In this document: piece after piece, positions 1 to 64,000 of the stretch | Position numbering within the stretch: the stretch's first letter is position 1 | Layout of the letters: every line of letters begins with the position of its first letter | Assembly: GCF_003641185.1 (NCBI RefSeq) | Contig: NZ_CP032757.1 | Span: forward strand, 682,001 to 746,000 | Reading direction: 5' to 3' | Length of the DNA: 64,000 nucleotides | From: Lactiplantibacillus pentosus | GTDB taxonomy: Bacteria; Bacillota; Bacilli; Lactobacillales; Lactobacillaceae | Program-made: the position numbers and the translations under genes | The notes under the pieces: generated by a model | What the model saw: only the letters and a program-made list of their open reading frames with translations | The model's database searches: none | What the model was told of the DNA's origin: nothing

Positions 1-57
1 CAGGTCCTGGGCAGAATCTTTAAGGGCAAAAATAACAAGGACAAGTATCTGAAGTAG
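1..57 (+). CDS. C-terminal end of an unidentified protein (partial)
   Basis: Frame 1 is open from the first base to a TAG at 55-57 and ends in a lysine-rich tail (GKNNKDKYLK). A rho-independent terminator follows about 55 bases later, which supports a real gene end here. Only 18 residues are visible, so no function can be assigned. It lies next to a LevR-type regulator and an incomplete mannose-class PTS, so a PTS membrane subunit is conceivable, but nothing in the residues proves it. Confidence 0.4.
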   Translation, partial: QVLGRIFKGKNNKDKYLK

Positions 58-346
58 CTGCATGATACGGGTGGCAGCGCCTGCTATCGTGATTAATTGG
101 ACTACTATCACACGAGCTTACGTGCCGTTAGTCGTTGGACTGACCGTCGCGTGAGCTCGTTTTGTAATCCTGTGAAATAGGACGACAGTGTGGTATAGGG
201 GGGGCTAATCGGCAACTTGCCTGGACGGGCCTTTTGGGGAAATACCCCACTGGCCTTTAAAAAGTCGATTATCAGCTAACTATGGTAGAATGTAGTGTGT
301 TATAGTGTATCAAATCGAACAAAATAGTTGAGCCTGGTAAAAAGGA
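58..346. other. intergenic region upstream of the regulator
   Basis: Apart from the terminator at 112-165, it holds a second imperfect hairpin at about 234-265 (GGGG/CCCC core) and a possible extended -10 (TATGGTAGAAT, 281-291) for the downstream regulator. The -35 is weak. No gene is seen. Confidence 0.4.
112..165 (+). terminator. rho-independent terminator
   Basis: ACGAGCTTACG pairs with the segment at about 149-160 (GCGTGAGCTCGT), with a second smaller stem in the loop, followed by TTTTG. It would end transcription of the gene that stops at 57. Confidence 0.6.
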
Positions 347-355
347 GTGGCGATT

Positions 356-3208
356 TTGACCAGAAAATCCAAAATATACGAATACGTCCGCGAGCACAGT
401 GATTCGCACGGGCTAACAACGGAAATGGTTGCGACCGCGTTAATGATAGCGCGTTCAAACGTTAGTAAAGAATTGAATACACTCGTGCGCGAAGGCCAAC
501 TCCATAAGTTAGCTGGCCGGCCAGTCCATTATGTGCCGGCCACGGATGAATTGGCAACTGCGCCAACCACTGTTAGTGACGTAGCGAATGCCACGATGGC
601 GAAGCGAATGCCGAATACCGGAACGACGACCACGGCACCTAAGTCAGCTGCCACCGATATTTTTGAAAATATGATTGGGTCGCACGAAAGCCTAGCTAAT
701 CAGGTCGAACAGGCCAAGGCGGCAATTCTGTACCCACCGCGGGGCTTGAATACGTTGATTATTGGGCCGACTGGTTCGGGGAAGACTTACTTTGCAAACG
801 CCATGTATCGTTTCGCAGAGAACCAACAAGTGCTGACCAATCCACAAGGACTGATTACGTTCAACTGTGCGGACTACGCCCATAACCCTGAATTATTGAT
901 GTCGCACTTATTTGGTTACGTCAAAGGGTCGTTTACGGGTGCTAACGAAGATAAGGATGGGCTGATTCAGGAAGCAGACGGCGGCATGCTGTTCTTGGAT
1001 GAAGTGCACCGGTTGCCACCAGAAGGGCAAGAAATGATTTTCTACTTCATGGATCATGGCACCTATTCGCGGCTGGGCGAGACGGCCAAGAGTCACCATG
1101 CCAATGTGCGCCTCGTCTGTGCGACGACCGAAGACCCCGAGAGTACCTTGTTACAGACCTTTGTGCGGCGGATTCCGATTACGATTCAACTTCCGGCCTT
1201 CAATCACCGTTCGGCGAAGGAACGTTTGGAATTGCTGAAAGCGTTATTATCATTGGAAGCCAATCGAATCAATAAACAGATTCGATTAACGGAAGACGTC
1301 GTCCAGGCCTTGTTAGGGTCGGTCACGTTTGGGAACGTCGGCCAGTTGAAGTCTAATATCCAATTGGTCTGTGCGCAAGGCTTCGTTAATAGCATCGAGA
1401 ATGACAGTGAAATCACGATTACCATGGATGACTTACCACAAAACATTCGGAGTGGTCTGATGACGGTGGCGTCGAATCGGCATGAATTAGGGGCGATCTC
1501 AGAGTTACTCGATCCAGTTCTGATCGTTAAACCCAACGATGGCCCGACACCATTACGGAATAAAAATGATAATTATGAGTTACCTTATAATTTATACGAA
1601 ATTATTGGGGATAAGGCGTCCTTGCTTCGCCGTGAAGGGCTGGATAAGGAGCACATCAACCGCTTCATTACGACGGACATTAACTTGCATTTGAAGTCGT
1701 TTTATAAGCAGAATCAACTAGAAGTGTCACCGGAGAACAAACTCGCTGAAATCGTCGATCAAGACGTTATCGATTTCACGAAGACGGCCCAGATGACGAT
1801 TCAGGACATGCTCGGTTATAATTTCAAAGATAACTTTATTTATGCGGTCAGTTTGCACGTCAGCTCGTTTATCAAACGCATTCAGGCCGGTAAACCGATG
1901 CGGCAAATGAGCTCGGATATGTTAGCGATGGTGCGCGAATATCCGGCTGAAATCAAAGCGGCTGAAACACTCAAAAAAGGCTTGGAGGAACGTTATCATC
2001 TACCAATTCCACAGTCCGAAGTGTATTACCTCGCCATTTTATTGATTTCCTTGAAATCGATGCAGCTCAATGGCAAGGTTGGTGTGCTAGTAGCAGCCCA
2101 TGGCATGAGTACCGCCTCTTCCATGGCGCAAGTCGTCGGTCAGCTCCTGGATGACTACGATATTCAAGCATTCGATATGCCGCTCGATATGGATCCCAGC
2201 GTGGCGTACGACCATGTCAAACGGCGCATTGAAAAGATGGATTCGGGCAAGGGTGTGTTGTTACTCGTTGACATGGGGTCGCTGACGACTTTTGGTGAAC
2301 GGATTCAACAGGAGACGGGTATTGCCACGCGCACGATTGACATGGTGACCACACCGGTCGTATTGGAAGCTGTTCGTAAGGCCAGCCTGGTCGACAGCGA
2401 TTTGGACTCGATGTATCAAGAACTGGTTGGCTTTAAGGGTTATTCGCGGATTTCTCGTAACTTGCCAACTGATGACCAGAAAGCGACCGTTAAGCCAGCG
2501 TTAGCGACGGATAAGACCCCGCAGCGCGCAATTATTGCGATTTGCGCAACTGGAGTGGGAACCGCTGAACGTATCAAGACGATTCTGGACAGTTTGTTAG
2601 CCCAGAACTTCATCGAAGGCATTACGGTCTTTCCGATTTCAGTTGTTGAAATGAAGACTCGTATCCAGCAAATCAGTCAGAATTACCAGATTATTGCGGC
2701 AACTGGGATTACCAAGCCGGAGCTCGATGTGCCGTTTATCTCCTTGGAAGAACTATTGCAGGGTGGTGGCGAGAAATTTATCGATCAACTAGCAACTGGG
2801 ATGGATTCGCCACAGACGATGGCCGAGGAAGCCCAACAGTTGACACCAGAGCTCTGCGAACGGTATTTGGGCGACTACTTCACGTTCCTCAACCCCAAGA
2901 AGCTGACCGGGATTTTATGGGCGTATAGCGAAGTGATTGCCACCCATCTGGATGGTGAGATGAGCAACGCCTTTCGTATCGACCTCATCATGCATCTGGC
3001 CGGGGCCCTAGAGCGGACGGCCATCAAGGATGAGATTTCAGCCCCGACTGAAGAAATGCCCGATATTATGGCTTCCAAGTGGTATCCGATTATTCAAACG
3101 GCTAACCAGCAACTGACCGACCAACTTCAGCTGACCTTCTCAGCGGCGGAAAATTATTATATTGTGCAATTATTAGAGAGCCATCAAGCGCAAGTCCTGG
3201 CCAGTTGA
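356..3208 (+). CDS. levR: LevR-type sigma-54-dependent transcriptional activator with PTS regulation domains
   Basis: About 950 residues, the usual length of LevR/ManR. The order is an N-terminal helix-turn-helix, a sigma-54 AAA+ domain (Walker A GPTGSGKT near residue 137, the sigma-54 contact loop GSFTGA, Walker B ending FLDEVHRL), a first PRD near 440-550, an EIIA-man-like domain with AAHGMSTASS, an EIIB-like domain with ICATGVGTAE, and a C-terminal second PRD. Family members activate sigma-54 promoters of mannose/fructose-class PTS operons and are tuned by phosphorylation from HPr and EIIB. I prefer TTG at 356 because AAAGGAG (341-347) is well spaced for it; GTG 347 overlaps that site. A sigma-54 promoter follows ten bases after the stop, so its target is probably the adjacent PTS genes. 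Confidence 0.9.
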   Translation: MTRKSKIYEYVREHSDSHGLTTEMVATALMIARSNVSKELNTLVREGQLHKLAGRPVHYVPATDELATAPTTVSDVANATMAKRMPNTGTTTTAPKSAATDIFENMIGSHESLANQVEQAKAAILYPPRGLNTLIIGPTGSGKTYFANAMYRFAENQQVLTNPQGLITFNCADYAHNPELLMSHLFGYVKGSFTGANEDKDGLIQEADGGMLFLDEVHRLPPEGQEMIFYFMDHGTYSRLGETAKSHHANVRLVCATTEDPESTLLQTFVRRIPITIQLPAFNHRSAKERLELLKALLSLEANRINKQIRLTEDVVQALLGSVTFGNVGQLKSNIQLVCAQGFVNSIENDSEITITMDDLPQNIRSGLMTVASNRHELGAISELLDPVLIVKPNDGPTPLRNKNDNYELPYNLYEIIGDKASLLRREGLDKEHINRFITTDINLHLKSFYKQNQLEVSPENKLAEIVDQDVIDFTKTAQMTIQDMLGYNFKDNFIYAVSLHVSSFIKRIQAGKPMRQMSSDMLAMVREYPAEIKAAETLKKGLEERYHLPIPQSEVYYLAILLISLKSMQLNGKVGVLVAAHGMSTASSMAQVVGQLLDDYDIQAFDMPLDMDPSVAYDHVKRRIEKMDSGKGVLLLVDMGSLTTFGERIQQETGIATRTIDMVTTPVVLEAVRKASLVDSDLDSMYQELVGFKGYSRISRNLPTDDQKATVKPALATDKTPQRAIIAICATGVGTAERIKTILDSLLAQNFIEGITVFPISVVEMKTRIQQISQNYQIIAATGITKPELDVPFISLEELLQGGGEKFIDQLATGMDSPQTMAEEAQQLTPELCERYLGDYFTFLNPKKLTGILWAYSEVIATHLDGEMSNAFRIDLIMHLAGALERTAIKDEISAPTEEMPDIMASKWYPIIQTANQQLTDQLQLTFSAAENYYIVQLLESHQAQVLAS

Positions 3209-3217
3209 TACACTAAC

Positions 3218-3235
3218 TTGGCATGGTTCTTGCAT
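3218..3235 (+). promoter_or_regulatory. sigma-54 (-24/-12) promoter
   Basis: TTGGCATGGTTCTTGCAT matches the RpoN consensus TTGGCACG-N4-TTGCA, with GG at 3220-3221 and GC at 3232-3233 exactly ten bases apart. It sits between the LevR-type activator and the PTS IIA gene, 44 bases before the IIA start, the arrangement expected for LevR control. Confidence 0.88.
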
Positions 3236-3278
3236 GTATCTTAATGAGTATTAGTTATAGACTGAGGAGGGAACACCG

Positions 3279-3698
3279 ATGTTAGCATTTGTTGTTGTGA
3301 GTCATGGCAGCTTTGCCCGGGGGATCGTAGACTCATCATACATGATATTTGGCAAGCAGGATAAGGTCCAGACGGTCACGTTTCAATTAGACGAAGAACC
3401 CGGCGTCCTGACTGAAAAACTGATGGCGGCGGTCGACCGGTTTGATGCCGACGACCAAGTCCTGTTCATGGTCGACTTATGGGGTGGGTCCCCATTCAAC
3501 GCGGCGAGTCGTATTGTCGCTGAACATACCGACCGAATGGGACTTGTCACCGGCCTGAATCTGCCGATGTTGATTGAAGCCTATACGGTTAGAGACAAAC
3601 CAATCGACGACGTTATCGCCCACCTGGAAGAGACGGGTAAGATTGGTATCAAACACTTGAACTTATTAAAAGAAGACGAGGAAGATGAGCCACTATGA
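3279..3698 (+). CDS. PTS mannose/fructose/sorbose family EIIA component
   Basis: This 139-residue cytoplasmic protein accepts phosphate from HPr on the conserved histidine (His9, in VVVSHGSFARG) and passes it to the IIB partner. The motif DLWGGSPFNAA and the length fit a stand-alone EIIA-man domain. GGAGG lies 8 bases before the ATG. It is the first gene after the sigma-54 promoter and overlaps the IIB gene by 4 bases. The sugar is not readable from the sequence. Confidence 0.9.
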   Translation: MLAFVVVSHGSFARGIVDSSYMIFGKQDKVQTVTFQLDEEPGVLTEKLMAAVDRFDADDQVLFMVDLWGGSPFNAASRIVAEHTDRMGLVTGLNLPMLIEAYTVRDKPIDDVIAHLEETGKIGIKHLNLLKEDEEDEPL

Positions 3699-4228
3699 CG
3701 ATGGATATTCGCTTGGCGCGGATCGATAGTCGGCTCTTGCACGGGCAGGTCGCCACGGTCTGGACCAAAAGTGTCAGTCCTAACCGGATTCTAGTCGTGT
3801 CTGATGAGGTCGCCCGGGATGCACTGCGCAAGATTTTAATCGTTCAAGCGGCGCCACCGGGTGTCAAAGCGAATGTGATTACGGTCGACAAGATGATCGA
3901 GATTTATCATGATTCCCTGTTCGACAATGTCAAACCACTGATTCTGACGGATACGCCGCAAAACATGGCGCGCCTCGTTGCCGGCGGGCTGGACTTTAGC
4001 CAGACGGGTGTCGACATTGGCAGCCTCGCTTTTTCAACCGGAATGGTAATGGTCACCAATGCGGTCGCCGTCGGTCAGGCTGAAGCTGATGCCTTGTATG
4101 TGTTGGCCGCGGCCGGATTAAAAGTCTACGCCCAGAAGGTGCCGACGGACAAACAGGTTGATTTGATGCCCTTGCTGGCTAAAAATGGCTTTGCGGCACC
4201 CGGCCAACCGGAAACGGAATTGAAATAG
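3695..4228 (+). CDS. PTS mannose/fructose/sorbose family EIIB component
   Basis: This 177-residue protein has the EIIB-man/sor signature RIDSRLLHGQVATVW with the phosphorylated histidine at residue 16. It overlaps IIA through ATGA, so the two are translationally coupled. A terminator follows 40 bases after the stop and no IIC or IID membrane subunit lies downstream, which is unusual since the four subunits are normally encoded together. It may serve a permease encoded elsewhere, act only in signalling to the LevR-type protein, or be what remains of a full operon. Confidence 0.9.
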   Translation: MTMDIRLARIDSRLLHGQVATVWTKSVSPNRILVVSDEVARDALRKILIVQAAPPGVKANVITVDKMIEIYHDSLFDNVKPLILTDTPQNMARLVAGGLDFSQTGVDIGSLAFSTGMVMVTNAVAVGQAEADALYVLAAAGLKVYAQKVPTDKQVDLMPLLAKNGFAAPGQPETELK

Positions 4229-4269
4229 CCGATTCGCCAATTAAACGATTCGATATGAGACGCGATTTG

Positions 4270-4320
4270 AGATAGTTACGTAAGAAGTCACAACCAATTC
4301 TTACGATAACTATCTTATTT
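4270..4320 (+). terminator. rho-independent terminator after the PTS genes
   Basis: AGATAGTTACGTAAGAA (4270-4286) pairs with TTCTTACG plus TAACTATCT (4298-4315), followed by TATTTT. This closes the IIA-IIB transcript before fabH. Confidence 0.85.
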
Positions 4321-4405
4321 TCGTTTAAGCGGCAGTGGACAAGTGAGAAGCGGCCCCAAATCAGCGCCGGTTTCTAAGGATTTACCAAAAATCCGGCTGG
4401 AAACT

Positions 4406-4433
4406 TTGACCGGCACGGTTTTATTGATAAAAT
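4406..4433 (+). promoter_or_regulatory. sigma-A promoter for the fabH-acc operon
   Basis: TTGACC (4406-4411), a 16-base spacer and TAAAAT (4428-4433), 38 bases before the fabH start. No FapR- or FabT-like palindrome was convincing. Confidence 0.55.
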
Positions 4434-4470
4434 TAAACTAATTGAAACGGAAAGTAGCGGGGGTTTAAAA

Positions 4471-5442
4471 ATGCCAACTTATACAAAATTAACCGCCATG
4501 GGACAGTATGTTCCGGCACGCGTCGTTGACAATGACGAATTAGCGACGATCATGGATACGAGCGACGAGTGGATTCAAGCCCATACAGGAATCAAGACCC
4601 GGCACTATGCCATGAATGATGAGAATACCTCAGATCTAGCCACCCAGGTCGCCCAGCAGTTGCTGCAAAAGAGTGGCGTGGCAGCCAGTGCCATCGACTT
4701 GATTTTAGTGACGACGATTACGCCGGACGCGTTGACACCAGCCACCGCTTGTTTAGTGCAGGCGAATATTGGCGCCAGCAATGCCTTTGCCTTCGACCTT
4801 AGTGCCGCTTGTGCAGGGTTTACCTTTGGCTTAGCAACGGCGGATAAATTCATTCGTAGTGGCCAGTATCAGAACGTGATGGTCATTAGTGCGGAAGTCA
4901 ATTCCAAGATGATGGACTTTCAAGACCGGACCGCGGCCGTCTTTTTCGGCGATGGCGCGGGTGGCGCGTTGTTGCAAGCAACGACGGATCCTGCAGAAAA
5001 CAGTATTTTAGCTGAAAAGTTACAATCACAAGGTAACGCTGAAGTGATTCATTCGGGCCGCGTGCAGCCCATCACGAAAGTTGCAGCGGACAATTATCCG
5101 AAGACGGACGCGTTCTACCAAGCTGGGCGCGACGTCTTTCAATTTGCGACCACGGTCGTCCCCGAACAGATGCGTGGTGTGATTGCGGAGGCTAAGCTGA
5201 CAACTGACGACTTGCAATACGTCATTTGTCACCAGGCCAACTTGCGAATCATTGAAAAAATCGCGGCCAACTTAGCGTTACCAATGGCGAAATTTCCGCA
5301 TAACGTTGAACAGTTAGGCAACACCTCCTCAGCTGGTGTCGCGATGGCGTTAGCGAGTGTATTCGATACCTTAACTGGACCAACGTTACTCACGGCCTTT
5401 GGTGGCGGGTTAGCCTATGGGTCCGTATTGATTAAGAAGTAG
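4471..5442 (+). CDS. fabH: beta-ketoacyl-ACP synthase III
   Basis: It condenses acetyl-CoA with malonyl-ACP to start type II fatty acid synthesis. The 323 residues carry the thiolase-fold triad: Cys114 in SAACAGF, His254 in ICHQANLRI, Asn284 in QLGNTSSAGV. It is the first gene of a compact operon with all four acetyl-CoA carboxylase subunits (16 bases to accB), so the operon makes malonyl-CoA and uses it for priming. In this genus a full fab cluster with its own fabH normally lies elsewhere, so this is probably a second copy. That point is family knowledge, not visible in the window. Confidence 0.93.
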   Translation: MPTYTKLTAMGQYVPARVVDNDELATIMDTSDEWIQAHTGIKTRHYAMNDENTSDLATQVAQQLLQKSGVAASAIDLILVTTITPDALTPATACLVQANIGASNAFAFDLSAACAGFTFGLATADKFIRSGQYQNVMVISAEVNSKMMDFQDRTAAVFFGDGAGGALLQATTDPAENSILAEKLQSQGNAEVIHSGRVQPITKVAADNYPKTDAFYQAGRDVFQFATTVVPEQMRGVIAEAKLTTDDLQYVICHQANLRIIEKIAANLALPMAKFPHNVEQLGNTSSAGVAMALASVFDTLTGPTLLTAFGGGLAYGSVLIKK

Positions 5443-5457
5443 ACGAGGGGTGCAAAA

Positions 5458-5934
5458 ATGGAATTAAAAGATTTAGACCGATTAGTCGAGAAGTATGCGC
5501 GGCAAGGCTATCAACAAATTCGGGTCAAAGCCGGCGACTTGGAGATTGCCGTCACCAAACCGAGTGTCACTGCACCAGTGAACGCGGCAGCGTCGACAAA
5601 CACAGTGACAAATCCGTCCGCTGACAATCAAGCGGCAACCATCACGAGCGAATCTGCCATCACTGAATCTACAACGACTGAAGCTGCAATCGGCGCTACT
5701 GACACGGCGAACGTCACGATCCCAAGTCCAATGGTGGGCGTCGTCCACTTAGCCCCGGACTTACAAGTTGGGCAGTCAGTGACGGCTGGTCAAGAATTGG
5801 GCCAAATCGAAAGCATGAAGTTGTTTAACCCCCTCGTGAGTCCGGCTGACGGCACGCTCACGGCGGTACTGATTGCGGATAACGCGACCGTCGAATATGA
5901 ACAACCCTTATTTACAATGCGAAAGGATCGGTAG
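5458..5934 (+). CDS. accB: acetyl-CoA carboxylase biotin carboxyl carrier protein
   Basis: This 158-residue protein carries the biotin that shuttles CO2 from AccC to AccA/AccD. The biotinyl motif ESMKL has the modified lysine at residue 121. The N-terminal helix (about 1-35) is joined by a long Ala/Thr/Ser-rich linker (35-85) to the biotinyl beta-barrel. Start ATG 5458 follows ACGAGGGGTG. The stop is two bases from accC. Confidence 0.93.
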   Translation: MELKDLDRLVEKYARQGYQQIRVKAGDLEIAVTKPSVTAPVNAAASTNTVTNPSADNQAATITSESAITESTTTEAAIGATDTANVTIPSPMVGVVHLAPDLQVGQSVTAGQELGQIESMKLFNPLVSPADGTLTAVLIADNATVEYEQPLFTMRKDR

Positions 5935-5936
5935 TT

Positions 5937-7259
5937 ATGTTTCGCAAGCTGTTAATCGCGAATCGGGGCGAAATCGCCGTCCGGATTATCAAGGCCTGTC
6001 GACAATTGAATATTCAAACGGTGGCGGTGTGCTCAACCGCTGACCGCCACGCGGGCTATACGCGATTGGCGGATGAAGTGGTGTGCATCGGACCGGCTGC
6101 AGCGAGTGGGTCATATCTGAACGCCGAAGCTATTTTGATGGCCGCCATTAATACGCATGCGGATGCGATTCATCCGGGCTACGGGTTCTTAGCTGAAAAC
6201 GCCGATTTTGCCGCGATGTGTGCGGAATGCGGCATCGCTTGGATTGGCCCCCAGACTGAACAGATCAAGTTGATGGGGGACAAAGCCCAGGCGAAGGCCT
6301 TTGCCCGTCAACAGCAAGTTCCCGTACTGGCTGGTCAATCGATCCAAGGTCTGGATTGGCCCGAAATCAAACAAGCCGCGATTGCGATTGGGTTCCCACT
6401 AGTTCTCAAAGCGAGTTACGGCGGTGGCGGGAAGGGAATCCGCGTTCTTGCTGATGTTCATGAACTCCATCAACAATTGCGGGCTGCGCGCCAAGAAGCG
6501 GCAGCGTCCTTTTTAAACGATGCGATGTACTTGGAGCAGTTCCTGACAACCGCCCGCCACATTGAAGTGCAGGTGCTAGGAACCGGTCAGGACCTCTTTA
6601 TTTTGGGTGATCGGGATTGTAGTTTGCAACTGCATAAGCAAAAGGTCTTAGAGGAAAGCCCAGCTAGTATTTTGACGGCCGCGCAACGGCGGAATTTGTA
6701 CAAGTTATCGCGGCAATTGCTGGCGGGAACCCATTATCAGAGTTTAGGCACGATTGAATACTTATTCGCAGATGGCCAGTTTTACTTTATGGAAATGAAT
6801 ACCCGGCTACAAGTTGAGCACGGGGTGACGGAGCTGACCACCGGTATCGATATCGTTGCTGAACAAATCAAACAAGCGGCGGGGGTCGCCGTCACGTTTC
6901 CAGAACACGTTGGCCTGCAGCCGCAGTGTATTGCGATTGAAGCACGTTTGACAGCGACGTTACCAGTAACGCAGACAAAGATTGAAACGCTACAGTGGCC
7001 TGAAAATGTCCGTATCGATACGGATTATCATCAAGGTGACCACTTAGTCACGATGTACGACGGTCTAATCGCCAAAATCATGGTCACTGGGGCCGACCGT
7101 ATAACGGCTGTTCACAACTTGCAGCGGGCGTTGGCCGCAGTCAAGTTGCAGGGACCAACGACCAATCTGGACTTTCTACGACAGACTGTCGCGCGACCAG
7201 CGTACGTTAACGACCAATACACGATTCACAGCTTAGCGCGTTGGGAGGCGTCCAAATGA
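5937..7259 (+). CDS. accC: acetyl-CoA carboxylase biotin carboxylase subunit
   Basis: The ATP-grasp enzyme carboxylates biotin on AccB. It starts MFRKLLIANRGEIAVRII, has the glycine-rich ATP loop SYGGGGKGI, and MEMNTRLQVEHGVTE at the active site. At 440 residues it is close to the usual 445-455. GAAAGGA precedes the ATG. The stop TGA overlaps the accD start (ATGA). Confidence 0.94.
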   Translation: MFRKLLIANRGEIAVRIIKACRQLNIQTVAVCSTADRHAGYTRLADEVVCIGPAAASGSYLNAEAILMAAINTHADAIHPGYGFLAENADFAAMCAECGIAWIGPQTEQIKLMGDKAQAKAFARQQQVPVLAGQSIQGLDWPEIKQAAIAIGFPLVLKASYGGGGKGIRVLADVHELHQQLRAARQEAAASFLNDAMYLEQFLTTARHIEVQVLGTGQDLFILGDRDCSLQLHKQKVLEESPASILTAAQRRNLYKLSRQLLAGTHYQSLGTIEYLFADGQFYFMEMNTRLQVEHGVTELTTGIDIVAEQIKQAAGVAVTFPEHVGLQPQCIAIEARLTATLPVTQTKIETLQWPENVRIDTDYHQGDHLVTMYDGLIAKIMVTGADRITAVHNLQRALAAVKLQGPTTNLDFLRQTVARPAYVNDQYTIHSLARWEASK

Positions 7260-8059
7260 GTCATTATCCAAGTCCAGGTACGTGGTCGGCCTGTCCTAAT
7301 TGCGGCCGCCACGTCCATCAACGACAATGGGGCACGGATCAACAGTGTCCCTATTGTCACTATTGGCGACGATTGACGGCCACACAACGCATCCAACAAC
7401 TGACCGATGCTGAGACGTTTCAGCCGTTTGAAATGCCTGAGCGGACCGTTGATCGACTGGCGTTTCCAGACTATCTGGCTAAGTTGCAACGCGCTAAGCA
7501 GGAGACCGGTTTAAGTGAAGCAATCATCTGCGGCACTGCCCAAATTGCCCAACAATCCTGCGTCCTGGCAGTCATGGATAGTCATTTTATGATGGGAACG
7601 CTGAATACGGCGGTGACCCGTCGGCTGCTATATGCGAGTGAACAAGCGCGTGCTCGGCAGTTGCCATTGGTGATCGTCACCGCTTCTGGTGGTGCCCGCA
7701 TGCAAGAGGGGATTTATGCCTTAGTGGGCATGAACCTGATTTTAGCAGAGTTAGCCCGGCTGGCGCAGGACCAATTGCCATTGATCACCGTACTTACCGA
7801 CCCAACGATGGGCGGCGTCTCCGCGAGCTTTGCCTTTGAGGGCGACTTAGTGTTAGCTGAAGCGGGCGCCAAGATTGGTTTCGCCGGGGCGCGGGTCATT
7901 CAACAGACAACCCCTGGCGACTTACCCGCTGATTTTCAAACGGCGGACCAATTGCTAGAAAATGGGATGTTGGATGCCGTCGTTGAACGGTCGCGCCTCA
8001 AGGCTTATTTGGGCCAGGCATTAGCGAATTACGGGATTGGGGGACGAGCCGATGGATAA
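7256..8059 (+). CDS. accD: acetyl-CoA carboxylase carboxyltransferase subunit beta
   Basis: AccD with AccA moves the carboxyl group from biotin to acetyl-CoA. The N-terminus has the zinc ribbon CPNCGRH...CPYCHYW, followed by the crotonase-like core with SGGARMQEG and DPTMGGVSASFA. ATG 7256 is chosen because GGGAGG lies at 7243-7248 and it overlaps the accC stop by 4 bases; the upstream TTG 7241 precedes that site. It has 267 residues and overlaps accA by 8 bases. Confidence 0.93.
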   Translation: MSHYPSPGTWSACPNCGRHVHQRQWGTDQQCPYCHYWRRLTATQRIQQLTDAETFQPFEMPERTVDRLAFPDYLAKLQRAKQETGLSEAIICGTAQIAQQSCVLAVMDSHFMMGTLNTAVTRRLLYASEQARARQLPLVIVTASGGARMQEGIYALVGMNLILAELARLAQDQLPLITVLTDPTMGGVSASFAFEGDLVLAEAGAKIGFAGARVIQQTTPGDLPADFQTADQLLENGMLDAVVERSRLKAYLGQALANYGIGGRADG

Positions 8060-8825
8060 ACGATTACAGCGGTTACGCGCCGCTGACCGGGTAAGTGCCC
8101 CCATGGTCATTCAGGCACTACTACCGACGATGACGGTGCAGACTGGTGACCGAGTGCTCGGCCGTGACGCGGCGTTAACGGCGGGCTTCGGTCGAACGGC
8201 CACTGGTCAACAGCTTGCCGTCTTGGGCGTTGACCGGGGTGTCGATATTCAAAGTCGGCGTGAAAAAAACGGTGGCGCATTGACGGTGCCTGGTTACCGA
8301 ACTGCGCTGCGGGTCATCAAGCACGCCGCCAAGTTCGGCTGGCCGGTCGTCAGTCTGATCAACATGCCCGGCGCGGATGCGAGTCCAGAATCGGAACGTC
8401 ATGGTCAGAGCCAGGCGATTGCCGATATGATTGCCGCGATGGGCCAGTTGACCGTTCCTAATCTCGTCGTTTTCTTAGGCGAAGGGCATAGTGGTGGTGC
8501 GTTAGCTTTTGCCAACGCCAATCTCATCATCATGTTAGATGACGCGTTATTCAACGTCGCGTCACCGGAAGCCGTCACTGCGATTTTACACGGCCAACAA
8601 ACTGTCAGCGATGCCATTGACTTGTTGCCAATGACGGCGGATGCGTTGCAGGCGCGCGGGTTAGTCGACCAAATCATCGCGCACGACCAGGCTGACTTGA
8701 TTACTGTCATTAATCAAACGATTGAACGCCAGCTGGCACCTCTGAAATCCCTGACAGCTACTCAACTCGTTGCGCAACGTGAGCGTAAATTTAGGCAGTT
8801 CTTGGACAGTTGGCCGGTTAATTGA
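8052..8825 (+). CDS. accA: acetyl-CoA carboxylase carboxyltransferase subunit alpha
   Basis: The partner of AccD in the heterotetrameric carboxyltransferase. The 257-residue protein shows the carboxyltransferase alpha core with GEGHSGGALAFANA and NVASPEAVTAIL. ATG 8052 is preceded by GGGGGA and lies inside the accD end, so translation is coupled. It is the last gene of the operon, with a strong terminator about 70 bases on. Confidence 0.93.
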   Translation: MDKRLQRLRAADRVSAPMVIQALLPTMTVQTGDRVLGRDAALTAGFGRTATGQQLAVLGVDRGVDIQSRREKNGGALTVPGYRTALRVIKHAAKFGWPVVSLINMPGADASPESERHGQSQAIADMIAAMGQLTVPNLVVFLGEGHSGGALAFANANLIIMLDDALFNVASPEAVTAILHGQQTVSDAIDLLPMTADALQARGLVDQIIAHDQADLITVINQTIERQLAPLKSLTATQLVAQRERKFRQFLDSWPVN

Positions 8826-8891
8826 TGCTAGTCAAGCTGGTCGGATCGCGTGATATAGCGGATTTGGCGTCAATATAATAAGATAAATTGT

Positions 8892-8932
8892 AAAAAGTCA
8901 CCGATTAGCTAGTTGCTAGTCGGTGACTTTTT
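8892..8932 (+). terminator. rho-independent terminator of the fabH-acc operon
   Basis: AAAAAGTCACCGA pairs with TCGGTGACTTTTT around a 15-base loop. Confidence 0.9.
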
Positions 8933-8989
8933 AGGAGCCTGCAGGTAATCTTTAATCAGCACTGATGAAGATTTATGTCATCTAAACGC

Positions 8990-9917
8990 ATTGTGCTAGT
9001 TGATTTTGCATGAATCCTGATTAAATCATGCAAGTTGGCGGATTTCTGTTCGTCAGCCAGCGTTCTTCCTATTCCGACTTCCGGGGCCGGCTGACAATTG
9101 CTGGAACGTAAGCCGACATCGATTTGAACTCACGCAGAAGACCACTGCGCAATTTCAAATACGAGTCTTATTCTAAGCCGGAAGAAAAACACTTCCAGCT
9201 AAGAATAATTTGGCTACTGAGCATTGTCAGCCAGCCTCTCCAGTCGGGAAGCCACTCGAATGGCAGATGAACGGCCGCCTATCTGGGTGCAATTGACCAC
9301 TGAATATTAAGTGGCTGTCCCTTCAAGAAGAGGCTTAATCAGTATTGATAATAACTGATGGTATTTAATTACTGAAAAGATTACCTGAATATTGCTCGCT
9401 CATCTTAATGCCACTAATGTCAATGGCAACTGCTCTTGGATTTGGTTGACAAAGCGGCCTTCGCTTATAATTTGAGACTTTATTATCTCAAACGACTAAA
9501 GAAACTTCTGATAGGTGTGGTCAAGTTTCTCGTCAGAAGCTTTAAGGGTAAAGAAGTTTGGCAATTATTAGGAAACAGTCTTACAGTTGAATATCAAGTT
9601 TCCGTGGATCAAGAAACCAACGACTGATTAAATAAAAAGTTGGGTACGCACATGTCTGCCTTTCGAATACCATCCCGGCTGGAAGGTGTTTCTGACAATG
9701 CTAAGTGGTGAAATTTCACTTAGCAAGTGTCTTTTGCTTGGTTAGTGAAAGACCAGTATTTAAGACGTGGGTTGTCGGCTTAAATCTGTGTCCACCACGT
9801 TCCAGCGTTGTCAGAAATGCCTGGAAGTCGGCTTAGGACGCAGCTCCACAGCAGGTTCACGGGTAATTCGGTCTACTTTCCAGCGGTCCTAAGCTGGTGG
9901 TTTCGATTTTAATACAA
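8990..9917 (+). repeat. structured interspersed element, copy A (forward)
   Basis: About 930 bp of non-coding DNA homologous to copies B-E in this window. The left terminal repeat runs 8990-9040 (TTGTGCTAGTTGATTTTGC and on). The first arm (9051-9290) folds into a long hairpin: GTAAGCC (9108-9114) pairs with GGCTAC (9212-9217), and TTATTCTAAGCCGGAAG (9168-9184) pairs with CTTCCAGCTAAGAATAA (9192-9208). An AT-rich diverged middle (9300-9640) is followed by a second branched arm (9670-9880). The right terminal repeat is worn away beside the next gene's terminator. It lies between two convergent transcription units. The small frame at 9436-9627 inside it is not convincing as a gene. Confidence 0.8.
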
Positions 9918-9923
9918 CAATAA

Positions 9924-9951
9924 AAAGGACGACCAGAGTGGCCGTCCTTTA
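9924..9951 (-). terminator. rho-independent terminator of the LCP gene
   Basis: AAAGGACG/CGTCCTTT stem with inner CCAGAGTGG. On the minus strand the stem is followed by TTTTTATTG. Confidence 0.8.
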
Positions 9952-9960
9952 GTATCAGTA

Positions 9961-11154
9961 TTAATACTGATTAGTTGTCGTTGTTTGATCTTGAGTGGTT
10001 GTTTGGTCCTGAGTCGTCGTGTCTTGGGTCGTGCTAGTGCCATAAGTGGTCGTGTCACTAGTTGTGGTGGTGCTTGACGAACTAGTGCTTGAACTGCTGC
10101 CGGTCGTAATAGAAGCCGTCTCAGAGAAGAGTGATTCTGAGATGCTGCTAGTAGAGAGGCCGAGCGCTTTTCGAATTCGTTTGGAATTCTTGTAACGTTC
10201 TGAAGCAGAAGCGACTTGATAGGAGAGACCATCAATCATGGAATCCGTCCCTTGAACCGTGTAGGACTTAGCGTGGTGAGAGGCGTTCTTGTACTTCGTA
10301 TCGAGCGCGACCATATCGTTCCAAGTTAAGTCAGTCCGCATGTTTTTGGACAGTTGTTTAGTAATCTTTTCAATATTTGCAATTGAACCTAGTGAGTTAG
10401 ATTGACTAACCATCGCCATGATGATTTGCCGTTGCCGTTTTTGACGACCGTAGTCACCTTGAGGGTCATCGTAGCGCATCCGTGAGTAATCCAGTGCAGC
10501 GGCCCCATTAAGCTTGATTTTGACACCCTTCTTAACATTGGCATGGCCGTACTTGAAGGTCATCTTAGGGGTGATCGTCACGCCACCCATGGCATTGATG
10601 ATTTGCTTCAAGCCACCCATGTTGATCAGCATGTAGAAGTCAATTGGGACATCGAGTAGTTTTTCAACGGATTTAACCGCGCCACTCGCGCCACCAATCG
10701 TGTAGGCCGCGTTGATCTTTTCAGACTGGCCGTCGATCATGACTTGCGTATCCCGCGGAATACTAGTTAAAGTCATGCTTTCCTTTTTCGGATTGATGGT
10801 CGCGACAATCATGGTGTCGGTCCGAGCAGAGAAGTTCTTGCCCCGGCCGAGCGCACCTGTGTCGGTCCCGAGTAATAGAATTGAGAATGGTTTGCCTTTC
10901 TTGATGACCGCGTCAACGTTCCGGAGCTTCTTGGACCCCGTCGATTGATAAGTCGTGTTCATCGTATCCTTAGCGGCATTCCAGGTCTTGTAGCCCCACC
11001 AGCCACCGGTGATGATTAGCAGGACGACCACGATCAATAAAGTAATTAGCCAAGGACGTTTTTTGTGTGGTTTCAAATGTGGATTGCGCGCCTGTTGCTC
11101 GCGGTAGCGGCGTTGGCGTGGCCCCATTTGATTATCGTTATTATTTTCAGACAT
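9961..11154 (-). CDS. LytR-CpsA-Psr (LCP) family cell wall polymer ligase/attenuator
   Basis: LCP proteins attach wall teichoic acid or polysaccharide to peptidoglycan on the outer face of the membrane. The 397 residues give a basic cytoplasmic head, one membrane segment (about 34-52, ITLLIVVVLLIITGG), then the LCP domain with LLLGTDTGALGRG, SARTDTMIV and SIPRDTQV, which hold the polyprenyl-phosphate-binding arginines and acidic residues. The tail after about residue 330 is Ser/Thr/Gln-rich with repeated TTTQDQ units and is probably a flexible wall-facing linker. Monocistronic, facing the acc operon. Confidence 0.9.
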   Translation of the reverse strand: MSENNNDNQMGPRQRRYREQQARNPHLKPHKKRPWLITLLIVVVLLIITGGWWGYKTWNAAKDTMNTTYQSTGSKKLRNVDAVIKKGKPFSILLLGTDTGALGRGKNFSARTDTMIVATINPKKESMTLTSIPRDTQVMIDGQSEKINAAYTIGGASGAVKSVEKLLDVPIDFYMLINMGGLKQIINAMGGVTITPKMTFKYGHANVKKGVKIKLNGAAALDYSRMRYDDPQGDYGRQKRQRQIIMAMVSQSNSLGSIANIEKITKQLSKNMRTDLTWNDMVALDTKYKNASHHAKSYTVQGTDSMIDGLSYQVASASERYKNSKRIRKALGLSTSSISESLFSETASITTGSSSSTSSSSTTTTSDTTTYGTSTTQDTTTQDQTTTQDQTTTTNQY

Positions 11155-11461
11155 ATTCGTTCCTCATCACTTTAGATTTTTCCCTCAATAGTCATTTTAT
11201 GCTGTTTGGCAAGCATTTGGTTCTTAAAATGGGTAACTTAAAAAGATTTTAATAATCAAAACTGCCGTTATCAGCGCAACACAATTATAGAACACTATAA
11301 TTAAAATTGTGACCGCCGTCAAACGTTTCCATCTATAAATTAGCCTACAAGCCATCTAAAAACAGTGGTATACTTGAATAATTCTCATTGAATTATTATT
11401 TTACATAGCTTGGTTGCAGCCTGAATGGCGTGCAATACGGTTGAAGAGAGGAAGACCGAGT
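11155..11461. other. intergenic region between divergent genes
   Basis: AT-rich, about 300 bases. It should hold the divergent promoters of the LCP and AEC genes, but I see no well-formed -35/-10 pair or operator I would defend. Confidence 0.3.
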
Positions 11462-12424
11462 GTGCAGATTTTAGGAACCTTTGTGCAGAGTATTTCCGGG
11501 GTCATGACGATTATCGTGATGATTGCGGTGGGGTACTTATTGGCACGGTGGGGCTGGTTCAACGAAAGTGCCACCAAATTAATTGCCCGATTAGTCACCC
11601 AAATTGCCTTACCGGCCTATATGATTGCGACGATCACGAAGCAATTTACGGCTGAAAAATTGCTGTCGACGTTACCCGGATTACGTTTTCCGGTACTGAA
11701 TATGGCGATTCTATTTGGGATTTCGTTTGGCGTGATGCGGGCGTTGAATATCAAGAAGGGCCATCGGGGCTTATTTTCGTCGATGTTTCTGAATTCGAAT
11801 ACGGTATTCATTGGTCTACCCGTCAACCAGGCACTGTTTGGCAATAGTGCATTGCCGTACGTGCTGGTCTACTATATGGCCAACACGACGATTTTCTGGA
11901 CGTTAGGCGTGTACCTGATTCAGCGTGACGGCACTGGGTCAGCCAATTTTGATCTGAAACAAACGCTCAAGAAGATTTTTTCACCGCCATTGTTGGGCTT
12001 CATGATTGGGGTCCTGCTGGTCATCGCTCATATCAAACTGCCAAACTTTTTAATGGATGATTTCTCCTATATTGGTGGCTTGACGATTCCACTGTCGATG
12101 ATTTTTATTGGAATCTCCATGGCAAATGCTGGTCTCAGCAGTATGCGTTTCGACCGCGATAGTATCGGAATTTTAATCGGTCGGTTCATCCTCGCACCGG
12201 TTTTGATGACGGTGATGTTGATTCCGATGTCGATTCCGTTAGAAATGAAGCAAGTCTTTATTTTACAATCTGCGATGCCGGTTATGACCAACGCGCCAGT
12301 CGTTTCCAAGCTGTACGGTGCGGATGCGGATTATGCGGCGGTGATGGTGACTGAGACGACTTTGTTAAGTCTGATCGTGATTCCAATTTTGATGGTCGTC
12401 GTCCAATCGGGATTGATACATTAA
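11462..12424 (+). CDS. AEC family (auxin efflux carrier-like) transporter
   Basis: A polytopic membrane protein of about 320 residues with the AEC topology of two five-helix halves. The N-terminal helix IVMIAVGYLLARWGWF, the mid-protein MFLNSNTVFIGLPV and the C-terminal VMVTETTLLSLIVIPILM resemble MleP/YfdV-type carboxylate permeases. The substrate (malate, other organic acid) cannot be read from the sequence. GTG 11462 is chosen because GAGAGGAAG precedes it by 8-9 bases; an upstream TTG at 11414 would add an unlikely polar leader. Monocistronic. Confidence 0.85.
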   Translation: MQILGTFVQSISGVMTIIVMIAVGYLLARWGWFNESATKLIARLVTQIALPAYMIATITKQFTAEKLLSTLPGLRFPVLNMAILFGISFGVMRALNIKKGHRGLFSSMFLNSNTVFIGLPVNQALFGNSALPYVLVYYMANTTIFWTLGVYLIQRDGTGSANFDLKQTLKKIFSPPLLGFMIGVLLVIAHIKLPNFLMDDFSYIGGLTIPLSMIFIGISMANAGLSSMRFDRDSIGILIGRFILAPVLMTVMLIPMSIPLEMKQVFILQSAMPVMTNAPVVSKLYGADADYAAVMVTETTLLSLIVIPILMVVVQSGLIH

Positions 12425-12451
12425 CGACTCGGTGACCCATATCATTTTGAA

Positions 12452-12496
12452 AAACGGCTTAGTGTGACCTGTCAGTAGGTGGTACTAAGCCGTTTG
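12452..12496 (+). terminator. probable terminator
   Basis: AAACGGCTTAGT pairs with ACTAAGCCGTTT. The run of T after the stem is short, so termination may be weak. Confidence 0.6.
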
Positions 12497-12658
12497 GCGT
12501 TATGATTGGATACTGAACTAACGATGCTTAGCAAGTTTAAATTAGTTAAGAGTGTTGACTGATTATTCTCATTTAAATCAGTTCCAATTTGCCGTGTGCG
12601 TTTTGACACGGAAACCGATTTCATCTAGTCGCACCCGTCAGCTGCCCCATCGGCAGAT

Positions 12659-12688
12659 TTGAAAACTAACTGAAAATGGTGCTATACT
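12659..12688 (+). promoter_or_regulatory. sigma-A promoter of the EamA gene
   Basis: TTGAAA (12659-12664), an 18-base spacer and TATACT (12683-12688), 48 bases before the start codon. Confidence 0.6.
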
Positions 12689-12736
12689 GGAAAACGTTGC
12701 GTATTAAATTTTGATTAAGAAAGAAGCGAACGTTTC

Positions 12737-13771
12737 GTGAAGAAAGCATATCTTTACATTGCAATTTCAACCTTGATGTTTAGTTCGATGGAAATTGCGC
12801 TAAAGATGGCCGGCAGTGCCTTTAATCCCATTCAGTTGAATTTGATTCGATTTTTCATTGGGGCTGTCGTATTATTACCATTTGCCTTGCGTGCCCTAAA
12901 ACAGACTGGTCGGAAGCTTGTGAGTGCTGACTGGCGGTTATTTGCGCTGACGGGGCTAGTGTGTGTCATTGTTAGTATGTCCCTGTATCAATTGGCGATT
13001 ACCGTCGACCAAGCTTCGACCGTCGCGGTATTATTCAGCTGTAATCCAGTGTTTGCGCTATTATTCTCCTATTTGATCCTGCGGGAACGGATGGGACGTG
13101 CCAATTTGATTTCAGTCATTATTTCAGTCATCGGGCTATTGATCATCGTTAACCCAGCCCATTTAACGAACGGGTTAGGCCTGCTACTGGCAATCGGTTC
13201 AGCGGTGACTTTCGGCTTATATAGTATTATTTCACGTTACGGCTCAATCAAACGGGGCCTGAACGGGTTGACCATGACCTGCTTCACGTTCTTTGCCGGG
13301 GCTTTCGAATTATTGATTTTAGCTTGGATTACTAAGATTCCGGCGATTGCGGCTGGTTTGAAATCAGTTGGCTTAAGTCAATTTTCAGCCATTCCAATTT
13401 TAGTCAACGTCAATATGAACTACTTCTGGTTGTTATTCTTCATCGGCGTCTGCGTCACGGGTGGGGGCTTCGCCTTCTACTTCTTGGCGATGGAACAGAC
13501 CGATGTTTCGACCGCTTCGTTAGTCTTTTTCATCAAACCAGGCCTGGCCCCAATTTTGGCCGCGCTGATTTTGCATGAACAAATTTTATGGACGACGATT
13601 GTTGGTATCGTGGTGATCTTAATCGGTTCCGTCGTCACGTTTGTTGGTAATCGGTTCCGTGAACGTGGGAATACGATTGGTCAAACGGCGGCTGAATCAG
13701 TTAAAGCAGCGGAGGACGCTGACACTGAGGCCACTCATGCGGCACATGCCGTCTCAAATCAAGAAAACTAA
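12737..13771 (+). CDS. EamA/DMT superfamily transporter
   Basis: A 344-residue protein with ten predicted membrane helices in two EamA repeats (about 5-140 and 155-300), typical of drug/metabolite exporters of the RhaT/YdcZ type. Helix-rich motifs include LIVRF-like LNLIRFFIGAVVLLPFA and FSCNPVFALLFSYLILRE. The C-terminal 35 residues are hydrophilic and Ala/Glu-rich. It starts with GTG behind a weak AAGAAAG site. The substrate is unknown. Confidence 0.85.
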   Translation: MKKAYLYIAISTLMFSSMEIALKMAGSAFNPIQLNLIRFFIGAVVLLPFALRALKQTGRKLVSADWRLFALTGLVCVIVSMSLYQLAITVDQASTVAVLFSCNPVFALLFSYLILRERMGRANLISVIISVIGLLIIVNPAHLTNGLGLLLAIGSAVTFGLYSIISRYGSIKRGLNGLTMTCFTFFAGAFELLILAWITKIPAIAAGLKSVGLSQFSAIPILVNVNMNYFWLLFFIGVCVTGGGFAFYFLAMEQTDVSTASLVFFIKPGLAPILAALILHEQILWTTIVGIVVILIGSVVTFVGNRFRERGNTIGQTAAESVKAAEDADTEATHAAHAVSNQEN

Positions 13772-13975
13772 GTTAACTGATAACGGCTGGATTGGCGGGT
13801 AAACCGCAGTCTGGTCGTTTTTTAGTGGTGGCTACGACTGATAAGATTGCGAGCTGATTTTTGTCAACCGTCGTGGATCACCGGCCTGTAAAAACTGGCG
13901 GAATGATTGTGACTTTGAAAAATCGGCCAAATCGATTATGATAGGTAGTATTGAAGATGGTAGGTGGGAAAGAGA

Positions 13976-14653
13976 ATGACAGAACTTGTACTGGTTCGCC
14001 ATGGTGAGAGCACGGCCAATCGGGATAATACTTATACGGGATGGAGCGATGTTCCGCTCACGGCAGCTGGCATTGCACAAGCCCACGATGCGGGACAGCG
14101 ATTGCGCGCCACTGGTATTCAGTTTGGGGCGGTGCATACGTCAGTCTTGCAACGTGCCATCGTGACGGCCAACATTATGTTAGATGAAATCGACCAATTA
14201 TGGCTACCAGAGTATAAGACGTGGCGTTTAAATGAACGACATTACGGGGCGTTACGTGGTCAAAATAAAGATGCGACCCGCCATGAATATGGCAAGCAAC
14301 AGGTTCAGCAATGGCGGCGGAGTTTTTATACCGTACCGCCGTTATTAGCACCGGATGAGCTCGACCATGACCGGCGTTATACGAAGTACGGTGCGGCGGT
14401 CGAACCGCGTGGTGAAAGCCTGAAGATGGCCTATGACCGAATCATGCCCTATTGGATCGATCAGATTGCACCACGACTGTTAGATGGCCATAATCAATTG
14501 GTCGTCGCACATGGCAGTACGTTGCGCGCGCTGATTAAATACTTGGAACAAATTAGCGATACGGGCATCGATGGCGTTGAAGTGGCGAACGGGGTGCCTA
14601 TTTGTTACCACTTAGACCAGCAGCTGAACGTTATCGGTAAGGACGAGTATTAA
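13976..14653 (+). CDS. gpmA: phosphoglycerate mutase family protein, 2,3-BPG-dependent type
   Basis: The catalytic signature [19 protein letters not shown] is close to the start, with the second histidine in [15 protein letters not shown] and the glutamate/arginine region [13 protein letters not shown]. At 226 residues it matches the cofactor-dependent GpmA class that interconverts 3- and 2-phosphoglycerate. ATG 13976 follows GGTGGGAAAG. Members of this genus carry several paralogues, so this may be an accessory copy and not the main glycolytic enzyme. Confidence 0.85.
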
Positions 14654-14732
14654 TGTCGTAACGGCAAGTAAGGTGATTGCCGGTTGCTTTAGATGTTATT
14701 GACAAAATTATTTATTAAGCGATTGTTCAATT

Positions 14733-14795
14733 AAAAAAGCCTAGGATTTCTTATTGCACGTCATTGGCTGCGATAAGTAAATCCTAGGCTTTTTT
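14733..14795. terminator. bidirectional rho-independent terminator
   Basis: AAAAAAGCCTAGGATTT pairs with AAATCCTAGGCTTTTTT. It is U-rich on both strands, serving the mutase gene and the convergent hicB remnant. Confidence 0.9.
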
Positions 14796-14953
14796 GCGTA
14801 GTCCAATTTAATAAAACCAGCGACCGTCGAAATACTTTGGCTGACTTGCGTATCTACTGTATCGCGTCGTTAGCATTGTGTGAATTTTTTCGTTCGGGAT
14901 TGTTTCTGTCAGGGTTGCGGACGAATTGGCTTGTACGCTGTCATCGTTCCAAT

Positions 14954-15310
14954 CTACCTACTTCGAAATTGAGACAGTTTTTTTTGAACTTTGGTCTTCC
15001 CATTCAAATACGCCTCTAAATCTACCAAAACCATTGATTTAAAAGATTGTTCTGAATCGTAGTGTAAGTCATTTGGATAAGGATTATTTTGTTTTAACGA
15101 GATCACTGCTAACGCTGAAGGGGCTGGAATCATATGGCCGTTTTCTAGATAATCAGCGCCGTTAATTCCTAGCCAATCCGTCGCCATTGCCATTGCATCT
15201 GTCACGTTTTTACCCTGAGTTGATGAATTTTTGAAATCTGGAAAAGTAATGAAAAATGGCACGCTTTCGGAACTGTCGTAGTAGAACAATGCTGGATAAC
15301 TCACTAACAT
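14954..15310 (-). pseudogene. HicB-family antitoxin gene, C-terminus lost by frameshift
   Basis: The intact part (118 residues from ATG 15310, behind AGGGGGA) has the HicB fold signature LVSYPALFYYD...FFITFPDF and DAMAMATDWLG. HicB normally continues into a DNA-binding tail of the form KKTLTIP-x-W...NFSATL. Here the frame ends LSQFRSR just after a run of eight A on the coding strand (about 14981-14988). Adding one base restores KKTVSIS, and the DNA beyond still encodes WNDDSVQANSSATLTE-like residues, though a TAG also interrupts that frame. The gene is therefore decayed. No hicA toxin gene is adjacent. Confidence 0.65.
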
Positions 15311-16018
15311 AGCTGATTCCCCCTGGCTAAATATTGGCAAAAGAAGCCGTCTAGTGCAGATCGGATTTTTTTATAGTTCCTGGCTTGGTTAATTGATTCG
15401 ATCCAACGTAGAGATGGTAATGGGCTGGTGGTAGGAGTGGTCGACTTTACACTTTACGTGCGACCTTTCCATGCATGTGTCATTCAAACAAGCGTTTTGA
15501 ACGATGCTAACATTTCTTTTTGCGGTATTAATGTCTGTACGGGACTACTAACCATCTCTATTATAGGTGCATTGTGCGCATAATTCGATTATTTGATGCG
15601 TATCACACGTATGACCAGCTTGTTTATGGCAATCCAGGGTAGCATTCAAATCCGATAGCACTAAAATCAGGCCTAAATCGTAATATCGGCAACTAAGGGG
15701 TTCGGCGCATGCTGGATTCCTTTTTACAGTTAAAGCATTTAATAAATGGTTCGCATAATTGGTTATAAGCATTGATAATAATGAGCAAGAAGCATCCAAA
15801 ATTGCAGTTGTGAATAAGAATGCTGATATATCAACGATTAAATGAGTTTGAAAGACTAGTATAAATATCGTTAATGTAACCATACACCCTATTTTTCATA
15901 AATAAATATAATATATCTCTTGTAATCAAATGCTGAACGCTGTAACATATCAGATGAACGAAACGGCTTGGTAGCGCAGTTACCGGCCTAAAAACTGATA
16001 AGGGAGCCTAGGCTGACG
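15311..16018. other. AT-rich intergenic region with one doubtful small frame
   Basis: About 700 bases between the hicB remnant and the matrixin gene. A 111-codon minus-strand frame (15548-15883) has one hydrophobic stretch but a poor start site, no recognised domain and unusual Cys/His content. I regard it as probably non-coding. No terminator, repeat or clear promoter was found. Confidence 0.35.
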
Positions 16019-16711
16019 ATGAGAAAACATAAAAAAGTATTATTATTAATGATAATGAGCCTAGGCCTCTGTGGGGTGCTGTTGATGGTTGCACCCCAAA
16101 TCAGTGCTTGGATCAATCCGACGTCTCAACAGGTCGAGGCGGATACGGCAACCGGCCACGATAAGGCGCATGACCAAGTTTATTACAATGACAAGGTCGA
16201 TAACTACCAATATAATTATTTAGATAACGGCACCAAAGTGATGGCTTACAAGGCACGCTTTAAGAGTCGGGTCATCACGTATCACATCACTAGTGATAAC
16301 AAGGTCTATCATGCCGTTTGGCTAACCGCGGTAAAACGTTGGAATGCCACCAATACGGTCAAACTTGTTGCGGCTAAGGACGCATCGAGTGCGCAGATCA
16401 CGCTAGGTGAGAGTGAAGATGAGACCGGCACGACGGGCTCTGAAATCGGTCGGACTTGGCGGACCTATTACCAAAGCGGGTCGCAGGAGACGACTTGGAT
16501 GGATAAAGCCAAGTGTGTGATTTACACGAATCGCTTCCCAGCTACCAATAACTCAGTGGAATACAAGCTATCGGTGGCCACACATGAACTCGGTCATGCA
16601 CTTGGATTGGAACACGAAGATAATAAAAGCTCAGTGATGTATTATCAATCACACCGGGGTGCCCACATCTCAACCCGCGAAATCAGTACACTTAAACAGA
16701 TGTATAAATAA
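16019..16711 (+). CDS. secreted matrixin-like zinc metalloprotease
   Basis: A 230-residue exported protein. Residues 1-30 form a signal peptide or anchor (KHKKVLLLMIMSLGLCGVLL). The metzincin zinc motif HELGHALGLEH places ligands at His189, His193 and His199 with Glu190 as base, and SVMYY (Met207) gives the Met-turn. This is the peptidase M10A architecture without a recognisable pro-domain cysteine switch. The substrate is unknown; surface or extracellular proteins are likely. Monocistronic, with a strong terminator behind. Confidence 0.88.
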   Translation: MRKHKKVLLLMIMSLGLCGVLLMVAPQISAWINPTSQQVEADTATGHDKAHDQVYYNDKVDNYQYNYLDNGTKVMAYKARFKSRVITYHITSDNKVYHAVWLTAVKRWNATNTVKLVAAKDASSAQITLGESEDETGTTGSEIGRTWRTYYQSGSQETTWMDKAKCVIYTNRFPATNNSVEYKLSVATHELGHALGLEHEDNKSSVMYYQSHRGAHISTREISTLKQMYK

Positions 16712-16750
16712 ATGTAATAGTAAATGCTATAAGTAAACGTAATACTGAAA

Positions 16751-16800
16751 AACAGACGCAAATCACCGCATTTTAGCGAGTGATTTGCGTCTGTTTTTTT
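16751..16800 (+). terminator. rho-independent terminator
   Basis: AACAGACGCAAATCAC pairs with GTGATTTGCGTCTGTT, followed by seven T. Confidence 0.93.
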
Positions 16801-16832
16801 ATTTGATGGGACTATTGCGTTTCTCTTTCCCG

Positions 16833-17876
16833 GCTAATTTGATGTGAATCGTGATTAAAACGTGCCAATTCTTAAGTTCAAGAGCAGCCAGCTGAGGCCC
16901 GCTGGAAACAGTGCGGTTTTGCGTAAACCTGCAGTAATAGATTCGTCTTATTCCGGCTTCCAGGCATTCTGGGCAATGGCCGTGACGTGGTGGACACAGA
17001 TTTAAGCCGAAAATCACGTCTTAAATACTGGTCTTCCACGTTGCCTGCGATATGGATGAAACGTGTTCGGGTCAGACTGGGACTTCCGGTTAGCTACGCC
17101 AGAACGCCAAGCGGAAATTCACCGCTTAACGCTCTAGCTAGGCTAATCCTCAGTCCCAAACCGTCTGAACCTCACACTCTGAAAGACACTTGGCCTTGCC
17201 CAGAATACCTTCCAGCCGGGATTGTATTCGAAGGGCAGACATTGCGAGTCCAACTTTAAATGGACGGATCATTGATTCTTAACAGACAGTTATCTTGAGA
17301 TTCAACTGTAAGACTGGTTTCCAATCATCACCAATTTAGCAGACTATTATTGGCCAGACGTCCGCATTGCTGAACGTTATATGGATTTAGTCTAATCATC
17401 TGAAATCGCAAAGTGTAGATGCCAAAAGAAAGACAATGCTATCGACTAATTTCAAGAATAGTTACTATATAAAGTTAGTGAATAATCTGGCGAATAATTT
17501 TCCTAGTATTTGACTTTCATAAATTGATCGTCCATACAGACTCAATTTGCCTGGAGATTCAGGGTTTAATATTCAGTGGCCAATTGTACCCAGATGGGTG
17601 GCTGTTCATCCGCCATTCGAGCGGCTTCCCGACTGGCCGGCCCGCCGGACAATGCTCAGTAGCCAAATTATTCTTAGCTGGAAGTGGGCTGCTTCCGGCT
17701 TAGAATAAGACTCGTATTTGAAATTGCGCAGCGGGTTTCTGCGTGAGTTCAAATCGACGTCGGCTACGTTCCAGCAATTGTCAGACGGCCCCGGAAGTCG
17801 GACTAAGGCGCGCATCGGCTGACGAACAACAAACTAACCAATTGGCACGTTTGAATCACGATTCATGACAACTTAA
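16833..17876 (-). repeat. structured interspersed element, copy B (reverse), with nested module
   Basis: About 1.04 kb homologous to copies A, C, D and E, in reverse orientation. Both ends carry the terminal repeat (TGAATCGTGATTAAAACGTGCC at the left up to position 16866; its inverted form at 17836-17868). The long arm shows GTAGCC (17659-17664) paired with GGCTAC (17762-17767) and ATTCTTAGCTGGAAG paired with CTTCCGGCTTAGAAT. Where other copies have an apical hairpin, this copy carries a 146 bp module (17037-17182). It lies between the convergent terminators of the protease gene and pepC. Frames within it (e.g. 16987-17259) are not conserved between copies. Confidence 0.8.
17037..17182 (+). 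repeat. 146 bp nested module, copy 1
   Basis: Same length and closely similar sequence to 54747-54892. It begins with a small hairpin CACGTT...AACGTG and holds further stems (GGGACT/AGTCCC; GAACGCC and a GCTCT region). It replaces the apical hairpin CACTAACCAAGC/GCTTGCTAAGTG seen in the matching place of copies D and E. Confidence 0.8.
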
Positions 17877-17912
17877 CACGTGACTTAAAAGGGGAGTGTT
17901 GCGTTGCCTAAT

Positions 17913-17949
17913 AAAAAAGCGTCGCCAGGATAATAATCCGTGGCGACGC
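17913..17949 (-). terminator. rho-independent terminator of pepC
   Basis: GCGTCGCCA (17919-17927) pairs with TGGCGACGC (17941-17949). On the minus strand it is followed by TTTTTTATT. Confidence 0.9.
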
Positions 17950-18020
17950 ATAAATTGCGGTCAATCATTGTTGCGTGGTAATCAACGATGATGATTGGCA
18001 GTAGAGCTTTCTAGTTTCAA

Positions 18021-19352
18021 TTAAGCCAAAGCACCCATTGGATCCCAAGGGGCTAAGACAGTTGGTTCTTCAGCTTGAGCTTGTTTCAAGTTGTCAGGCA
18101 AGAATTCTTTGTTGACGACGACTTGGTAGCAGTATTCGTCCATCCAAGCGTCACTCATGACGAAGAAGCCCTTGGACCCAACTTTATCGCCCCAGCTGTT
18201 TTCAACCTTCCATTTAGTTGGTTGGCCGTCAACCAAGTCGACACCGGTGATAACCATGGCGTGGGTCATCAGACTTTCGCCGTAATCGAGGCGTTCAGCC
18301 TTGGACATTGCTAAATCAACGTCGAATAATTCGTCCTTGTTGTAGACGTCCGTTGCCATGACACCTTTTTGCCGGTCAGAGGATTTACCCACATCACAAC
18401 CGAACCAGACACTTTGTCCAGCTTGTAATTGCTTGATGGCGAGTTGCTTGAAGTCGGCCATGGAGACGTTCAAATGCTCAACTTCACGGCCGCCCAAGAC
18501 GTTCCCTAACATTTCAATCGTGTAGGTGTGGTTATATGGCTTGTCATCAGTTGGTGCGTTGATGATTGAAACGTAGTCATCTAAGTTCCAACCAACGTAT
18601 TTTTCGAAGAAACTTTGCGGTGTCAAGTTTTGGTCAATGTGGTACTGTTTCTTGTCATCGCGGTATTCCCAGTCAAAATGTGAAACGGGTTCGCCGAAAG
18701 CATAGGCTAACATCCGGTAAACTTCATTTAACATCTTTTCTTTACGTTCCTGAATGGCGTCATCGCTAGTACCAGCAGCGACTAATTCACGCAATTCAAC
18801 GGCATCTTTACGTAACTTTAAGTTAAGTGTGCTGTTGATTTCAGCGGATTTTGAACTGTTGTAAGTTTCTGGCATGACACTCTTAGGCACGATCCCGTAC
18901 TTCTGAATAAGGGCAACGAGCATATCCCATTGGCCACCGTCTTGTTGTGGCGTGGTCATCAACCAAGCCACTTTACGGCTGCTAGTTGGTTGGTCGGCGG
19001 TTGCCAAGACGTTTTCGTAGAAGTAGTTGGCCTTTTCGAATTTGTCCCAGAAGAAGGTATAGTTTTGGGATAATTCGAAGTGCTTTAAGTTGAATTTTTC
19101 AGCTAATGAATGCCGCATAGTGTTTAAAGCGGCAAACATCCAGCAACGACCACTTTGTTTTTGGTTAGCGACTTCACCGGTATCCAAATCGATTGAAAAT
19201 ACGGGGGTCGTTTGGCTCATCGCCTGAATATCTTGACTGCTTGCTAAGATGCCGTTCTTCGTCACGCTACGTTCGATGACTTTGGCTTCTGGACGTTGGT
19301 CCAAGTCGGCTTGAAAGTTAGCAATTTGATCCATACTGATTGCTTTACTCAA
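18021..19352 (-). CDS. pepC: C1 family cysteine aminopeptidase
   Basis: A cytoplasmic bleomycin-hydrolase-type peptidase that trims N-terminal residues from peptides. The triad is visible: Cys70 in NQKQSGRCWMF, the histidine in LMTHAMVITGV, the asparagine in VENSWGDKVG. From TTG 19352, behind AAAGGAGAG, it has 443 residues, the normal PepC size. The C-terminus ends at the Ala that closes the active-site cleft in this family. Monocistronic. Confidence 0.94.
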   Translation of the reverse strand: MSKAISMDQIANFQADLDQRPEAKVIERSVTKNGILASSQDIQAMSQTTPVFSIDLDTGEVANQKQSGRCWMFAALNTMRHSLAEKFNLKHFELSQNYTFFWDKFEKANYFYENVLATADQPTSSRKVAWLMTTPQQDGGQWDMLVALIQKYGIVPKSVMPETYNSSKSAEINSTLNLKLRKDAVELRELVAAGTSDDAIQERKEKMLNEVYRMLAYAFGEPVSHFDWEYRDDKKQYHIDQNLTPQSFFEKYVGWNLDDYVSIINAPTDDKPYNHTYTIEMLGNVLGGREVEHLNVSMADFKQLAIKQLQAGQSVWFGCDVGKSSDRQKGVMATDVYNKDELFDVDLAMSKAERLDYGESLMTHAMVITGVDLVDGQPTKWKVENSWGDKVGSKGFFVMSDAWMDEYCYQVVVNKEFLPDNLKQAQAEEPTVLAPWDPMGALA

Positions 19353-19427
19353 AAGATCACTCTCCTTTAATCTAATTCTCATTGTATCGGTTTATGCCGG
19401 GTGGGGCAAGCTTTCCGTTGGGATTAA

Positions 19428-20111
19428 CTAGGCCCGGGTCTCGATGACTTCTGGACCGTTGGCGTGGCCGACGATAACGGTGTTGACCATGTCTAAGAAT
19501 AGGCCGTGTTCAACGACGCCAACCATGTGAATCAAATCTTCGGCTAAAGCGTGTGGGTCGGTGATTGGATCGATGTGCAAGTCGATAATAATATTGTTAG
19601 AATCGGTCCGCACGAGTTCATCGTTGACTTTCCGGAAAACGGGATTGTAGCCACGAGCCGCCATTTTTTCGAAGACGTGTTGACCCCCATAAGGAATGAC
19701 TTCAACGGGGAGTCCAAAGGCGCCTAATTGGTGCACCATTTTGCTTTCATCAACGATCCACATGACTTTATCAGAATTGATGGCCACGATTTTTTCGAAG
19801 AGCAGGGCAGCCCCGCCGCCTTTGACGCCTTGAAAATCGTCGGAGATTTCGTCGGCGCCATCAATGGTTAAATCCAGGTGGTCGACTTCATCAACGGACT
19901 TCATTGGAATCCCGAGCGCTTTGGCTTGAGCAGCCGTACGGTCAGAAGTGGAGACGCCGACAATGTTCAAATGTTCGTTTTTGACCCGTTCACCGAGTGC
20001 ATCGACCATGAATTTGACCGTTGAACCGGTTCCAAGGCCGACTTGCATGCCGTCTTTAATGTATTCAACGGCCTTTTGACCAACGAGTTGTTTTAACTGA
20101 TCCTGATTCAT
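19428..20111 (-). CDS. rpiA: ribose-5-phosphate isomerase A
   Basis: Interconverts ribose 5-phosphate and ribulose 5-phosphate in the pentose phosphate/phosphoketolase route. The 227 residues show the RpiA motifs [23 protein letters not shown] and [21 protein letters not shown] precedes the ATG. It lies 9 bases downstream of the GNAT gene on the same strand, so the two are probably co-transcribed. Confidence 0.95.
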
Positions 20112-20120
20112 AATTTGAGA

Positions 20121-20417
20121 TTACTCCTTTGATTGAGAACTAGTGACTAAAACGTCGGCAGCTTCAGGGTGCCGATCAAAGTAAGCCTTGGCGTAAGTGC
20201 AGAGCGGCTGAATGTGTTTGCCTTCTGCTCGCGCGGCCTCGATGACTGCGCGGGTCAATTGCCCAGCGATGCCTTGGTGACCATAATCGTCACGAACAAA
20301 AGTGTGTTCAATGACCCAAGTCTGGTCATCATTGATGGCCGGGAAGGTAATTTCACCAGCTAACTTGCCAGTTTCATCATTAAAATAAAAACGGTGTGCT
20401 TCACGCGTGAATTCCAT
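20121..20417 (-). CDS. small GNAT-like N-acetyltransferase (YjdJ type)
   Basis: A 98-residue protein of the single-domain YjdJ class: an N-terminal beta sheet (HRFYFNDETGKLAGEITFP), then the acetyl-CoA-binding RDDYGHQGIAGQLTRAVIEAA and a terminal PLCTYAKAYFDRHPE motif typical of this family. ATG 20417 follows AAGGTGG. The substrate is unknown. Confidence 0.82.
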   Translation of the reverse strand: MEFTREAHRFYFNDETGKLAGEITFPAINDDQTWVIEHTFVRDDYGHQGIAGQLTRAVIEAARAEGKHIQPLCTYAKAYFDRHPEAADVLVTSSQSKE

Positions 20418-20886
20418 TGATTTCACCACCTTGTAAAGGGTTTTATGCCTACCGTAATTAAACCGGTAAATGCCCGTTTTGTCAACGAAACTTCCGTGGA
20501 TAATCGTGGAAGTTTAAAACGCGGATCCCACAGTCAGATTTTACCTATCGCAAATTGGATAGTGGGATCGTATTTTGACTCGGAAACGTTGCCAATAAGT
20601 GAGTGATAGTACGCCAACCCAAGTGGTGAGCTTTGAGCACGAGTAAGATGTCGTTTCAGTAGGGACAGCCTGTGTTGTTCCAGCTAAAGTGGTGCGTTTT
20701 GGGCCCGAACAAGACGGATAATTGGCGACGACTAATTAGAGTAAACGCATCCATAACGAACGATATAAATGCCGCTTTTCAGTCGGATGGATTTTCGACC
20801 ATCAAACCACGAGCTGGCGGCTTAAGTATGGTAAAATGTGAACACTAATGGTTGCCGGTTGAAAGCGGGTAAAGCTGGGAAAAAGC
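20418..20886. other. intergenic region upstream of dut
   Basis: About 470 bases. A hairpin GATCCCAC...GTGGGATC spans 20523-20570. An extended -10 (TATGGTAAAAT, 20827-20837) likely starts the dut transcript about 180 bases before its start codon. No gene is seen. Confidence 0.4.
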
Positions 20887-20964
20887 GGCTGATTCGTATC
20901 AGCCTGGACCGAGTGTTAATCTGATTGCTAGCTAGACGGTGAGCAACGAATCTCAGGGTTGCTC
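20887..20964 (+). promoter_or_regulatory. two-hairpin leader of the dUTPase gene
   Basis: GGCTGATTCGTATCAGCC (20887-20904) and GAGCAAC/GTTGCTC (20941-20964) form two good stems in the 5' leader. Neither is followed by a T run, so they are not terminators. Role unknown. Confidence 0.35.
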
Positions 20965-21015
20965 AGCTGGTAGCCACTTAACTAATGAAATTAAACGATG
21001 AAAGTGGGAATTGAA

Positions 21016-21552
21016 ATGGCACGGGGTTTTAAAATTGTGAGTCAGTATGCACAAGCAGGATTACATTTACCGTATCGCGCGACGAAGCAGGCAGCGGGGT
21101 ATGATTTTGAGGCAGCGGAAGACTTCACGTTACCGTCGATTTGGAAGTTGAATTTTATCAAGGTGTTGTGGCAATTGCATCGGAGTGAAACGGCTTCGAC
21201 GACGGACCTAGACGCCGCTGCTAAGGTGCTGAAACCCTGGTTGGTTCCAACTGGTATCAAAGCATTTATGAATGACGGCGAATACTTACTATTAGCCAAC
21301 CGTTCAAGTAATCCGCTCAAACGCAATCTGATCTTACCAAATGGTATCGGTGTGATTGATGCGGATTACTATGACAATCCGAAAAATGAAGGCGCGATTT
21401 TCGTCCAATTGATCAACATGGGGATTCGTGATGTGCACATCAAAAAGGGTGAACGCATTGCTCAAGGAATTTTCACCCCTTATTTGACGGTGACGGATGA
21501 AGAAAATGTGACAACCACGCGTTCTGGTGGCTTTGGCTCAACAAATAAGTAG
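21016..21552 (+). CDS. dut: dUTP diphosphatase
   Basis: Hydrolyses dUTP to dUMP, keeping uracil out of DNA and feeding dTMP synthesis. The 178-residue sequence has the trimeric dUTPase motifs: AAGYDFEA, the phosphate-binding RSSNP, the uracil pocket NGIGVIDADYYDNPKNEG, and the C-terminal RSGGFGSTNK. An insertion of about 30 residues after motif 1 makes it longer than minimal dUTPases. ATG 21016 follows AAAGTGGGA; ATG 20998 has no such site. Confidence 0.9.
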   Translation: MARGFKIVSQYAQAGLHLPYRATKQAAGYDFEAAEDFTLPSIWKLNFIKVLWQLHRSETASTTDLDAAAKVLKPWLVPTGIKAFMNDGEYLLLANRSSNPLKRNLILPNGIGVIDADYYDNPKNEGAIFVQLINMGIRDVHIKKGERIAQGIFTPYLTVTDEENVTTTRSGGFGSTNK

Positions 21553-21608
21553 CGAATTAATAAAAAATCAATTAAGCTAGTGTGATTTAACGGCTTTAAT
21601 GATTAATA

Positions 21609-21618
21609 ATGGTAAAAT
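21609..21618 (+). promoter_or_regulatory. extended -10 promoter of radA
   Basis: ATGGTAAAAT has TG one base before TAAAAT, 71 bases upstream of radA. The -35 is poor. The same TGGTAAAAT/TGGTAAACT pattern precedes dut, gltX and cysS. Confidence 0.45.
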
Positions 21619-21688
21619 AAACTTATGGTCGATTGACAGAAAAGACGGGTTTGACCCGTATTTAACGAGAAAATGGAGGCGCGCTTGA

Positions 21689-23068
21689 GTGGCAAAAGCT
21701 AAAACTCAGTTTGTTTGTTCAAACTGCGGTTATTCGACACCGCGATATTTAGGCCGGTGTCCGAACTGTGGTGAATGGAATACGTTGACGGAAGAACATT
21801 TTGATACGAAGCCAGACCGCAAGTCCCGGGTGAGCTTTGCCGGTAAGTCGGCGAAACCACAACGATTAAAAGAAGTTTCACTGACGAAGACGCCGCGCGT
21901 CAAAACCAAGTTGAAAGAGTTCAACCGCGTTCTAGGTGGTGGGGTCGTTCCTGGTTCCTTGGTGTTAATTGGTGGGGATCCCGGCATCGGGAAGTCGACG
22001 CTACTATTGCAAGTTTCTGGCCAGCTGGCTGAAACGGGGGGCTCTGTGCTATACGTCACGGGGGAAGAAAGTGCTGCGCAAGTTAAGATGCGCGCTGACC
22101 GTTTGGCCGTTAGTAGCGAAGATTTCTTTTTATATCCTGAAACGGACATGTCAAATATTCGGTCAACGATTGAAGAGACTCATCCGGACTTTGTCGTGAT
22201 CGACTCGGTTCAAACGATGCAGGAGCCAGATATGGATTCAGCGATTGGTTCCGTTTCCCAGATTCGAGAAATTACGGCAGAATTGTTGCAAATTTCCAAG
22301 ACCAACGGCATTACGATTTTTATCGTCGGTCACGTGACTAAGGGCGGCGCGATCGCCGGTCCAAAGATTTTGGAACACATGGTGGATACGGTGCTGTACT
22401 TTGAAGGTGACCTGCACCACACTTATCGGATTTTACGTGCGGTTAAGAACCGGTTTGGCTCCACAAATGAACTCGGTATTTTTGAAATGCGGACGGGGGG
22501 ACTTTACGAAGTTGCTAATCCATCCGAAATCTTCTTGGAAGAGCGGCTCAAAGATGCGACTGGTTCAGCCATTGTCGTTTCAATGGAAGGGACTCGGCCA
22601 ATCTTGGTGGAAGTCCAGGCGCTGGTCACGCCAACGGTATTTGGTAACGCCAAGCGGACAGCGAGTGGTTTGGACCACAACCGGGTCTCGCTTATCATGG
22701 CGGTACTGGAAAAGCGTGCCAGCTTGATGCTTCAAAATCAAGATGCCTATTTGAAGGCCGCTGGTGGCGTCAAACTAGATGAACCAGCGATTGATTTGGC
22801 GATTGCCGTCAGTGTAGCTTCCAGTTATCGCGACCAACAAACGCGTCCGAGTGACTGTTTTGTCGGTGAAGTTGGTTTGACTGGTGAAATTCGGCGGGTC
22901 AATCGGATCGAATCTCGGGTCGGTGAGGCCGCTAAGTTAGGCTTCAAACGTATTTTTATTCCGAAGAATAATCTGCAAGGCTGGGATATTCCAACGGGCA
23001 TCGAAGTGATTGGGGTGGCGACCTTAAAGGAAGCGCTCCAGTTGGCATTACAACAACCAAATTACTAA
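21689..23068 (+). CDS. radA: DNA repair protein RadA
   Basis: A RecA-like branch migration helicase involved in recombination and, in Gram-positives, transformation. The 459 residues begin with the zinc ribbon (Cys10, 13, 24, 27), then Walker [11 protein letters not shown] (95-104), the RadA-specific [10 protein letters not shown] near 253, and a Lon-protease-like C-terminal domain. GTG 21689 follows GGAGG. The next gene follows after 18 bases. Confidence 0.95.
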
Positions 23069-23086
23069 AACAAAGGGGCTGACGCC

Positions 23087-24292
23087 ATGAAGAAGTTAAC
23101 GGTGCGACTAGTATTCATTGTCGTGGGGGGCACGTTAGGACTAACGTACTTACCTTATTTATGGACGATGCTGTTGTCGCAGCCAAATGTTTTGCTGAAT
23201 AACGTTTTCACCAATTTCTTGTTGGGAGCGCTGATTTTATGGATTTTGTCGCTGTTTTTAGCGAATGCCGCGGTGCGGTTAGTGGATCGAGTAGAAAAGA
23301 ACTTGTCCAAGCAAAATCCGATGACATTACTGTTTGGCAGTATTGGATTCATTATTGGGTTATTGATCGCGGTTCTGATATCGCAATTATTCAGTCGTAG
23401 TCCATTATTCTTATTGAACACGGTCGTCCCAATAATTTTGATGCTATTTTTTGGTTACATCGGTGCTCGCGTCGGTACGACCCGAATCGATGAATGGCGT
23501 AAAGTCTTTAATTTCCGGCGACGTGAAAAAGAAGCCAGCCCGGAAATCACGGATGCTCAGCCTGACCAAAATTATCACCATTACAAGATTTTGGATACAA
23601 ACATCTTAATTGATGGTCGGATCTATGACATTGTCAAAACGGGTTTCCTAGAAGGAACGTTGTTGGTGCCCAACTTCGTGCTGTATGAATTGCAGTACAT
23701 CGCTGACTCGGCGGATAGTATCAAACGCGTTCGTGGCCGCCGTGGATTAGATATTCTGAATAAGTTACAAAATGAGAATATCATTCCGGTTGAAATGTAC
23801 GAGGGTGATTTTGAAGACATCCCAGAAGTCGATAGTAAGTTGATCCAGTTGGCCAAAAAGGTCAATGGCGTGATCGTCACCAACGACTACAATTTGAACA
23901 AAGTGATCGAATTCCAAAACGTCCAGGTCTTAAACATCAACCAATTGGCCAAATCACTGAAGCCACGGGTCATTCCGGGTGAAGAGATGAATGTCATGGT
24001 GGTTAAGAATGGTAGCGAGAGCCAACAAGGGGTCGGCTACTTAGACGATGGAACGATGGTCGTCGTCGAAGATGGGAAGTTCTACATCAACGAAAAGGTC
24101 GACGTGGTCGTCACCAGTGCCCTCCAAACGGATGCGGGCCGCATGATTTTCGCCCGGTTAGCCCATTCTAACCGCGGTATTCCGGACCATGCCGATAGTA
24201 ATAGTAACAAACACAATAACAATAATAGTAATAATAATCGCAACAGTAACCACAGCAATGGTAACAACAATAACCGCAACAACCGGCGCTAA
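23087..24292 (+). CDS. yacL: PIN-TRAM domain membrane protein (YacL type)
   Basis: A 401-residue protein with four N-terminal membrane helices (about 5-130), a PIN nuclease domain (DTNILIDGRIYDIV near 170, acidic residues at DYNLNKVIE) and a TRAM RNA-binding domain near 290-350. The last ~35 residues are almost all Asn, Ser and His with basic residues, a low-complexity tail not required by the family. It probably acts on RNA at the membrane. Cotranscribed with radA, as in many Firmicutes. Confidence 0.9.
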   Translation: MKKLTVRLVFIVVGGTLGLTYLPYLWTMLLSQPNVLLNNVFTNFLLGALILWILSLFLANAAVRLVDRVEKNLSKQNPMTLLFGSIGFIIGLLIAVLISQLFSRSPLFLLNTVVPIILMLFFGYIGARVGTTRIDEWRKVFNFRRREKEASPEITDAQPDQNYHHYKILDTNILIDGRIYDIVKTGFLEGTLLVPNFVLYELQYIADSADSIKRVRGRRGLDILNKLQNENIIPVEMYEGDFEDIPEVDSKLIQLAKKVNGVIVTNDYNLNKVIEFQNVQVLNINQLAKSLKPRVIPGEEMNVMVVKNGSESQQGVGYLDDGTMVVVEDGKFYINEKVDVVVTSALQTDAGRMIFARLAHSNRGIPDHADSNSNKHNNNNSNNNRNSNHSNGNNNNRNNRR

Positions 24293-24302
24293 CCTTACTG
24301 AT

Positions 24303-24336
24303 AACAGCAGTCTTTCTTTTGGGGGCTGCTGTTTTT
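24303..24336 (+). terminator. rho-independent terminator
   Basis: AACAGCAG pairs with CTGCTGTT, followed by TTTTG. It closes the radA-yacL operon. Confidence 0.85.
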
Positions 24337-24402
24337 GTATTATGTTTTTCAAAAGACTGTTTTCTGTGCTGGAAGGCAGTGATAGTTATCATTATGCTGT
24401 AG

Positions 24403-25155
24403 TGATTGTGTTCTGGTCATCTGCCGGTGCGCGCCTTAGTCCGACTTCCGGGGCCGGCTGACAACGCTGGAACAGGGCGGACATCGATTTGAACTCACGC
24501 AGAAAAGCGCTGCGCAATTTCAAATACGAGTCTTCTTCTAGCCCGGGAAGACCACCCGGACAAGAAGAATTTCGCCCTTGAGCATTGTCAGCCAGCCCCT
24601 ACAGTCGGGAAGCCGTTCGAATGGCGGATGAACGGCCACCTATCTTGGTACAATTGATCACTGAATATTAGGAGACAGGTCCTTCGAGTAAACTTTCAAT
24701 CGATATTGATAATGCTTTATGGCATTTTAGTACTGGGAAGATTACTGAATATAATTCACTAATTTCAATGGACACTAGTCTTGAATTTAGTCGATAAAAT
24801 TACCTTTGTCTAGAATTTGAGGTTTGGCTGTCTAAGGCGATCAGAGAAAGCTCAGAAAAGTTCTGTGAAACGCCAATTTGAAAAGTTCAATATGGGTAAG
24901 GGAGTTTTGCTATCATCAGAAACTAGTCTGACAGTCGACTATCAAAATGACCGTATGCAAAGAACCAGCGATTAATCCGACAAAAGTTGGGCCCGCAAAT
25001 ATCCGCCTTTCGAATACCATCTCGGCTGGAAGCCGGCGTAGGACGCAACTATCACAGCAACTTTACGCTAATTCGCACTGTTTCCAGCGTACCTCAGCTG
25101 GCAGCTTTTGACTTTGAAGTTTGCTTTTAGCTTGCATCCGAATCAACCACAACTA
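24403..25155 (+). repeat. structured interspersed element, copy C (forward, internally deleted)
   Basis: About 750 bp matching copies A, B, D and E. The first arm is intact and of the D/E subtype (CAGGGCG paired with CGCCCTTG; long TTCTTCTAGCCCGGG stem). The second arm lacks the whole branch between two CTGGAAG motifs, leaving CGGCTGGAAGCCGGC near 25030. Terminal repeats are partly eroded (ATTGTGTTCTGG at the left, ATCAACCACAACT at the right). It sits between the yacL terminator and the gltX promoter. Confidence 0.78.
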
Positions 25156-25242
25156 ATCCAACCGTAGCAGCGGCCCAACCCAAATGATTTTGAGGTTTTT
25201 ACAACGGGTTCGGTCTGAAACCTTAATTTTTAGTGGTAAACA

Positions 25243-25251
25243 TGGTAAACT
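25243..25251 (+). promoter_or_regulatory. extended -10 promoter of gltX
   Basis: TGGTAAACT, about 93 bases upstream of gltX and just outside element copy C. Confidence 0.45.
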
Positions 25252-25343
25252 GGAAAAGCAAGTGAAAGTCGCAGTATTCTGGTGTTAACTGGAGCGCGGC
25301 GTAACATTTAAGATGAAAAAATATGAAAGAGGCGTTAATCACA

Positions 25344-26834
25344 TTGGCAAAGAGTAAGATTCGTGTGCGTTACGCACCAAGTCCAACTGGCCATTTACAC
25401 ATTGGTAATGCTCGGACTGCATTGTTTAACTATTTATTTGCCCGGCATAATAAGGGTAAGTTTATTCTTCGGATTGAAGACACCGACTTAAAACGGAACG
25501 TTAAAGACGGTGAAAAGAGTCAGATGGATAACTTGACCTGGTTAGGAATTGATTGGGATGAAGGTCCAGATAAGGGCGGCGACTTTGGCCCTTATCGTCA
25601 ATCTGAACGTAAGTCAATCTATGATCCGTTGATTCAACAATTAATTGATGAAGGTAAAGCGTACGAATCTTACATGACGGAAGAAGAATTGCAGGCCCAA
25701 CGTGAAGCCCAAAAGGCTCGCAAGGAAATGCCACACTACGTCTATGAATTTGCTGGTATGACGGAAGAAGAAAAGCAGGCCAAGATTGCGGTTGCTAAGG
25801 AAGCTGGTATCCAACCAGTGGTCCGTTTCCATGTCCCAGAAAACCAAACGTACGCTTGGGATGACATGGTCAAAGGCAACGTTTCGTTTGAATCCAAGAC
25901 GGTCGGTGGCGACTTTGTCATTAAGAAGCGCGATGGTATGCCAACGTATAACTTCGCCGTGGTTGTGGATGACCACATGATGGAAATCAGTCACGTCTTC
26001 CGTGGTGATGACCATGTGGCTAACACGCCTAAGCAATTGATGATTTATGAAGCTTTCGGTTGGCAACCACCGAAGTTCGGTCATATGAGTTTGATCATCA
26101 ATACCGAAACGGGTAAGAAATTGAGTAAGCGTGATGAAACGGTGCTTCAATTCATCGAACAATATCGTGAATTGGGCTACTTGCCAGAAGCCATGCTTAA
26201 CTTCATTATCCTCTTAGGATGGTCACCAGTTGGCGAAAGTGAATTGTTCACGAAGCGCGAATTCATCAAGATGTATGATGAAAAACGTTTGAGCAAGTCA
26301 CCAGCTGCATTTGATGCGAAGAAGCTCGAATGGGTCAACAACCAATACATCAAGAAGGCGGATGACAATGAAGTCTTTGCGATGTCAATTCGTCAGTTGA
26401 TCAAGGCTGGTCGGTTGCCACAACGCCCAGATATGAGTCAAATCGAATGGACGCGGACGTTAGTGTCCCTCTTCAAGAACCAAATGAGTTATACCGGACA
26501 AATCGTTGACTTAGCCGACCTGTTCTTCAATGGTCCCGCTGATATCAATGATGAAGCCAAGGCAGAACTTGATAATGACACGGCATTGCCAGTCTTGAAG
26601 GAATTCCGTCAACGCATTGAAAACATCGACGTTTTCGAAGCGACGGCCATTCAAAAGACAATCAAGAGTATTCAAAAGGATACGAAGATCAAGGGTCGTG
26701 CCCTATACATGCCAATTCGGATCGCCGTTTCGCATGAAATGCACGGGCCAGAATTACCTGAAACAATCGAATTACTTGGTCGCGAAACGACTAAGAAGCA
26801 CCTTGATGCCATGATTGCGGAATTAGCGAAGTAG
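25344..26834 (+). CDS. gltX: glutamyl-tRNA synthetase
   Basis: Charges tRNA-Glu (and probably tRNA-Gln, later amidated, as usual in Firmicutes). A class I synthetase with [17 protein letters not shown] (HIGH motif) and KKLSKRDE (KMSKS). TTG 25344 is preferred, giving 496 residues beginning [14 protein letters not shown], with AAAGAGG about 10 bases upstream; ATG 25323 has no good site. Confidence 0.95.
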
Positions 26835-26839
26835 GTTCT

Positions 26840-27039
26840 ACAATCGCAATCGGTATGTGAGTCGTCAGGCGGTGTACCGAGGTGTTTCAATTAAAAATTA
26901 GTGCGATTGTCACGATAATAACCGGATGGTCGGAAGCTCATCATGAGTGCAACGATAGTCGGTAAGACTCGCGTGGCAGCACGTGAAAGTGTCTTTTGTA
27001 TGGCGGGATTGGATTCCGCAGTATGAGGGGCGCTTTTTC
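26840..27039 (+). terminator. structured gltX 3' region ending in a terminator
   Basis: ACAATCGCA (26840-26848) pairs with TGCGATTGT (26902-26910). Further on are a compact hairpin CGTGGCAGCACG (26972-26983) and a terminator in which AAAGTGTC (26986-26993) pairs with GGCGCTTT (27029-27036) around an inner GCGG/CCGC stem, followed by TTC. A Cys T-box often lies between gltX and cysS genes in Firmicutes, but the core GGTGGNACCGCG motif is not properly present, so I do not call one. Confidence 0.5.
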
Positions 27040-27056
27040 ATTTGTCCTCCAAACAT

Positions 27057-27064
27057 GGTAAACT
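27057..27064 (+). promoter_or_regulatory. probable original cysS promoter (-10)
   Basis: An extended -10 TGGTAAACT lies directly after the gltX terminator. Without element copy D it would be about 40 bases upstream of the cysS ribosome binding site. With the element it is about 950 bases from the start codon. Confidence 0.5.
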
Positions 27065-27071
27065 ATCATCA

Positions 27072-27083
27072 AAAGTAACACGT
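27072..27083 (+). repeat. 12 bp direct repeat, left (putative target-site duplication)
   Basis: AAAGTAACACGT, identical to 27975-27986 on the other side of element copy D. Confidence 0.65.
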
Positions 27084-27974
27084 ATCGTGGGAGTTAATTT
27101 GTCATGAATCATGATTAAAACGTGCTAAGTTGGCGTCCTGTTCGTCAGCCGGTGATCTTCCTAGTCCGACTTCCGGGGCTGGCTGACAACGCTGGAACAG
27201 GGCGGACATCGATTTGAACTCACGCAGAAAATCACTGCGCAATTTCAAATACGAGTCTTCTTCTAGCCCGGGAAGACCACCCGGACAAGAAGAACTTCGC
27301 CCTTGAGCATTGTCAGCCAGCCCCTCCAGTCGGGAAGCCACTCGAATGGCGGATGAACGACCACTTATCTTGGTGCAATTGACCACTGAATGTTAAAAGA
27401 CTGGATCTTTATGCGAATTTTTAATCAGTGTCAATGATTGTTTGTTATATTTAAATGCTGACGAGATGGTCTGAAATTCCAGTAACAACTAGTCTTGCGA
27501 TTAGAACGATTAGTCGATAGAATTGCCATCTGTTAGAAGTTCAGACTTTATCATTTCAGGCAAGCTAGAGAAGACTGCAAAAAACTGTCTTACAGTTGAC
27601 TATCAAAATGACTGTTTACTAAGAACCTACGAACAGTTCATCAAAAGTTGGGACCGAACATGTCTGCCATTCGAATACCATCCCGGCTGGAAGGTATTCT
27701 GGGCAAGGCCCAGTGGTGAAATTTCACTTAGCAAGCGTTTTTGGCTTGGTTAGTGAAAGACCAGTATTTAAGACGTGGACTTCGGCTTAAATCTGTGTCC
27801 ACCACGTTCCGGCCATTGACCAGAATGCCTGGAAGCCGGCCTAGGACGCACCTATCACTGCATGTTTACGGTAACTCGCACTGTTTCCAGCGGGTCTCAG
27901 CTGGTAGCACTTGAACTTAATAACTGGCACGTTTTAATCATCTTTAATGCCAAATCAAAACTAACACAACGCGT
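27084..27974 (+). repeat. structured interspersed element, copy D (forward, best preserved)
   Basis: An 891 bp non-coding element. Terminal inverted repeats: GATTAAAACGTGC near 27113-27125 and its inverse GCACGTTTTAATC near 27928-27940. First arm: GGGGCTGGCTGACAA (27175-27189) pairs perfectly with TTGTCAGCCAGCCCC (27310-27324), enclosing CAGGGCG/CGCCCTTG and CTTCTTCTAGCCCGGG with CCCGG and AAGAAG. The middle is AT-rich (27390-27640). Second arm: CCGGCTGGAAGGTATTCTGG at 27684 faces CCAGAATGCCTGGAAGCCGG, enclosing a CACTTAGCAAGC/GCTTGGTTAGTG hairpin and a CGTGG/CCACG stem. Flanked by a 12 bp direct repeat. Confidence 0.85.
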
Positions 27975-27986
27975 AAAGTAACACGT
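27975..27986 (+). repeat. 12 bp direct repeat, right (putative target-site duplication)
   Basis: AAAGTAACACGT, ten bases upstream of the cysS ribosome binding site AAAGGAG. Confidence 0.65.
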
Positions 27987-28012
27987 CTCAATTGAAAGGA
28001 GTTGTCGCCAAT

Positions 28013-29428
28013 ATGCTAAGCGTTTTTAATACGTTAACGCGCCAAAAAGAACCGTTTAAACCAATTACCCCCGGAGTTGTGAAGATGTATGTCTGTGGGC
28101 CGACTGTTTATAACTATATTCATATCGGGAATGCCCGCTCCGCAATCGCCTTTGATACGATTCGGCGGTATTTTGAATACCGGGGTTACCACGTCGACTA
28201 TGTCTCTAACTTTACGGACGTCGATGATAAACTCATCAAGCGAGCCGCTGAGGACCATACCACGGTTCCCGCTGTGGCGGACCGGTTCATTCAAGCTTTT
28301 ATGGAAGATACTGCGGCGGTCAATATTGAACCGGCGACGGCTCATCCCCGCGCATCTGAAAATATTCCAGAAATTATTGCGTTTGTCCAAGTCCTGATTG
28401 ATAAGGGCTACGCATACGAATCAGCTGGTGATGTCTACTACCGGGCCCGTAAGTTCAAGAATTATGGGCAACTCTCAGACCAACGAATCGATGACTTGGA
28501 AGTTGGTGCGAGTCAACATACGGCGGATGAAGAAACTGATCGTAAAGAAGATCCAATCGACTTCGCCCTTTGGAAAGCGGCTAAACCCGGTGAGATCTCG
28601 TGGGATTCCCCATGGGGTGCTGGACGACCGGGCTGGCATATCGAATGCTCCGTGATGTCGACCAAGTATCTCGGCGATACGTTTGATATTCACGGTGGTG
28701 GGCAAGACTTAGAGTTTCCACATCACGAGAATGAAATCGCTCAAAGTGAAGCCAAGACTGGGCAGAAGTTTGCCAACTACTGGTTGCATAACGGCTTTGT
28801 GACGGTTGGTGACGACAACGAAAAGATGAGCAAGTCACTGGGCAACTTTGTGACGGTCCACGACATCATCAAGACGGTTGATCCCCAAGTGCTGCGCTTC
28901 TTCATGGCAACGACGCAGTATCGGCGGCCGATTCAATATACGCAGGGCAACCTGGACGAAGCTGCCAATAATTTGGATAAGTTGCGGAATGCTTATCGTA
29001 ATTTAACGTTCCGTCTCAAGGACGCAACGACTGGGGCTGACGAAACAGTCAGTGCTCAGCTGAAGACGTTGACTGACAATTTTGTGATCGCAATGGACGA
29101 TGATTTTAATGTCCAGAACGGGGTCGCAGCAGTTTATGAATTAGCCAAATTGGCCAACGTGTATGCCGCTAAAACGACCGTTCAAAGTGACACCTTGACG
29201 GCATTAAGCGAGACCCTCGAGGCGTTAGCCGGTGTGTTTGGCGTGACCTTAGCAGCTCCCGCCAATGCGAGTTTGGCAGACGATGCGATTCAAGCGCTGA
29301 TCGATGAACGCGAAGCAGCTCGGCAAGCCAAGGATTTTGCCAAGGCCGACCAGATTCGTGACGACTTGAAAGCGCAAGGGATCATTTTAGAAGATACGCC
29401 TCAGGGTGTGCGGTTTAGAAAGGAATAA
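28013..29428 (+). CDS. cysS: cysteinyl-tRNA synthetase
   Basis: Charges tRNA-Cys. A class I enzyme of 471 residues with [16 protein letters not shown] (HIGH), EKMSKSLGN (KMSKS) and zinc-site residues in HIECSVMS and FPHHENE. ATG 28013 lies 10-11 bases after AAAGGAG. First gene of a run with mrnC, rlmB and yacP. No cysE precedes it. Its 5' leader appears to have been interrupted by element copy D. Confidence 0.95.
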
Positions 29429-29429
29429 T

Positions 29430-29840
29430 ATGCAAGTTGATTATCAGCAATTAAATGGGATCGCGCTCGCGTACCTCGGTGACGCGGTGTATGAACCATT
29501 TATTCGCCAACACTTGATTGAAAGTGGTTATACGAAGGCGACTAAGTTACACCATCATGCGACACATTACGTTTCAGCCAAGGCTCAAGCGGCGTTGATC
29601 GAACGGATGCAGGCCGAAGAAGTTCTGACACCGACCGAAGTCGACGTGTTCAAACGGGGCCGGAATGCTAAGAGTCATACGTCTGCCAAACACACGGACG
29701 TCCTGACTTATCGTATTTCGACGGGGTTTGAAGCGGTATTTGGGTATTTACAACTGACCCAACAGACGGACCGAATCGCAGAACTCGCGCAGTGGTGCAT
29801 TAAACAAGTGGATGAAGGGAGGGTTTCCAGTGTCAAATAA
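29430..29840 (+). CDS. mrnC: Mini-ribonuclease 3
   Basis: A small RNase III-like enzyme without the dsRNA-binding domain that matures 23S rRNA ends. The 136 residues contain the catalytic acidic motif AYLGDAVYE and the second helix [14 protein letters not shown] 29430 follows AGAAAGGA, one base after the cysS stop. It overlaps the rlmB start. Confidence 0.93.
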
Positions 29841-30597
29841 TGAACAGGACCAAACAGCAGCTGACTTTGTGATTGGTCGCCACCCAGCAATGGCTGCCAT
29901 TAAGAGTGACCAACAAATCAACAAAGTCTTTATTCAAAGTGGGTTGCAGGCGGATGTGCTGAATGATATTGCTAAAATTGCCAAAAAACGGAATTTGATC
30001 GTGCAATACGTGCCCAAACAAAAGTTAGACCGGTTGACCGATAATGCGAACCATCAGGGGGTCGCAGTCGGAGTCGCCGCGTTTGAATATGCGACGATCG
30101 ATGACTTGTTTGCCGTGGCGAAGGCCAAGGATGAAGCCCCATTTTTCTTGATTTTAGATAACATCGAGGATCCCCACAACCTCGGTTCAATCATGCGAAC
30201 AGCGGATGCCGCCGGGGTACATGGCATCATCATTCCAAAACGCCGGGCAGTCGGCTTGACCAGTACGGTGGCCAAAACGTCGACGGGTGCAATCGAACAC
30301 GTCAAGGTGGCGCGGGTCACGAACTTGGTTCAGACGGTCAAGCAACTGCAAGAAGCCGGCCTCTGGATTTTTGGAACGGACATGAACGGAACGGATTACC
30401 GCCAGTGGGATGCATCTGGTGCAGTCGGCCTCATTATTGGGAACGAAGGCAAGGGGATTTCCCCATTGTTGAAGAAAAACGTCGATGAGATGCTGACGAT
30501 TCCAATGATTGGTCATGTTCAGAGTTTGAATGCCAGCGTGGCAGCTAGCCTCTTGATTTATCAAGGTTATACGTCACGGTATCCACTGGGAAAATGA
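29830..30597 (+). CDS. rlmB: 23S rRNA (guanosine-2'-O-)-methyltransferase RlmB
   Basis: A SpoU/TrmH-family knotted methyltransferase. An N-terminal substrate-binding domain (1-75) is followed by the SPOUT motifs [29 protein letters not shown] and [18 protein letters not shown] 29830 follows GGGAGG and overlaps the mrnC end by 11 bases. About 255 residues, the usual length. Confidence 0.93.
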
Positions 30598-30598
30598 T

Positions 30599-31144
30599 AT
30601 GAAACAACAACTATTGATTGTTGATGCTTATAATATGATTGGTAATTGGCCCGAGCTCAATCATTTGAAGCAAACGGACCGCTTACCACAAGCCCGCGAT
30701 GAGTTAATCAGCATGTTAACTGAATATAAGAAAATCACGGGTCTCAATATCAGCCTAGTATTTGATGCGATGTACGTCCCAGGTAACTCTAAGAGCTATC
30801 GCCAGGCGGATTTGGAAATCATCTGGACGAGTAAGGACCAGACGGCGGACAGTTATATTGAAAAGTATGCGGCTGAAAAACAGTCGCGGGTGCTGCAAGT
30901 CACGGTCGCCACGAGTGACCAAGCCGAACAGTGGGTGATTTTTTCTGAAGGTGCCCTACGTGTGCCGGCCTTAGAATTACGCAAACGGGTCCATACAGCA
31001 CTGAAGGAAGTCCGTCATACAGCTGTTCGGACGCAAGACTTAGGGTCGGTGCGCAAATCACCTTGGAACGAAGCCCAGTTGACAGCACTCGATCAATTTC
31101 GTCAGCAGTTGGAACGCAATCACGTCAAACATCACCATAAGTAG
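30599..31144 (+). CDS. yacP: NYN domain ribonuclease (YacP/Rae1 type)
   Basis: A 181-residue PIN-like nuclease. The N-terminal LLIVDAYNMIGNWPEL holds the catalytic aspartate, and DQTADSYIEKYA carries further acidic residues. Homologues cleave mRNA on the ribosome (Rae1). It starts one base after the rlmB stop, as the last gene of the cysS operon. Confidence 0.9.
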   Translation: MKQQLLIVDAYNMIGNWPELNHLKQTDRLPQARDELISMLTEYKKITGLNISLVFDAMYVPGNSKSYRQADLEIIWTSKDQTADSYIEKYAAEKQSRVLQVTVATSDQAEQWVIFSEGALRVPALELRKRVHTALKEVRHTAVRTQDLGSVRKSPWNEAQLTALDQFRQQLERNHVKHHHK

Positions 31145-31531
31145 GCGCTGAACAGGTCACTAGTTTGGGATTAGTGGATGCCTGGTGTTAGGTGATGAGG
31201 AAGATGTGCGCACGGACAATTGTCGGATGCTTAGTGTCGCTGCGCATGACGCAAAGTAACAAAGTGAGACGTTTTAAAATGGTTACGTCACGCGGATAAT
31301 CTCGACACTGAGCTGCGATGGCAATCAGGACTGCAATATCGTGATATCCACCGCTCTTGTGTTAACGTCCCGGTTATTTTGATAAGGCGACATTGCCAAT
31401 TTAATACCCGTCAAATCAGCTCAAAATAAGAACCTTCGTTCGCTTGTGGTGCCGCGGATAACCCCGTATATTGAGTGTTACAGATGCTCAGGGGTGCGGT
31501 TTCTGAAACTAAGTGGAAGTAGGAACGTCAT
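31145..31531. other. intergenic region upstream of the sigma factor gene
   Basis: About 390 bases with no frame, repeat or strong terminator. It must hold the promoter of the sigma factor gene, but I cannot point to a convincing one. Confidence 0.3.
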
Positions 31532-32095
31532 ATGGATGAGCAACAATTAATTGCGTTAGCAGCAACTGGAGATAGTCTCAGTATCCAAATTTTGGCTGTA
31601 CAATATCAACCGGTGGTTTGGCGGTTGCGACAGCACTACTACGTTCCAAATTTTGAGACGGATGATTGGTGCCAAGAAGGACGGATTGCCGTTCATCGGG
31701 CCGCTCAGAGGTATCAGCGAGCTCAGGATTGTCCCTTTGGCGCGTATTTCCGGGCATTGTTGACTCATCAGATTATTGATTGTATTCGGCGGGCGCAAGC
31801 TCAGAAACGTCGTCCGGACGGTGAGCGAGTCCCGCTGGATGTCAATGACGAACAAGCCGTTGGTGAGTTACAAGCACCGACAATGTCGACACTGGATATC
31901 GTGCATGTCCGCGAGCAGATTCGGGTGTTTGGCCTAATCTGTTCGACATTTGAAGGCGCCGTTTTCGCCGATTTGTTGGCAGGATGTTCGCCTGAAAGCA
32001 TCGCGGCACACTACCATGTTGAAGTACCACAGGTGATCAACGCAATTGACCGCTGTCGCAAAAAGTTGCGGGCGCTCTTACGTTCAGCATCCTGA
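31532..32095 (+). CDS. sigH: sigma-70 family sigma factor (SigH/ComX-like)
   Basis: A 187-residue protein with region 2 (TDDWCQEGRIAVHRAAQRYQ, then FGAYFRALLTHQIIDCIRRAQ) and a region 4 helix-turn-helix (CSPESIAAHYHVEVPQVINAIDRC). It sits at the SigH locus just before rpmG-secE-nusG. In lactobacilli and other non-sporeformers this factor is linked to competence genes. An early TAGGAACG is its only visible ribosome site. Confidence 0.85.
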   Translation: MDEQQLIALAATGDSLSIQILAVQYQPVVWRLRQHYYVPNFETDDWCQEGRIAVHRAAQRYQRAQDCPFGAYFRALLTHQIIDCIRRAQAQKRRPDGERVPLDVNDEQAVGELQAPTMSTLDIVHVREQIRVFGLICSTFEGAVFADLLAGCSPESIAAHYHVEVPQVINAIDRCRKKLRALLRSAS

Positions 32096-32156
32096 AATTG
32101 ACATTCGAAAAGTTCCATGCTAATGTTATACCTGATTTATCATGGAGGTTTTGTCG

Positions 32157-32306
32157 ATGGCACAGAAAAAAGTTGCATTAGCATGTACCGTTTGTGGTTC
32201 TCGGAACTACACGATCGATGCTAACCCAAATCGAACTGACCGCTTAGAAGTTAAAAAATTTTGTAAATATTGTGGCAAACATACACTTCATCGTGAAACG
32301 CGGTAG
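32157..32306 (+). CDS. rpmG: 50S ribosomal protein L33
   Basis: A 49-residue basic zinc-ribbon protein, with pairs CTVCGSRNY and [17 protein letters not shown] 32157 follows TGGAGGTT. Located directly before secE, as usual in Firmicutes. Confidence 0.95.
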
Positions 32307-32317
32307 GGGGATTAGAA

Positions 32318-32503
32318 ATGCGCTTATTTAAATTTTTTGGTCAAGTTGGACGTGAAATGAAGAAAGTCACCTGGCCAACTTGGCGCGAGAATCGTCGCGA
32401 CTCATGGACAGTGGTTTCAACATCCTTGTTCTTCGTGGCATTCTTCGCACTGTTTGATTGGATTATTCAATTATTATTACAGATGTTAACAAGCTGGCAT
32501 TAA
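32318..32503 (+). CDS. secE: preprotein translocase subunit SecE
   Basis: The small membrane subunit of the SecYEG channel. Its 61 residues have the amphipathic MKKVTWPTWRENRRDS motif and one membrane helix (WTVVSTSLFFVAFFALFDWI). The start is 11 bases after rpmG. Confidence 0.95.
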   Translation: MRLFKFFGQVGREMKKVTWPTWRENRRDSWTVVSTSLFFVAFFALFDWIIQLLLQMLTSWH

Positions 32504-32526
32504 TGGCTTTTTGAATCATAATTTGT

Positions 32527-32573
32527 TATAATAATGGCAATGAAAGAAAACTTCGTGTAAACGAGGTTTTTTT
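32527..32573 (+). promoter_or_regulatory. nusG promoter followed by a terminator-like hairpin
   Basis: TATAAT (32527-32532) is followed about 15 bases later by AAAACTTCG/CGAGGTTTT (32547-32570) and seven T. The hairpin may end the secE transcript. Since it lies after the -10 it would also sit in the nusG 5' leader as an attenuator. Confidence 0.55.
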
Positions 32574-32608
32574 ATTTTGCCTCAAGACATTTTTAAAGGA
32601 GAATCGTA

Positions 32609-33157
32609 ATGGTCGAGTCTGTTGAAAAAAGATGGTATGTCCTACATACCTACGCTGGTTATGAAAATAAGGTTAGTTCTAACTTGGAATCCCGGATTCA
32701 ATCCATGGGAATGGAAGACAACATCTTTCGGGTCGTTGTCCCTGAAGAAGAAGCCCATGAAGTGAAGAATGGGAAAGACAAAGTTGAAATGAAGAAAATC
32801 TTCCCAGGCTACGTGTTGGTTGAAATGGTTATGACGGACCAAGCTTGGTACATTGTTCGTAACACGCCTGGTGTCACTGGGTTCTTAGGCTCTCATGGGC
32901 AAGGTAGTAAGCCAACTCCATTGTTGCCAGAAGAAGCTGAACAGATCCTTCATCAATTAGGAATGAGCGCACGTCATACGGAATTGAACGTCGAAGTTGG
33001 CGAACAAGTTACCATTATCGACGGTGCCTTCTCAGGTCTTTCAGGTGAAATCACTGAAATTGATAATGAAAAGATGAAGCTCAAGGTCAACATCAACATG
33101 TTTGGTCGTGAGACGAGTACGGAATTAGACTTTGATCAGGTTGATCAGATTCAATAA
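32609..33157 (+). CDS. nusG: transcription termination/antitermination protein NusG
   Basis: Binds RNA polymerase and controls pausing and termination. The 182 residues show the NGN domain (KRWYVLHTYAGYENKV, then FPGYVLVEMVM...RNTPGVTGFLG) and a KOW domain (GEQVTIIDGAFSGLSGEI). GGAGAA precedes the ATG. Confidence 0.96.
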   Translation: MVESVEKRWYVLHTYAGYENKVSSNLESRIQSMGMEDNIFRVVVPEEEAHEVKNGKDKVEMKKIFPGYVLVEMVMTDQAWYIVRNTPGVTGFLGSHGQGSKPTPLLPEEAEQILHQLGMSARHTELNVEVGEQVTIIDGAFSGLSGEITEIDNEKMKLKVNINMFGRETSTELDFDQVDQIQ

Positions 33158-33191
33158 TTAATCTTAAGGATAAGTAAGCTGGTGGACCATC

Positions 33192-34079
33192 TTGGCAGAA
33201 GTGATTTTAGTCATCATCGGCGTCATTGTGCTCGGCGTCATCAGTCGAATTTCGTTTAAATTTTGGCAATACGGTCGTCCTCAGCATTTGAAAGCAGCCA
33301 AGCCCGCGCAGACGGCGGATGATAGTGCGGTGACCCTGTTTATCCCCGGATATGCGGGTAATCGCTTTTCATTCGGTGGCATGCTTCAACGCTTCACGGC
33401 CGGTGAGATTGCCAACAAATCGTTGGTGGTCATGATTGATCGTCATAATCACCCGCACGTGACTGGCGAATTAGATGACTATCGACCAATGGTGCAGCTA
33501 ATCTTTGCGACCCCTCGCGTGGCAGTCCGGCAACAAGCCGCGGGTGTCTTGGCGGTCGTACAATATTTAATTGCTCATGAGCATGTCCAGACCATTAATT
33601 TGGTCGCACATTCCATGGGTGGCGTGGTGCTCTTTCAATATCTGACGACGGCAGCTAAGCTCGTGAATTTGCCGGAGGTCCGCAAAGTCGTTACAATTGG
33701 GGCGCCATTCAATGATAGTGAAGTTGGTCAAAATACGTATCCGATCGAGAACCACCCCTTAACTGCGACTGGCCCGACCCAGACGACGCCAGTTTATAAT
33801 TACTTCTTGCGGACGCTGCAACGGTTGCCCAATACGATCTCGTATTTGAATATCGCGGGTAACATCGGTGATGCGGCGCAAAGTGATGGGGCGGTGGCAC
33901 TCAACAGTGCGTTATCGCTACGATTTTTATTGCGGCCGACACGTGATCAGTATCAAGAATTTGTCGTTCATGGTAAGAATGCGCGCCATTCACGGTTGCA
34001 TGAGAATTATGAAGTGGACCGACAAATTGTTCAGTTTTTATATCCGGATACCACAAAAAAGGTTGATGGTGAAAAATAG
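33192..34079 (+). CDS. alpha/beta hydrolase, DUF915 type, membrane-anchored
   Basis: A 295-residue protein with an N-terminal membrane helix (EVILVIIGVIVLGVIS) and a hydrolase domain. The nucleophile elbow is AHSMGGVVLF, the oxyanion region FIPGYAGNRFSFGGM, and a late histidine lies in GKNARHSRLHENYEV. The order fits Lactobacillus cell-surface DUF915 esterases/lipases. The substrate is unknown. It starts with TTG between nusG and rplK, so it interrupts the usual nusG-rplK order. Confidence 0.85.
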   Translation: MAEVILVIIGVIVLGVISRISFKFWQYGRPQHLKAAKPAQTADDSAVTLFIPGYAGNRFSFGGMLQRFTAGEIANKSLVVMIDRHNHPHVTGELDDYRPMVQLIFATPRVAVRQQAAGVLAVVQYLIAHEHVQTINLVAHSMGGVVLFQYLTTAAKLVNLPEVRKVVTIGAPFNDSEVGQNTYPIENHPLTATGPTQTTPVYNYFLRTLQRLPNTISYLNIAGNIGDAAQSDGAVALNSALSLRFLLRPTRDQYQEFVVHGKNARHSRLHENYEVDRQIVQFLYPDTTKKVDGEK

Positions 34080-34091
34080 ATATGCTACAAT
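34063..34091 (+). promoter_or_regulatory. promoter of the rplK-rplA operon
   Basis: TTGATG (34063-34068), a 17-base spacer and TACAAT (34086-34091). It overlaps the end of the hydrolase gene and is followed by a ~90-base leader to rplK. Confidence 0.75.
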
Positions 34092-34180
34092 GATGTTTGT
34101 GCGTCACGTATGCACGTTTACGTGGGAGGAGCAAAAACTCAGCTCCATTTACCACATCACGGACTAAGGAGGAATGTCTC

Positions 34181-34606
34181 GTGGCTAAAAAAGTAGCTAA
34201 CGTTGTTAAATTACAAATTCCTGCGGGCAAAGCAACACCTGCTCCGCCAGTTGGACCAGCTTTAGGTCAAGCAGGTATCAATATCATGGGCTTCACAAAG
34301 GATTTCAATGCTCGTACCGCTGATCAAGCAGGTATGATTATTCCCGTTGTGATCACAGTGTACGAAGATCGTTCATTCGACTTCATCACTAAGACCCCAC
34401 CTGCTGCCGTTCTATTAAAGAAAGCTGCCGGTGTTGAACATGGTTCCGGTGAACCTAACACGAAGAAGGTTGCAACTGTAACCGAGGATCAAGTTAAGCA
34501 AATCGCCGAAACTAAAATGCAAGATCTAAACGCAGCTGATGTTGAAGCAGCAATGCGCATGATCGAAGGTACTGCTCGGAGTATGGGATTCACCGTCGAA
34601 GGCTAA
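34181..34606 (+). CDS. rplK: 50S ribosomal protein L11
   Basis: Part of the GTPase-associated centre. From GTG 34181 (behind AAGGAGGAA) it has 141 residues, the standard L11 length, with [20 protein letters not shown] and a C-terminal rRNA-binding domain. Longer starts upstream would read through the leader and are not used. Confidence 0.96.
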
Positions 34607-34706
34607 TTCAGTACTGTTGAGTATGTCGGACACTTCATCAAAATGAATGTGTCAAGTGGGAGGAAATCTCCGTTTGAACCACATTTGCAAGGAGGAAAAC
34701 ACTTAG

Positions 34707-35396
34707 ATGGCAAAGAAAAGTAAACAATACCAAGAAGCCGCTAAGCTAGTTGATCGTGACAAAGCTTACGATGTAACTGAAGCGGTAGACTTGGTTAAAA
34801 AAATGGATTTCGCAAAGTTTGATGCAACTGTTGAAGTTGCCTTCAAATTAAACGTTGATACAAAGCAAGCCGACCAACAACTTCGTGGCGCGGTTGTCCT
34901 TCCTAACGGTACCGGTAAAGATCAAACCGTTGTCGTTTTCGCTAAGGGTGACAAGGCTAAAGAAGCTGAAGAAGCCGGTGCTGACTTTGTTGGCGAAGCT
35001 GACCTTGTTGAAAAAATTCAAGACGGTTGGTTAGACTTCGACGTCGCAATCGCTACCCCTGACATGATGGCCCAAGTTGGTCGTTTAGGTCGGGTTCTTG
35101 GACCTAAAGGCTTAATGCCTAACCCTAAGACTGGTACGGTTACGATGGACGTTGCTAAGGCCGTTAACGATTCAAAAGCTGGTAAGGTGACTTACCGGAC
35201 TGACCGTGACGGTAACGTTCACGTTCCTGTTGGCAAGGTATCATTCGATACTGACAAGCTTGTTGGCAACTTCAAGACGATTGAAGACACCATCGTTAAA
35301 GCTCGTCCAGCCTCAGTACGTGGGACTTACATCCAAAACTTAGTTGTGACATCAACCTTTACCCCAGCGGTACGTGTTGACTTAGCATCATTTTAA
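34707..35396 (+). CDS. rplA: 50S ribosomal protein L1
   Basis: L1-stalk protein and translational repressor of its own operon in many bacteria. The 229 residues include [29 protein letters not shown] precedes the ATG. The 100-base gap after rplK may hold the L1 binding site. Confidence 0.96.
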
Positions 35397-35419
35397 GGAT
35401 TAATTTCTGAAAACAATTG

Positions 35420-35575
35420 ACCCCGTGGGTGATCTGTGATAGATTACTAGAGGTTAAGTAATATCTCTACCTAAGACTCAGGCGGCTTAACGGCCTTAAT
35501 CTACCTGCCGAGGACATTGTTTTTTCTCTATGTCTTGGTGGACATAGGGATTTTTTTATAAATCCCTGAACCAAA
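35420..35575 (+). promoter_or_regulatory. L10 ribosomal leader with terminator
   Basis: The structured region between rplA and rplJ resembles the Firmicute L10 leader bound by L10-(L12)4: paired elements with GAGGTTAAG and GGCGGCTTAACGGCC, then a terminator at about 35528-35570 (CTATGTC...GACATAG with GGGATTTTTTTA). Expected to give autogenous control of rplJ-rplL. Confidence 0.75.
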
Positions 35576-35594
35576 ATTCTGGGAGGTGAATCTG

Positions 35595-36098
35595 TTGAGT
35601 AAAGAAACAATTGCTGTTAAAGCACAAGAAGTCGAAGAAGTTGCAGAACAATTAAAGAACTCAGTATCAGCCATCGTTGTTGATTACCGTGGTTTAACGG
35701 TTGCAGAAGTAACTGATTTACGTAAGCAATTACGTGATGCCGGTGTTCAAATGCGCGTTATCAAGAACAAGATTATGGTGCGTGCCGCTGATAAGGCCGG
35801 ATTTGAAGACTTAAAACCTGTATTTGCTGGTCCTACTGCCGTTGCCTTCTCTGAAGAAGACCCAGTTGCTCCTGCAAAGATCTTGGCTAACTTCGCGAAG
35901 ACTACGGACGCTCTTCAATTAAAGGGTGGCGTTATCGAAGGTAAAGTTGCAGATCTTGAAACTGTTCAAGAATACGCTACGATGCCATCACGTGAAGAAT
36001 TATTGGCTACGATTGCCAACTTGTTACAAGCACCTGTTCGTAACGTTGCATACGCTGTTAAGGCGGTTGCTGAAAAAGGCGACGAAGACGCAGCTTAA
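35595..36098 (+). CDS. rplJ: 50S ribosomal protein L10
   Basis: Anchors L7/L12 dimers to the ribosome. TTG 35595 lies 7-8 bases after GGGAGGTG (35581-35588), giving 167 residues. GTG 35586 overlaps that site and is rejected. Core [20 protein letters not shown] and KNKIMVRAA are typical. Confidence 0.95.
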
Positions 36099-36157
36099 TC
36101 AGCTGTCAGTGTGTTAAAAAATAAAAAATAAGTTCATATAAAATGGAGGAACAAAAA

Positions 36158-36526
36158 ATGGCTTTTGATAAAGATGCTATTATCGACTCATTAAAAGAAG
36201 CTTCAATCTCAGATTTAAACGACTTAGTTAAGGCTATCGAAGAAGAATTCGATGTCTCAGCTTCAGCTCCTGTTGCTGTTGCCGGTGCTGCTGGTGGCGA
36301 CGCTGCCGCTGCTAAGGATTCATACGATGTTGAATTAACTGAATCCGGTGACCAAAAGGTTAAGGCTATCAAGGCCGTTCGTGATATCACTGGTCTTGGC
36401 TTGAAAGACGCTAAGGGTCTTGTTGACAACGTACCTTCAATCATCAAGGAAGGCGTTTCAGAAGACGAAGCCAACGATATGAAAGCTAAGCTTGAAGAAG
36501 TTGGTGGTGTCGTTACCCTTAAGTAA
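36158..36526 (+). CDS. rplL: 50S ribosomal protein L7/L12
   Basis: Recruits translational GTPases. The 122 residues have the dimer-forming N-terminus, an Ala-rich hinge ([14 protein letters not shown]) and the C-terminal domain with [22 protein letters not shown] 36158 follows TGGAGGAAC. Confidence 0.96.
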
Positions 36527-36550
36527 TTCTTACTTAACGGAACGTCATCG

Positions 36551-36592
36551 AACCGGATACACTGCTGTTATGGTGGTGTGTCCGGTTTTTTT
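36551..36592 (+). terminator. rho-independent terminator of rplJ-rplL
   Basis: AACCGGATACAC pairs with GTGTGTCCGGTT, followed by seven T. Confidence 0.93.
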
Positions 36593-36710
36593 GTACCATC
36601 ATTTATGAGAGAATCGGGCACATTTCGGAGTGATTCGGTTACAAATCGGGTACATTATTTTTGTACCTGAATTTTCACAAGCTTTGATTTGTTTGTGTTT
36701 AACGAGGATG

Positions 36711-36762
36711 AAAAAAGAGTATGCCACACTTCTCAAGAAAACGGGAAGCGTAACATACTCTG
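36711..36762 (-). terminator. rho-independent terminator of the DUF1828 operon
   Basis: On the minus strand AGAGTATG pairs with CATACTCT, with CTTC/GAAG inside, followed by TTTTTT. It begins directly at the DUF1828/1829 stop codon. Confidence 0.85.
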
Positions 36763-36763
36763 T

Positions 36764-37528
36764 TTATTTGAGCTCAAGAATATGACTCTTATCTGACCAG
36801 GAAAGTAAGCTTATATGGGCGTCACGAGCAATTTGTTCGGCACGCTTTGTCACTGAACCTTCTGAATTATTGTAAATAATGGCATAGCTAATATCGCTAG
36901 CGATTTTATGGCTCCTGGTTGCAATATCTCTATATTGATAGGCATTGACAACCACTTGATTGAAACTAATTCGATTTTGAAAATTGATTAATCTCATTGG
37001 CTTCTTTTCCTTGGGTGGAATTGTATAATCGATAATGTAATCGACGCCACTTTTACCAGAAATTTGATATTGAGGCAAGCCGCCAAAGTCTTGATCTTGC
37101 ATGAAGGTAAAAACTTCGTCAAAGAATAACCGTTCAATATTTGTTTTTTTGGTAATTGATAAATCGTTTATCGTGACCATTGCTGCCAGAAGATTTTGTT
37201 TCATTAACGGGAAATTGGCTGATGTACCCGTAACAGATAAAACATCGTCAAACAAGTCTACATTATAACGGTACGTTGTTTCTTTCATGATTTGTTTCCG
37301 CATCGGAGAATTCAGATTAATACCATATAACAATAGGTTTTCAAGTGTCGTGCCGTCATCGCTTAAACGCAGCTTGCTATCAGAGAGTCGCTCGACATAG
37401 AGTCGCATGTTGTCACCAATCATATTCAAGAACGGGGTTGTCACCTCGTCTGCTTGGTCGATTTTTTTAATTGTATATTGGTCTCTTAACCAGCTCATAT
37501 AGTCGTTAAGTAATTGATTAGTGTCCAT
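36764..37528 (-). CDS. DUF1828/DUF1829 domain protein
   Basis: A 254-residue protein. An N-terminal DUF1828-like part (about 10-95: LSDDGTTLENLLLYGINL) is followed by a DUF1829-like part (about 120-250: GVDYIIDYTIPPKEKKPMRLINFQNR), which resembles restriction-endonuclease-like folds seen in accessory regions. Biochemical function is unknown. ATG 37528 sits 11 bases after AGGAGG. It follows the gene at 37559-37987 by 30 bases on the same strand, so the two form an operon. Codons are more AT-rich than in the ribosomal genes nearby. Confidence 0.75.
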   Translation of the reverse strand: MDTNQLLNDYMSWLRDQYTIKKIDQADEVTTPFLNMIGDNMRLYVERLSDSKLRLSDDGTTLENLLLYGINLNSPMRKQIMKETTYRYNVDLFDDVLSVTGTSANFPLMKQNLLAAMVTINDLSITKKTNIERLFFDEVFTFMQDQDFGGLPQYQISGKSGVDYIIDYTIPPKEKKPMRLINFQNRISFNQVVVNAYQYRDIATRSHKIASDISYAIIYNNSEGSVTKRAEQIARDAHISLLSWSDKSHILELK

Positions 37529-37558
37529 ATCAGTATCCACCTCCTGACGGATTAAAGT

Positions 37559-37987
37559 TTAAACAGTTGGTTCTGAAATCTCCAGTAACTCAACTTGAAA
37601 GTTATTATACTTCAAGAATTCGCCCAATGACTCAATTACATTATCAGTTGTATTATATTCTGGAATTTGATTTAATGGTATGACTGTGAGACCGTTATCA
37701 TGGGACTCATCAAAAATATGTACATGAGGAGTCGGTGTTCCTTGGTGCGTTGCGCCAATTAAATCAACGCGAAGCATTATTTCCTTGTGCCTGTACATTA
37801 AAACGTAAGTTAAGTCTTTCTTACGAATGTGACCTTTTCGAACCTGAATGACTTTGAATTGTTCGTTGGAGTTAAAGACAGCATGTCCATTAAATACTTT
37901 TTGACTGCCTTGAACCGCACAAAACAGCTTATTCTGATTTGTGATTTTAGGATAGTTGTGTAAAGTTGAGTATTTCGTATCTTCCAA
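37559..37987 (-). CDS. hypothetical protein (DUF6978-like) paired with DUF1828
   Basis: A 142-residue protein that I recognise only as the kind of small partner often found beside DUF1828/1829 genes (DUF6978-like). Visible features: VFNSNEQFKVIQVRKGHIRKKD, MLRVDLIGATHQGTPTPHVHIFDE with several histidines, and an acidic C-terminus. It starts with TTG behind AGGGA. First gene of the two-gene operon. A defence or toxin-antitoxin-like role is inference from this pairing, not shown by motifs. Confidence 0.6.
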   Translation of the reverse strand: MEDTKYSTLHNYPKITNQNKLFCAVQGSQKVFNGHAVFNSNEQFKVIQVRKGHIRKKDLTYVLMYRHKEIMLRVDLIGATHQGTPTPHVHIFDESHDNGLTVIPLNQIPEYNTTDNVIESLGEFLKYNNFQVELLEISEPTV

Positions 37988-38705
37988 TTTATATTCCCTG
38001 CATTTCTTTTAGCTATTATAAAGCGAGTGACGAGAATCAAGCCCGCGACTATAGCTTGAAGGGCTGTTATTTTAATGGTAAATCACACAGCTCAAGCAGG
38101 GCTAGTTGGTACATAAGGTTCAGATTGCCTGTATTCCTAGTGACCGAATTAAAGTTGAAGGCAGGCAGGTCAGTAACGTTTTTCATTACATTATCTTACC
38201 TTCCCACTAATATACTACACTTCTTAGGTGTTTTGATATATAAGTGACTGCGGATTCAGATTTTCCACGTCAACAGTGGCTAATCGATTACCATCCTCGG
38301 TTCTTAAAATAGGACTGTATTTTTTCGCCAGTCAAAATTTGTTGATCATAGTTTCTAAAAGGCTTATCCGGGATAAACCGATTGTTCGATTTTTTCAAAG
38401 AAAAAAGGCATCTTCCTAATAGAAGAAAATGCCTTTTGTTCTAGTCGGCTTATCATCGCTGATTACCAACCATCTCATTTTCCCTATTTTATTGTATTAA
38501 GATGTTCAAGTCAATTTTCTGATCAAAATAGACACCATTCTTTTCGCGTGGTTGAGCCAGTGACTGTAGGTGATGACCCCGTATTAGCCGTCTTAATGCT
38601 GAATTTGTTATTTTCGGCCTCTTCAATGATAGTATCAATTACCCGTCATTAACTAAATACGCAAAAAAACTGGAAGTGCGCGTCACTCCCAGTTTTTTTA
38701 ATGTA
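37988..38705. other. intergenic region with two terminator hairpins
   Basis: About 700 AT-rich bases. A hairpin AAAAGGCAT/ATGCCTTTT lies at 38403-38438. A second bidirectional one, AAAAAACTGG...CCAGTTTTTTT, lies at 38663-38698. A short frame near 38552-38650 (VTVGDDPVLAVLMLN...) may be a gene scrap. No intact gene is seen. Confidence 0.5.
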
Positions 38706-38890
38706 AGCCCAATCAGCGACTCACCGAACTAGTCCCATCATTATAATTCAGCGTCATCCCAGGCTGAACATTGAAAATATAAACGTTAAAACTAACGGCG
38801 TTGCTGCCAACAGATTGACCACGCATTTGAACACCACGGGCTAACAATTCGTTGCCCCTGAAAATTGGGGTTAATTAGTAGCAGATTGTA
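38706..38890 (-). pseudogene. duplicated 3' end of the nuclease gene
   Basis: About 185 bases nearly identical to 39963-40147, the end of the nuclease gene, starting at the same base just past the stop codon. It covers the last ~60 codons, and a TAA replaces a glutamine codon near its upstream end (TACTAATTAACC versus TACCAAGTAACC). The terminator at 38663-38698 lies directly behind this copy. The intact nuclease gene has no terminator of its own. Confidence 0.85.
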
Positions 38891-38953
38891 TCGAAATAGA
38901 AATGTACCGCACGACAGTTGTTTGGTAGTTAGTGATAGCAGATCCTAAGATTG

Positions 38954-39886
38954 CTAGTCAGCACTACTTGAAATCTTTATGGATGAAATCAGTGCACCGA
39001 CTATTAGGACTGTAAAAATCCAATATTCGAGACAGCCGGTATATAGAATAATTAATGTGTTGAATCCCAAGTTTTTGGAATCATTATAGCTCCAAGATGT
39101 TAGTTCCTGTGTTCCTTGCAAGACCATTTGTAAACAGAAACGAAGCATTTGCTTATTTGATGTTTGGGAGTTTTGATTTGATGATTTATCAGCCTTTTTA
39201 TTATAAATTTTAGTTTGATAAAATTCAGTGTTTTCAGTTTCTTCAATTGTGGTACCAATTGCGAAAGAAAATAATGTCAGTACTAATGCAGCAAAAACAC
39301 AAATCGGAATTAGCGAAAGTGCCTTCCTAGAGATTATCTTATAGAGTACAAGGAAACCGGCCACAAAGAATACATTGATATTAATGAAGTTAAAAATGAT
39401 AGTTGATTGATTTTCAATGAGTGAAATTAGCAAGAATAGAAGTGGTCCTAAATATAACCACGCTAGCAAAATAATTGAAAAAGATACTATCAACTTTCCA
39501 ATCAACTTATTTTTGTACTTGGAAAAGAATATGGTGATATATTTGTACACAGCTAATCCAAACCAAAAGGAAAGCAAATAAATTAATATAGTAATGCTAA
39601 GAAGAAAAGGAAATTTCAAAGTAAGAGATATACTTGTCAGATGAAATACCCGTGTTATGTGAAATATTCCAACAATAAGTAGAGATAGAACAAATATAAC
39701 AATATTTTTTTTGAATCCTCGTAAATCCCATATTAGCGCGAGGATTGTTTTTGCTTTATCATAATAAGAGATATTTGTCTTTGATAATATTGATTTGAAA
39801 GTATCACTTGAAAATTCCTCATTGGCAACAATCATAGCAGCAGGCATAGCGAAAATAATTGCTATCCAACTGATAAATATTAACAT
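38954..39886 (-). CDS. multi-pass membrane protein of unknown function
   Basis: I do not recognise this 310-residue protein. It has about seven to eight hydrophobic segments (e.g. FISWIAIIFAMPAAMIVA, NIVIFVLSLLIVGIF, IIYLLS-like stretches, LIPICVFAALVLTLFSFAIG), a hydrophilic external or cytoplasmic patch (ETENTEFYQTKIYNKKADKSSNQ) and a final helix. It is clearly richer in AT, Ile, Phe and Lys than neighbouring genes. ATG 39886 lies 5 bases after GGAGG. It is bracketed by the two copies of the nuclease 3' end, suggesting it arrived as a unit. Confidence 0.75.
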   Translation of the reverse strand: MLIFISWIAIIFAMPAAMIVANEEFSSDTFKSILSKTNISYYDKAKTILALIWDLRGFKKNIVIFVLSLLIVGIFHITRVFHLTSISLTLKFPFLLSITILIYLLSFWFGLAVYKYITIFFSKYKNKLIGKLIVSFSIILLAWLYLGPLLFLLISLIENQSTIIFNFININVFFVAGFLVLYKIISRKALSLIPICVFAALVLTLFSFAIGTTIEETENTEFYQTKIYNKKADKSSNQNSQTSNKQMLRFCLQMVLQGTQELTSWSYNDSKNLGFNTLIILYTGCLEYWIFTVLIVGALISSIKISSSAD

Positions 39887-39969
39887 ATGGGCCTCCATAA
39901 ATCTTTGTTTGATTATTTGTAAAATTGAGCGATCATTGTGTATCTAACTTTTTGAACAATATAGCCCAA

Positions 39970-40944
39970 TCAGCGACTCACCGAACTAGTCCCATCATTA
40001 TAATTCAGGGTCATTCCAGGCTGAACATTGAAGATATAAACGTTAAAACTAACGGCATTGCTGCCAACTGATTGACCACGCATTTGGACACCACGGGCTA
40101 ACAATTCGTTGCCCCTGAAAATTGGGGTTACTTGGTAGCGGACGTAGTTATTTGGACTGGCTTTCAAATAGTCCGCGACTTGGTCTTCGTAAGTCGTCAT
40201 TTCGGGGTCGTTCAAGGTGCGAGTCCCGGTCATCAGATTTTTGATGTTATTATTTTGACCAGTCAACTGGTAACCAATCAAGTGACTGCGATTATAGAGC
40301 CAGCCGCTGCTGATTCGTTTATTATGCCAGCCAGTTGGTTGGACGTTGAGCGCCTCACGTTCGGCCTTAGGCATCAGCGATTGGTTGAGTAGGGCGTTGG
40401 CAGCCGTGACCCGGTTCAACTGGTCTAAGTCGCCGTATTTTTGCCAGGCGCCGCGGCTGGTACTGAGGTCATCACGACTAAACGCCGGCTGATTTTGATT
40501 GACGGTGATCGTCTGTTGACCCGCGTAGGCTTTGTTGGCCAACGCTGCGTTACTTGGATTACTGCCGGTAGTGGTGGTTGCGGCCGTTTTGGACGTTGCA
40601 CCAGCTTGTTGGTTCTTTTTCTTCTGATTATCGACTTGTGTTTTGTCTTTTGATAATTGCTTGGCAGCTTGCTTTAGGCTACTAGCAGAGGCCGAGTTCG
40701 CTTCTTGAAGCGTCGTCAATTTTTGATCATTGGTTGCGATAACTAGGTGTGTTTTGGTGACGGTCTTAGTTTTGACTGTCGGTTGTGCCTGCTTCCCCGG
40801 TAGACTAAAGAGTCCAATACTGACGAGCAATAAGAGTAGCGCTGGCCAACCGTGCCGCCACCATTGCCGTCCGGGATAATGGCGATAGCTCTGCCAACCC
40901 CAGTAGATTGCGGCCAATAAAATAAGTGTTCCGATGATTCCCAA
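39970..40944 (-). CDS. DNA/RNA non-specific endonuclease (DNA-entry nuclease-like)
   Basis: A 324-residue protein. An N-terminal membrane region (two hydrophobic stretches before residue 50) and a coiled, Lys/Gln/Thr-rich linker lead to a C-terminal beta-beta-alpha-metal nuclease domain. The active-site motif is YNRSHLIGYQLTGQNNNIKN, matching the DRGH-type catalytic histidine and metal-binding asparagines of EndA/NucA nucleases. It starts TTG behind GGGGGA, 11 bases after the lipoprotein gene on the same strand. It is likely membrane-anchored with the domain outside. Confidence 0.85.
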   Translation of the reverse strand: MGIIGTLILLAAIYWGWQSYRHYPGRQWWRHGWPALLLLLVSIGLFSLPGKQAQPTVKTKTVTKTHLVIATNDQKLTTLQEANSASASSLKQAAKQLSKDKTQVDNQKKKNQQAGATSKTAATTTTGSNPSNAALANKAYAGQQTITVNQNQPAFSRDDLSTSRGAWQKYGDLDQLNRVTAANALLNQSLMPKAEREALNVQPTGWHNKRISSGWLYNRSHLIGYQLTGQNNNIKNLMTGTRTLNDPEMTTYEDQVADYLKASPNNYVRYQVTPIFRGNELLARGVQMRGQSVGSNAVSFNVYIFNVQPGMTLNYNDGTSSVSR

Positions 40945-40955
40945 TGTGCTTCCCC

Positions 40956-41567
40956 CTAACGTAGTGATTTGCGGTAGCCGGCAGCTTGTGCTTCGGCTTC
41001 TGTACTAAAATAAACCGCATTTTTACCCGCCATCCGGTAGTTTTGACCCGTTTCAACGTGGTAAATCTTTGAATTGCGGTTACCGACGATGCGGCCCGTT
41101 TGCGCGGTGTTGGTATCGCCCGAGGTCCGGTTGGCATGGCTGGTCTGAGTGGAAGCAGTCTGGCTTTGGGCCGTTTGTTTGGATTCGCTCGCAGCTTCTG
41201 ATGCCGCTTTGGACTGTGACTCCGATGCGGCTACGGCAACGCTGGCAGCGGATTTGGACGCCGCACGTGAAGAAGCTTTGACGGCCGCGGTGGAACTTGC
41301 GAGTTGGTCAGATTGTGAATCAGCCTGACTAGCGGCCAGTGAGAGTTGCTTTTCGCTTGAGCTGAGCGCCTTAGCTGATGCGGCGTTAGCTCGACTAGCT
41401 GCGCGTGCTTTGGCCCAAGCAGTCTTGTTGGCCTTAGTCCGTTTCGTGACGCGAACCACCTGCGTTTTGGTGCTGGTCTGCTTGGCAGAATCTTGCGCAG
41501 TCGTGGTGCAGCCCGTTAAAATGAATAAACTCGCAAAGATAATTGCAAGCTGTTTAGCATGGTGCAT
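40956..41567 (-). CDS. lipoprotein with Ala/Ser-rich spacer and C-terminal 'sunset'-like domain
   Basis: A 203-residue exported lipoprotein. The signal peptide ends in lipobox LTGC (Cys near residue 20). Residues 30-145 are dominated by Ala, Ser, Lys and Gln, a wall-spanning or coiled stalk. The C-terminal ~45 residues (GRIVGNRNSKIYHVETGQNY...AVYFSTEAEAQAAGYRKS) match the short domain commonly attached to or beside secreted nucleases, described as Ada-like or sunset. AGGGGGAG precedes the ATG. Operon with the nuclease. Confidence 0.8.
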   Translation of the reverse strand: MHHAKQLAIIFASLFILTGCTTTAQDSAKQTSTKTQVVRVTKRTKANKTAWAKARAASRANAASAKALSSSEKQLSLAASQADSQSDQLASSTAAVKASSRAASKSAASVAVAASESQSKAASEAASESKQTAQSQTASTQTSHANRTSGDTNTAQTGRIVGNRNSKIYHVETGQNYRMAGKNAVYFSTEAEAQAAGYRKSLR

Positions 41568-41864
41568 GTGTGTCTCCCCCTTGGTAAGTATATGAATATT
41601 ATTATACAGAAACGGTAACCGCGGGTAAAGGCTACTTGGCTGTCAGAATACTAGTGGACTGCGGTTTGGAGAATCGGGTGGCTTGCTTGAGGATGGATGA
41701 TTGGTTGCAAATTGCTGGTAAAGTCCAGTGGTTCAGCTTAAAGTTAGTAATGTGAAATTATTAGTTCAATCGGGCACTCGGACGCCGTAAAACGCCGATA
41801 ACGGTTGTATAAACAGGCTAAGATTGCGATAATAGGAACAAACAGACCAGATGGGGGAATTTTT

Positions 41865-44468
41865 TTGAAGGCAAGGTTACAGAAAATCGGGGCGGCAATC
41901 AATAAACGCATGGGGATCATTAAGGCGCTGTTTGTGTTCTCCGTCCTGTTATTTGTGATTTCAGAAGTCGGCAAAATCGCGAAGGAGGTCAGCGGTGCGC
42001 AGTTGGCGACCGCACTGGCTTCGCAAAGTTGGTGGCATCTATTGAGTATGGTCGTGATTGGGATTATTGCCGTCACGCCAATGCTGACATACGATGTGAT
42101 GATTACGAAGTTTTTGCCCAATCACTATTCATTGGGCTATATTCTAAAAGCGGGGTGGATCACCAATACCTTTACGAATATTGGTGGCTTTGGTGGCGTG
42201 CTGGGTGCGTCCTTGCGCGCTAACTTTTATAACCGTGAAGCGACTAAAAAACAAATCGTATTTGCGATTTCTAAAATCGCGTTATTTTTAGTCTCGGGCC
42301 TATCACTGTACTGTATGATTTCGCTGGTCCTAGTTTACGGCTTTGGCATTGGTCAAATGTATGGGACTTACTGGATTTGGCTCGTCGGTGGAGCCTTGTA
42401 TTTTCCAGCCATTTTTATTTTCACCCGGGTCAATGATTAGGAATTTTTTGATGGCTTGACACTAGGTAATGTCGTGCGCTTATTGAGTGGCTCATTTGGT
42501 GAATGGACCGGCTGCGTGCTGTTCTTCCTGTTGATTGGGAACTTTATGGGACTGCCGATTGATTTTGCGGCAGTTGTCCCGTTATTCGTGATTGCCTCGG
42601 TCGTTGGTGAGGTTTCAATGGTGCCCGGCGGAATCGGCTCGTTTGACGTCTTCATGATTTTTGGCCTGGCAGCGGTCGGCGTTTCGCGCCCAGATGCCGT
42701 CGCCTGGCTGTTGTTCTATCGATTATTCTACTATATTATTCCGTTTGCCATTGGGCTAGTGCTATTCGTCCATGATACGGGACATCGGCTCAACGTTCGA
42801 TTGGCAGGGATTCCTAAGCAAGCCTTGCAACGGGGCGCTCAGATGGTCTTGACGGTCTTTCTGTACGTCTCTGGCTTCTTGATGCTGCTCATGTCGACGG
42901 TCCCTAACTTCGCGTACAATAATAAACTGTTCTTGCAGTTCTACCCGTACACGTTCTTTTTCATTAACCAAGCAAGTAGTATCATCATGGCGTTTCTACT
43001 AATTGGGGTCGCGTTGGGAACGGCCGGACGGGTCAAAAAGGCATTTTGGCCGACCGTGATCGTTCTATTGGTCGCAATTTTGAATACGATTCGCTGGTTA
43101 GTCGTCTATGATGCAATTTCCATGAAATTTATTATTTTCCTAGTCATTATTCTGGCGTTAGTAGCACTGTCACGGCACGCCTATTATCGCGACCGGATGG
43201 CCTTTTCGTGGGGGCAAACGTTGTGGGTTGGTTGTGTCTACGTCGTGACCTTCGTATTGTACACGATCGTGGGGGTCTACAACGCGCCGCAGATCCATCA
43301 CCGGCACGCGGTTCCCGAAGCACTATTCTTCCCGTCACAGAAGCTCTGGTTATTTGGGGTGCTGGGACTCGTCCTGGCTGCCATGATTTTAGTTTTGATG
43401 TATCGATATTTTGCCAGCGGTCACAACCAGCGTTTACAGCAAACGGTGGATGCCGCGCGGGTCAAGCAGATCATCGACAACTATGGTGGGAATGAAATTT
43501 CACATTTAGCTTACTTGAATGATAAGTTAGCTTACTATTACCAAGTTGATGGCCAAGACCAGCTCATCTTCTTGTATCAGCTCAAGGCGGATAAATTAAT
43601 TATCATGGGTGAGCCGTTTGGCAATCAGGCGGTGCTCCAGGCGGCGCTTGAACAATTGCTAGACGATGCCGATAGTGATGGCTGTTCGCTGGTATTTTAT
43701 GAAATCAACGAGACGCTGACGATGCGGCTGCATGAGATGGGCTTTGACTTCATCAAAACGGGTGAGGAAGGTCATGTTAAATTGGCTGATTTTAGTCTGG
43801 CTGGTAAACGGCTCCGCGGTGAACGCGCGTTAATGAATAAATTTGCACGTGATCAGTATGAGTTTGCGGTGTTGCAACCACCGTTTAGCGCAGAAGTCAT
43901 GGCCGAGCTGCGGGCCGTTTCAGATAGTTGGCTAGCCGGTGAGACGGAAAAGGGCTTCTCGCTGGGCTTCTTTGATGAGTCGTACTTGAATCAGGCGCCC
44001 ATCGCCGTCGTCTATGATCCTGAGCACCGGATTGTTGCTTTCGCCAACATCATGCCGCAGGGGAATCATCAGACGACCTCGATCGACTTAATGCGCTCAA
44101 GTAAGGCCGCCCCATCCGGCATCATGGATACGGTGTTCGTGCACTTGTTTGAACAGGCGCGTGATGACGGCTATGCCTATTTCAATATGGGAATGGCGCC
44201 ATTATCCGGCGTCGGCGTCTCCCGGTATAGTTTTATTCAAGAAAAGATTGCCCACTTGATTTATGAGTACGGGTATCAGCTATACGGGTTCCAAGGGTTG
44301 CGTTCCTATAAGGAAAAATATGTGACGGATTGGGCGCCGAAGTACATCGCCTACCGTAAACGCAATTCGCTGATTTTCACCATCCTCCAGTTGCTGCAGG
44401 TGGTAAATACGCGGGTGCATAAATCTGGTCAACGCCGACCAGTGTGGTTATTCAAACGGTTGAAATAA
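41865..44468 (+). pseudogene. mprF: mprF (phosphatidylglycerol lysyltransferase/flippase) interrupted by an in-frame amber codon
   Basis: Read through, this is a 867-residue MprF: an N-terminal multi-helix flippase (about 20-500) and a C-terminal aminoacyl-PG synthase domain (about 530-860, with SRYSFIQEKIAHLIYEYGYQLYGFQGLRSYKEKY). TAG at 42438-42440, after FTRVND and before EFFDGLTLGNVV, splits it. Both halves are in the same frame, so one base substitution (CAG or AAG to TAG) explains it. TTG 41865 behind GGGGGA is the likely start. MprF lysinylates phosphatidylglycerol and protects against cationic peptides. The downstream 670-codon part retains the whole synthase domain and could only be made by re-initiation or suppression. 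A sequencing error is possible. Confidence 0.88.
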
Positions 44469-44732
44469 TTGAATGGGATGCGTCGTTGCTAGCAGTGACG
44501 GCGTGTCTTTTTTTAGGACGGCCGCTGTTCACTCGGATACGTCGGTGCCGCAATCTGTCAATACCAGGGGTGGTCATGGGGACGTTCGTAAATGAGGATC
44601 CTAAGTAAAAATTGATGGCAAAAATAATGATTGCACCAAAGCCCGATGTAACAGGTTGTAACACGATAGTTGCTCGACTTTTAGCGAGGCTTGCCGGTAT
44701 GCTGAACTTGATAACAGAAAGGATTTGATGAA

Positions 44733-45398
44733 TTGGAATTAGGGCCAGCGTTAAAACAGCAACGAGAGTCGTTAGGGTTAACCCAACAAGTATTGGCAGA
44801 CCAATTACACGTGACCCGACAGACGGTTTCACGTTGGGAAAATGGCAGTACGTATCCCAACTTAGATACCTTGGTCGAATTGAGTGACCGTTTGAACATC
44901 TCATTAGATAAGCTACTTAAATCTGAGGAAGTCCCCGTAGTGCCGGTGGTTCATCAGATTAGTCGGGATGTACAGCTGAAACGGCGCTATTTACGTAGTT
45001 TGATTGTCATCATCAGTATGCTAGTTTTATTAGCCAGTCTATTCGGCTTACTGAGTTGGGGGCATCGGAATCAAATTGAGATGATCGACCGCGTGAATCC
45101 GTTTTTAAGCACGAAACTTGGCTATGGTATTTTGCCAACTAAAGTGACGGGGATGGCCGATACGTACGTGTCAGATGATTCCTTTGGCAACGGAGAGTGG
45201 TTGAAGTTCTACTCGGGGCAACCGACTAAGTCTGCCCGGTGGGTGCTAGTTAAACACAAGGGCTCGTACGTCAGTGGCGTTCGGGTGATTCGCCGCAATC
45301 AGATTCCACTCGTCATGCGGGAACAGGCCGGGTCGATCTATCTCAAGTATCATCAGAAAACGGATGGCCCACGCGCTAGTTGGAAATTTTGGGATTGA
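44733..45398 (+). CDS. HTH (Xre family) regulator with a membrane anchor
   Basis: A 221-residue protein. An N-terminal Cro/C1 helix-turn-helix (ALKQQRESLGLTQQVLADQLHVTRQTVSRWENGSTYP) is followed by one membrane helix (LRSLIVIISMLVLLASLFGLL, about 90-110) and an extracytoplasmic C-terminal domain of about 105 residues. This resembles Firmicute regulators that sense an external signal. It starts with TTG, 9 bases after AAAGGA. Target unknown; the neighbouring mprF is one candidate. Confidence 0.8.
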   Translation: MELGPALKQQRESLGLTQQVLADQLHVTRQTVSRWENGSTYPNLDTLVELSDRLNISLDKLLKSEEVPVVPVVHQISRDVQLKRRYLRSLIVIISMLVLLASLFGLLSWGHRNQIEMIDRVNPFLSTKLGYGILPTKVTGMADTYVSDDSFGNGEWLKFYSGQPTKSARWVLVKHKGSYVSGVRVIRRNQIPLVMREQAGSIYLKYHQKTDGPRASWKFWD

Positions 45399-45474
45399 CT
45401 ATGAATCGGTGGCGGTATTTCCGCTTGATGACAAGCGCCCAGATTCAGCCCCATTGACACGACTTCCCACACAA

Positions 45475-45524
45475 CAAAAGACCCGACGCACCGTCTTTCA
45501 ATTAGACGTGTACGTCGGGTCTTT
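45475..45524. terminator. bidirectional rho-independent terminator
   Basis: AAAAGACCCGACG pairs with CGTCGGGTCTTTT, U-rich on both strands, between the convergent HTH and LOG genes. Confidence 0.9.
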
Positions 45525-45574
45525 TGGTTGTCATAGCGTCGTAGCGCCACGCGAATAACGGTATGGCGAACGGC

Positions 45575-46150
45575 TTAATTTGTATATTTAGGCGGTAGGA
45601 CGTGTTTAAAGTGCTGGAAGCCGTCGAAGATTTCGTCCAAATCATGACCGTTAATAAACAGGTCAAGGTTTGCTTCTGGTGCAAAGCCCAAATCGGCGGT
45701 CTTTTGCAGCATATTGACTAGGTCATCGTAAAAGCCGTCAATGTTGTAAAGGGCGATTGGTTTTTGATGGATGTCCATCTGACTCCATGAGAGCATCTGT
45801 AGGAATTCTTCAAACGTTCCGAAGCCACCGGGTAAGACAATGAATGCGTCGGCGAGATGCAACATCTTTTCTTTCCGTTCCGTCATCGTACGCGTTTCGA
45901 TGAACGTCGTCACTTCTTTAAAAGCGAGTTCGCGTTCGACGAGAAAGTGGGGAATGATACCAATCACGCGCCCACCAGCCGTCATGGTTGCTTTGGCGAC
46001 TTTCCCCATCAGGCCATGGTCACCCCCACCATAGACCAGTTGATAATCATTGGCAGCGAGGTATTTGCCTAGCGCGACCGTCTTATCACTAAAAGCTTGG
46101 TCCAAACCAGAGTTGGACCCACAAAAGACACAAATATTATGAATTGCCAT
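45575..46150 (-). CDS. LOG family nucleotide phosphoribohydrolase (TIGR00730)
   Basis: A 191-residue Rossmann-fold protein with VFCGSNSGLD, YGGGDHGLMGKVAKA and the catalytic PGGFGTFEEFLQML. Family members cleave ribose phosphate from nucleoside 5'-monophosphates. The physiological substrate in lactobacilli is not established. GGGGGTCG is the nearest ribosome-site-like sequence before the ATG. Monocistronic. Confidence 0.9.
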   Translation of the reverse strand: MAIHNICVFCGSNSGLDQAFSDKTVALGKYLAANDYQLVYGGGDHGLMGKVAKATMTAGGRVIGIIPHFLVERELAFKEVTTFIETRTMTERKEKMLHLADAFIVLPGGFGTFEEFLQMLSWSQMDIHQKPIALYNIDGFYDDLVNMLQKTADLGFAPEANLDLFINGHDLDEIFDGFQHFKHVLPPKYTN

Positions 46151-46182
46151 TTGAAACGACCCCCAAAATAAATTTTCCTAGC

Positions 46183-46214
46183 AAAAATGCGACTCGCTAC
46201 CGAGCCGCATTTTA
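46183..46214 (-). terminator. rho-independent terminator of nrdHEF
   Basis: AAAATGCG pairs with CGCATTTT, with CTCG/CGAG inside; a T run follows on the minus strand. Confidence 0.85.
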
Positions 46215-46264
46215 ATTAATAACACCGTGATACCAACTAACAACGTTCGTACTGACGAGACGTT

Positions 46265-47275
46265 TTAGTCGTCTGGTTCACCAATATCGTAGTCGGTATC
46301 TTGCATGGCTTCAACTTGACCTAACCGATAGCCATTCCCAACTTGTGAGAAGAAGTCATGGTTAGAAGTCCCCGTTGAGATCCCGTTCATGACGACTGGG
46401 TTAACGTCTTCTGCCGTGTCTGGGAAGAGGGCGTCTTGACCCAAGTTCATCAAGGCTTTGTTGGCGTTGTAACGACTGAAGGTCAAAACTTCATCTGACC
46501 AGCCAATTTGATCGTAAACGAGGTGCACGTAGTTTTCTTCGTTTTCGTAAAGCTTGTAGAGGAAGTCGAACATCCAGTCTTTGAATTCGGCTTGTTGCTT
46601 TTCGGAACGGTTCTTGAAGCCTAATTGGAACTTGTAACCAATGTAAGTGCCATGAACACTTTCGTCCCGTAAAATCAATTTGATGATTTCGGCGACGTTT
46701 GGTAATTGGTTATGACCCAAGTAATATAGCGGTGTGTAGAAACCGGAATAGAACAGGAACGTTTCCAAGAAGACGTTCGCTACTTTTTGCTTCAATGGGT
46801 CTTCATCGATATTATCGTAAAGCTTGTAGATCCATTGTGCCTTAGTTTGCAAGAATTCTTCACTGTCACTCCAGTCGAAGATTTCGTTGATTTCATCAGG
46901 CGTATTCAACGTTTCAAAAATCGTTGAGTAACTCTTTGCGTGGACCGATTCCATGAATTGAATGTTATTCAAAACGGCCGTTTCGTGAGACGTTAAGACG
47001 TTTCGCCGAAGTGCTTGCAAGCCATCTTGTGATTGTAAGGTGTCAAGCAGTGTTAACCCGCCGAACACGTGTCCAACCACCCAACGATGGTCGTCATCTA
47101 ATTCACGCCAGTCTGCCATATCGTTGGAGACCGGAATCCGGGTATCTAACCAGAATTGTTCCGTTAGTTTTTCCCAGGTACTTTTATCAATTGCATCTGA
47201 AACTTGATCCCAGTTAATTGCCTTATAGTTGCCATTACTGAGCAGTTTTTGGTAGTAAGCCAAGTCTGTTGCCAT
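46265..47275 (-). CDS. nrdF: class Ib ribonucleotide reductase, small subunit
   Basis: Provides the dimanganese- or diiron-tyrosyl radical for deoxynucleotide synthesis. The 336 residues contain the metal ligands and helices typical of NrdF (HETAVLNNIQFMESVHAKSYS, ILRDESVHGTYIGYKFQ). It follows nrdE by 27 bases. Confidence 0.95.
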   Translation of the reverse strand: MATDLAYYQKLLSNGNYKAINWDQVSDAIDKSTWEKLTEQFWLDTRIPVSNDMADWRELDDDHRWVVGHVFGGLTLLDTLQSQDGLQALRRNVLTSHETAVLNNIQFMESVHAKSYSTIFETLNTPDEINEIFDWSDSEEFLQTKAQWIYKLYDNIDEDPLKQKVANVFLETFLFYSGFYTPLYYLGHNQLPNVAEIIKLILRDESVHGTYIGYKFQLGFKNRSEKQQAEFKDWMFDFLYKLYENEENYVHLVYDQIGWSDEVLTFSRYNANKALMNLGQDALFPDTAEDVNPVVMNGISTGTSNHDFFSQVGNGYRLGQVEAMQDTDYDIGEPDD

Positions 47276-47302
47276 TTGTTATCCTCCTAGAGATCTAAGA
47301 TA

Positions 47303-49468
47303 CTAGATTACGCAGCTTTCACATTCATTTACGCCAACTTCACCATCATCGTCGGTAAAGGTCCGGATGTAGTAAATGGACTTAATCCCTTTATGATAGG
47401 CGTAGTTCCGTAAAATGTTCAAGTCCCGCGTGGTCATCTTATCAGTGCGACCATCTTTCCATTCGTATAAGCCAGCTGGAATCGTTGAACGCATGAAGAG
47501 TGTCAAACTCATCCCTTGATCAACGTGTTGCTGAGCAGCCGCGTAAACGTCGATGACTTTGCGCATATCTGTATCATATGCTGACTTATAATAACCAATT
47601 GTATCATTAGATAGGTAAGGAGCGGGATAATAAATCTTACCAATTTTCTTTTCTTGCCGTTCTTCGACCCGATTGATGATTGGGTGCAAGCTAGCGGTCG
47701 TATCATTAATGTAAGAAATCGAGCCGTTTGGAGCGACTGCCATCCGGTTTTGGTGGTAAAGACCATCGCGCATAACAGCTTCCTTGAGGGCTTCCCAATC
47801 TGCTTTGGTTGGAATGAAGATGCCATCAAAGAGGGCGGCCGTCTTGTCGTATTTCGGTTGCCAATCTTGAGTCGTGTACTTGTCGAAGTAAGTCCCATCC
47901 GCGTACTTAGACTTTTCAAAGTTAACGAAAGTTTCGTGGCGTTCACGAGCGATTTCGTTAGAAGCTTTCAGTGTCCAGTAGTTCAAGAGTAGGAAGTAGA
48001 TGTTCGTGAAGTCGACAGCTTCCTTGCTCCCATATTCCATATGGTTCTTGGCGAAGTAGGCGTGCAGCCCCATCGCACCCAAACCAATCGTATGAGCCTG
48101 ATGGTTTCCTTTTTGAATCGAAGGCACAACGTCGACGTTGGAGTGGTCAGTGACAAACGTCAAGGCCCGCACCATCGCTTCAACGGAGTGACCAAAGTCA
48201 GGGGAAGCCATTAAGTTAACGATATTCGTTGAACCCAGGTTACAGCTGATATCGGTACCGAGTTTTTCATATTGTTGTTGATCGTTGATCAGTGATGGTG
48301 TTTGGACCTGCATCACTTCAGAACATAAGTTACTCATGACGATTTTGCCATCGATTGGATTGTCGCGGTTAGCCGTGTCCACGTTGACGACGTATGGGTA
48401 ACCAGATTCTTGTTGTAACTTACTGATTTCATTTTCAAGGTCACGTGCCTTGATCTTAGTCTTACGGATGTTCGGGTTTTGGACCATGTTGTCGTATTCC
48501 TTAGTGATATCGACGTATGAGAATGGGACCCCATATTCACGTTCGACCCCGTAAGGACTAAATAGGTACATGTCAGCGTCCGCCTTGATTAGTTCATAGA
48601 ACTTATCAGGAACGGTCACACCGAGTGACAACGTCTTTAACCGAATCTTTTCATCGGCATTTTCCTTCTTAGCAGAGAGGAAAGAAATGATGTCTGGATG
48701 GAAGACACTGAGGTAAACGACCCCGGCACCTTGGCGTTGTCCTAATTGATTGGAGTATGAAAAACTATCTTCCAATAACTTCATGACTGGAACGACACCA
48801 CTAGCAGCGCCATCGATATGCTTGATGGGATCGCCGGCACCGCGCAAGTTGCTGAGGTTGATACCGACCCCGCCACCGATTCGTGATAATTGGAGTGCGG
48901 AGTTGATGGTCCGGCCAATTGAGTTCATGTCATCCGTCGACTGAATCAAGAAGCAAGAAATCAATTCGCCCCGCCGCGCACGACCAGCGTTTAAGAAGCT
49001 CGGTGTTGCCGGTTGGTAACGTTGATGAATGATTTCGTCAGCCAAATCCATGGCAAGACCTTCGTCACCGTCCGCAAAGTAGAGGGCGTTCATTGCGACC
49101 CGGTCGATGAAGTTTTCCAAGTAGTAGTCGCCATCGTCAGTCTTTAACGCGTATTGGGCGTAAAACTTGTAGGCGGCCATAAATGTCTTGAAATGGAAAT
49201 CTTGGGACCGCAAGTAATCGTAAAGCTTTTCAATGAAGCTAAAATCATATTTGTCGATGGCAGGGGTTTCCAAATAGTCGTGTTCACGTAAGTAGTCAAA
49301 CCGGGCTTTGAGACTATCAAAGGTCATCGTGTTGGGCTTAACGTTTTGTTCAAGGAAGGCCGCGAGTGCATCTTGGTCTTTATTGAGTGGAATCTGATTA
49401 TTAACGGGAATATTGATCTCATTATTCAAGTCATAATACGTGACGTCTTTTAAATCTTTTAAGGTCAT
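47303..49468 (-). CDS. nrdE: class Ib ribonucleotide reductase, large subunit
   Basis: The catalytic subunit reduces ribonucleoside diphosphates. The 721 residues contain SRIGGGVGINLSNLRG, LCSEVMQ and PNGSISYINDTTAS in the active site, and the C-terminal CESC dithiol pair that is re-reduced by NrdH. ATG 49468 follows AGAAAGAGGA; a longer start upstream is unsupported. Confidence 0.95.
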   Translation of the reverse strand: MTLKDLKDVTYYDLNNEINIPVNNQIPLNKDQDALAAFLEQNVKPNTMTFDSLKARFDYLREHDYLETPAIDKYDFSFIEKLYDYLRSQDFHFKTFMAAYKFYAQYALKTDDGDYYLENFIDRVAMNALYFADGDEGLAMDLADEIIHQRYQPATPSFLNAGRARRGELISCFLIQSTDDMNSIGRTINSALQLSRIGGGVGINLSNLRGAGDPIKHIDGAASGVVPVMKLLEDSFSYSNQLGQRQGAGVVYLSVFHPDIISFLSAKKENADEKIRLKTLSLGVTVPDKFYELIKADADMYLFSPYGVEREYGVPFSYVDITKEYDNMVQNPNIRKTKIKARDLENEISKLQQESGYPYVVNVDTANRDNPIDGKIVMSNLCSEVMQVQTPSLINDQQQYEKLGTDISCNLGSTNIVNLMASPDFGHSVEAMVRALTFVTDHSNVDVVPSIQKGNHQAHTIGLGAMGLHAYFAKNHMEYGSKEAVDFTNIYFLLLNYWTLKASNEIARERHETFVNFEKSKYADGTYFDKYTTQDWQPKYDKTAALFDGIFIPTKADWEALKEAVMRDGLYHQNRMAVAPNGSISYINDTTASLHPIINRVEERQEKKIGKIYYPAPYLSNDTIGYYKSAYDTDMRKVIDVYAAAQQHVDQGMSLTLFMRSTIPAGLYEWKDGRTDKMTTRDLNILRNYAYHKGIKSIYYIRTFTDDDGEVGVNECESCVI

Positions 49469-49515
49469 AAGGAATCCTCTTTCTACAATATAATAATAGT
49501 GACTGGCAAAATCGA

Positions 49516-49550
49516 CGACCCACAATCATCGTCCAACTGATTGTGGGTCG
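49516..49550 (-). other. hairpin between nrdH and nrdE
   Basis: A perfect 13 bp stem CGACCCACAATCA/TGATTGTGGGTCG around a 9-base loop, without a proper T run. A likely role is RNA processing or partial attenuation setting different nrdH and nrdEF levels; this is inference. Confidence 0.6.
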
Positions 49551-49608
49551 TTCATGATATTTTGTAAGACAAACCAGCTATGTAACCACGCAAAAAAGCG
49601 CGGGTAAA

Positions 49609-49839
49609 CTAGACAGCTAATTGTTTTAAAGCATCGGGACGGAAGCCAGAAATACTGTCTTCGCCATTGATCTCAACAACGGGAACTGCTTGGAAGCCTT
49701 GATCTTTCAAGTAATCCACGTATTCAGGATTCGTGTTGATATTCTTTTCTTCAAAGGCGATATTGTGCGCAGTGAGGAACTTCTTAGTCATCTTGCATTG
49801 CATGCAGTTGTTTTTAGTAAATACGGTAACTTTTTTCAT
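49609..49839 (-). CDS. nrdH: glutaredoxin-like protein NrdH
   Basis: The 76-residue redoxin that reduces NrdE. Active site CMQC (Cys12, Cys15), with the NrdH-type C-terminus SGFRPDALKQLA. First gene of the nrdHEF unit. nrdI, which activates NrdF, is not in this cluster. Confidence 0.95.
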   Translation of the reverse strand: MKKVTVFTKNNCMQCKMTKKFLTAHNIAFEEKNINTNPEYVDYLKDQGFQAVPVVEINGEDSISGFRPDALKQLAV

Positions 49840-49875
49840 CTTTCATCATCCTAACTCGTTTTTCTGATAAATTTA

Positions 49876-49957
49876 GTATACAACATGTGGTGAAAAAAAC
49901 AATCAAAAAACACAACATCTAGGGTGTGGTAAAAATCACAAACCCCAGATGTTGTGT
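49876..49957 (-). promoter_or_regulatory. nrdHEF promoter with two NrdR-like boxes
   Basis: ACACAACATCTAGGGT (49910-49925) and ACCCCAGATGTTGTGT (49942-49957) are near-mirror copies whose starts are 32 bases apart, the three-turn spacing of tandem NrdR boxes. On the minus strand TATACT near 49876-49881 with TTGTTT 16 bases upstream would be the promoter. NrdR would repress when dNTP levels are high. Confidence 0.7.
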
Positions 49958-50061
49958 CAGTGTCAGCCTTTAACCGACGAAAAGTTTTTTTAAATTATTT
50001 GTGGTTCACTCGTTGAATCAGTTATCATAGATATAGACCAGAAATTCAGAGGAAAATAAAT

Positions 50062-50670
50062 ATGACCAACTATTATTATACACACAATCCGGATATTGTG
50101 CATGATGAAAAGCAGTGGAATTTTGAAATTTTTAATCACCAATTTAAATTTACAACGGACAACGGCGTCTTCTCTAAGCGGACCGTCGATTACGGCTCGC
50201 GGACGCTACTAGCGGCCTTTGACGCTACCGATTTACCGAATGGGCCGATTCTTGATTTGGGGACCGGCTACGGGCCAATCGGGATGGCGTTAGCGTATCA
50301 GTCGCCAGAACGGACTGTCGATATGGTCGACGTCAACGAATTAGCATTGAGTCTGGCGCGAAAAAATGTCGCCTTAAATGGCATCACCAACGTTAATATT
50401 TTTACGTCGGATGTTTACGAGCAGGTCACGGCGACCAACTATGCGGCCATTGTGACGAACCCGCCAGTACGCGCGGGTAAGGCCGTCGTTGATGCAATGT
50501 TGACCGGGGCTAGTTCAAGACTCGCTGTGGGCGGAACCCTGACCGTTGTCTTACAGAAGAAGCAGGGGGCGCCCTCTGCGAAGAAGTTGATGCAGGCCAC
50601 TTTTGGTAATTGTCAGATTATTAAAAAGGATAAAGGCTACTATATATTGCAGAGTGTAAAGGAGGGGTAG
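50062..50670 (+). CDS. rsmC: class I SAM-dependent rRNA methyltransferase (RsmC-like)
   Basis: 202 residues. The SAM-binding motif ILDLGTGYGPIGMALAY and the catalytic NPPVRAGK (NPPxR) identify the RsmC/RlmG small-domain family, which methylates a guanine N2. It starts 16 bases after a GAGGAAA site and is 2 bases upstream of tadA. Confidence 0.88.
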   Translation: MTNYYYTHNPDIVHDEKQWNFEIFNHQFKFTTDNGVFSKRTVDYGSRTLLAAFDATDLPNGPILDLGTGYGPIGMALAYQSPERTVDMVDVNELALSLARKNVALNGITNVNIFTSDVYEQVTATNYAAIVTNPPVRAGKAVVDAMLTGASSRLAVGGTLTVVLQKKQGAPSAKKLMQATFGNCQIIKKDKGYYILQSVKEG

Positions 50671-50672
50671 TC

Positions 50673-51179
50673 GTGGCAGAACCAACAGCGGAAGACTGGA
50701 TGCAAGAAGCGTTGCATGAAGCGCGGATGGCTTACCTGATTGGTGAAGTCCCAATTGGTGCCGTGATCGTGCACCAGGGTGAAATCATTGGCCGCGGCCA
50801 TAACTTGCGCGAGCATGGTCAAGATGCCACGATGCATGCCGAAATCATTGCGATTCAAGAAGCTTGCGAGTATTTGCATAGTTGGCGGCTAGAAGACTGC
50901 CAACTCTATGTGACTTTGGAGCCTTGCTTGATGTGCAGTGGCGCGATCATCAATGCCCGAGTACCAGAACTTTACTTTGGCGCGCGGGATCCGAAAGCCG
51001 GAGCCGTCCGTAGTTTATATCAAGTGATGGATGATACGCGTTTGAATCATCAGGTGACGGTCCATGAGCGCATTCTAGCACGGCCAGCGGGTGAGATGCT
51101 GGAAAACTTCTTCCGTGACATTCGGAAACGCAAGAAAGCGGCGAAGAAAGCCCGCCGAGCAGCTGCCGAAAAAAATTAG
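50673..51179 (+). CDS. tadA: tRNA adenosine(34) deaminase
   Basis: Converts the wobble adenosine of tRNA-Arg(ACG) to inosine. The zinc/catalytic motifs are MHAEIIA and PCLMC. The 168 residues end in a basic Lys/Arg/Ala-rich tail. GTG 50673 follows GGAGGGG. Confidence 0.95.
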   Translation: MAEPTAEDWMQEALHEARMAYLIGEVPIGAVIVHQGEIIGRGHNLREHGQDATMHAEIIAIQEACEYLHSWRLEDCQLYVTLEPCLMCSGAIINARVPELYFGARDPKAGAVRSLYQVMDDTRLNHQVTVHERILARPAGEMLENFFRDIRKRKKAAKKARRAAAEKN

Positions 51180-51223
51180 GCGGATGGCTGGTAATTATCA
51201 GAAAAATCATGTATTATAGTATT

Positions 51224-51318
51224 TGCCGCAAGGCCAAAAGGCAAGGGTGGATTTACGAATCGTGTCAGGTCCGGAAGGAAGCAGCACTAAGTTTGCTTCA
51301 TCTTGTGCCTTTTGTTTT
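51224..51318 (+). ncRNA. ffs: signal recognition particle RNA (small bacterial type)
   Basis: Contains the conserved SRP apical core GTCAGGTCCGGAAGGAAGCA (51265-51284). Flanking strands AAAAGGCAAGG and CTTGTGCCTTTT close the long hairpin. TATTAT at 51212-51217 is a -10 about 7 bases before the likely 5' end. It lies between tadA and dnaX, its usual place in Firmicutes. Confidence 0.93.
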
Positions 51319-51331
51319 TATGAAATGTAAC

Positions 51332-51362
51332 AGCTCTTAGCCATTCGGTTGAGAGCTTTTTA
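51332..51362 (+). terminator. rho-independent terminator after the SRP RNA
   Basis: AGCTCTTAGCC pairs with GGTTGAGAGCT, followed by TTTTA. Confidence 0.8.
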
Positions 51363-51482
51363 TTTAACCTAACTGGCTTTTACGGCCGATGCTTGGATGA
51401 CGACTTGTCGTGCACACTGAGTTGAGGTCGCATTCACATACAGATGGTATTAATATAGTAATGTAACATTCGTTGTGTCGGT

Positions 51483-51597
51483 GATTGTTCAGCATTAACG
51501 CTGATTAAAACGTGCCAGTTGGTGGATTTTTGTTCGTCAGCCGGTGCGGCGCCTTAGTCCGACTTCTTGAGCCGACTGACGAACCACAAGCCAATGA
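51483..51597 (+). repeat. mini-derivative (copy F) of the interspersed element
   Basis: Carries the terminal motif CTGATTAAAACGTGCCAGTTGG (to 51522) and the first hairpin only: GTTCGTCAGCCGG faces GCCGACTGACGAAC around CTTAGTCCGACTTCT. It lacks the long arm, middle and second arm. It lies about 50 bases upstream of the dnaX start, in its promoter region. Confidence 0.65.
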
Positions 51598-51648
51598 TTT
51601 TTTAATAACAAAACATAAATATGACTGATGTAAGAAAGGAAGAATCGC

Positions 51649-53352
51649 ATGTATCGGGCACTATATCGGGTTTGGCGTCCCCAACGCTTTGATGAAATCG
51701 TCGGGCAACAAATGATTACCCAGACGTTAAAAAATGCCATTATGACCCACCAGACGAGCCATGCGTATCTGTTTACAGGTCCCCGGGGAACTGGGAAGAC
51801 GTCGGCAGCTAAGATCTTTGCGAAGGCCATCAACTGTCACCATCTGGTTGACGGGGAGCCGTGCAATGAATGTGAGACGTGTACGGCGATCACCAAGGGG
51901 CAGTTGAACGATGTCATCGAAATCGATGCTGCTTCCAATAACGGGGTCGAAGAAATTCGTGATATCCGTGATAAGGCCAAGTACGCACCAACCCAGGCGG
52001 ATTATAAAGTCTATATTATTGATGAAGTCCACATGTTGTCGACCGGGGCGTTCAACGCACTGTTGAAGACGTTGGAAGAACCGCCGGCAAACGTCATCTT
52101 CATTTTAGCCACTACCGAACCACATAAGATTCCGTTAACGATTATTTCGCGGACCCAGCGTTTTGACTTTCGGCGGATCACGGCCAAGGATAGTTATGAT
52201 CGAATGGTCTACATCCTGAATGAAAAAGACGTGACCTACGATGAAAAAGCGCTGCGTGTGATTGCGGCGGCCGCTGAAGGTGGGATGCGGGATGCATTGA
52301 GTATCTTAGACCAAGTGATTTCCTTCGGGGATAATACGGTCACCTTAGATGATGCGTTGATGGTCACTGGGAGTGTCACCAAGCAGTTACTTGCCAATTA
52401 TGTGACGCAGGTGACGCACCACGAGACCAAGCCGGCCTTGGAGACGATGCGCGAAATCTTACAAGAAGGTAAAGATGCGAACCGCTTCATCGAAGATTTG
52501 ATTAGTTATACGCGAGACGTGTTACTCTATCAACAGGCCCCTGAAATGGTCGACAGTGTGGCCATGGGTGAAGATGATCAACAGTTTGAGGCTTTTGCCA
52601 AGGAAATCGACGCCGAAGTCTTGTATCAGATGGTCAAAACACTGAATGATATTCAGCAGCAGATGCGGTTCACGACGCATCCCGACGTTTACTTGGAAGT
52701 TTTGACGGTCAAACTCGCGCAGTTGGATGGTCAAACGGCAACTGCTCAGCCAGCGACAACTACCGCGGCCGTCAATCCAGAAGATCCAACAGTGCACAAG
52801 CTCGCACAACAAGTTGAACAACTGCAAAGTGAAGTTAAAACGTTGCGAACGCAAGGTGGTGGGAATACTAAACCTGCGCCAGCGAAACCGCGTACGAGCA
52901 GTGGCCCAGTTGTTAAAAAGGTCAACGTTAGCCAAATCTATCCGATTTTGGGTGCGGCGACCAAGAATGACTTGTTGAAGGTTAGAGACGTTTGGACCGA
53001 TTTGATGAATATCTTGAGTGTGACCCAACGTGCGCTGATGCACGTCGCTCAACCGGTTGCCGCGAGTGCGGATGGCGTTGTGGTTGCCTTTGATTACGCG
53101 TTCGTTTATCAAAAGGCGATCGATGACCAGACACTGATTGATGCGCTCGGTAATGGATTGGACCGCTTGATGGGTCAAGCACCCAAGATCGTGTGTGTAC
53201 CTAAGGAGCAATGGCCGCAGATTCGTAAGGATTACTTGGCGACTCATCAGCCAGGGGGTGCCACTCCTGAGAAGCAGGCACCGGCCAAAGAACCCGTTGT
53301 TGAAGAAGCGAAGAACATGTTTGGCGACCTAGTCGAGGTTCAGCCAGACTAA
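51649..53352 (+). CDS. dnaX: DNA polymerase III subunits gamma/tau
   Basis: Clamp-loader ATPase. Walker A GPRGTGKTS, the four-cysteine zinc module (CNECETCTAI), Walker B IIDEVHML and the SRC-like ISRTQRFDF sensor are present. The C-terminus is a long tau extension (567 residues in all), with a Pro/Ala-rich linker near 400. AAAGGAAG precedes the ATG. It heads an operon with ybaB, recR and yaaL. Confidence 0.95.
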   Translation: MYRALYRVWRPQRFDEIVGQQMITQTLKNAIMTHQTSHAYLFTGPRGTGKTSAAKIFAKAINCHHLVDGEPCNECETCTAITKGQLNDVIEIDAASNNGVEEIRDIRDKAKYAPTQADYKVYIIDEVHMLSTGAFNALLKTLEEPPANVIFILATTEPHKIPLTIISRTQRFDFRRITAKDSYDRMVYILNEKDVTYDEKALRVIAAAAEGGMRDALSILDQVISFGDNTVTLDDALMVTGSVTKQLLANYVTQVTHHETKPALETMREILQEGKDANRFIEDLISYTRDVLLYQQAPEMVDSVAMGEDDQQFEAFAKEIDAEVLYQMVKTLNDIQQQMRFTTHPDVYLEVLTVKLAQLDGQTATAQPATTTAAVNPEDPTVHKLAQQVEQLQSEVKTLRTQGGGNTKPAPAKPRTSSGPVVKKVNVSQIYPILGAATKNDLLKVRDVWTDLMNILSVTQRALMHVAQPVAASADGVVVAFDYAFVYQKAIDDQTLIDALGNGLDRLMGQAPKIVCVPKEQWPQIRKDYLATHQPGGATPEKQAPAKEPVVEEAKNMFGDLVEVQPD

Positions 53353-53373
53353 CCATGAAAGGAACTGATAATT

Positions 53374-53682
53374 ATGATGCGTGGAGTGGGAAATATGCAA
53401 AGTATGATGAAACAAATGAAAAAGATGCAGGCACAAATGACGGCCGAACAAGCTGCTCTAAATGAACAGACGTTTACCGGGTCAGCGCCTGACGACATGG
53501 TCAAAGTGACCTTCACTGGCGACAAGAAGATGCAAGATATCACGATTAACCCCGACGCCGTTGATCCAGACGATGTCGACATGTTACAAGATTTGGTCTT
53601 AGCCGCAGTCAACGACGCGTTGACTAAGGTCGATGACCAGACACAGAGCACGATGGGCAAGTATACTAAGGGATTACAGTAA
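53374..53682 (+). CDS. YbaB/EbfC family nucleoid-associated protein
   Basis: A 102-residue DNA-binding dimer with a Met/Gln-rich N-terminal helix ([16 protein letters not shown]) and core [23 protein letters not shown]. Conserved between dnaX and recR. Confidence 0.93.
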
Positions 53683-53697
53683 AAACGAGGTAAGCAC

Positions 53698-54297
53698 ATG
53701 CAGTATCCAGAACCAATTGCGAAGTTGATCGATAGTTACATGAAGTTGCCCGGCATTGGGGGCAAGACGGCGACACGGCTGGCGTTCTATACGATTGATA
53801 TGAACGGTGATGATGTCACCGAGTTCGCTAAGTCGCTGATTGCGGTCAAACGGGACCTGCATTTTTGTAGTATTTGTGGCAATATCACTGAAGATGATCC
53901 GTGTGTGATTTGTAAGGACAAGTCGCGCGACCAGAGCACTGTGCTGGTGGTGGAAGAAGCCAAGGACGTCATGGCAATGGAAAAAATCAAGGAATATAAC
54001 GGGTTGTATCACGTGCTGCATGGCGTGCTTTCGCCAATAGACGGTAAGGGCCCGGAAGATATCAACATTGCCAGTTTATTGAAACGGCTCCAGCAAAATG
54101 AAGCCATCAAAGAAGTCATCATCGCGACCAACGCCACGCCTGAGGGTGAAGCCACTGCGATGTATATTTCACGACTAGTTAAGCCCGCCGGCATCAAAGT
54201 AACGCGGCTGGCTCACGGGTTATCGGTCGGCAGTGATATTCAGTATGCGGATGAAATGACCCTGTTTAAGGCGGTTGAAGGTCGCCAAGAGATGTAA
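53698..54297 (+). CDS. recR: recombination protein RecR
   Basis: A 199-residue member of the RecFOR pathway. Helix-hairpin-helix [15 protein letters not shown], the zinc finger [16 protein letters not shown] and a Toprim domain starting [14 protein letters not shown] are all visible. Confidence 0.95.
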
Positions 54298-54312
54298 TTC
54301 GGAGGTGTTAGT

Positions 54313-54564
54313 ATGTTTAAACGTAAACAGAAGATCAAGCACCCCAAAGCAACGTACGACGAACAATTATTGACGACGTTGAATGCGGCCAAGGTCGACT
54401 GGGATCGCGCCAAGCAGAACCAAGAGGCGGTCTACGATAACAATACGAGTGAACTCGTCACTCAGACCGCGTTAGCACGTGCCAAGTACTTGTATCTCTA
54501 CCGTGAAGCGCGGTTGCGGCAAGTCCATGGACAGACGATTCAGCGTTCGGTGATTGATAAGTAG
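54313..54564 (+). CDS. yaaL: DUF2508 family protein (YaaL)
   Basis: An 83-residue hydrophilic, basic, mostly helical protein of unknown function that regularly follows recR in Firmicutes. GGAGG precedes the ATG. Last gene of the dnaX operon. Confidence 0.88.
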   Translation: MFKRKQKIKHPKATYDEQLLTTLNAAKVDWDRAKQNQEAVYDNNTSELVTQTALARAKYLYLYREARLRQVHGQTIQRSVIDK

Positions 54565-54590
54565 TCGACTTAAAAAGTCGTGCCAACATA

Positions 54591-54632
54591 AAAACGCATT
54601 TCGCTGATATCCGTCAGTGGAATGCGTTTTTT
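54591..54632 (+). terminator. rho-independent terminator of the dnaX operon
   Basis: AAAACGCATT and CTGA pair with TCAG and AATGCGTTTT, followed by TTATT. Confidence 0.9.
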
Positions 54633-54746
54633 ATTAGCTGATAGTATGTCATTGTCAGGACGGCAAGTTTGAATGGATTTGATTTGAAGCGTGAACTCAT
54701 ATAAATTGCTGAGTTAGCGGTGATCTGATTTTTGAGTCATGGCTAT

Positions 54747-54892
54747 CACGTTGCCCGCGATATTGCCGAAACGTGTTCGGGGCAGATTGGGACTTCAGGT
54801 TTGTTACGCCAGAGCGCCAAGCGGAAATACACTACTTAACGCTCTAGCTAGGCTAATTCTCAGTCCCAACCCGCCTGAGCCTCACACTCTGA
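54747..54892 (+). repeat. 146 bp module, copy 2 (solitary)
   Basis: Same length and largely the same sequence as 17037-17182, here without the surrounding larger element. Stems CACGTT/AACGTG, GGGACT/AGTCCC and AGAGCG/CGCTCT are kept. It lies between the dnaX-operon terminator and the tmk promoter. Confidence 0.8.
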
Positions 54893-55001
54893 GCATTACT
54901 AACTATCAGTAATTAACTTAATAAATCGTCAAAACCACAATTGGTAGTAGCTATCGCCCTAAAAATCGGTCAAAAAATACCCTCACTAGTGGTAACCGGA
55001 T

Positions 55002-55030
55002 TAGACAGGCCTCCCAAAATCAAGTACAAT
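55002..55030 (+). promoter_or_regulatory. sigma-A promoter of the tmk operon
   Basis: TAGACA (55002-55007), a 17-base spacer and TACAAT (55025-55030). Confidence 0.65.
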
Positions 55031-55062
55031 TGCTACATATAAGAAAATAGATGGGATTGGGA

Positions 55063-55728
55063 ATGTTGACAGGAAAATTAGTTACTTTTGAAGGGCCAGA
55101 TGGTGCCGGTAAAACGTCAGCTTTAAACGCGATTGTGGCACAGTTACAGCCGCAATTAGGGGATCGCTTAGTCGTGACGCGTGAACCGGGCGGTAATCAA
55201 ATCTCAGAAGCGATTCGGAACATTATTTTGGATCGTAACAATACGGCAATGGATGACCGCACGGAGGCTTTATTATATGCGGCCGCGCGCCGGCAACACA
55301 TTGTTCAAACGATTCAACCCGCATTAGACCGCGGTCAATTAGTCTTATGTGACCGCTATCTCGATAGTTCCGTGGCCTATCAAGGTGCTGGCCGCGAGAT
55401 CGGTGAACAGGCCGTTTATGACATGAACCAGTTTGCAACCAAGGGACTAACGGCGGACTTAACGTTGTACTTTGACGTTGATGCCGCGGTCGGATTAAGC
55501 CGAATTCAGCAACATCGACAAAATGAAATCAATCGTTTGGACGTGGAAGCCCTCAGCTTTCATCATCGTGTCCAAGCAGCATACTTACAATTACTGGCTG
55601 ACCATCCGGAGCGCATCAAGCGCATCGATGCCAGTCAACCATTAGAAGAAGTCGTCACGCAAGCCATTCAAATCATGACGACGAAGTTACCAACTTACAT
55701 GGCTACCGAGGGAGGGGAACGCGAATGA
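55063..55728 (+). CDS. tmk: thymidylate kinase
   Basis: Phosphorylates dTMP to dTDP. P-loop FEGPDGAGKTS, the DRX motif CDRYLDSSVAYQGAGR and a lid region near 145 define the family. Start is uncertain: ATG 55063 follows TGGGATTGGGA, but ATG 55051 in the same frame would add four residues. It overlaps the next gene by 4 bases. Confidence 0.93.
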   Translation: MLTGKLVTFEGPDGAGKTSALNAIVAQLQPQLGDRLVVTREPGGNQISEAIRNIILDRNNTAMDDRTEALLYAAARRQHIVQTIQPALDRGQLVLCDRYLDSSVAYQGAGREIGEQAVYDMNQFATKGLTADLTLYFDVDAAVGLSRIQQHRQNEINRLDVEALSFHHRVQAAYLQLLADHPERIKRIDASQPLEEVVTQAIQIMTTKLPTYMATEGGERE

Positions 55729-56054
55729 AATTAATTATTGCAATCGTCCAAGATAAGGACAGTAACCGGTTAAGCAGCCAATTTATCGAAGCCAACGTCC
55801 GCGCAACAAAGCTTTCAACGACTGGTGGTTTCTTGCGCTCAGGAAACACCACCTTTATGATTGGGATTGAAGACGAACGCGTCGATGAAGTTTTGGCGAT
55901 GATAAAAGAGACGAGTCATGCGCGTGAGCAATTCATGACACCACCCGTTAACTTAGACGTGACGATGGACGGCGCGTCCGCCTATCCAGTCGAAGTCCAG
56001 GTCGGTGGGGCCACGGTCTTTGTCTTACCAATCGAACAATTTCATCAATTTTAA
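55725..56054 (+). CDS. darA: cyclic-di-AMP receptor (DarA/PstA)
   Basis: A 109-residue PII-like protein: MKLIIAIVQDKDSNRLSSQF, RATKLSTTGGFLRSGNTTFM and the Pro-containing MTPP turn match the c-di-AMP-binding trimer. Its usual neighbours, tmk and holB, are here. Its output is not established. Confidence 0.92.
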   Translation: MKLIIAIVQDKDSNRLSSQFIEANVRATKLSTTGGFLRSGNTTFMIGIEDERVDEVLAMIKETSHAREQFMTPPVNLDVTMDGASAYPVEVQVGGATVFVLPIEQFHQF

Positions 56055-56097
56055 TGGGTCGATTTTAACGTTTAACTTTAATGAAGGATGATGATTA

Positions 56098-57117
56098 ATG
56101 GCAACCGATTCATTTGCGCAAACGTTAACTGCCAAACAACCCCGTTTGTTAGCGGCATTTAAACACATTATTGCCCAGAACCATCTTGCACACGCGTACT
56201 TGTTTGCGGGCATGGAGGGCGCTGGGCAACCAGAATTGGCCCACTGGATCGCGCAACGGTTGTTCTGCCTACACGTGACTGACGATGGCGAGCCGGATGG
56301 CACCTGTGAGGAATGCGTCCGCATCGCCAATGGGTCGCACCCAGACATCGTAACGGTCGCGCCTGAAGGGCAACGGATTCATGTGGACCAAGTGCGGTAC
56401 TTAAAAGCCGAATTCTCTAAGAGTGCGGTTGAGGGTAATCGCAAGTTATTTATTATCAGTGATGCCGAAAAGATGACTGCCAGCGCTGCCAACAGTCTAT
56501 TGAAGTTTATCGAGGAACCGAGCGGCAACGTGACGGCGCTACTCCTAACGACCAATAAACAGTTGATGCTGCCGACGATCATCTCCCGGACGCAGGTCAT
56601 TGAATTTCCACCACTCAACGCCCAAGCGTTGCAACAGACGTTTGAGCAGGCCGGAATCGCCCCCAATCAAGCCCAGATGGCCCGCTCGTTGACGAGTAGC
56701 GTCACTCAGGCGCAGGCGCTCCTTGAGGACGATTGGTTGCCACAAGCATCACAGGCCTTGTGGCGGTGGTTTGAACAGGCGGTTAAGGGTGATTCGCGCA
56801 GCTTTGTGGCAGTGCAAGTCAACCTGGTCGGATTAGCGAAGGATGCCGACCATCAGCTGGTGATGCTAGATTTGATCGCCGCGCTGTTTCAGGATTTATT
56901 ACAACTACATTTTCAAGTGGCAACGACCGCATTGACGTTTGGTCAGTACCAGCAGGAATTGACGGCATTAACGACTCGGTTGAGTGATGACCAGTTGATT
57001 GCCGCGACTGAGCTAGCCCTAACTGCAAAGCGACAGTTAGCTAGCAATATTAGTTTTCAGAATGTCTTAGAGGGCCTAACCTTAAAGTTATGGCCGATTT
57101 TTCAAACAAACGCTTAA
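56098..57117 (+). CDS. holB: DNA polymerase III subunit delta'
   Basis: Clamp-loader subunit. The 339-residue AAA+ protein shares the DnaX fold (HAYLFAGMEGAGQ, zinc cysteines in CEECVRIANGSHPD, LLKFIEEPSG, IISRTQVIEF) but its P-loop lacks the GKT lysine (GMEGAGQPE), as expected for a non-ATPase delta'. Confidence 0.93.
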   Translation: MATDSFAQTLTAKQPRLLAAFKHIIAQNHLAHAYLFAGMEGAGQPELAHWIAQRLFCLHVTDDGEPDGTCEECVRIANGSHPDIVTVAPEGQRIHVDQVRYLKAEFSKSAVEGNRKLFIISDAEKMTASAANSLLKFIEEPSGNVTALLLTTNKQLMLPTIISRTQVIEFPPLNAQALQQTFEQAGIAPNQAQMARSLTSSVTQAQALLEDDWLPQASQALWRWFEQAVKGDSRSFVAVQVNLVGLAKDADHQLVMLDLIAALFQDLLQLHFQVATTALTFGQYQQELTALTTRLSDDQLIAATELALTAKRQLASNISFQNVLEGLTLKLWPIFQTNA

Positions 57118-57141
57118 TTAAAGGAAAACGAGGGTGAGCGC

Positions 57142-57489
57142 GTGGATAAGCGTGATTTATACGATAGTTTCGGTGATATGGAACAACAGATGCAACAAAT
57201 GCTAGACAAAATGGCCAAATTACGCGCAGATATGACGACAGTGTTAGAAAAGAATGCGGAATTGGTCATTGAAAATGAACATTTACGTGAACACATGGTC
57301 GAGATTGAAAACGAATTGCCGAAAAAAACAACCAGCACGACCACGCTCTCAAAGTCACGCCAGAACCTAGAAAAGTTGTACGATGAAGGGTTTCATGTCT
57401 GCAACCAATTCTATGGCAAACGACGTGATGATGACGAATCCTGTGTTTTCTGCTTAGAAGTCATTTATGGTGAACGCGAACGTGCATAG
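57142..57489 (+). CDS. yabA: replication initiation control protein YabA
   Basis: Binds DnaA and DnaN to limit initiation. The 115 residues have an N-terminal coiled coil (10-60, with heptads of MEQQMQQMLDKMAKL) and a C-terminal zinc motif HVCNQFYGKRRDDDESCVFC. GTG 57142 is preceded by GAGGGTGAG. Confidence 0.93.
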   Translation: MDKRDLYDSFGDMEQQMQQMLDKMAKLRADMTTVLEKNAELVIENEHLREHMVEIENELPKKTTSTTTLSKSRQNLEKLYDEGFHVCNQFYGKRRDDDESCVFCLEVIYGERERA

Positions 57490-57495
57490 TCATTA

Positions 57496-57522
57496 GAGTC
57501 TGGGGCAATCCCAGGCTTTTTG
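57496..57522 (+). terminator. probable rho-independent terminator
   Basis: GTCTGGG pairs with CCCAGGC, followed by TTTTTG, between yabA and rsmI. Confidence 0.7.
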
Positions 57523-57585
57523 TGCTTCTGGCGACCGAAATTAAGTCAGTAGACAGGCAATGACGAGTAGAGTTAGGAGGATACT

Positions 57586-58482
57586 TTGCAAACACAACAA
57601 AGCTTTGCGGCACACGCCGGCGTCGGGACGTTATATTTAGTTCCTACGCCCATCGGTAATTTACAAGACATGACCTATCGCGCAGTCGAAACGCTCAAAA
57701 CGGTCGATTTAATTGCCGCAGAAGATACGCGCAATACGCAAAAATTATTGAATCATTTTGAAATTACAACGAAACAAATTAGTTTCCATGAACACAACAC
57801 GCAGGAACGGATTCCCCAACTGGTGGAAAAGTTACACGCGGGCGTGAACCTGGCGCAAGTCAGTGACGCTGGGATGCCGTCGATCAGTGATCCGGGCAAG
57901 GAGCTAGTGGCGGCTTGTATTCAAGCCAACATTCCAGTCGTCCCATTGCCCGGAGCGAATGCGGGGTTGACCGCGTTGATTGCCTCTGGACTCGTTCCCC
58001 AGCCGTTTTATTTCTACGGCTTCTTACCACGCAAAAAGAATGAGCAAAAGGCTGACTTAGCGCAATTGGCACAACGTCACGAGACGGTCGTACTATACGA
58101 GTCTCCATTCCGAGTGGCGAAGACCTTGGCTTTATTGGCAACCGTCTGTGAGGGCAGTCGGCCAATCGTCGCTTGTCGTGAGCTGACGAAACGCTACGAG
58201 GAATTCGCGCGGGGCACCTTAACGGAGATGGTCGCCTGGGCGCAAGACCACCAGCTAAAGGGGGAATTTGTCCTCTTGATTGGCGGCAATCCGAATACGG
58301 ACGAACCGGCCGCGACGGATGAGTTAGCACAACTACCAATCAAGGCCCAAGTCGAGGCGCTGATTGCAGCTGGTGACAAGCCCAACGCCGCTATCAAAAC
58401 GATTGCCAAACGCCGCAATTTAGCTCGGCAGACGGTCTATAATCAATTTCACGAATTAAAACCTAACGATGAGGAGTCTTAA
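57586..58482 (+). CDS. rsmI: 16S rRNA (cytidine-2'-O-)-methyltransferase RsmI
   Basis: Methylates C1402 of 16S rRNA. The 298 residues show the tetrapyrrole-methylase fold: LYLVPTPIGNLQDMTYRA, AAEDTRNTQKLL, SDAGMPSISDPG and PLPGANAG. TTG 57586 follows AGGAGG. It is followed after 3 bases by the thioesterase gene. Confidence 0.94.
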   Translation: MQTQQSFAAHAGVGTLYLVPTPIGNLQDMTYRAVETLKTVDLIAAEDTRNTQKLLNHFEITTKQISFHEHNTQERIPQLVEKLHAGVNLAQVSDAGMPSISDPGKELVAACIQANIPVVPLPGANAGLTALIASGLVPQPFYFYGFLPRKKNEQKADLAQLAQRHETVVLYESPFRVAKTLALLATVCEGSRPIVACRELTKRYEEFARGTLTEMVAWAQDHQLKGEFVLLIGGNPNTDEPAATDELAQLPIKAQVEALIAAGDKPNAAIKTIAKRRNLARQTVYNQFHELKPNDEES

Positions 58483-58485
58483 TTA

Positions 58486-59271
58486 ATGGCAACTTTAGGC
58501 GCAACTGCGAGTCTTTACAGTGAACAGCACCGGATTACTTACTATGAATGTGACCGAACGGGTCGTGCGACGTTGACGACCTTGATCGATATCGCCGTCC
58601 TAGCTTCCGAGGATCAGAGTGACGCGCTGGGGCTGACCACGGATTTTGTGCAAGGTCATGGGGTCGGCTGGGTCGTCACCCAGTATGCCATGGACATTAC
58701 CCGGATGCCTCGCCAAGATGAGGTCGTAACCATCGCGGTGCGGGGCAGTGCTTACAATCCCTACTTTGCTTACCGCGAATTTTGGATTCGGGATGCGGAT
58801 GGCCAACAGTTGGCGTACATCACGAGTATTTGGGTATTGATGAGTCAGAAGACCCGGCGAATTGTCAAAATTATGCCGGAACTGGTCGCGCCTTATCAGT
58901 CCGAGGCGGTCAAACGGATTCCACGCTTGCCACGTCCGATTAGCTTTGAAAAGACGGCGGATACCATTACTAAGCCCTACCACGTGCGTTTCTTTGACAT
59001 TGACCCGAACCGGCACGTGAATAACGCACATTACTTTGATTGGCTGGTCGATACGTTACCTGCAGATTTCTTGTTGCAACACGACTTAGTGCATATTGAT
59101 GTGCGTTACGAAAATGAAGTGAAGTACGGCCAGACGGTGATGGCGCACGCCAACATTTTATCCAGCGAACAAGCAGACCAAGTGACGACCAGTCATTTAA
59201 TTGAAGTCGGGGACGAAAAATGTTGTGAAGTGACGATTCAGTGGCGGACGTTACCCGCACCAATCGACTAA
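58486..59271 (+). CDS. acyl-ACP thioesterase
   Basis: A 261-residue double-hotdog thioesterase of the FatA/FatB-like bacterial family, which releases fatty acids from ACP. The first hotdog is at about 10-140 (HRITYYECDRTGRATLTTLID) and the second at 160-255 carries the catalytic FDIDPNRHVNNAHYFDW, with the Asn and His in place. Likely co-transcribed with rsmI. Confidence 0.9.
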   Translation: MATLGATASLYSEQHRITYYECDRTGRATLTTLIDIAVLASEDQSDALGLTTDFVQGHGVGWVVTQYAMDITRMPRQDEVVTIAVRGSAYNPYFAYREFWIRDADGQQLAYITSIWVLMSQKTRRIVKIMPELVAPYQSEAVKRIPRLPRPISFEKTADTITKPYHVRFFDIDPNRHVNNAHYFDWLVDTLPADFLLQHDLVHIDVRYENEVKYGQTVMAHANILSSEQADQVTTSHLIEVGDEKCCEVTIQWRTLPAPID

Positions 59272-59403
59272 TTGTCGCGTCTTGTGATTGGCCTCAGTTC
59301 AATTGAAGACCGATTGTTCGGTCAATTAGAAAGCACGTTTTTCGTGCAGTTATTAACGTGACAGTATGCTATGATTAAAACATCCATACAGGGGAGGTTC
59401 ATT

Positions 59404-60399
59404 ATGTCAATTTTAGTTTTAGGGGGAGCCGGTTATATTGGTTCTCATATGGTCGACCGGTTAGTTGAACACGGTACCGACGTGGTCGTTGTCGATAATT
59501 TGGTGACTGGACACCGAGCAGCGGTCAATTCAGCTGCCAAGTTTTATCAAGGTGATTTACGGGATGCAGACTTTTTAAACCACGTTTTTGATACCGAATC
59601 GATCACGGCGGTCGTACACTTCGCAGCCTTCTCAATCGTACCTGAATCAATGTCAAAACCATTGAAGTATTTTGACAACAATACGGGCGGAATGATTACG
59701 TTGCTAGAAGCGATGCAAGCACATGATGTGAAGCAGATCGTCTTTTCATCTACGGCGGCCACTTATGGCACACCGGAACAGATTCCAATCAAGGAAACTG
59801 ACCCGCAATTGCCAATCAACCCATACGGTGCAAGTAAGTTAATGATGGAACAAATTATGCACTGGGCGGATGTTGCTTATGGTATCAAATTCGTTGCCTT
59901 ACGTTACTTTAACGTTGCGGGTGCTAAGCCCGATGGCAGTATTGGTGAAGACCATGGCCCAGAAACCCACTTGGTGCCAATTATCTTACAAGTGGCTCAA
60001 GGTAAACGCGATGAGCTGAAAATCTTCGGTGATGACTATAACACGCCAGATGGGACCAATGTCCGCGACTATGTCCACGTCATCGACTTGGCGGATGCCC
60101 ACATCTTGGCCTTGAAGTACTTGGCTGCGGGTAACGAAAGTAACGCCTTCAACCTCGGTTCTTCAACTGGTTTCTCAAACAAGCAAATGTTAGCTGCAGC
60201 CCGGGAAGTGACCGGCCAACCAATTCCCGCAACTTTAGCCCCACGTCGTCCTGGTGATCCCGACTCACTCGTGGCAGCCAGCGACAAGGCGCGCGAAGTA
60301 CTCGGCTGGAAGCCAAACTATGATAACGTCAATGACATCATCAAAACGGCTTGGGCTTGGACTCAAAAGCATCCAAACGGCTACGACGACCGTCACTAG
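59404..60399 (+). CDS. galE: UDP-glucose 4-epimerase
   Basis: Interconverts UDP-glucose and UDP-galactose for galactose use and cell-surface polymers. NAD-binding [15 protein letters not shown], catalytic YGASK (Tyr/Lys) and SSTAATYG are present. ATG 59404 follows GGGGAGG, giving 331 residues. Not in a gal operon here. Confidence 0.94.
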
Positions 60400-60443
60400 A
60401 CTGACTGTCTGACGCTACTTGCCGGATAATTAATGAAAAACAC

Positions 60444-60490
60444 AATCAGCCCTAAACTCACGAAGCTTGATGAGTTTAGGGCTGATTTTT
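60444..60490 (+). terminator. rho-independent terminator of galE
   Basis: A perfect 17 bp stem AATCAGCCCTAAACTCA/TGAGTTTAGGGCTGATT, followed by TTTTGG. Confidence 0.93.
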
Positions 60491-60502
60491 GGGTTCTATG
60501 TG

Positions 60503-61416
60503 TATTGTGCTCGCTGAATTGGCACGAATTATGATTGAATCAGGCCAATTTCTAAATTCAAAACCACCAGCTTAAGACCGCTGGAAAATAAAACGAGTTC
60601 GCGTAAACTTACAGTGATATGCGCGTCCTAAGCCGGCTTCCAGGCATTCTGGGCAATGGCCGTGACGTGGTGGACACAGATTTAAGCCGATAGCCCACGT
60701 CTCAAATACTGGTCTTTCACTAACCAAGCACAAAACGCTTGCTAAGTGAAATTTCACCACTTGGCCTTGCCCAGAATGCCTTCCAGCCGGGATCCTATTC
60801 GAAAGGCAGATATTTGCGGACCCAACTTTAAATGAACTAGTCGTTGATATTTGGTATACGCCATGTTGACATTCGGCTGTAAGACTGGCAAGTTTTCAGG
60901 TTATCTTGCTGTATTCCAATTCTGTGAACCTTCAGCATTACTGAAGGTTGTATAGATTTTGTCTGCTCGCCTGAGATGGTAAAGCCTCTATGTTAAGTGA
61001 AAGCCAGGATTATCGACTAATTTCATGGCATTTTACCAACATTTAAATGCGATAAGTCAGTGTAATGCTGATTCAAAGTTTGCTTGAAGTTACTGTAACT
61101 AAATATCCATTGGTCAATTGCACTCAGATAGGTGGCCGTTCATTCGCCATTCGAGCGGCTTCCCGACTGGAGGGACTGGCGGACAATGCTCAAGGGCGAA
61201 ATTCTTCTTGTCCGGGTGGTTTTCCCGGGCTAGAAGAAGACTCGTATTTGAAATTGCGCAGTGGGTTTCTGCGTGAGTTCAAATCGATGTCCGCCCTGTT
61301 CCAGCGTTGTCAGCCGGCCCCGGAAGTCGGAATAAGACGCACATCGGCTGACGAACAGGAATCTACCAACTAGCATGATTCAATCATCTTTAGTGCCAAA
61401 TAGGAACCAGCACAAC
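60503..61416 (-). repeat. structured interspersed element, copy E (reverse)
   Basis: About 910 bp. Terminal inverted repeats are TTGTGCTCGCTGAATTGGCAC at 60504-60524 and GTGCCAAATAGGAACCAGC at 61393-61411. The long arm has CAAGGGCG (61191-61198) paired with CGCCCTG (61292-61298) and TTCTTCTTGTCCGGG paired with CCCGGGCTAGAAGAAG. The second arm keeps the apical CACTAACCAAGC/GCTTGCTAAGTG hairpin. Located between the convergent terminators of galE and the phn genes. A frame of ~100 codons runs through it but is not kept in copies A and B. Confidence 0.82.
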
Positions 61417-61496
61417 AGTCTGCTGGAAAATAGCGTAAAAGGTTGGTAGACCACCGAGTAGCCATGATTACGATTACAACTGCTGATTACAGACAA

Positions 61497-61558
61497 ACTA
61501 ATAAAACCCGAACTGTAGGAATGGTGATGGGGTGCCTACAATTCGGGTTTTATTAGTT
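61497..61558. terminator. bidirectional terminator of the phn operon
   Basis: AACTAATAAAACCCGAA pairs with TTCGGGTTTTATTAGTT, with TGTAGG/CCTACA inside. Confidence 0.9.
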
Positions 61559-61578
61559 GTTTTGGAGGTGTTTATTAA

Positions 61579-62679
61579 CTATTGGTGTAGTTGTTGGTAA
61601 TCACCAATAATTGTCAGTAACCGTTGGATATCTGAAGGTTCTACATCACCAATTGTTCCAATACGGAAGCTAGGGATGTTGGAGACTTTGCCAGGGTAGA
61701 TGACAAAGCCCCGTTGTTTAATGAACTGATAAAAATCGGCAAAATCGAAATCAGTGTTTGGATATTTAAACGAAGTAATGATTGGCCCTTGAATTGCTGG
61801 ATCAATCACCAAATCAAATCCGAGCGCTTGCATACCATCACTCAATAACTTTTGGTTGGCGTGATAGCGTTCGTAACGTGGTGTGACGCCGCCTTCAGCT
61901 TGTAATTCAATTAACGCTTGTGCAAAGGCGTGGACCACGTGGGTTGGGGAAGTGAAGCGCCACTTACCCGGTTGCTTAGTCATCGCTTGCCATTGGTCGT
62001 ACAAGTCTAGGCAGAGTGAACGTGCATTGTCGACGGTTTGTGCCAAGGTCGATTGCTTGGCAATAATGAAGGCAAAGCCCGGAACCCCCTGAACACATTT
62101 GTTCGCGCTACTGATGAGGTAATCACAGTCGAGTTCATCCACATTGATTGGAACGCCGCCTAAGCTAGACATCGCATCGATAATCGTTACGATGCCGTGT
62201 GCATGCATAATTGGCATCAATGCTTCGATCGGATTTAGAATCCCAGTCGTCGTTTCGCTGTGGACCGTGGCAAAATGCGTGATTTCTGGATGCGCAGTCA
62301 AGGTCGCTTCGATGCGTGCTGGGTCAACGGCTTCATCTTCATTGAAGACGACGTCAACGTGCGGAATACCGTAATATTCAGCAATTTGGCTGATTCGTTG
62401 CCCATACGCCCCGTTGATGGCAATCATCAAAGTGGCTTTGGTGCGTGGTACGGCAGTTCCAATCGTTGCTTCGACGCCAAAACTACCACTCCCTTGTAGG
62501 AGCACCGTCGTGTACGTCTCAGCATCGGCTTGAGCCATGGCCAGAATCTGCTGGCGAATCGTTTCAGTGACCTGGCGATAATCACTATCCCACGTGCAGT
62601 AGTCGATTTGCATGGCATCCTTAACACTCGCCGTAGTACTGAGTGGGCCAGGTGTTAAGAGTAAATAAGGTTGTTTCAT
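61579..62679 (-). CDS. phnW: 2-aminoethylphosphonate--pyruvate transaminase
   Basis: Converts 2-aminoethylphosphonate to phosphonoacetaldehyde. A 366-residue class V aminotransferase with the PLP lysine at residue 194 (ISSANKCVQGVPGFAF), IDAMSSLGG for cofactor contact and a C-terminal RIGTIGDVEPSDI. Last gene of the operon, 21 bases after phnX. Confidence 0.94.
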   Translation of the reverse strand: MKQPYLLLTPGPLSTTASVKDAMQIDYCTWDSDYRQVTETIRQQILAMAQADAETYTTVLLQGSGSFGVEATIGTAVPRTKATLMIAINGAYGQRISQIAEYYGIPHVDVVFNEDEAVDPARIEATLTAHPEITHFATVHSETTTGILNPIEALMPIMHAHGIVTIIDAMSSLGGVPINVDELDCDYLISSANKCVQGVPGFAFIIAKQSTLAQTVDNARSLCLDLYDQWQAMTKQPGKWRFTSPTHVVHAFAQALIELQAEGGVTPRYERYHANQKLLSDGMQALGFDLVIDPAIQGPIITSFKYPNTDFDFADFYQFIKQRGFVIYPGKVSNIPSFRIGTIGDVEPSDIQRLLTIIGDYQQLHQ

Positions 62680-62700
62680 TATGATTGTGCTCCTTGCTTG

Positions 62701-63498
62701 CTAATGATCAGTGGCAACGGGTTGATTGATTTGCGCGATTAACGCTGGTAGTTCCGCCATCGATTGCAGAATGTAGTCCGCACCCGCACGTTGGTATTCA
62801 GCGGTCACTTGGGCCCGGCGTTCAGCTTGTTCGGCAGAACTGAGGGCGTTAAAGGCAATTTCAGAGAGCCCCATAATATTGCTGCCATCAATGATACCGA
62901 CACTCACCGCATTGGCGTTGTTACCTTCCAGAATGTCATTGACCGAATCGCCAACTTTCATGACCGTCGTTGGGTCAGTAATGTTGAGTTGTTCAGCAGC
63001 CAAGGCCAACATATCTGGGGCGGGCCGACCGACCCCGTTGGTTTGTTCAGAAGTAATGTTGACCGCTGGTTGGTAGCCTTGACGGGCGGCGATTGGCAAG
63101 ACCAGTGCCAGCATTTCGGCATCGTAGCCAGTCGTCGTCCCATAGCTGATATGGTGCGTGTTCAAATAGTCAATCATCTCAGACATACCAGGCTTCAACT
63201 GACCAAATTCTGTCAATGAACTCAGTAAGATGGCCTTGAAGTCACTGAAAATTTGATTGCAGTCATCTTCAGTAGGTAAGACTTGAAAGCGTGCTTGCCA
63301 GTCGTTTTGAACGGCAGGTAAGTCCATGATTTTATGGATATGCGTGTACTTGTCGAGGCCCATATCTTGACGAATCTCGGCTTCAGAGATTTGAATACCA
63401 ACATTTTCAAAGGCCTTTTGAAAGGCAACGATTGGTGCGCGGCTACCATAATCAATCGTGGTACCAGCCCAATCAAAAATTACTGCGTTAATTGTCAT
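62701..63498 (-). CDS. phnX: phosphonoacetaldehyde hydrolase
   Basis: A HAD-superfamily enzyme that cleaves phosphonoacetaldehyde to acetaldehyde and phosphate. The nucleophile aspartate (Asp9) is in VIFDWAGTTIDYGS, the Schiff-base lysine is probably Lys50 in MGLDKYTH, and VMKVGDSVNDILEG carries the late HAD acids. 265 residues. PhnX and PhnW together release phosphate and acetaldehyde from aminoethylphosphonate. Confidence 0.94.
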   Translation of the reverse strand: MTINAVIFDWAGTTIDYGSRAPIVAFQKAFENVGIQISEAEIRQDMGLDKYTHIHKIMDLPAVQNDWQARFQVLPTEDDCNQIFSDFKAILLSSLTEFGQLKPGMSEMIDYLNTHHISYGTTTGYDAEMLALVLPIAARQGYQPAVNITSEQTNGVGRPAPDMLALAAEQLNITDPTTVMKVGDSVNDILEGNNANAVSVGIIDGSNIMGLSEIAFNALSSAEQAERRAQVTAEYQRAGADYILQSMAELPALIAQINQPVATDH

Positions 63499-63521
63499 TC
63501 GAGATAACTCCTTTGAGTAAC

Positions 63522-64000
63522 TTAATTTTGCTTCAGATAGTGTCCGCGTAACCGCATAGAAACCAATTCGAGTACGATTGCGACACCTAAGAGTAGGTAG
63601 ACAATCAAACCAACCTCATGGAAGTCGAAGTAGAAACTGCCCGCCATGAAGAGGAAGTAGCCGATATCATCAGCCCCAGCCGCAGCACCAACTGCGACGG
63701 CATTTGCAAAGTTGATTTCAAACCGGATAAACGTCCAGCTGAGCAGTGCCGGAATAATTGAAGGCAAGATTGCCTGAAAAACGATTGGCCAGAAGCCAAC
63801 CCCGCTGGCCTTGAGGGCTTCGATGGTATCTGCTGAAGTTTCCTCAATACTTTCAGAGTAAGCCTTGACCAGGTAAGCGACACTGTGGAACGTGAGCCCA
63901 ACCACCGCAGCGCTGGCGCCAAGACCCATCACAACTGAATAAATCAGGACCCACAAAATCGTGGGAATCGCGCGGATGAAGGCCATGACTGCTTTGATAC
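63522..64000 (-). CDS. phnE: phosphonate ABC transporter permease (partial at the window edge)
   Basis: At least 159 residues of an ABC permease with an EAA loop (EALKASGVGFWPIVFQAILP) and four visible membrane helices. The frame stays open to base 64000, so the N-terminus is outside the window. Similarity to PhnE and position upstream of phnX-phnW indicate uptake of 2-aminoethylphosphonate or other phosphonates. Confidence 0.88.
   Translation of the reverse strand, partial: IKAVMAFIRAIPTILWVLIYSVVMGLGASAAVVGLTFHSVAYLVKAYSESIEETSADTIEALKASGVGFWPIVFQAILPSIIPALLSWTFIRFEINFANAVAVGAAAGADDIGYFLFMAGSFYFDFHEVGLIVYLLLGVAIVLELVSMRLRGHYLKQN

Follow-up and report, generated by a model that had tools for sequence, protein, structure and literature searches.

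The window, that is, the whole stretch of 64,000 nucleotides of Lactiplantibacillus pentosus DNA that was analysed, carries five copies of an interspersed element, here called A to E, which lie between its long open reading frames (ORFs; listed from a threshold of 100 aa or more). The reference copy is D (27080..27974, plus strand, 895 bp), delimited by its repeat ends and by an empty site, with both terminal inverted repeats (TIRs) in place: the left one at 27080..27096 on the plus strand (13/17 to the consensus) and the right one at 27958..27974 on the minus strand (15/17, two mismatches). It is bordered by the target duplication AAAGTAAC, found at 27072..27079 and again at 27975..27982 (both plus strand). 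Inside lie two structured units located by a model search: arm 1 at 27176..27323 on the minus strand (113.1 bits) and arm 2 at 27693..27829 on the plus strand (137.8 bits), in each of which the better-folding strand is the one that reads outward, to the left and to the right, respectively. The middle is AT-rich, as the sequence-only reading of this DNA had described it (GC 0.344 vs. 0.452 for the whole element), and copy D folds far better than its shuffled versions on both strands (z of −12.2 and −14.7; none of 20 shuffles as good on either).

The other copies, delimited by repeat search, are in various states of decay. Copy A (8986..9917, plus strand) has a left TIR with one mismatch and an approximate right end at which no TIR was seen; its units are at 9084..9237 (arm 1, minus strand) and 9685..9821 (arm 2, plus strand). 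Copies B (16833..17886) and E (60503..61416), both on the minus strand, have decayed TIRs and approximate ends; the units of B are at 17639..17791 (arm 1, plus strand) and 16963..17143 (arm 2, minus strand, with a longer branched hairpin in place of one hairpin), and those of E at 61173..61320 (arm 1, plus strand) and 60643..60780 (arm 2, minus strand). Copy C (24403..25155, plus strand) has lost its TIRs and part of arm 2, and keeps arm 1 at 24451..24598 on the minus strand. The units of these copies likewise come from the model search. The repeat search also found a fragment at 51471..51580 (plus strand), composed of one element end and the start of arm 1, and, at 54730..54910 (plus strand), an isolated remnant of arm 2 in its long-hairpin form. 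That longer branched hairpin replaces one arm 2 hairpin in a subset of copies (40 genome matches scored), and a similar long variant of arm 2 is found on a plasmid of Ligilactobacillus salivarius (locus L308).

The five copies, their two orientations and their shared blocks had been described from the letters of the window, and the repeat search recovered all of them; the copy lengths sum to 4540 bases, or 7.1% of the window, in agreement with the earlier figure of about 7%. The intergenic, transposase-free character of the copies was likewise upheld: no ORF of transposase size lies inside any of them, the ORF list containing only a 102-aa ORF within copy E and a 108-aa ORF whose end touches copy A. 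Two starts had to be moved, that of D from 27084 to 27080 and that of A from 8990 to 8986, and the claim of shared terminal repeats holds for the family, not for every copy, with both ends clear in D only.

Two known RNAs were found in the window with Rfam, a ribosomal protein L10 leader (35452–35565) and a bacterial small SRP RNA (51233–51319). A 180-nt direct repeat, 95% identical between 38706–38885 and 39963–40142, adjoins two neighbouring minus-strand ORFs and looks like a partial gene duplication.

One covarying unit in two arms

The element had been read as having two kinds of arm, a long hairpin and a branched one. Alignment overturned this: arm 1 aligned to the reverse complement of arm 2 with a score of 91, compared with 44 for the best of 200 shuffles and 31 for the same orientation, which shows that the element consists of one unit duplicated in inverted orientation on either side of the AT-rich centre. 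The arms are thus inverted, diverged copies of a single unit of about 140 nt, and profiles of both arms match the unit in other congeners. Arm 2 was aligned from 60 of the 72 copies with a usable BLAST span, the other 12 being removed for length (at least 260 nt) or gaps.

For comparison across species, we assembled an alignment of 40 unit sequences, 39 of 65 extracted ones and one from the genome itself, picked by eye for genome spread. RNAalifold folds it into a three-way junction in which a basal stem meets two hairpins; the junction is marked by invariant letters (for instance, GTTCC after the basal strand), and of the 42 pairs 36 are changed on both sides. On this structure 94.8% of the cells are paired, vs. 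72.0% in shuffles and at most 43.3% when the structure is slid along the alignment; the covariation score is 0.617 vs. 0.189, and none of 500 shuffles was as high on any of five measures. Cells changed on both sides number 390, compared with 121 in shuffles and at most 86 in slid versions. The structure was derived from the alignment itself, which favours it over the slid versions, and relatedness is not taken into account in the shuffles; with an effect of this size, it is nevertheless unlikely that either is the full explanation. The unit is probably under selection as a folded single strand.

The sequence-only reading had warned that the element might prove to be a known Rfam family, and it did not: Rfam gave no match to the element at the gathering threshold and none for D at E values up to 5, while the units in six other loci had no match at E values up to 1, the single weak hit of that search lying outside the units. 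Outward-reading scaffolds near the element ends are a feature of the TnpB and IscB systems, and the unit resembles them in this respect, so that one could see in it an RNA that guides a nuclease or recombinase or serves it in trans, similar to an omegaRNA or a bridge RNA. We hold this to be very improbable: the five window copies have no long ORF inside, the distance from arm 2 of D to the element end is about 145 bp, and the units have no match to HEARO or any other Rfam family.

Copies across the genome

A 23-nt core of arm 1 has 130 sites in the genome at up to three mismatches (70 forward, 60 reverse; 97 exact), and the same core read backward as a control has none, which shows that the family is not a product of chance. 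The copy count that had been proposed as a check thus comes to about 130 in a genome of 3.67 Mb on two contigs. The 41 copies with both ends have a median length of 968 bp (range 811–1234), and by our estimate the elements cover up to about 3% of the genome, a product of copy number and median length that is to be read as an upper figure, many copies being truncated. The longer matches to D are mostly 73–92% identical.

Gene context was counted for the 49 copies whose flanks were long enough and held an ORF on either side: 31 lie between co-directional genes, 12 between convergent and six between divergent ones, a split that we judge, on the counts themselves and not against a genome-wide expectation, to be unremarkable as regards insertion bias. 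Between co-directional genes the element points with both neighbours in 22 of 31 cases, a weak bias. The 97 exact cores extend from 225,681 to 3,574,671 of the 3,622,107-base contig, and a single one lies in the 478 kb made up of the part after 3,369,737 together with bases 1–225,680, vs. about 13 expected from an even spread; if the contig start is the origin, the copies avoid the origin.

Insertion footprints

The TIR consensus of about 17 bp, ACGCRTTGTGCTAGTTA, was derived from the edges of 109 copies, and at up to two mismatches it has 54 + 46 = 100 sites in the genome, compared with 1 + 2 = 3 for the control. Target duplications were sought in the 41 of these 109 copies in which both TIRs match at 12/17 or better, the others lacking at least one such TIR. 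Identity between the flanks is highest at a spacing of 8 (0.439 vs. 0.271 in shuffled pairs, n = 41), with 0.411 at a spacing of 7, while at spacings 4–6 and 9–14 it is 0.256–0.300 vs. 0.256–0.283. The 8-bp flanks match at five or more of the eight positions in 15 of the 41 copies (about one expected), at seven or more in six, and perfectly in four; most copies look too decayed for this test.

Comparison of insertion sites between strains, another check that had been suggested, showed copy D to be absent from its place in two congeners (G003 and G005), where the flanks are joined with a single copy of the target. Such empty sites could be precise losses, but the duplication around D fits insertion. 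A target duplication of 12 bp that had been considered for D resolves into the 8 bp and four matching target bases.

At the place of copy C, G003 has oppositely oriented element matches between the same flanks, while the gaps in G005 and G004 are only about 200 and 140 bp. Two further genomes, G014 and G009, seem to have an element at the same place (L035:1117–1624 and L037:1152–1624; flanks compared by eye), and some insertions may therefore have persisted through a species split.

IS982 kinship of the ends

A scan with the TIR over a public genome collection yielded 103 stretches, a large part of them at contig ends in Firmicutes, as is expected of a multi-copy IS; 80 of the 103 were examined. 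The ORFs between such TIRs, in units of 979–1122 bp, scored above the cut-off of the NCBIfam model NF033520 (IS982-family transposase) in all three cases tested. One candidate for an autonomous element, at locus L152, was rejected since the gene inside encodes a MucBP surface protein and not a transposase.

Of the 21 genus genomes surveyed, eight carry IS982 transposases over the cut-off. The search for TIR pairs took in 26 IS982 loci, comprising every genus match over the cut-off, two weaker ones and two on plasmids, and 19 of them (9/12 and 10/14) have a pair matching at 14/17 or better at each end, 951–1053 bp apart. Perfect 17/17 TIRs at both ends occur in only two IS982 copies, in G008 (979 bp) and G016 (977 bp), which by length and flanks are the stretches L198 and L211 of the scan and have broken frames. 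None of the open-frame copies agrees with the TIR consensus in full at both ends; they come within one to three bases of it at each end (e.g., L393, L394, L406, and L417). Duplications of 7–9 bp flank five of nine IS982 copies with good TIR pairs, with exactly 8 bp in L393 and L406, and the six chromosomal copies of G020 have an exact 8 bp in three cases (L411, L412, and L413) and about 6 bp in the other three. A second TIR subtype, ACGCTTGGTGCTAGTTG, ends an IS982 of G014 and, with a single change at one end, a structured element of G018 (L300).

The kinship is thus with the IS982 family in its terminal repeats and short target duplications; it differs in that the element has no transposase gene, and the part in common is the outer ~17 bp only. 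This genome lacks any IS982 match over the cut-off and has just a C-terminal stretch beside a TIR on the plasmid contig, and it is for this reason that we infer a transposase acting in trans. Over 561 bp, the plasmid contig agrees exactly with plasmids of L. pentosus and at 99.5–99.8% with those of other genera. Relatives of the IS982 ORF (below 60% identity) occur on 1151 plasmid records, 43 of them of Lactiplantibacillus.

The IS982-like TIR, the target duplication of IS982 length and the lack of an own transposase in the window copies make it highly likely that the elements are IS982-type non-autonomous transposable elements of about 0.8–1.2 kb; that they combine such mobility with a duplicated unit is, as a joint statement, very probable. 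An autonomous relative with the same terminal repeats had been named as something to look for, and the IS982 elements of the genus, with the same or nearly the same ends, are such relatives. The sequence-only reading had offered a non-autonomous mobile element or a repeated structured RNA. Its mobile half is borne out by the TIRs, the 8-bp target duplications, the empty site and these relatives; of its structured-RNA half the conserved fold is upheld by covariation, while action as RNA would be a further step. The data support both a mobile element and a structured unit, which are not alternatives.

Outward polarity of the units

The two strands of the unit are clearly unequal. Arm 1 folds better on the minus strand of the element in 107 of 109 copies, by a mean of 11.75 kcal/mol, and for arm 2 the plus strand is the better one in 78 of the 87 copies in which its motif was found (of 109), by a mean of 8.4 kcal/mol, both being the outward strand. 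Among the 40 units aligned across species, 36 favour the same sense, by a mean of 7.0, with a consensus energy of −49.7 vs. −38.1 on the other strand. Cells with G–U outnumber those with A–C in both arms of this genome (183:67 and 65:25; by position, 25 vs. 19 and 21 vs. 10), counts that are not independent because the copies are related, though the two diverged arms agree; across species the ratio is 60:17 cells and 15:4 positions.

The order of neighbouring units follows the same rule. The model search covered 98 sources (the window and 97 loci of our own extraction), and among neighbours less than 700 bp apart, with sequence duplicates removed, all 127 adjacent pairs on opposite strands face outward (100 in this genome, 27 in others) and none inward; the 39 neighbours on the same strand are arrays or split hits.

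Outward polarity would be expected if the middle held divergent promoters that transcribe both units outward, and a sequence TTGACA, 17 bases, TAAAGA was seen by eye upstream of arm 1 of D. We consider this improbable as well. No conserved sigma-70-like promoter was found in the middle of the element, the best scores over the 109 and 87 copies not rising above shuffles, and in D, sites that resemble promoters or terminators do not exceed the level of shuffles. Moreover, the centre between the units is only about 20 bp in L044 and about 46 bp in L350, so short that internal divergent promoters are not a general explanation.

The unit might work as folded single-stranded DNA or as a cruciform, in transposition, replication or chromosome organisation, and not as RNA. 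It is true that at each end of the element the better-folding strand is the one with its 3′ end at that terminus, that the compensatory changes include few G–U intermediates (60 of 1670 cells across species), that in at least 5 of 22 loci the elements of other species seem to have the unit itself as their boundary, and that the description of a similar repeated motif in PMC11109978 raises a DNA form. Transposases with a DDE domain act on double-stranded DNA, and those of IS982 carry that domain; the lead of G–U over A–C also speaks for RNA, although single-stranded DNA would share it by favouring G–T over A–C. With the supermotif account in PMC5643018, which reports stable transcribed RNA, as a further point against it, we regard the DNA form as somewhat unlikely. 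The present sequence data would fit folded RNA and folded single-stranded DNA alike.

Distribution and shells

BLAST with D found matches in 15 of 60 genomes: its own, 13 of the 20 remaining congeners and a single genome from a different genus (E = 7e-4). The covariance model reached further, finding the unit in 90 of 301 genomes of the family (own genome included), in 14 of the 40 genera sampled. An order-wide sample gave 14 of 295 genomes: 12 from the family, the own genome among them, and two outside it with weak matches (E values of 2e-5 and 1.5e-4). Both searches with the model used stricter filters that lose weak matches; in these genome samples the unit is nearly confined to the Lactobacillaceae. 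The element is also present in a record labelled L. plantarum, EGD-AQ4, and D matches 26 plasmid records (19 Lactiplantibacillus, seven Ligilactobacillus), none over more than 80% of its length. No match to D was found in phage records at distant sensitivity or in E. coli genomes at near sensitivity.

The simplest account of such an element would be a plain MITE, whose arms are kept palindromic by template switching and gene conversion and have no selected function. Bacterial MITEs are indeed described as intergenic, with foldable transcripts (PMC10969869), and the element shares with QMITE2 of Coxiella, as presented there, the inverted ends, the short target duplications (7–9 bp in QMITE2), the intergenic position and the foldable transcript. 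It is, however, several times longer, and its interior is a conserved unit found over many genera in place of joined IS ends. The same three-way junction with the same invariant junction letters in many genomes of those 14 genera, the strand asymmetry in both arms, and a 23-nt core that is exact at 97 of its 130 sites where longer matches to D are mostly 73–92% identical all argue against this account, and make the plain MITE improbable.

The outer edges of 22 loci outside this genome were also compared. In at least five (L342, L355, L049, L306, and L054), the inverted sequences that match best are those at the base of the unit and not an IS982-type TIR, which indicates that IS982 is not the whole story; one (L300) has an IS982-like TIR, and the rest are unclear or of the type of this genome. 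Some genomes have arrays or single units. In L303, L305, and L386, three or four units follow one another, minus units first and then plus, which suggests local amplification. The IS982-type ends look like one shell of the unit and not like its origin. It is quite conceivable, at slightly less than even chances, that we are dealing with a Lactobacillaceae-wide mobile unit, recognisable by its covarying junction without Rfam counterpart and its outward pairs or arrays, which travels in more than one transposon shell and acts as folded RNA or single strand at the ends, and which would be a novel type of structured element carried by transposons and not a passive MITE. The shells would then perhaps be two IS982 TIR subtypes in some species and the basal stem of the unit itself in others.

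Discussion

The family had not been recognised in the sequence-only reading; it fits the L. plantarum supermotifs (LPSMs) as described in a paper on L. salivarius (PMC5643018), which takes them from Wels et al. 2009 (J Bacteriol 191:3420). In that description, LPSMs are conserved, stable, transcribed, intergenic sequences of 800–1000 nt that occur in many copies and can adopt a cruciform, and they are said to be absent from other Lactobacillus species. The elements here have a median of 968 bp, within that size, and are found in many copies, between genes, in the L. plantarum group; with a cruciform-like shape and the same genus in addition, they are most likely LPSMs, an assignment made by size, place, copy number and shape as described and not by sequence. 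The LPSMs of that account are L. plantarum-specific and of unknown function, whereas here a covarying unit, duplicated within the element, is spread over the family, and the element has IS982-type ends, target duplications and an empty site. A literature search, for which most subscription journals were out of reach, returned no account of these elements in terms of IS982 or MITEs. The IS982-type mobility, the duplicated unit, its covariation and the family-wide range are new.

Two further systems are similar in part. MRSC-65-2 and other candidates for mobile or repeat sequences, as characterised in PMC11109978, are also repeated covarying motifs, sometimes near transposases, for which RNA or DNA form was left undecided; by description, which is all that is compared here, MRSC-65-2 extends over diverse phyla, while our unit is nearly confined to the Lactobacillaceae. 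IStrons resemble the element as a structured nucleic acid riding on an IS, and differ in being a group I intron joined to an IS according to PMC4227781, the element here having no intron match in Rfam.

A possible course of events can be put together from these observations. The elements would have been moved in trans by an IS982 transposase, encoded on plasmids or by copies that have since decayed, and selection on the fold would have kept their interior, the unit perhaps, though with less assurance, serving as a folded transcript. As the better-folding strands face outward, a read-through transcript arriving from either side would meet one unit in its folding sense and form a compact RNA structure. 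Such a structure might insulate the neighbouring genes and stabilise or end the read-through RNA; in this way insertions would become tolerable, and copies could accumulate. The role of transcript-level insulator is a tentative proposal on our part, one we would put at rather below even.

For the lactobacilli, an LPSM-like family described in 2009 without a function thus gains a way of moving, and a range beyond L. plantarum is indicated. Because the unit is compact, strongly covarying and has a testable fold, small constructs bring the question of LPSM function within reach. Should the unit act as RNA, this would be a case of a structured RNA spread by DNA transposition to occupy up to about 3% of the genome of a food bacterium.
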